Under the pieces are notes generated by a model that was not told the DNA's origin, did not search any database, and was given only the letters and a program-made list of their open reading frames with translations. The position numbers and the translations under genes are program-made. From positions 1 to 21,515 of IMG/VR virus record IMGVR_UViG_3300009703_003328: a DNA stretch of 21,515 nt; one strand, 5' to 3'. Shown here piece by piece: positions 1 to 21,515 of the stretch. How positions within the stretch are numbered: the stretch's first letter is position 1; every line of letters starts with the position of its first letter. This DNA comes from a virus.

Positions 1-353
1 TATTCTCCGACGACATAGACTGGTGTAAAGAGAATTTCTCTTCTTATAATTGTGAGTTCATATCAGAAAGAGAGCACTCGAAAAGCCCCACTACCCAAGA
101 CTCCGAAAATGAGTCACAGCTATTCCTCAAGGAAGACTTGATCGAGTTTGCTCTTATGAGTAAATTTAAAGACTCGATTATATGTAACTCTAGCTTTAGC
201 TGGTGGGCGGCGCACTTAAATAATAATACGAATAAAAGGGTATGTGCGCCTAAAAACTGGTTCACAAACGAACATGCCCCTAAAATATACAACCTAGACA
301 ACGGGTACGACTACATAAAAGACCTAATACCAACATCATGGAACCTCGTATAG
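1..353 (+). CDS. Alpha-1,2-fucosyltransferase, GT11 family (C-terminal part, 5' end outside window)
   Basis: The frame is open from base 3 to a TAG at 351-353, so about 116 C-terminal residues are visible; the family is usually near 290 residues. Two family signatures can be read: FSDDIDWCKENF at the window edge, and later EFALMSKFKDSIICNSSFSWW followed by APKNWF, written here in two pieces because the motif is long. These match the conserved GT11 blocks of bacterial alpha-1,2-fucosyltransferases, which move fucose from GDP-fucose to the O-2 of a galactose. The enzyme would act in the host cytoplasm on a lipid-linked or free acceptor. GDP-fucose synthesis genes (gmd, fcl) lie in the same cluster, which supports the donor. 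Its end overlaps the next gene by 16 nt. The family call is strong; the linkage and acceptor are inferred. Confidence 0.9.
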   Translation, partial: FSDDIDWCKENFSSYNCEFISEREHSKSPTTQDSENESQLFLKEDLIEFALMSKFKDSIICNSSFSWWAAHLNNNTNKRVCAPKNWFTNEHAPKIYNLDNGYDYIKDLIPTSWNLV

Positions 354-1063
354 CTATAATCTTTATTGGAACTAAAAAGTATATAGATTTTTTTGAATCT
401 TATTACAGTTCTATCAATAAATTTTTCTTACCTAAAACTCATAAAGATTTTTTCGTATTCACGGACCAACCGGAGCACAAGTCCCTAAAGGCAGACAACT
501 TAATCATAACTGAAATAGAGCACGAAGAATGGCCGTATGTAACGCTTAAAAGGTTTCACTATATACTAAAGCAAGAAGAGAAGCTTAAAGAATACTCGGA
601 TATAATTTTTATTGACTCAGACATGGAGGCCGTTGATGAAATATCAGAAGACTGGCTCTCTATGTACCACAGCTTATTCGGGGTCCAGCATCCCGGTCAA
701 GCCATATATGGATTAGCCGACTTCGAAACAAATGAAGAGTCACTCGCTTGCGTACCCTCTGGCACAACGAATGAGAACACAGCCTACAAGCAGGGCTGCT
801 TTTGGGGAGGCAAGAACCCAGACATTCTGGAATTCATTAACTTAATGAAGCAAAGAATTGACGATGACCTATCGGTCAACGTTGTAGCAAGGTGGCACGA
901 CGAATCTCACTTAAACAAAGGATTCATAGACTTCAAGGACAAGGTCACGGTTTTCCATAGCGGGTTTGCATACCCAGAGAACTGGGAGATGGTTTTCCCG
1001 AAACTACTCATACACAAAGATAAAAACATGAAGGATTACCCTAGGTTTAAAGGAGTAAAATGA
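338..1063 (+). CDS. GT6 family glycosyltransferase (histo-blood group ABO-like)
   Basis: A 241-residue GT-A enzyme that matches the ABO/alpha-1,3-galactosyltransferase family along its length. Blocks visible in order: VFTDQP (40-45), a W-P-Y-V-T-L-K-R segment (65-72), the metal-binding DSD (93-95) followed by MEA, LFGVQHPG (113-120), QGCFWGG (152-158) and WHDESHLNK (186-194). Known members move Gal or GalNAc from a UDP-sugar in alpha-1,3 linkage onto galactose, in the ABO case onto a fucosylated (H) acceptor. It has no membrane anchor, like the bacterial members. The DxD form is kept; from memory, many bacterial GT6 proteins have NxN here, while the cyanophage P-SSM2 homologue has DxD. The start ATG lies inside the end of the GT11 gene, and the stop overlaps the next start in ATGA. 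Donor and acceptor cannot be read from sequence. Confidence 0.92.
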   Translation: MEPRIAIIFIGTKKYIDFFESYYSSINKFFLPKTHKDFFVFTDQPEHKSLKADNLIITEIEHEEWPYVTLKRFHYILKQEEKLKEYSDIIFIDSDMEAVDEISEDWLSMYHSLFGVQHPGQAIYGLADFETNEESLACVPSGTTNENTAYKQGCFWGGKNPDILEFINLMKQRIDDDLSVNVVARWHDESHLNKGFIDFKDKVTVFHSGFAYPENWEMVFPKLLIHKDKNMKDYPRFKGVK

Positions 1064-1851
1064 ACCTCAAGGGTTTTTCTGGATGCGAAGTAAGACTCAG
1101 AAATGGCAAGGTAATTAAAACCTCGCCAAGCTTCCAGTACAACGACAGACTCGAAAAGCAAAGACTCAAGCAGAGCAAATTCAAAAGCGACCTTAAATAC
1201 CTAAGCACCCCTAAAGTGCTAAGCAGTACCGAAAACTCTTTTTCTATGGAGTACGCAGCAGGTAAGGACTTTGTATCATTTCTTTCCGAAGCAGGTAAAA
1301 AAGAAATAGACAAATTTTCAGAGGATATATTCTCTTACGTACAAGAGAGCATCTCTTTTTCTGAGACCCAAGAGATCGACTCTAAAATAATCAAGAATAA
1401 AATACTACAAATATACAAAAAGAAAAAAATACTCTGCTTGTTAAAGTTTATAGACCTTTTACCGGACAAACTAGAGATTCCAATAGGCACATGCCACGGA
1501 GACCTAACCCTAAGCAATATAATATTCCAAAAAAACAAGCTAATACTAATTGACTTCCTAGATGGATTCATTGAGACGCCGCTAATAGATGTAGCCAAAC
1601 TAAGACAGGATACTCATTATAAGTGGTCACTAGACCTATATCAAAAAAGCTTCGATAAAAATAAAATAAATATAAGTCTAGACTACTTGGATGCCAGACT
1701 ACATGACAGTTTTTTAAGCATCAAAAGCTATAAGAAATACTACCTTTTGTTCCAATTCTTAAACTTCGCAAGAATTCTTCCGTACACCAGAAAACTTAAA
1801 AAAATTAACTACCTAAGAGGCGTTCTCTCTGATATAGTTAGCAAGTTATGA
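1060..1851 (+). CDS. Aminoglycoside/choline kinase-like phosphotransferase (APH fold)
   Basis: A 263-residue protein with the catalytic signature of the APH/choline kinase superfamily: HGDLTLSNI at residues 146-154, in which D148 is the catalytic base and N153 binds metal, followed by the ILIDF segment with D165 as the second metal ligand. The N-terminal lobe is short and poorly conserved. Related genes in capsule and LPS clusters are thought to phosphorylate a sugar or other small substrate, but which one is not known here. The start follows a good Shine-Dalgarno site (AGGAG, five bases upstream) and overlaps the preceding stop as ATGA; its own end also overlaps the next gene by four bases, so it sits in a translationally coupled run. 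A role in glycan building rather than antibiotic resistance is inferred from context. Confidence 0.8.
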   Translation: MNLKGFSGCEVRLRNGKVIKTSPSFQYNDRLEKQRLKQSKFKSDLKYLSTPKVLSSTENSFSMEYAAGKDFVSFLSEAGKKEIDKFSEDIFSYVQESISFSETQEIDSKIIKNKILQIYKKKKILCLLKFIDLLPDKLEIPIGTCHGDLTLSNIIFQKNKLILIDFLDGFIETPLIDVAKLRQDTHYKWSLDLYQKSFDKNKINISLDYLDARLHDSFLSIKSYKKYYLLFQFLNFARILPYTRKLKKINYLRGVLSDIVSKL

Positions 1852-2870
1852 AGGTGGTTATCACAGGAGGCGCAGGATTTATAGGCTCCCAGCTAGGGTT
1901 TTACTACCACATTTTAGGTCACGACGTTCATCTCTTGGACGACTTTAGCTACGGGCAAAAAGATAACCTCACGATAGATGGTAAAACTTTCGGAACACTA
2001 CACGAATGCGACGCAAGAAACCAGCCAGAGCTAGAAAATATTCTTTCTGACTGCGAGTTAGTTATTCATCTAGCTGGAATCGCACCCCTACCCGACTGCC
2101 AAACAGACCCCCAGAGAGCTTATAGCGTAAATGTAGGCGGGTTAGCGAGCGTGCTAGAAGCTTGCAGAAAAAATAACGTACCGCGAATCCTCTTCGCGTC
2201 AACTTCAGCGGTTTACGAAAACACCAAGCCAACACAGAGAAGAGGGTACAGTGCAGGGTACGCTGAACACGACCCAGTAAACCCAGACCTTACCTACGCA
2301 ATGACTAAAAGGGCAGGGGAAAACCTATGCCTATCTTACATTAATAACTACGGAATGAGTATAGCTATACTTAGATTCTTTAATGTTTATGGAGCTCACC
2401 AAGATTTCCTAAGAAAGCAACCGCCATTCACTGGATATGTAGCAAAATGCCTAGCAAAAAACGAAGTCCCCACGCTATACAATCAATCTCCAGCAGAGAG
2501 AGATTATATTTTTGTAGAAGACTTAATATCTCTCGTCACAGAGATTGCCACCAGAAGCGATCAAATAGGAATTTATAACATAGGAACAGGGGTAGGGTTT
2601 TCAGTGCCAAAGCTATACCAGATATTTCTAGAAGTTTCCGGTAAAGATATCGAAGCTAAATTCAAAAACCCCGAAAACTACTGGGATAAATACGAATCCT
2701 TATTCAACTACACCAATCAACTTTCTACCCGCAGAATACAACAGGAAGTACACAAAAACTCTATAGCAGATATGTCAAAGTGTAAAAAAGAGCTAAACTG
2801 GGAGCCGAAGTTCAACATTGAGGAAGGGGTCAGCAGGGTATACAACTACGTACTAGAGAACATAAAATGA
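1848..2870 (+). CDS. NAD-dependent sugar epimerase/dehydratase (GalE-like, extended SDR)
   Basis: A 340-residue extended short-chain dehydrogenase. The Rossmann NAD-binding motif TGGAGFIG is at residues 6-13, the family HLAG segment follows, then FASTSAVY with the catalytic Ser/Thr, and the YAMTK motif with Y150 and K154. The C-terminal half has the usual RDYIFVEDL and YNIGTG blocks. Members of this group are UDP-glucose/UDP-GlcNAc 4-epimerases or dehydratases acting on nucleotide sugars in the cytoplasm. A 4-epimerase would supply UDP-Gal or UDP-GalNAc, the donors used by known GT6 enzymes, and such an enzyme lies two genes upstream; this link is inference. The gene overlaps both neighbours by four bases (ATGA). 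Exact substrate specificity cannot be set from motifs. Confidence 0.88.
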   Translation: MKVVITGGAGFIGSQLGFYYHILGHDVHLLDDFSYGQKDNLTIDGKTFGTLHECDARNQPELENILSDCELVIHLAGIAPLPDCQTDPQRAYSVNVGGLASVLEACRKNNVPRILFASTSAVYENTKPTQRRGYSAGYAEHDPVNPDLTYAMTKRAGENLCLSYINNYGMSIAILRFFNVYGAHQDFLRKQPPFTGYVAKCLAKNEVPTLYNQSPAERDYIFVEDLISLVTEIATRSDQIGIYNIGTGVGFSVPKLYQIFLEVSGKDIEAKFKNPENYWDKYESLFNYTNQLSTRRIQQEVHKNSIADMSKCKKELNWEPKFNIEEGVSRVYNYVLENIK

Positions 2871-3919
2871 GAAACATGAGAAGCTTAATTCTTCCGGTAG
2901 CGGGCAAATCGAGCAGATACCCCGACGTAAAACCCAAATGGCTCTCCACCCATCCAAGCGGAAGCCTAATGATAACCGAATCGATCAAAGGTCTGAACTT
3001 GGACTTCTTTGATTGCGTGTACTTAGTTTGCCTTAAAGAGCACGAGCGTAAATATAAATTCAGTGAAGGAATCAAAAAAGAATTCTCTAAACTTAAAATT
3101 AAAAATTTCAAGATTACTTATTTAAGTAAGCCCACCCTAAGCCAACCAGAGACGATATTTGAGGCAATAAAAAAAGAAAAAATCGAAGGCTTTTTCTGTT
3201 CTAAGGATTGTGACAATTTTTTCGAAATTAAAATCACACCCTCTAATTTTGTATCTACATCCAACCTAAATAACCACACGCTACTTAACCCATGTAACAA
3301 AAGCTATGTTTCTTGCGACGAAAATAAGAACATTAATAACATAGTTGAAAAACAGGTGATCAGTAGCGACTTCTGCACAGGATGCTACGGATTTAAAAAC
3401 GCAAGAGACTTCAGAAAGTACTACAATAAGATCAAGCACTACGACGACCTCTATGTCTCTCATGTTATCTACAAAATGATAATTGAAGGAGAAAGCTTCT
3501 CCACTCTTAACACCAGCAACTTTATTGACTGGGGAACCATAGACGACTGGAATCATTTTAAATCTAAATACAAGTGCGTCTTTATTGATCTAGATGGAAC
3601 TCTTGTAGAAAACAGCGCACAACACTTCCCTCCATACTGGGGAGAAACGGATGCTATTCCTGCTAACGTCAAAAAAATCAATGAACTATACGATTCGGGA
3701 AAAGCTCAAGTTGTAATCACAACATCCAGAAAAACAGGATACAAAAAAGAAACTAAATCCCAGCTAGAAAGAATCGGATTAAAGTACCACAAAATTATTT
3801 TTGATCTCTTTCACTGTAAAAGATATATAATTAACGATTACGCCAAAAGCAACCCATACCCTAGCTGCGAAGCCATTAATATTAAAAGAAACGACTCAAA
3901 CTTGGAGGACTTACTATGA
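2867..3919 (+). CDS. Sugar nucleotidyltransferase-like domain fused to HAD phosphatase-like domain
   Basis: A 350-residue two-domain protein. Residues 1 to about 230 resemble a nucleotide-sugar pyrophosphorylase: the opening ILPVAGKSSRYP resembles the nucleotide-binding loop, and FIDWGTIDDW near 225 matches the D-x-G-T-x-x-D-W signature that closes such domains. Residues from about 236 form a HAD-type phosphatase: FIDLDGTLVE with nucleophile D241 and D243, a VITTSR motif II, and a late IINDYA segment with the acidic metal residues. Similar fusions occur in bacterial capsule clusters, where activation of a sugar phosphate and removal of a phosphate are combined. The HAD family name is firm, the nucleotidyltransferase part less so, because the G-x-G-x-x-R loop is modified. 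A second in-frame ATG lies three codons downstream (2876); the first gives the ATGA overlap. Confidence 0.75.
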   Translation: MRNMRSLILPVAGKSSRYPDVKPKWLSTHPSGSLMITESIKGLNLDFFDCVYLVCLKEHERKYKFSEGIKKEFSKLKIKNFKITYLSKPTLSQPETIFEAIKKEKIEGFFCSKDCDNFFEIKITPSNFVSTSNLNNHTLLNPCNKSYVSCDENKNINNIVEKQVISSDFCTGCYGFKNARDFRKYYNKIKHYDDLYVSHVIYKMIIEGESFSTLNTSNFIDWGTIDDWNHFKSKYKCVFIDLDGTLVENSAQHFPPYWGETDAIPANVKKINELYDSGKAQVVITTSRKTGYKKETKSQLERIGLKYHKIIFDLFHCKRYIINDYAKSNPYPSCEAINIKRNDSNLEDLL

Positions 3920-4659
3920 AAATAGCTCTCTGCTTTTCGGGTCAACCCAGAGACCTAAAGGAATGCTACGAAAACATCAATAGAAATTTGATTGATGGCT
4001 ACGATGTGGATGTATATGCCCATGCTTGGTGGAGCGAGGACATGGCTGGCGCAGAGTACAAGCCAAACTCAATAAAGTTTCTAGAGAAAGCAGACGAAGA
4101 GTTTGCGAAGCTTTATAAACCTAAAAAAAGCGTATTTGAAAATCAAATAAAATTCGACACCTCATCTTGCAGTTCCGACAACCTAGGAGTTTGCCCGACG
4201 CTCTCAGACCTAGAAAGATGCTACTTCAACATGAAGAGCGCATACTACTCGACGGCAAGGAGTTTTGAGCTAGCGCTATCCTCGAATGAAAGCTATGACT
4301 TCTATGTAAGATGCCGCACCGATCTACTTTTTCCCAAGAAGTTCAAATATGAAGAGCTAGACTCTGATATTCTATATATTGGTGACGGCAGGACCGCTGG
4401 CTGGGACAGATTTTTTTCAGACTGGTTTGCTTGTGGCTCCAAATCGAACATGCAGAAGTATTGTCAAATTTACGAAAAGTTTGATAGTTACGTGAAAAGA
4501 GGGCTTCCGCACATGCATGACCTATTTAGATTTCACCTAGAAGACGCTAGATGCGATACCTACGCAATAGGGCCAGAAATATACTACTTCATGCCAAAAA
4601 AAGACGAGTTCGTCAACTTAGACGGAATGCCTAGGAGAATATTTTTTGATAAAAAATGA
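3916..4659 (+). CDS. WavE-like putative glycosyltransferase, tandem copy 1
   Basis: A 247-residue protein beginning MKIALCFSGQPRDLKECY, with VDVYAHAWW shortly after, and a central block YVRCRTDLLF followed by SDWFACGSKSNM. The same blocks recur in the next two genes, so the three are paralogues from tandem duplication. The R-T-D motif and the GQPR start resemble LPS-synthesis proteins of the WavE type and related putative glycosyltransferases; no biochemical activity can be read directly. It has no signal peptide or membrane segment, so it is probably cytoplasmic. A strong Shine-Dalgarno site (GGAGG, eight bases before the ATG) precedes it, one of the few in the cluster. It overlaps both neighbours as ATGA. 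Family resemblance is from memory and is of moderate certainty. Confidence 0.6.
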   Translation: MKIALCFSGQPRDLKECYENINRNLIDGYDVDVYAHAWWSEDMAGAEYKPNSIKFLEKADEEFAKLYKPKKSVFENQIKFDTSSCSSDNLGVCPTLSDLERCYFNMKSAYYSTARSFELALSSNESYDFYVRCRTDLLFPKKFKYEELDSDILYIGDGRTAGWDRFFSDWFACGSKSNMQKYCQIYEKFDSYVKRGLPHMHDLFRFHLEDARCDTYAIGPEIYYFMPKKDEFVNLDGMPRRIFFDKK

Positions 4660-5585
4660 AAATAGCAGTTTGTTTTTTCGGTTTCCCAAGAGAAGTAGAA
4701 ATCTGCTATTTAAATTTATTTAACCACATAATAAGAGGTCACGAACAAGTAGACATCTACGCTCATTTATGGTGGGACGACAGCCTAAGTGGAGAGCTAC
4801 ACCACAAGAAAAGCTACCACGTTAAGAAAGAGCTAATAAATAAAACTTACAAAGAAAACGAAGATCAAATTTTTAAAGACATTTACTTACCTAAAAGTAT
4901 ACAAATAGAAAAACCAATGAACCTAGAAGACTTTGATTTTTCCCTCTACGAAAAAGCAAAGAAGAGCGAGTCCCCAAACCCACTTCCAGAATTTGGCATA
5001 TTCGGAACCTCCCTAGAGGCAGTCAAGTATCTAGGTGGCAAATACAGACCAAACAGAGTCTTCTTCAGTGAGTACAGCCAGTGGAAATCGAAAAAGAATA
5101 GCCTAAAACTAGCTGTCGAATCAAAAGAAAAATACGACCTCTATGTCCTAACAAGGACAGACTTGATAACGAAAGACAGAATAGAGTACGACGAACTCGA
5201 AAAAGAGACTCTTTATTGCTCAAATGGCATAGTTTTTGGCGGTACAGGAGGGTTTTTGGGATCAGATTACCCTTTTTCTGATTTATTTGCTTGCGGAAAT
5301 TTAAAAAATATGTCTTCATATACGGAGTTTTTTGATTCGATATACGATTATATAGAACTGCCAATACATCTACAACTCGAAAAACACCTATCAATAAACA
5401 ACAAGATAAAATGCGAAGTAAAGAAGGTGACAGCACTACCATATTACTTATTTAAGGACTTGAATTCTACTTGGCCAAAGTACGAATTCCCTATTGGTAA
5501 AAAAAACTTTAAGTTTCCGAGGAAGCCAGAAGAGAGAAGGTCCAATAAAACTAGAAAAGGGTTTAAGGGAGACAATAAATTTTAG
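4656..5585 (+). CDS. WavE-like putative glycosyltransferase, tandem copy 2
   Basis: A 309-residue paralogue of its two neighbours. It opens MKIAVCFFGFPREVEICY, carries VDIYAHLWWDDS, and has YVLTRTDLIT followed by SDLFACGNLKNM in the same order as copy 1. It is about 60 residues longer than copies 1 and 3: it has extra sequence in the middle, between the AHLWW block and the RTD block, and a basic C-terminal tail rich in Lys and Arg. The GQPR of the other copies reads GFPR here. The gene starts in ATGA overlap with copy 1 and ends with TAG directly abutting the ATG of copy 3. It is likely a sugar transferase with an acceptor or donor different from the other copies, but that is inference. Confidence 0.58.
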   Translation: MKIAVCFFGFPREVEICYLNLFNHIIRGHEQVDIYAHLWWDDSLSGELHHKKSYHVKKELINKTYKENEDQIFKDIYLPKSIQIEKPMNLEDFDFSLYEKAKKSESPNPLPEFGIFGTSLEAVKYLGGKYRPNRVFFSEYSQWKSKKNSLKLAVESKEKYDLYVLTRTDLITKDRIEYDELEKETLYCSNGIVFGGTGGFLGSDYPFSDLFACGNLKNMSSYTEFFDSIYDYIELPIHLQLEKHLSINNKIKCEVKKVTALPYYLFKDLNSTWPKYEFPIGKKNFKFPRKPEERRSNKTRKGFKGDNKF

Positions 5586-6335
5586 ATGAAAACAGCCATA
5601 ATAGTTTGCGGTCAGCCTAGGTTTATCGAAGAATGTTTTCCATTGATGAAGGAGAACGTAATAGACCCCAACAACGCAGACGTATTTGCCCACCTCTGGT
5701 TCAGCGAAGAGTTATGTACGGAGCCCTACAAACACGGAGGCGCTGGGGGATGGAAGAACCAAAGAATCAAAAACGACTCCATAGAAAAATTCAAAGAGCT
5801 ATACAAACCAATATCACTAAAAGTAGAAGAACCCAAAACTTTCTTAAATTCCACTATCAACTTCGATGAATCATTGCAAAGGTATTTCGAGGGAGCCATA
5901 GAGAACCCAGAAGAACCAAACTTCAGATTCAGAACCATAAGAGACAACTATAGCGCCAAGTACAGCCTACTCAAGAGCAGTATTCTCAAAAAAACACATG
6001 AGTTAGAAAATGATTTTAAATATGATTATGTAATCAAAATAAGAACAGACGTAATATCATACATTAAGATTAATGCGGCAGACTACGACCCCGACCTTGT
6101 TCACTACAAGGACATGAACCAGCCAGACGGCATGATTTCAGATTGGTTAAACCTAAGCTCTAGCAAAAATATGGATGCCTATGGCAGCGTTTTTAACACG
6201 TTCGAATTCGCATTACAAGAATGCGTTAAAGACACGGGCGCTTATTGTAATGAATTACTGATTAGGAAAACTTTAGATTTTTTTGATGTTAAAATACAAG
6301 GACACAACTGGCCCCTAGCGCTACCCAGATTCTAG
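5586..6335 (+). CDS. WavE-like putative glycosyltransferase, tandem copy 3
   Basis: A 249-residue third paralogue. It begins MKTAIIVCGQPRFIEECF, has ADVFAHLWF at the position of AHAWW and AHLWW in the other copies, and YVIKIRTDVISY followed by ISDWLNLSSSKNMDAYG. The R-T-D triad is kept, while the FACG of copies 1 and 2 is replaced by LNLS. The ATG follows the preceding TAG with no spacer, and its own TAG abuts the next ATG in the same way, which suggests translation by re-initiation. As with the other copies, the glycosyltransferase role is inferred from motif resemblance and from its location among sugar-transfer genes. Confidence 0.58.
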   Translation: MKTAIIVCGQPRFIEECFPLMKENVIDPNNADVFAHLWFSEELCTEPYKHGGAGGWKNQRIKNDSIEKFKELYKPISLKVEEPKTFLNSTINFDESLQRYFEGAIENPEEPNFRFRTIRDNYSAKYSLLKSSILKKTHELENDFKYDYVIKIRTDVISYIKINAADYDPDLVHYKDMNQPDGMISDWLNLSSSKNMDAYGSVFNTFEFALQECVKDTGAYCNELLIRKTLDFFDVKIQGHNWPLALPRF

Positions 6336-7307
6336 ATGCATAAGCAGAAAATAATTATTTGGGGACACCCACTGCATTCGCACACGATGTCCTATATACA
6401 AGAAGCTTTTTACAAAGCATTCTCATACTTAGGTTACGAAGTGTTTTGGTTTCATGACCTAGACTACCCCGAAGACTTTGACTGGGAAAACTGTATATTC
6501 TGGACAGAAGGATTTGCTGATTCAAAAATTCCGCTAGTCAAATCAAGCACCTACCTAGTACACGGCCCTCCAGACCCAGCCAAGTACATCAATGCTGGAG
6601 TAAAAAGATTTATAGACTTCAGATACAATCATGTTTGGCACAAAGATCATATATATGATTTCACCCTAGACAAGTCTAAAGTACAAAAGGTTGGAAGCTC
6701 TTGCTACTTTGAACCGAAGTCAAACAGGTCAATAAAATATAAAAACGACTACCACGAGTACGAAATTGCAGATTACGACAAATTCTACATAACTTGGGGA
6801 GCTAGCTTATTGCCTCATGAATTTAATTTTCAAGAAATTAAAAAAGAAAGAGAAAGAGTTATACATTTTTGCGGGAATTTAAGTCCAGACGGTAGATGTG
6901 AAAACTTTAGTACATTTTCTCAGTTCATAATGGAATGTAAAAAAGCAGGTATACCTTTTCATCATAACGACCCGTTCAGACACCCGCTACCAGAGGATGA
7001 AGTTCAAGAAAGAACCAAGCGTTCAATCCTAGCGGCAGACGTAAGAGGTCCAGAGCACTTGAGAAACGGCTACGTTCCGTGTAGGGTATTCAAGTCAGCT
7101 AGCTGGGGTCACCTTCCAATGACAAACTCCAAGGAGATTCACAGTGAGTTGGAGGGGCATTGCGTACTACAGGAAGACCCAGCACAGCTTTTTCATGACG
7201 CCATGGCCCAAAGAGAAAACTACACTTTTATTGAAGACTGTATGAGATACGTTAAAGATAACCATACATACTTAAACAGAATTGAATCAATATTAAAGGT
7301 CTTGTAA
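6336..7307 (+). CDS. GT-B type glycosyltransferase, CgeB/glycosyl transferases group 1-like
   Basis: A 323-residue protein. The N-terminal half opens KIIIWGHPLHSHTMSYI and has weak similarity to the acceptor-binding Rossmann domain of GT-B enzymes. The C-terminal third carries RTKRSILAADVRGP, then NGYVPCRVFKSASWGHLPMT, which matches the donor-binding region of the CgeB-like branch (group 1, type 2), in which an Arg-rich helix and a conserved VFE/VFK-A-x-G-x-x-P stretch contact the nucleotide sugar. The sugar and acceptor are unknown. It abuts the preceding gene (TAGATG), and its stop shares one base with the next start (TAATG). Confidence 0.65.
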   Translation: MHKQKIIIWGHPLHSHTMSYIQEAFYKAFSYLGYEVFWFHDLDYPEDFDWENCIFWTEGFADSKIPLVKSSTYLVHGPPDPAKYINAGVKRFIDFRYNHVWHKDHIYDFTLDKSKVQKVGSSCYFEPKSNRSIKYKNDYHEYEIADYDKFYITWGASLLPHEFNFQEIKKERERVIHFCGNLSPDGRCENFSTFSQFIMECKKAGIPFHHNDPFRHPLPEDEVQERTKRSILAADVRGPEHLRNGYVPCRVFKSASWGHLPMTNSKEIHSELEGHCVLQEDPAQLFHDAMAQRENYTFIEDCMRYVKDNHTYLNRIESILKVL

Positions 7308-8158
7308 TGGATTCTAAAAAAATTACCTTTGTATACATAGTTGGGGGAGGTGACGAGCATTACTCAAACCTCAAGACAAGCATAGACAGCATAACAGAAC
7401 TTCTACGTGAAACTAATTTTTTAGTTTTAGACCTAAACAATAAGTTCCCATCTGATTATCCCAACGTTAAAATCCTAGAGTCAACAGACAACCTAGACCT
7501 ATCACAAAAGAAAGTCGGGTTCCAGTTCTGGAGACAGAAGTACGTAGCCGTACTGGAAGCTCAGACAGAATATGTAGTATACGTAGACACAGACACCGCG
7601 CTAGCTAACGATAGATTTGATGAGTTATTTTCAGAAATCGGAGAAGGAGTAGGAGCGGCGAAACATTTTTACGTTCCGACGTTGAGAGACTTTTTCGAGA
7701 AAGCCGTGCCCTCTGAAAATAAAAAGTTTTTCCACGAATTATTCTTAACTTTCGAAGCAGACATAAACAGCAACTTTTACGCTGGGGGAGTATTCCTATA
7801 CAAAAACTCAGACAAAAACAGAGAGTTAATCTCGAAAGTCCTTGAGTCTTACGATTCCGTCTACAAAGATTCAGACGGCAACTACAAAGAATATATCCAA
7901 GGTGTTACAGACGAAGTCTTCTTAAGCGCAATTGCCGAAAAAGAAATAATCGACCTAGGAGGTAGACTCAATCATTGCTCGATGGGGCCAAAGCACATGG
8001 AATTAGAAATAACTAACGGAACACTGAAAGGCAAGAATCCGTTCGAAGAGGAAATGAAGGACGTAATATTTCTTCACGCAGACCCCCACAGGAGAGACCC
8101 AAGCAAGCACTACGAAGAACCAACGAAAACCAAAATAAAAGAATTGTTTAGATTATGA
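7307..8158 (+). CDS. GT-A type glycosyltransferase with DxD motif
   Basis: A 283-residue single-domain protein with the features of a GT-A nucleotide-sugar transferase: an N-terminal beta strand ITFVYIVGGG, the YVVYVDTDTAL strand with the metal-binding DTD at residues 94-96, NFYAGGVFLYKN in the acceptor region, TDEVFLSAI with a probable catalytic acid, and a late IFLHADPHRRDPS segment whose His could be the second metal ligand, as in GT8-like enzymes. It resembles phage and bacterial proteins of the GT8/nucleotide-diphospho-sugar transferase group, but I cannot name the exact family. The start shares a base with the previous stop, and the end overlaps the next gene by four bases. Confidence 0.68.
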   Translation: MDSKKITFVYIVGGGDEHYSNLKTSIDSITELLRETNFLVLDLNNKFPSDYPNVKILESTDNLDLSQKKVGFQFWRQKYVAVLEAQTEYVVYVDTDTALANDRFDELFSEIGEGVGAAKHFYVPTLRDFFEKAVPSENKKFFHELFLTFEADINSNFYAGGVFLYKNSDKNRELISKVLESYDSVYKDSDGNYKEYIQGVTDEVFLSAIAEKEIIDLGGRLNHCSMGPKHMELEITNGTLKGKNPFEEEMKDVIFLHADPHRRDPSKHYEEPTKTKIKELFRL

Positions 8159-9114
8159 AAATCTGCTTAATAGGACCGGGTATATTACCGATACCACCAG
8201 ATGGATGGGGCGCAGTTGAATCCTTGATGTGGGACTATTACTGCACTTTAGAGAAGAAGGGGCACGAAGTAAAAATCATTAACACCCCAGACAGAAACGA
8301 AATACTGAACGAGTGCAACGCTGAAAACTGGGACTTTGTTCACGTCCACTACGACCAATTCTACGACCTAATACCTCACATCCAATGTGAGAACAAGGGG
8401 ATAAGCAGTCACTACCCATATGTCGATCAACTTGAAAAACACGAATCCGATAACTACGGGCATATTTTTTACTTTTTAACTAGGAATGAAGGTTTCCATA
8501 ATTTTTGTATATCTAAAAAGGACAGAGATGCCTTCACCGAATGCGGGGCGAAGGAGGGCTCATGTTCAATCTTAGAGAACGGCGTCAACTTCGATAACTG
8601 GTCCTTTAACTCCCACTGCGAACTGCCAAACAAATCTGTTTATTTAGCGAAAATAGAAGAAAGAAAAAGACAGTATAAATTTCAATCCCTAGAAGGCGTG
8701 GATTTCATCGGCAAATTCCACAACACTAATTTTGATACCTCCAACTCAAATTACCTTGGAGAAATCAAACCTAGGGAAAAACTTTTCTCAATGCTTACGA
8801 ACTACGCGAATATGGTTTTGCTAAGCACTGGAGAAAATGGCACGCCCTTAGTAATCAAAGAAGCTCTGGCTTGCGGATTAGGTATAGTTTTTTCAGAATA
8901 TGCTTGTTCTGAATTAAATCTTGACCTACCATTTATCGACTTAATACCAGAGTCAAAGATAGACGATCTAGACTACATAAACTCGATCATTAAACAGAAT
9001 AGAGAAAGATGCATACCCATAAGAAATGACATAAGAAAATATGCTTTAGAAAATTTTTCTTGGGATGGTCTAGTTGATACTTACGTAGATAATATAAATA
9101 AAATTAAAAAATGA
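8155..9114 (+). CDS. GT4-like glycosyltransferase, tandem copy 1
   Basis: A 319-residue GT-B protein opening MKICLIGPGILPIPPDGWGA, the start typical of group 1 glycosyltransferases (GT4), where the Pro/Gly loop near residues 12-20 lies by the active site. The C-terminal half has SVYLAKIEERKRQ, which positions the basic residues for the donor phosphates, and the E-x7-E element in GENGTPLVIKEALACGLG. It is a close paralogue of the next gene, with the same length and aligned blocks throughout, so the pair arose by tandem duplication. The substrate is unknown. It starts in ATGA overlap with the gene before it and ends in ATGA overlap with its paralogue. Confidence 0.8.
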   Translation: MKICLIGPGILPIPPDGWGAVESLMWDYYCTLEKKGHEVKIINTPDRNEILNECNAENWDFVHVHYDQFYDLIPHIQCENKGISSHYPYVDQLEKHESDNYGHIFYFLTRNEGFHNFCISKKDRDAFTECGAKEGSCSILENGVNFDNWSFNSHCELPNKSVYLAKIEERKRQYKFQSLEGVDFIGKFHNTNFDTSNSNYLGEIKPREKLFSMLTNYANMVLLSTGENGTPLVIKEALACGLGIVFSEYACSELNLDLPFIDLIPESKIDDLDYINSIIKQNRERCIPIRNDIRKYALENFSWDGLVDTYVDNINKIKK

Positions 9115-10070
9115 AAATAGGAATCATTGGACCGGGTTTTATGCCTATTCCTCCAAAGGGCTGGGGCGCTATAGAATCATTGATTTGGGATTATTCAGAA
9201 GCCTTGATTGATCTTGGGCACGAAGTCTACATATACAACTCAAGAGACTTCCAAGGAGTCATAGAAAGCGTAAACTCAAGAGACTTAGACTTTGTGCACT
9301 TGCAGTACGACGATTATGTACCGATGATGAGGTTCATTAACTGCAAAAACAAAGCGGTCACAAGTCACTATGCATACTTAGAGCAACCAGAAAAGCATGG
9401 AGCCTACAATCAAATTTTTAACGCTTACAAAAATATAGATTACTACATATTTGCATTGTCACAAGGAATCAAGGAGACATACATTCGAGAGCTCTCAATA
9501 CCAGAAGAAAAAATTAAAATAACACCAAATGGCGCTAATTCTAATATGTTTCTTTTCGATTCTAAATGCCAGAAACCAGATAGATCAATTTGTCTGGCGA
9601 AAATAGACCCAAGAAAGAAACAGTCTTTCCTTCAAGGCAAAAACCTCAACATTGACTTTGCAGGAAACGAACAAGACACAGAGTTCGATTACGGCAGTTC
9701 AGACTATCTAGGAGAGTGGGAAAAAGGTAAAGTTTACGAGAGCCTAACCGACTACGCCAACATGGTCTTACTAAGCGATGGAGAAGCTCACTCTCTTTCC
9801 TGTTTAGAAGGTCTCATGGCTGGTCTAGGCTTAGTGATATCCGAACAAGCAACCGCAAACCTAGACCTTTCACTCCCCTTTATCGACGTAGTAAGCGAAG
9901 AGGAAATGAATGACACGAATCGACTGAGGGACATTATAGAAAAAAACAGAAAAGTCTCGGTTGAAAACAGAAGAGAAATCGTTAAATACGCAAAAGAAAA
10001 CTTTGAATGGAAAAAGTTAGCAGAACAATACGTAAAAACTATCGAAGGAGTTATAAAAGAAAATGAGTGA
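9111..10070 (+). CDS. GT4-like glycosyltransferase, tandem copy 2
   Basis: A 319-residue paralogue of the preceding gene. Shared blocks include IGPGFMPIPPKGWGAIESL at the start, LAKIDPRKKQ in the middle, YANMVLLSDGEAHSLSCLEG with the two Glu residues of the E-x7-E element, and LPFIDVVSEEEM near the end. A segment near residues 110-150 (for example ALSQGIKETY then TPNGAN) resembles the standard GT4 pattern more closely than copy 1 does. The different middle region suggests that the copies now use different acceptors or donors, which is inference. The last eight bases overlap the methyltransferase start. No membrane segment or signal peptide is seen. Confidence 0.8.
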   Translation: MKIGIIGPGFMPIPPKGWGAIESLIWDYSEALIDLGHEVYIYNSRDFQGVIESVNSRDLDFVHLQYDDYVPMMRFINCKNKAVTSHYAYLEQPEKHGAYNQIFNAYKNIDYYIFALSQGIKETYIRELSIPEEKIKITPNGANSNMFLFDSKCQKPDRSICLAKIDPRKKQSFLQGKNLNIDFAGNEQDTEFDYGSSDYLGEWEKGKVYESLTDYANMVLLSDGEAHSLSCLEGLMAGLGLVISEQATANLDLSLPFIDVVSEEEMNDTNRLRDIIEKNRKVSVENRREIVKYAKENFEWKKLAEQYVKTIEGVIKENE

Positions 10071-10623
10071 AGCTCAAGAAAAAATAAAAAAATGCATGAT
10101 CGCGGCCAGCGAGCTAAATCTAACAGACAAGGCCGACTATCACGCATACGAAGAGATTTACCCGCAACTCTTAGAAAAGTTCTACGGAAAAGAAGTAAAC
10201 ATACTTGAAGTCGGAACAGAAAGGGGAGGGGGACTCCATTTCCTTTGTAGAGCTTTTGAGAAAGCGAAAGTATACGGGCTAGACCATAGCTACCACAGAC
10301 TCAAAATTAACCAAGCCGAGACCGACAATCTTATACTTCTTTCTGAAAGCGACCAAACTAGCGTCAAAATCCTAGAAGACCCTTTATTCCCAGAGTCTGG
10401 ACTAGACTTAGTCATAGAAGACGCATCGCATGTCCACCACCTCTCCATAGCTACATTCGAACTGCTAGAACCTAAGCTAAACTCTGGGGCTGTTTACATA
10501 ATCGAAGATGTCTACCCAGAGTACCTTGAGTTATACCAAAAAGACGAAAGATTCACCGTCCATGATATAAGAGACGCAAAAGGCAGAGGAGACGATATAA
10601 TTGCCGTTTACGAAAAAGAATAA
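10063..10623 (+). CDS. SAM-dependent class I methyltransferase
   Basis: A 186-residue Rossmann-fold methyltransferase. Motif I is NILEVGTERGGG (residues 46-57), VYGLDHS gives the acidic end of strand 2, LDLVIEDASHVHH places E119, D120 and H123 in the motif IV region, and YIIEDVYPEY follows. The pattern recalls the macrocin/mycinamicin O-methyltransferase group, metal-dependent enzymes that methylate sugar hydroxyls, and similar small proteins lie in many surface-polysaccharide clusters. O-methylation of a glycan sugar is therefore the likely job, but this is inferred from context. The start is fixed by an eight-base ATGAGTGA overlap with the GT4 gene; AAGGAG lies 12 bases upstream. Confidence 0.75.
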   Translation: MSEAQEKIKKCMIAASELNLTDKADYHAYEEIYPQLLEKFYGKEVNILEVGTERGGGLHFLCRAFEKAKVYGLDHSYHRLKINQAETDNLILLSESDQTSVKILEDPLFPESGLDLVIEDASHVHHLSIATFELLEPKLNSGAVYIIEDVYPEYLELYQKDERFTVHDIRDAKGRGDDIIAVYEKE

Positions 10624-10624
10624 A

Positions 10625-11590
10625 ATGAAAAAAGACACTAAAATTTTCGTTGCTGGACATAGGGGCATGGTTGGCTCTGCTGTGCTAGAAAACCTAAAAT
10701 CTAAGGGCTACGAGAACTTGATAACCAAAACACGGCAAGAGTTAGACCTTACAAACCAGTCGGAGACCGAAGGTTTCTTTAAGCAATATTGGCCCAGTGT
10801 CGTAATAGATTGCGCCGCTAAAGTGGGAGGAATACATTCAAATAACGTATATCGTGCTGAGTTTATCTACGATAACCTACAAATACAAAGCAACTTAATT
10901 CATTACTCGCACGAATACCAAATAGACAAGCTTTTATTTTTGGGTAGCGTTTGCATCTACCCCAAGTTCACAGATCAGCCGATCAAAGAAGAGTACTTAT
11001 TAAGGTCTCCGCTAGAACCCACAAATGAGCCATATGCCATAGCTAAAATAGCTGGAATTAAAATGTGCGAAAGCTACTACAGGCAACACTCAGATGAGTT
11101 CCTATCGGTAATGCCAGCAAATCTCTACGGAGAAAACGACAACTTCCACCCTAAAAACTCACACGTATTACCTGCCTTAATGAGGAGGTTTCACGAAGCT
11201 AAAGAAAAAGAGCTAAAAGAAGTAGAAGTCTGGGGTACTGGCGAAGCGATGAGAGAATTCATGCACGTTAAAGACTTAGCTGATGCATGTGTGTATATCC
11301 TTGAGAATTGTAACTTTAAAGACATATATGACCAAGGAGTATCTCAAATAAACATAGGAACTGGAGAAGAAATCTCGATTAAAAATCTAGCTCACCTAAT
11401 TGCCGAAGTAGTAGGCTACCAAGGAGAAATAAAATTTGATCTATCAAAACCAGATGGTACTCTAAAAAGGGTGCTAGACTGTTCGAGGCTACATAAACTT
11501 GGGTGGCATCACAAAACCAGCTTAGAAGAAGGACTAAAATCCACTTATGATTGGTTTCAGAAAAATGAACTTAATTTAAGAAGCGTATGA
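10625..11590 (+). CDS. fcl: GDP-L-fucose synthase (GDP-4-keto-6-deoxy-mannose 3,5-epimerase/4-reductase)
   Basis: This 321-residue enzyme carries out the last step of GDP-L-fucose synthesis, epimerising at C3 and C5 and reducing C4 with NADPH. The nucleotide-binding motif GHRGMVG is at residues 11-17, AAKVGGIHSN and FLGSVCIYP follow with the catalytic Ser and Cys, and the YAIAK motif gives Y137 and K141, nearly the same positions as in the E. coli enzyme. REFMHVKDLADA and NIGTGEE are further family blocks. A TTG codon at 10601 would extend the protein by eight residues into the previous gene; the ATG at 10625, one base after the previous stop, gives the normal family N-terminus. Its ATGA overlap with gmd downstream couples the two enzymes of the pathway. 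Confidence 0.95.
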   Translation: MKKDTKIFVAGHRGMVGSAVLENLKSKGYENLITKTRQELDLTNQSETEGFFKQYWPSVVIDCAAKVGGIHSNNVYRAEFIYDNLQIQSNLIHYSHEYQIDKLLFLGSVCIYPKFTDQPIKEEYLLRSPLEPTNEPYAIAKIAGIKMCESYYRQHSDEFLSVMPANLYGENDNFHPKNSHVLPALMRRFHEAKEKELKEVEVWGTGEAMREFMHVKDLADACVYILENCNFKDIYDQGVSQINIGTGEEISIKNLAHLIAEVVGYQGEIKFDLSKPDGTLKRVLDCSRLHKLGWHHKTSLEEGLKSTYDWFQKNELNLRSV

Positions 11591-12627
11591 AAAAAGTTTT
11601 AGTTACGGGTGTGCTTGGCCAAGATGGAGCCAACATGTGTGAGTACCTATTAGGGCAATGCAGCGACCTAAAGGTATTTGGAATGATTAGGCGGGTCGCC
11701 AATCCAAATTTCAATAACTGTAAAAAATTCCTCAACCATCCCAACTTCCAGCTAGTATATGGCGACTTAACGGACGAAATAAGTATACAAAAACTAGTAA
11801 GAGAAATCCAGCCAGATTACTTTATTAACTTCGCTGCGAACTCTTTTGTTGGAATTAGCTGGGACATGCCTCTCCACGTTTTCGATGTAAACGCTAACGG
11901 CGTAACTAGATGCCTAGAAGCAATACGGCACTTTCAACCAAATTGCAGATTCTACAGCGCGGGCAGCAGCGAAGAATTTGGCGATGTAGAGTACGCCCCA
12001 CAAGACATAAAGCATCCATTGAGACCTAGGAGCCCATACGGAGCCTCCAAATGCTCAGCGAGGCATCTCATTAAAGTCTACAGAGAGTCATACGACATGT
12101 ACGCGGTACACGGAATACTGTTTAACCATGAAGGAACCAAAAGGGGCGAAGAGTTTGTGACCAGAAAAATCACCAAAGGTGTCGCTAGAATTAAAAAATC
12201 CATAGACAGAAAAGAAAAATTTGAACCAATAGAACTCGGTAATATCTACTCCCAAAGAGACTGGAGCGACAGTGAGGACTTCGTAAAAGGCGTATGGCTA
12301 ATGTTAAATCAAGAAAAGCCAGAAGATTATGTCCTAGCCAGTGGAGAAACCCACACCATTAAAGAGTTTGCCAGCAAAGCTTTTAAATACGCTGGCATTT
12401 CTGGAAGCTGGACAGAAATAGAGGATGAGCCCACTAAAACAAAACTTTACAACAACTCCCCAGAAGGAGAGATTTTAATTAAAATAAACCCTAAGTTTTA
12501 CAGACCAGCAGAAGTTGACCTGCTACTGGGAGACCCAAGCGAAGCTGAAGAAAAATTAGGCTGGGAAAGAAAGATTTCCTTTGACATGCTTATCAAAAGA
12601 ATGGTAGAGTTTGATCTTCATGAGTAA
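11587..12627 (+). CDS. gmd: GDP-mannose 4,6-dehydratase
   Basis: A 346-residue extended SDR enzyme that converts GDP-D-mannose to GDP-4-keto-6-deoxy-D-mannose, the substrate of the fcl product encoded just upstream. The cofactor motif TGVLGQDG (residues 7-14) has the Gmd-specific GQDG; SAGSSEEFG supplies the catalytic Ser/Glu, and YGASK has Y151 and K155. The C-terminal half has LGNIYSQRDWSDSEDFV and YVLASGETHT, both highly diagnostic. Length is usual for the family. No GDP-mannose-forming pyrophosphorylase is visible, so GDP-mannose must come from the host or from genes outside this window. Its stop lies within the first codons of the next gene (ATGAGTAA). Confidence 0.96.
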   Translation: MKKVLVTGVLGQDGANMCEYLLGQCSDLKVFGMIRRVANPNFNNCKKFLNHPNFQLVYGDLTDEISIQKLVREIQPDYFINFAANSFVGISWDMPLHVFDVNANGVTRCLEAIRHFQPNCRFYSAGSSEEFGDVEYAPQDIKHPLRPRSPYGASKCSARHLIKVYRESYDMYAVHGILFNHEGTKRGEEFVTRKITKGVARIKKSIDRKEKFEPIELGNIYSQRDWSDSEDFVKGVWLMLNQEKPEDYVLASGETHTIKEFASKAFKYAGISGSWTEIEDEPTKTKLYNNSPEGEILIKINPKFYRPAEVDLLLGDPSEAEEKLGWERKISFDMLIKRMVEFDLHE

Positions 12628-12979
12628 AAGAAAACCCAATAAATATCAAAAAATTATTGGGAGATTCTTCAAAGATAAAGCGAGCGCTTGGGCCAGCCCC
12701 AAGCAAATTAAAACAAATATGTTTCTAGCAAAGAAAATGCTAGAAATGATACCAGACGAAAAGTTCTGGGAAGACTTTCCTGTTCATGAAAACTGCAAGG
12801 ACTTAAGCTGGTTTTTTACAGAAGAAGGTAAGTCAATAATTAAAAACATTAAACTTACCAAAAACGTTAAACTGCCAGAGCGTGCAGTAAACGAGATTGG
12901 CGGGGAAAAATTTGGAGAAGACTTTAAAGCAGAAGAAAAAAAACCGAAAACCATAAAAGATTGGTTAGATGATGCCTAG
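12620..12979 (+). CDS. Unknown protein between gmd and uvsX-like gene
   Basis: A 119-residue protein I do not recognise. I chose the ATG at 12620, which overlaps the gmd stop in ATGAGTAA; a TTG at 12611 would add three residues. The N-terminus is basic (SKRKPNKYQK), a middle stretch (FFKDKASAWASPKQIKTNMF, then AKKMLEMIP) looks helical, then come several Trp and Phe residues (FWEDFP, LSWFFTEEG), and the C-terminal 30 residues are charged and probably disordered, ending in KDWLDDA. There is no signal peptide, membrane segment or cysteine pair. It overlaps the recombinase gene by 11 bases and is the first gene after the sugar cluster, so it probably belongs to the DNA metabolism module; a recombination or DNA-binding accessory role would be guesswork. 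Confidence 0.75.
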   Translation: MSKRKPNKYQKIIGRFFKDKASAWASPKQIKTNMFLAKKMLEMIPDEKFWEDFPVHENCKDLSWFFTEEGKSIIKNIKLTKNVKLPERAVNEIGGEKFGEDFKAEEKKPKTIKDWLDDA

Positions 12980-14066
12980 AAAAGCCAAAGAACAAACAGC
13001 GGAAGTAAGTCACGTAGATCAGATAAAAGCGTATCTACAAAACAACAAAGATGATCATTACAATTTCGAGGAACAGACAGATTATGTTGTCTCTAGCGGT
13101 AGCTTAGTTTTAGACATAGAAATGAGCGGCGGAATCAGACCGGGTATAATTAGGGCTAGCGGGGTCACAGAGGGGGGTAAAACTTCATGCGCCTTAGCCT
13201 TTGCTAGAAATTTTCAAAAACTAGAGAACAGCATGGTAGTCTACGTTAAGTCAGAAGGAAGACTATCCAAGGAAATGGTTCAAAGAGCAGGAATCGATGA
13301 AGATGAAAGAAAGTGGCTGGAATATAAAAGCAATACCTACGAATCGGTTATTAACCTTATAAGAGCATTGATTAAAGACAATAAACATAAAGTTAAATAT
13401 ATGTTTATTATTGATTCGATGGACTCTTTAGTACCTAAAGCTGACCTACAGAAAGGACCAGAGGACGCGAATAAAGTAGCCGCTGGAGCCCTGCTAAGCT
13501 CAGACTTTTTAAGAAAAATGGCACTAGCATTAACAACAAGGGGGCATATCTGTTTCATGGTTTCCCAAGTAAGAGCGAAAGTATCGCTAAACCCTTACGA
13601 AAAAACAGACCCCAAAATAACCAATGCGTCTGGAGGTAACGCGCTTCTCCATTATAGTGATTGGATTCTAGAGTTCCAAGAAAGATTTAAAAAAGACTTA
13701 ATCTCAAAAGGAACCGGAGACAAAGAAGAAGCGGTTGGACATTGGTGTAAGGTTGTTTTTAAAAAAACACCAAACGAAAAAACTGGCTCTGTTGTAAAGT
13801 ATCCAATTAGGTACGGAAGAACAGGAGGCAAAAGTATATGGGCTGAGTACGAAGTCGTTGAAGTGTTACTGGCATTCGACATGGCTAAGAAGAGCGGCGC
13901 ATGGGTCTCAGTATCCGATGATTTAATTGAGGAAATTAAAAATGAACTCAGCCTAGAGATGCCGAAACAGCATCAAGGCATTGACAACTTTAAAAAATTC
14001 TTTGAAGATAATGAGGAGATAGGTAAGTATCTGTTTAATAAGTTTAGAGAAGTTTTAAAAAAATAA
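12969..14066 (+). CDS. uvsX: UvsX/RecA-family recombinase
   Basis: A 365-residue RecA-fold ATPase for homologous pairing and strand exchange on single-stranded DNA. The Walker A motif is GVTEGGKTS at residues 65-73 (K71), E96 in VKSEGRLS matches the catalytic Glu of RecA, and Walker B is YMFIIDSMDSL with D149. A VSQVRAK block followed by ASGGNAL near residues 195-225 corresponds to loop L1/L2 and the nucleotide-sensing region. The leading SSGSLVLDIEMSGGIRPG is the usual pre-Walker strand. The length suits either T4-type UvsX or a phage RecA; I use uvsX for the phage context, and recA would be an equally valid name. It ends 23 bases before the tmRNA. Confidence 0.9.
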   Translation: MMPRKAKEQTAEVSHVDQIKAYLQNNKDDHYNFEEQTDYVVSSGSLVLDIEMSGGIRPGIIRASGVTEGGKTSCALAFARNFQKLENSMVVYVKSEGRLSKEMVQRAGIDEDERKWLEYKSNTYESVINLIRALIKDNKHKVKYMFIIDSMDSLVPKADLQKGPEDANKVAAGALLSSDFLRKMALALTTRGHICFMVSQVRAKVSLNPYEKTDPKITNASGGNALLHYSDWILEFQERFKKDLISKGTGDKEEAVGHWCKVVFKKTPNEKTGSVVKYPIRYGRTGGKSIWAEYEVVEVLLAFDMAKKSGAWVSVSDDLIEEIKNELSLEMPKQHQGIDNFKKFFEDNEEIGKYLFNKFREVLKK

Positions 14067-14183
14067 ATTTAAAAAGTGTAAACTTTAACGGGGGCGTACT
14101 GGTTTCGATTTAGAGCCTTACGCAAGATTGCAAGCAGAGGATGATAGTGGGCCTCTTAAAACATCTATCAAGGCAATTCAACT

Positions 14184-14276
14184 GCCAATAATGTTGATAT
14201 GGCTCCTTCGGTTGCCGAAGCTGACGCGATTCTCGCTAAGCACGGCTGGGCTGAAGAGGCTGCTGTAGCTGCGTAA
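14184..14276 (+). other. tmRNA tag reading frame, 30 codons plus TAA
   Basis: The resume codon is GCC at 14184, base 95 of the RNA, about 13 bases after the PK1 pseudoknot and close to the E. coli position (about 90). The frame reads ANNVDMAPSV first, continues through an Ala-rich, charged middle (EADAILAKHG), and ends WAEEAAVAA before TAA at 14274. The stop falls in the loop of a hairpin with arms GTAGCT (14265-14270) and AGCTAC (14276-14281), the normal helix 5 arrangement. The AVAA end fits a ClpXP-type degradation signal. Usual tags are about 8 to 15 residues, so 30 is long. The first ANN and the AVAA end resemble several bacterial tags; the middle does not. Confidence 0.85.
14206..14220 (+). 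other. Hairpin inside the tmRNA tag reading frame
   Basis: CTTCGG (14206-14211) pairs perfectly with CCGAAG (14215-14220) across a three-base TTG loop, inside the tag frame and about 20 bases after the resume codon. Standard tmRNAs keep this part of the tag frame largely unpaired, so the helix is an addition that goes with the lengthened tag. Confidence 0.55.
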
Positions 14277-14497
14277 GCTACCCGTCCTACTCTGGATGCT
14301 CGTTAAGGAGCTAGGGCGTCGATAGCGAGCAAAAAAAACTAGGAAGAGGGAGGAGTCTAGTATAAATAAAGTGCCTCCAACCTCGTGTGTAGTTGTTAGT
14401 GACGAAGCACGAAAATTAACACTAACTAAGCTTGTAGCATATCTGAGCAGATGGTTTTGAAGACAGGGGTTCGACTCCCCTCGCCTCCACCAATTTT

Positions 14498-14914
14498 ATG
14501 AGACTATACAACATTTACGGCAAACTCCAGAACAAGAATGTCTCTAAATACCTTATTAACTGGGATTCTAAATCTAGATCAAAAATACAATTTAAAGTAA
14601 AGCAGTTTTTTAAAGATTTCTGGCTAGGTCACGTTGTATATGAAGAGTTCCCTGTCTACGGAACCAAAATGAAAGTTGACCTACTTAACGCTACATTTAA
14701 AGTTGCTATAGAAGTTAACGGAAAACAGCACTCGGAATTTAATAAATTTTTCCACAGTAACTCCAGAATAAAGTATCTGGACTCAATAAAAAGAGACTTT
14801 AAGAAAGCCGAATGGCTTGATAAAAATAAATTTAAATTAATAGAAATAGAAGAAAATGAAATAGGAGAAATGTCCAAGACATTCTTTAAAGAAAAATTCG
14901 GATTGATTCTTTAA
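14498..14914 (+). CDS. Vsr/EDxHD-type homing endonuclease-like protein
   Basis: A 138-residue protein with the layout of the PD-(D/E)XK Vsr-like (EDxHD) nucleases found as freestanding or intron-borne homing endonucleases in phages. Residues fitting the signature: E49 or E50 in VVYEEFPV, D61 in MKVDLL, E72 in AIEVNGKQH, H78 in the same block (the xH), and D100 in KRDFKKAEWL. The fold order, beta-beta-helix around these residues followed by a final FKLIEIEENEI strand, fits. The ATG lies five bases after the tmRNA CCA, without a Shine-Dalgarno site. Freestanding endonucleases of this type spread into neighbouring conserved sites, so the tmRNA or recombinase gene could be its target in related phages; that is inference. 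It could instead be a repair enzyme of the Vsr kind. Confidence 0.62.
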   Translation: MRLYNIYGKLQNKNVSKYLINWDSKSRSKIQFKVKQFFKDFWLGHVVYEEFPVYGTKMKVDLLNATFKVAIEVNGKQHSEFNKFFHSNSRIKYLDSIKRDFKKAEWLDKNKFKLIEIEENEIGEMSKTFFKEKFGLIL

Positions 14915-14934
14915 ATTAGTGTAATAACTAAAGG

Positions 14935-15222
14935 ATGGACGACAAAAAACGCCATAAAAGTTCGATCCCCCCCTCAGTCCTTCACAATCTGAACGAGTGG
15001 ACAACGGGCGGCTATATTGTCTTTTTTGTTAATAAAGACGGCAAGCCAGAAATAGTCGGAGACCTAGACAGCGAAATTACTATGTTAGGATTACATAGTT
15101 TCATTAGTAGCTGGACAAAAGCTACGGAAGAAGTGGAAGTTGAAGACTTAGTAGATTCGTTCCTCGCGGAGGATTGCGAAATCATCGAAGAAGACGAAGA
15201 CGACGAAGAAGATTTGTTCTAA
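14935..15222 (+). CDS. Small acidic protein of unknown function
   Basis: A 95-residue protein I do not recognise. The N-terminal half (about residues 10-60) is compact and likely folded, with an N-E-W-T-T-G-G-Y-I-V-F-F segment and a SEITMLGLHSFISSW helix; the C-terminal third is strongly acidic (runs of Glu and Asp) and ends in DLF. An acidic tail ending in a hydrophobic residue recalls phage proteins that bind ssDNA-binding partners or replication proteins, but this is only an analogy. The ATG is the first in its frame after the in-frame TAA at 14929, and no convincing ribosome-binding site precedes it. It sits just before the helicase gene. Confidence 0.7.
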   Translation: MDDKKRHKSSIPPSVLHNLNEWTTGGYIVFFVNKDGKPEIVGDLDSEITMLGLHSFISSWTKATEEVEVEDLVDSFLAEDCEIIEEDEDDEEDLF

Positions 15223-15250
15223 GTCCCCTCTCAATTTTATTTTCCTTGAC

Positions 15251-15271
15251 CTAACTTAAAAAACAAGTTAG
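15251..15271 (+). promoter_or_regulatory. Perfect stem-loop upstream of the helicase gene
   Basis: CTAACTT (15251-15257) and AAGTTAG (15265-15271) are exact inverted repeats around a seven-base A-rich loop. This is the only sizeable gap in the replication block (68 bp, 15223-15290). No U-run follows the stem, so it is not a standard rho-independent terminator. TTGACC overlaps the 5' arm and could be a -35 element, but no good -10 follows. It may be an operator, a transcript-processing site or chance. Confidence 0.35.
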
Positions 15272-15290
15272 CGTCTACTCACGGTTTGTC

Positions 15291-16766
15291 ATGGAAATAT
15301 ATTCATTAAAAGTAGAAAAGCACGTATTAGGTGGGTTATTAAAATACTCAAATCTATTCCCAGAGGTCCAGAGGTTCATTACCGAGAAAGACTTTGTCAA
15401 CGAGGTACACTCGACAATCTTCTCAGTCATCTCGAACATACTCAACAATGGAGGGAATTTAGATAAAGTAATTTTATCAGAGAAAATTAAAAACTTAGGA
15501 ATTTCATTCAACGAAGAGATAGACATTTACAGATACATAGACAACATATCCTTTACCCAAATCACAGAAGAGGCGACACTAGAGTCAGCAAAAGAACTAC
15601 TAAAACTTAGGGTTCGGAGAGAGATTCATGGCGTAGGTAAAAAAATTCAAGACTACTCGAAAGGATGCGGTACAGAATCCTTGTCAGACATAGTTTCAAA
15701 TTGCGATAAAATATATGGCGATAAAATGCAAGAATACGAAATAGAAGACGAGCCAGTGAATCTTTTCAAAGACGTTGAAGAGCTAGTGGAAGAAAGAGGA
15801 AACTCGCCAGAAACTGAGAGCGGGCTCCAGACGCCCTACGCAGAATTTAACAGAATGTACGGTGGACTCAGAGAAGGAAACATTTACGCAATCGTATCAA
15901 GGCCAGCGCAAGGCAAAACTACCTTCATAAGCAACATGCTCATAAAGTCGGCTGCTATAAACAATGTACCAGCCTTAATTCTTGACACAGAAATGAGCAC
16001 GGTTGACATTCAATTCAGAGTTGCGTCATCACTAACGGGAATACCCATGTGGTTCCTCGAAACTGGCAACTGGAGAAAAAGGGAAGATTACGTCAAGGCT
16101 TTTAGGTCAAAAATTAAACAAATTAAAAATATGAAATGCGACCACTACTTTGTGGGAAATAAAAACATAGACCAAATTTGTTCAATGGTAAGGCGTTGGT
16201 ACTTTTCTAAAGTAGGCAGAGGGAACAAATGCATCTTAGCGTATGATTACGTCAAGCTTACGGGCGAGAGAGTCGCAGCGAACTGGGCCGAGCACCAAGC
16301 GATTGGCGATAAAATTGATAAACTAAAAAAACTCTCAGAAGAAATTAACGCCCCAATAATTACTGCCATGCAAATGAACCGAAGTGGCGAAAGAGGAGCC
16401 CAAGGAGCTCTCGTAGACGACTCCTCGGCAATTTCTCTCTCAGATAGGCTGCAATGGTTCGCAAGCTTTGTTGCAATATTCAGACGTAAAAGCCTAGAAG
16501 AAATGGCTGAAGATGGCGACAGGTTTGGCACACACAAACTAATACCCCTTAAAACTCGCTTCCAAGGCAAAGACGCTGCTGGTCATCACGACATAATTAG
16601 GAGAACACTCCAAGACGGCTCAGAAAGGTTCATGAACAACTTTCTCAACTTCCAAGTAGAAAACTTCGACATAGAAGAGAGAGGAAGCCTTAGAGACATA
16701 GTTAACACAGAAAACGAAAACTTCGCAGCCGAAGACGAAAGCCCAAATGACGGCGAATTATTTTAA
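15291..16766 (+). CDS. dnaB: DnaB-like replicative DNA helicase
   Basis: A 491-residue helicase of the DnaB superfamily, which unwinds the replication fork 5' to 3' as a hexameric ring. The N-terminal domain (about 1-110) starts SLKVEKHVLGGLL, the usual DnaB opening; the RecA-like motor follows from about 170. Walker A is SRPAQGKTTF with K209, ALILDTEMS is the H1a region, CILAYDYVKL is Walker B, and MQMNRSGERGAQG with LSDRLQWFA is the motif 3/4 region carrying the glutamine sensor and arginine finger. Length and layout are close to bacterial DnaB. The C-terminal tail is acidic and ends in DGELF, a possible partner-binding tail. Its stop shares one base with the primase start (TAATG), which fits joint work at the fork. 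Confidence 0.9.
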   Translation: MEIYSLKVEKHVLGGLLKYSNLFPEVQRFITEKDFVNEVHSTIFSVISNILNNGGNLDKVILSEKIKNLGISFNEEIDIYRYIDNISFTQITEEATLESAKELLKLRVRREIHGVGKKIQDYSKGCGTESLSDIVSNCDKIYGDKMQEYEIEDEPVNLFKDVEELVEERGNSPETESGLQTPYAEFNRMYGGLREGNIYAIVSRPAQGKTTFISNMLIKSAAINNVPALILDTEMSTVDIQFRVASSLTGIPMWFLETGNWRKREDYVKAFRSKIKQIKNMKCDHYFVGNKNIDQICSMVRRWYFSKVGRGNKCILAYDYVKLTGERVAANWAEHQAIGDKIDKLKKLSEEINAPIITAMQMNRSGERGAQGALVDDSSAISLSDRLQWFASFVAIFRRKSLEEMAEDGDRFGTHKLIPLKTRFQGKDAAGHHDIIRRTLQDGSERFMNNFLNFQVENFDIEERGSLRDIVNTENENFAAEDESPNDGELF

Positions 16767-17683
16767 TGCAAGAGATTAAAGACATACTACTCGAAATCGG
16801 TTACTCAAACATAAGCGATAACGGTAAAGAGTTGAGGATGAAACCTATTTACAGGGACTCATCCAGCAATACAGTCCTTAGCGTAAGAAAAAATAATGGA
16901 TATTTTATAGACTTTAGCGCTAATATTAGCGGCTCGTTCCAAGAGCTAGTGAAGCTTTCTTTAAATTTAAAATCCGCAGAAGAGGCTAAACAATGGCTTG
17001 GCGGAAAAGTGCAAATCACCGAGAGGAGCCTTAACGAAAAGAGTAAAATCCAAAACGATAAAACAGAGAAAGCGCCAAAGGTTCTCAAGCCAGAATATCT
17101 CCTAAAGATTATCCCAGATCACAAATACTGGATCAACAGAGGCGTGTCTCAAGAAACGCTCGAAGAATTCAAAGGAGGAGTGGTTGAGGCTGGAATAATG
17201 GCTAAAAGGTATGTATTTCCGATTTTCAACTACAACGGCGAACTTACCGGACTTGCAGGAAGAGACCTAACGAGCGGCAACGACAAGCGACCCAAGTGGA
17301 AGCACTACGGAGGCAAAGCTAGCTGGAAGTACCCCTTAAAAAATAACTTTAAAATAATCAGACAAAAAAAAGAAGTTATCCTTGTAGAAAGCATTGGAGA
17401 CATGCTAGCTCTGTGGGACTGCGGAATTAAAAATTCAATAGTTACTTTTGGCCTAGACGTAAGCACCGAGGTTCTTAATTCTATAATTAAAGCTGACCCA
17501 GATAAGATATACGTATCTTTTAACGACGATTCGAAGAATAACAACGCAGGAAATCTAGCAGCAGAAAAAGCTGAAAAAAAGTTAAAAAAGTTCTTTGATC
17601 CAAACCAAATCAACATTAAACTTCCCTCCAAGTGTGATTTTGGAGAAATGACAAAAGAAGAAATAAAATCTTGGCATGAGTAA
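16766..17683 (+). CDS. DnaG-like DNA primase, diverged, apparently without zinc ligands
   Basis: A 305-residue primase-like protein. Residues 20-60 follow the order of a CHC2 zinc ribbon (KPIYRD, then NGYFIDF, then ISGSFQELVKL) but contain no Cys or His at the ligand positions. The TOPRIM part is clear: KRYVFPIFNYNGELTGLAGRD, then VILVESIGDMLALWDCG with E208, then IYVSFNDDSKNNNAGN where a DxD pair is expected; N253, D254 and D255 occupy that site. It should make RNA primers with the helicase encoded just upstream. The gene starts in the helicase stop and overlaps the nuclease gene by eight bases (ATGAGTAA). Alternatives are a primase of altered specificity or another TOPRIM enzyme, but the place in the operon favours primase. 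Confidence 0.8.
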   Translation: MQEIKDILLEIGYSNISDNGKELRMKPIYRDSSSNTVLSVRKNNGYFIDFSANISGSFQELVKLSLNLKSAEEAKQWLGGKVQITERSLNEKSKIQNDKTEKAPKVLKPEYLLKIIPDHKYWINRGVSQETLEEFKGGVVEAGIMAKRYVFPIFNYNGELTGLAGRDLTSGNDKRPKWKHYGGKASWKYPLKNNFKIIRQKKEVILVESIGDMLALWDCGIKNSIVTFGLDVSTEVLNSIIKADPDKIYVSFNDDSKNNNAGNLAAEKAEKKLKKFFDPNQINIKLPSKCDFGEMTKEEIKSWHE

Positions 17684-18611
17684 AAAAGAAAGAATACTTT
17701 CTCCGTCCAGAATGAAAACACTGGAAGACTGCACTTGGCGCTACTGGTGCAACTATCACCTAATGCTTCCTCAGAAGCAAAACGATGGAGCAATGCGCGG
17801 GACAATATGCCACCTTGTCTTTGAGCTAATCCTAGGAAAGGAGAGGGATGGTCACTTAAAATTACTAATCGATAAAGGCTTAGACGGAGTCCCGTCAGTT
17901 AAAAGACTCGTAATCAGTCACCTTAAAAAAGCTGGAAGGTTTAATGATGAGAACTATGACCTTTGTAACGATATGATCGTAGTTGGTCTCAACACAGACT
18001 TCTGGATGAACGGCAGCGAAGACCTAGAGGCTGAGAGAGAGTTCCTCATAGAAAGCGAAAAACCAAAATACAAATGCAGAGGGTTTATCGATAAATCTGC
18101 GGTATATAAAAACAAAAATTTAGTCAAAATCGTAGACTACAAATCAAGTAAATACAAATTCAGAGGAGAAGAGCTAACCGCCAACTTCCAAGCTATGGCC
18201 TACACGATTGCCGCAAAAAAAATCTGGCCCGACATTGAAAATGTCGTCGCTGAGTTTCAATTTCTAAGATTTCCCAAGCAACCCGTGCAACAAGTAGAAG
18301 CATCGAAAGACCAATTAGAAGGCTTCGAGCATTACATGGCTTTTGTATACGAGCAAATTAACAATTTCACGGAAGAAAAAGCTACATCAAAATTTGCCGC
18401 AGGTAGCCCCAAGACTCGATGGCTCTGTAAAGCTGGCAAAACATGGAGATGCCCCTACCTAGACCCGTTCGAGTATTACGCAATAAAAAATGAGGACGGA
18501 AACATAGTTAAAACCGCTTTTGAAAAAGAAGAACTCATAGAGTCGATGACGGCTAAGACTAAAATGGTCAAAATGAAATACAACGGTTGCCCAGCGCATT
18601 ATCAAGAATAA
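17676..18611 (+). CDS. PD-(D/E)XK nuclease, RecB/Cas4-like
   Basis: A 311-residue nuclease of the RecB/Cas4 superfamily. It opens ILSPSRMKTLEDCTWRYW, the typical LSxSRxxxxxxCxxxY start, then GTICHLVFE with the conserved His, RGFIDKSAVY with D139, and VKIVDYKSSK with D154 and K156, the metal-binding D-x-K core. ANFQAMAYTIA follows as the Q-x3-Y motif. These are enough for a DNA exonuclease or endonuclease acting with the recombinase or at the fork. Cysteines at 19, 25, 251, 259 and 305 could hold a Cas4/AddB-like iron-sulphur cluster, but the spacing of the C-terminal ones is not the standard C-x2-C-x5-C. It is not a CRISPR gene here, since no other cas genes or repeats are visible. One base separates it from the PHP gene. 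Confidence 0.85.
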   Translation: MSKKERILSPSRMKTLEDCTWRYWCNYHLMLPQKQNDGAMRGTICHLVFELILGKERDGHLKLLIDKGLDGVPSVKRLVISHLKKAGRFNDENYDLCNDMIVVGLNTDFWMNGSEDLEAEREFLIESEKPKYKCRGFIDKSAVYKNKNLVKIVDYKSSKYKFRGEELTANFQAMAYTIAAKKIWPDIENVVAEFQFLRFPKQPVQQVEASKDQLEGFEHYMAFVYEQINNFTEEKATSKFAAGSPKTRWLCKAGKTWRCPYLDPFEYYAIKNEDGNIVKTAFEKEELIESMTAKTKMVKMKYNGCPAHYQE

Positions 18612-18612
18612 A

Positions 18613-19371
18613 ATGAGAGTCCTACCTACATTTAAATCCCACTACTCGTTGGGGAGAAGTATTTTAACCCTAGAGCCTCAAGGCTCCTCCCAAGGAGACG
18701 GGCCAGACTCTATCATAGATATATGTCACGACAACGACATTAAAACCTTACCGCTGGTAGATGACGCGATGACTGGTTATTTACAAGCATACAGAAATTG
18801 CAAGGAGGCTAAAATTAAACTTGCCTTTGGTCTGAGGATGTCGGTCTGCTCAGACCTTTCTGAGAAAAATGAATCCCAATTACAAAAAACCCACAAGGCA
18901 ATTATTTTTGTTAAAAATAAAAAAGGGTACGCAAAGCTGATCAAACTTAGCACAAAAGCCTCGCTTGAAGGATTCTACTACACGCCGAGAATAGACTATA
19001 AAAGTATCGCAGAAATATGGGACGATAAAGATTTATCGCTTTGTATACCATTTTATGATTCCTTCATATACAAAAATCTGCTAGCATGTTCCACATGCGT
19101 TCCAGAATTCGACTTTACCAAGCCGCTACTAATGGTTGAGTCAAACGGGCTACCCTTTGACGACATGCTCGAAAACAGAGTTTTAGAATACGCAGAGAGA
19201 AACTCAAACGAGGTCATGAAATCTAAAAGCATTTATTACAAAAAGAAAGAAGACTTCAAGGCTTATCTAACCTTTAGGTGCATTAATAATAGAAGTTCAC
19301 TAGATAAACCAGAAATAGAACACATGTGTAGCGACGAGTTCTCTCTCGAAAGCTGGAAGGAAAATGAATGA
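18613..19371 (+). CDS. DNA polymerase III alpha, PHP-domain part (split DnaE N-terminus)
   Basis: A 252-residue protein that aligns with the N-terminal PHP domain of bacterial DnaE: FKSHYSLGRSI corresponds to the HxHSxYS opening, IIDICHDNDIKTLPLVDD to the KRAKELGMPALAITDH region, KIKLAFGLRMSV to the GIKPIIGCEV strand, and FKAYLTFRCINNRS, with DEFSLESWKENE at the end, to the xLLCIQTG ... EFYLKSPEEM end of the domain. The usual metal-binding His residues at the start are replaced, so it is probably structural rather than a second proofreader. It ends exactly where DnaE would pass into the polymerase region, and the rest of the protein is encoded 1 kb downstream. It is a full, separate ORF with an ATGA overlap to the cupin, not an obvious frameshift. 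Confidence 0.85.
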   Translation: MRVLPTFKSHYSLGRSILTLEPQGSSQGDGPDSIIDICHDNDIKTLPLVDDAMTGYLQAYRNCKEAKIKLAFGLRMSVCSDLSEKNESQLQKTHKAIIFVKNKKGYAKLIKLSTKASLEGFYYTPRIDYKSIAEIWDDKDLSLCIPFYDSFIYKNLLACSTCVPEFDFTKPLLMVESNGLPFDDMLENRVLEYAERNSNEVMKSKSIYYKKKEDFKAYLTFRCINNRSSLDKPEIEHMCSDEFSLESWKENE

Positions 19372-19772
19372 AAAAAACTGGCGGCGAAATCTGGAAAGAA
19401 GGACAAGAGAAATCCCGAAAAACCGAACTACCCAAAATAGTAGAAAAGGATTGGGGTAGGGAAATCTGGATGGCAAACAACCCAGAAGAAAATTACTGTG
19501 GCAAGATACTCCAAATTAATCAAGGCTACAATTCATCGATGCACTTTCACATGGAGAAGCATGAAACGTTCTACATAACCAAAGGCTCGCTACAGGTAAA
19601 TACCATTGACACGATGGAAGGAACAGAAGTGAAAAGGGTAATTCATGAAGGTGAAGTATTAGAGATGCCCAGAGGCTTACCTCATCAGCTAATAGCTTAT
19701 GACGGAGATGTTGAGTTCATAGAAATAAGCACATACCACAAGGACAGCGACAGTCACCGAATTAAAAGATAA
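19368..19772 (+). CDS. Cupin, mannose-6-phosphate isomerase type II-like
   Basis: A 134-residue single cupin domain. The metal-binding HFHMEKHETF motif (residues 59-68; H59, H61, E66) fits the first cupin motif H-x-H-x4-E, and PRGLPHQL with H106 fits the second. The opening VEKDWGREIWM followed by INQGYNSSMHFH resembles the isomerase domain at the C-terminus of ManC-type mannose-6-phosphate isomerase/mannose-1-phosphate guanylyltransferase proteins. The domain could interconvert fructose-6-P and mannose-6-P, feeding GDP-mannose to the gmd/fcl route, but many such cupins act on other sugars. It lies between the PHP and exonuclease genes and overlaps both (ATGA, then one base), so it is translated with polymerase subunits. 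The fold is certain, the substrate is not. Confidence 0.8.
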   Translation: MKKTGGEIWKEGQEKSRKTELPKIVEKDWGREIWMANNPEENYCGKILQINQGYNSSMHFHMEKHETFYITKGSLQVNTIDTMEGTEVKRVIHEGEVLEMPRGLPHQLIAYDGDVEFIEISTYHKDSDSHRIKR

Positions 19773-20410
19773 TGGACGAACACCTACTAAGATTTGACAA
19801 GAGTAAAGAGCTAGTCTTCATTGACTGTGAAACATTTAATCTTTGTTTACACTCGTGCCACAATCTGCCTTGGCAGATTTCAATGCTCAAAGTTAAGGGC
19901 GACAAGTCCGTAGATGAAAGAGACTTTTATGTCAAATGGGACACTGACCTAGAGATTAGCGAAGACGCGGCGAGAATCACTAAGTACAACCCAAAAGACA
20001 TGGATAAAAAAGGCGTTGCTCCAGAAGGCATTTTGCCTACCGTCATGGACTGGCTAGATAACGCAGACTACGTAGTCGGCCACAACATCCTTGGGTTCGA
20101 TCTTTACCTAATCAGAGACTTTTACAAACACATGGGCAAAGACTACAAGCACCTTGTCTCCAAAATCATAGATACGAACTGCATAGCCAGAGGCATTAAG
20201 GGTGAAGTGCCTTATGATGGCGAAATGGACTTTACTACCTACCAATACAAAATCTACCACACTAGATTTAGAAAAATTAAAAGCAACCTCACTTGGCTAG
20301 GTAAAGAATTCAACATAGATCACGATTACGATAACCTACACAACGCTATCGTTGACCTTAAACTCAATCTAAAAGTTTGGAATAAATTAAAATGGCAAGT
20401 ACAAATCTAA
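19772..20410 (+). CDS. DnaQ-like 3'-5' exonuclease (DEDDh)
   Basis: A 212-residue proofreading exonuclease of the DnaQ family. Exo I is FIDCETF with D18 and E20; Exo II is VVGHNILGFDLYL with D110; Exo III is HNAIVD with H190 and D195, making it DEDDh. It should remove misincorporated bases for the polymerase core encoded directly after it, much as epsilon serves alpha in bacteria. A 19-base overlap with that gene implies coupled translation. Length is a little above the catalytic domain of epsilon, with an insert near residues 140-170 (DGEMDFTTYQYKIYHTRFRK) that is not explained. It has no visible C-terminal alpha-binding tail of the epsilon type. Confidence 0.88.
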   Translation: MDEHLLRFDKSKELVFIDCETFNLCLHSCHNLPWQISMLKVKGDKSVDERDFYVKWDTDLEISEDAARITKYNPKDMDKKGVAPEGILPTVMDWLDNADYVVGHNILGFDLYLIRDFYKHMGKDYKHLVSKIIDTNCIARGIKGEVPYDGEMDFTTYQYKIYHTRFRKIKSNLTWLGKEFNIDHDYDNLHNAIVDLKLNLKVWNKLKWQVQI

Positions 20411-21515
20411 CAGCAGAGCAATTTTGCTCATCTTTCGGGAACTACGACTTGGGCCTACACGGAGTAAGGCTACCAAAGTTTACTATAGAAAAAACCGAAA
20501 AGCATAAAATCAAAGTCAGCGAAGATATCAGTAACTTCGACTTCCTAAGAGCGTTGTGTCTGGATGGCTTTAAAAAACTAAACCTCGAAAAAGGTAGCGA
20601 AGAATACCAAAAGTATGTAGACAGAATAAAATACGAACTAGAAACCTTAGACGAACTGGGATTTACTGATTATGTGCTACTGGTTTGGGATGTAATTAAT
20701 TACTGCAAGAAAAACGACATACCTACTGGGCTAGGGCGCGGTTCTGCGGCTGGCAGTATCGTGCTCTTCTTGATAGGTGTCACAAAAATTGATTCAGTAA
20801 AGCACGAACTGTACTTCGAGAGGTTTGTATCTAAAATTAGAGCAAAGAAAAAAGAAGTTAAAGGAATCACATACCTTGACGGCTCCTTAATGTGCGATGT
20901 AGACCTAGACATCTGCTACTATAATCGACAAAAAGTACTCCAGTATCTTGAAGATAAATTCAAAGGCAGAACCAGTAAAATTCTTACCTTAAACACTCTC
21001 AGTACTAAATTACTAATCAAAGAATGCGGAAAAATTGTAGGAGGCAAAAAAGAGAACGAGATGAACAGCGTCTCCGCAATGAGCCCAAAAGTCTTTGGCT
21101 CAGTAAAAGACCTCCAAGAAAGCTATGACGAATCAGAAGAACTCAAAGAATGGTGTGACGAAAACAAGGCTTCATTTAATGTAGCCTTAAAATTAAGGAA
21201 CTTAGTTAAAAACAAAGGCGTACACCCATCAGCAGTATCTATATCATACGACTTGATGAACAAGTCCTGCCCGACTGAGTTAGCTTCAGACAAAGAAAGC
21301 ACGGTTAGTTCTTACGACATGAATTGGGTTTCAGACCTCAGCGTAAAGCTTGATATATTGGGTCTAAGAAGCGTTTCTGTAGTTGATAGAGCTTGTAAAA
21401 CTATAGGAATAACAGTTGACGATATTGACTTCAACGATGACTTTATTTACCAGCAACTGCAAGACCTCAAGCAGCCACACGGGCTGTTTCAAATTGAGGC
21501 AGATACAAACTTCAA
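20392..21515 (+). CDS. DNA polymerase III alpha, polymerase core (split DnaE, 3' end outside window)
   Basis: This frame runs from ATG 20392 to the window end without a stop (374 codons). It begins STNLTAEQFCSSFGNYDLG, matching the stretch just after the PHP domain in DnaE, then GVRLPKF and FDFLRALCLDGFKKL (the YLRELCEEGL region). Catalytic core motifs are present: GRGSAAGS (residues 115-122), CDVDLDIC with D169, D171 and D173 for the PDIDIDF motif, GVHPSAVSIS for the GxHAxGVVIS motif, and VKLDILGLRS with D321. All three catalytic Asp positions are therefore kept. It is a C-family replicative polymerase, rare among phages compared with families A and B. The start is chosen at the ATG, which overlaps the exonuclease gene by 19 bases. 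Confidence 0.9.
   Translation, partial: MASTNLTAEQFCSSFGNYDLGLHGVRLPKFTIEKTEKHKIKVSEDISNFDFLRALCLDGFKKLNLEKGSEEYQKYVDRIKYELETLDELGFTDYVLLVWDVINYCKKNDIPTGLGRGSAAGSIVLFLIGVTKIDSVKHELYFERFVSKIRAKKKEVKGITYLDGSLMCDVDLDICYYNRQKVLQYLEDKFKGRTSKILTLNTLSTKLLIKECGKIVGGKKENEMNSVSAMSPKVFGSVKDLQESYDESEELKEWCDENKASFNVALKLRNLVKNKGVHPSAVSISYDLMNKSCPTELASDKESTVSSYDMNWVSDLSVKLDILGLRSVSVVDRACKTIGITVDDIDFNDDFIYQQLQDLKQPHGLFQIEADTNF

Follow-up and report, generated by a model that had tools for sequence, protein, structure and literature searches.

Long tags with a conserved internal core in a class of phage one-piece tmRNAs

Introduction

The ssrA RNA of Escherichia coli (RF00023) encodes the tag ANDENYALAA, and 10 residues is the commonest length of a tmRNA tag (tmRNA database paper, 2025; PMC11915505). 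Phages contribute only 79 of the 97,179 sequences in the curated tmRNA database (PMC11915505). A long bacterial tag is found in the mf-ssrA/mf-Lon system of Mesoplasma florum, where the protease specificity of mf-ssrA has moved from ClpXP (PMC9382460). The two-piece tmRNA of SAR11/OM43 phages, Melnitz among them, is marine and phage-borne, and the authors of the Melnitz study suggested for phage tmRNAs a possible part in the early turnover of host proteins during infection (PMC9004378). Mycobacteriophages of cluster C1 (Bxz1-like) also encode a tmRNA, with a long tag of 25 residues.

The tmRNA gene analyzed here lies in a phage fragment of 21,515 nucleotides (IMG/VR record IMGVR_UViG_3300009703_003328, positions 1 to 21,515), referred to as the window. 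It resembles E. coli ssrA in its G3-U70 tRNA-like domain, its PK1 and its resume codon context, and it shares with standard bacterial ssrA a stop codon in helix 5, an AN. start to the tag and the usual -AA end. Unlike standard bacterial ssrA, its tag has 30 residues rather than 9-16, and unlike the bacterial tmRNAs searched, the tag has a conserved internal segment that is predicted to be helical. The cluster C1 tag is similar in being long and phage-encoded, in an AEEAA sequence near its end and, by eye, in a Thr/Ser-capped acidic-hydrophobic helix. It differs in lacking the APS..EAD.ILA.FG core of the window tag, in its C-terminal ALV and in the host of its phages, Mycobacterium smegmatis. 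The mf-ssrA tag is bacterial, comes from a host without active ClpXP, ends ...NYAFA and has no sequence in common with the window tag. The SAR11/OM43 phage tmRNA differs in being permuted.

Results and discussion

The tmRNA gene and its reading frame

ARAGORN identified a single tmRNA in the window, with the tag ANNVDMAPSVAEADAILAKHGWAEEAAVAA (Table 1). The Rfam covariance model RF00023 aligned to the same 403 bases over its full length and scored 130.2 bits against a gathering score of 47. The alanine identity elements G3-U70, A73 and CCA can be read from the sequence, and the acceptor strand GGGGGCG pairs with CGCCUCCACCA. Judged by its sequence, this is an intact one-piece gene. The sequence-only reading had drawn a 30-codon tag frame from a GCC resume codon to a TAA in the helix 5 loop. 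ARAGORN and RF00023 agree on these coordinates, and the resume triplet of the covariance alignment falls on the same GCC with no shift downstream. PK1 ends 13 nt before the resume codon, where the usual spacing is ~12 nt, and the stop codon at 14274-14276 lies inside the helix 5 loop. The ends of the tag (ANN...VAA) fit an ordinary ssrA, with an AN-type start and an Ala-Ala end.

Table 1 Features of the tmRNA locus in the window.
Feature	Position	Strand	Basis
UvsX/RecA-like recombinase gene, directly upstream of the tmRNA	12969..14066	+	Pfam RecA 2.3e-18
One-piece tmRNA gene (ssrA) with its encoded CCA	14090..14492	+	ARAGORN; RF00023 130.2 bits, model 1-374
PK1 (AGAGG/CCTCT + TGATAG/CTATCA)	14136..14170	+	RF00023 alignment and sequence reading
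Resume codon GCC, context TCAACT, A at -4	14184..14186	+	RF00023 alignment; ARAGORN; same context in homologues
Tag reading frame and stop, ANNVDMAPSVAEADAILAKHGWAEEAAVAA, 30 aa	14184..14276	+	ARAGORN, sequence; frame kept in homologues (63 unique tags)
Tag core, conserved, residues 7-22 (APSVAEADAILAKHGW)	14202..14249	+	Codon table, alignment, dN/dS, AlphaFold
Helix 5 hairpin GUAGCU-GCGUA-AGCUAC, 6 bp, stop codon in loop	14265..14281	+	Sequence; hairpin scan
T-arm (GGGGTTCGACTCCCC), 3' acceptor strand with U70, CCA	14466..14492	+	RF00023 alignment

A resume codon further downstream would give a short tag, and this is the form that ARAGORN reports in some relatives (e.g. EADEILAKFGY...), with late starts called in L004, L006, L015, L020-L024, L031 and others. 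The RF00023 alignment and the PK1 spacing argue against such a start. The conserved frame of many homologues stays open upstream of the ARAGORN call as far as a codon of the GCN or GGN type, set in the context usual for resume codons, so the call is too late there. In their upstream sequence, L004 and L006 do not differ from the window, in which ARAGORN picks the upstream start, and even the shortened versions would have 17-22 residues. A downstream start is extremely unlikely.

Tag length in bacteria and phages

The tag had been described as exceptionally long, which holds against bacteria and fails against phages. Sixty bacterial one-piece tmRNA tags, sampled from two phyla, one represented by the group of a Rhodospirillales genome and the other by that of a Limisphaerales genome, had 9-16 residues and ended AA in every case. 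At 30 residues, roughly threefold the usual length, the window tag lies far beyond this sample and outside the 8-16 of an ordinary bacterial ssrA. Viral one-piece tmRNAs were retrieved with the 3' 25-mer of the window only and their tags were read by eye. Most had 33-35 residues. Two of these long tags, AEDNTDALLAEAEYCINHADEILAGVEDEYLLAA (L044) and ANSNEFAMTSAEADALLANGIAAPTGVEAGALAAA (L079), have a similar ADEILA stretch and a third, AKAIANAVKSVKSFMTNVAEFFSFENELCLAAA (L057), does not; L048 from this set is a one-piece tmRNA with a 10-residue tag. The cluster C1 mycobacteriophages Momo and McGee encode the 25-residue tag ATDTDATVTDAEIEAFFAEEAAALV (L171:1501-1935; L172:1501-1935), and the Bacillus phage G tag has 13 residues. 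The permuted viral tmRNAs in L032, L051, L066 and L068 carry ordinary tags of 10-15 residues. Long, acidic tags with a tendency to form a helix thus seem to recur among phage one-piece tmRNAs, one large branch of which is defined by the APS..EAD.ILA.FG core.

The viral one-piece tmRNAs of L045, L057, L063, L078, L036, L038, L039, L044, L059 and L067, whose tags have 33-35 residues and a different sequence, form a second set. ARAGORN missed or misread most of its members.

A family of tags with a common core

A 27-mer surrounding the resume codon was present without mismatch in five viral contigs, all with the same type of tag. When 2.9 million viral contigs were scanned with degenerate-codon patterns, ~70 distinct tmRNAs were identified. 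The pattern E-A-D-x-I-L-A-x-x-G-[YF] was found in 58 contigs, all reading as tmRNA-type tags, and A-P-x-x-x-E-A-D-x-I-L-A in 72 contigs that overlap heavily with the first group; every one inspected was of the tmRNA type. The merged set held 68 tags with an assigned resume codon, under a rule that left out four records (L014, L085, L093 and L106) and that included the A at -4 present in all 68. These tags correspond to 63 unique peptides of 28-35 residues, which differ by insertions or deletions in multiples of three only. Examples are ANDNVDMEFAPSVAEADEILAKFGYVEEEALQPVA (L015), ANSNEMLAPSLAEADAILAKYGYADSELLAA (L103), AEDNFDMAMSLEEADAILAQYGFEDAEAELELV (L114) and GNNDQIPDYAPSLAEADEILARFATELELV (L154). 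Their common core, A-P-S-[L/V]-x-E-A-D-[A/E]-I-L-A-[K/R/Q]-[F/H/Y]-G-[W/Y/F], is found even where the remaining tmRNA is only ~33% identical; its E-A-D-x-I-L-A residues were fixed by the search patterns, and conservation is tested unconditioned in the UvsX-linked set only. The window tag carries the sequence that defines the family, AP[ST][LV]xEAD[AED]ILAx[FYHL]G[WYF], in frame within a tmRNA.

The two ends of the tag vary. The start may be ANN, AND, ADN, AED or GNN, and the 63 unique tags end in AA (45), LV (8), AV (4), VA (3), VE (2) or TA (1). The core is retained despite a changed C-terminal degron in the 18 tags that do not end in AA. With residues 7-22 conserved between variable ends, the proposal that a normal ANN start and AVAA end flank an added middle section is borne out. 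Comparison with related phages had been suggested as a check on the length, and the neighboring UvsX gene served as the anchor for retrieving relatives independently of the tag. Every tmRNA found in this way was long-tagged, with no short-tag homologue among them. Recurrence of the long frame in 63 unique tags, together with purifying selection in the tag frame only (see below), indicates at the sequence level that the tag is neither chance nor a freak and belongs to a class of phage tmRNAs.

The core was sought in bacteria and archaea with a similar degenerate-codon scan. Across 84,980 species it matched at three sites, none in a tmRNA: two were in MarR-like proteins and one was in another protein-coding frame. 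A source of the core among these species was rejected on this result. Since the scan gave no tmRNA match, the core appears to be virus-associated as far as the collections searched show. Neither blastn nor tblastn returned a homologous tmRNA from 50,697 cultured-phage records, where short peptide queries lack power because tblastn with a 25-residue tag missed the mycobacteriophage tag that is present there. The core-like segment of the Rhodospirillales MarR-like regulators (EADAILARYGFGRAHHRV; L138, 6788-6820, and L140, 855-887) is probably a chance resemblance.

Selection acts on the peptide

The mean entropy of the core is 0.41, 0.48 and 1.25 bits at the three codon positions, and its conserved serine is encoded by TCN as well as AGY codons. 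dN/dS was calculated over 17 codons in relatives found only through the neighboring UvsX gene, a small set of 8 distinct sequences. The value was 0.26 in the tag frame, against 1.2 and 0.68 when the sequence was read out of frame, and therefore purifying selection acts on the core peptide. In the most diverged members, 0.58-0.62 of the core nucleotides are identical to the window versus 0.33-0.36 in the tmRNA body.

A tmRNA is a structured RNA and a small hairpin (TTCGGTTGCCGAA) can form in the extra stretch of the window, so the stretch might be conserved as an RNA structure or a protein-binding site with the peptide incidental. The variation lies mostly at third codon positions, dN/dS is low in the tag frame only, the predicted folding of the tag RNA is not more stable than that of shuffles (z = -0.62) and the small hairpin is absent from relatives such as L002. 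Conservation as RNA is very unlikely, and an RNA-structure explanation was rejected on the codon and folding evidence.

Predicted structure of the core

AlphaFold, run with 52 tags, places a helix at residues 10-19, a turn at H-G-W and a short helix at residues 25-29, with a mean pLDDT of 88 for residues 11-20. The prediction for the core is thus a short helix, SVAEADAILAK, that is capped, ends in an aromatic-Gly-aromatic sequence and is followed by the second short helix. Ser9 with Glu12 resembles a helix-capping box, and Gly21 resembles a helix stop. Neither the sequence nor the fold of the core matched an entry in PDB, and the tag had no significant Pfam match, with one model at chance level in 3 of 52 members (best E 0.035). 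A UBA-like or DksA-like identity was rejected for want of a significant match in either database.

Proposed function of the long tag

Conservation of the core probably reflects a specific job during infection, because the core is common to dozens of uncultured phages and its amino acids are kept by selection. The tag, rather than ribosome release, is suggested as the part that the phage supplies, since the peptide is selected, is common to phages whose tmRNAs are about one-third identical and is absent from the bacteria searched. The phage one-piece tmRNA would use the SmpB and ribosomes of the host, and its tag carries an added, conserved segment of ~16 residues, which lies between a start of canonical type (ANN/AND/ADN) and an end that is canonical in most members (-AA). 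Because any protein interrupted in synthesis can receive the tag, the core would be readable only in trans. Its most likely role is that of a docking helix recognized by a degradation factor of host or phage origin, whether adaptor, AAA+ unfoldase or protease. Such a helix would replace or supplement the C-terminal Ala-Ala signal during ribosome rescue in infected cells. A phage tmRNA that works with host SmpB and ribosomes, with the added core as a likely docking helix for a degradation factor, has in our judgment an even chance of being the right description. Only tentatively do we propose that, in a widespread uncultured lineage, a phage-specific docking helix is read instead of or before the Ala-Ala degron and rescued proteins follow a fate chosen by the phage. 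A phage-specific tag would suit the early turnover of host proteins. Ordinary ClpXP recognition could be sufficient, because most tags keep the -AA end.

The range of 28-35 residues is narrow and approximates the capacity of the exit tunnel, and dissimilar viral one-piece tags are nearly equal in length at 33-35 residues (AKAIANAVKSVKSFMTN..., AEDNTDALLAEAEYC...). These lengths are consistent with a spacer or ribosome-level device that pushes the truncated protein from the exit tunnel or lengthens the handle for an unfoldase before release. Length should then matter most and sequence little, but the strong sequence conservation of residues 7-22 is not needed in a spacer, and the mycobacteriophage tags have 25 residues. 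A spacer is improbable. The tag could instead be a modified or weakened degron whose added segment shields the protein or slows degradation, so that truncated phage proteins would last longer or be routed to another destination, with the tmRNA serving mainly to recycle ribosomes. The helix-turn-helix predicted by AlphaFold and the ELELV or LLVE ends of some members, which match an Ala-Ala end poorly, are in keeping with this role. The retention of Ala-Ala in 45 of the 63 unique tags is what would be expected if degradation were still wanted, and a weakened degron is unlikely.

The docking-helix proposal bears on the suggestion in the sequence-only reading that a long tag could change which proteases or adaptors see it. 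The added middle section proposed in that reading is supported by the conservation of residues 7-22, the length itself is usual among phage tmRNAs of this class, and altered recognition by proteases or adaptors is a reasonable suspicion. As a defined peptide, the tag could serve as bait for a candidate adaptor or protease, and it might also yield a new degron for use in the laboratory. Cluster C1 mycobacteriophages combine a related architecture with a laboratory host that is safe to handle, which makes the question of the long tag testable now.

Genomic setting and candidate partners

Genes for a DnaB helicase, a Toprim primase-like protein, a PD-(D/E)XK protein, a PHP protein and an RNase T-type exonuclease lie downstream of the tmRNA. 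The tmRNA adjoins UvsX in some relatives and sits elsewhere in others. No SmpB gene was found in 30 viral records, most of them fragments, which implies that SmpB is supplied by the host. Candidate readers of the tag were sought in 23 tmRNA-bearing viral records, mostly fragments, and none was established. SspB was found in none of them. Stand-alone ClpP-like genes were present in 7, not adjacent to the tmRNA, and ClpP was absent from the others, including the 158-kb closest relative, although the contigs may be incomplete. ClpP was set aside as an obligate partner or established reader on these counts. Matches to the AAA family PF00004 were present, and none resolved to a tag-reading unfoldase.

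Several genes were recorded in passing. Two of the ClpP-like proteins (L174:1462-2181, minus strand, and L176:1276-2004, plus strand) have 239-242 residues, a charged N-terminal extension and catalytic-looking AASMAG and IHRA motifs. A phage with the tag ANSNEMLAPSLAEAD... encodes a 522-residue AAA ATPase that is a possible unfoldase (L178:1144-2712, minus strand). In the window, an open reading frame for 138 residues (14498-14914, plus strand) starts 5 nt past the CCA of the tmRNA; its product has no Pfam match and, on inspection by eye, looks similar to small nucleases of the VSR-like or PD-(D/E)XK kind. A long run of open reading frames at 338-12627 on the plus strand resembles glycosyltransferase and nucleotide-sugar (epimerase, dehydratase) genes.
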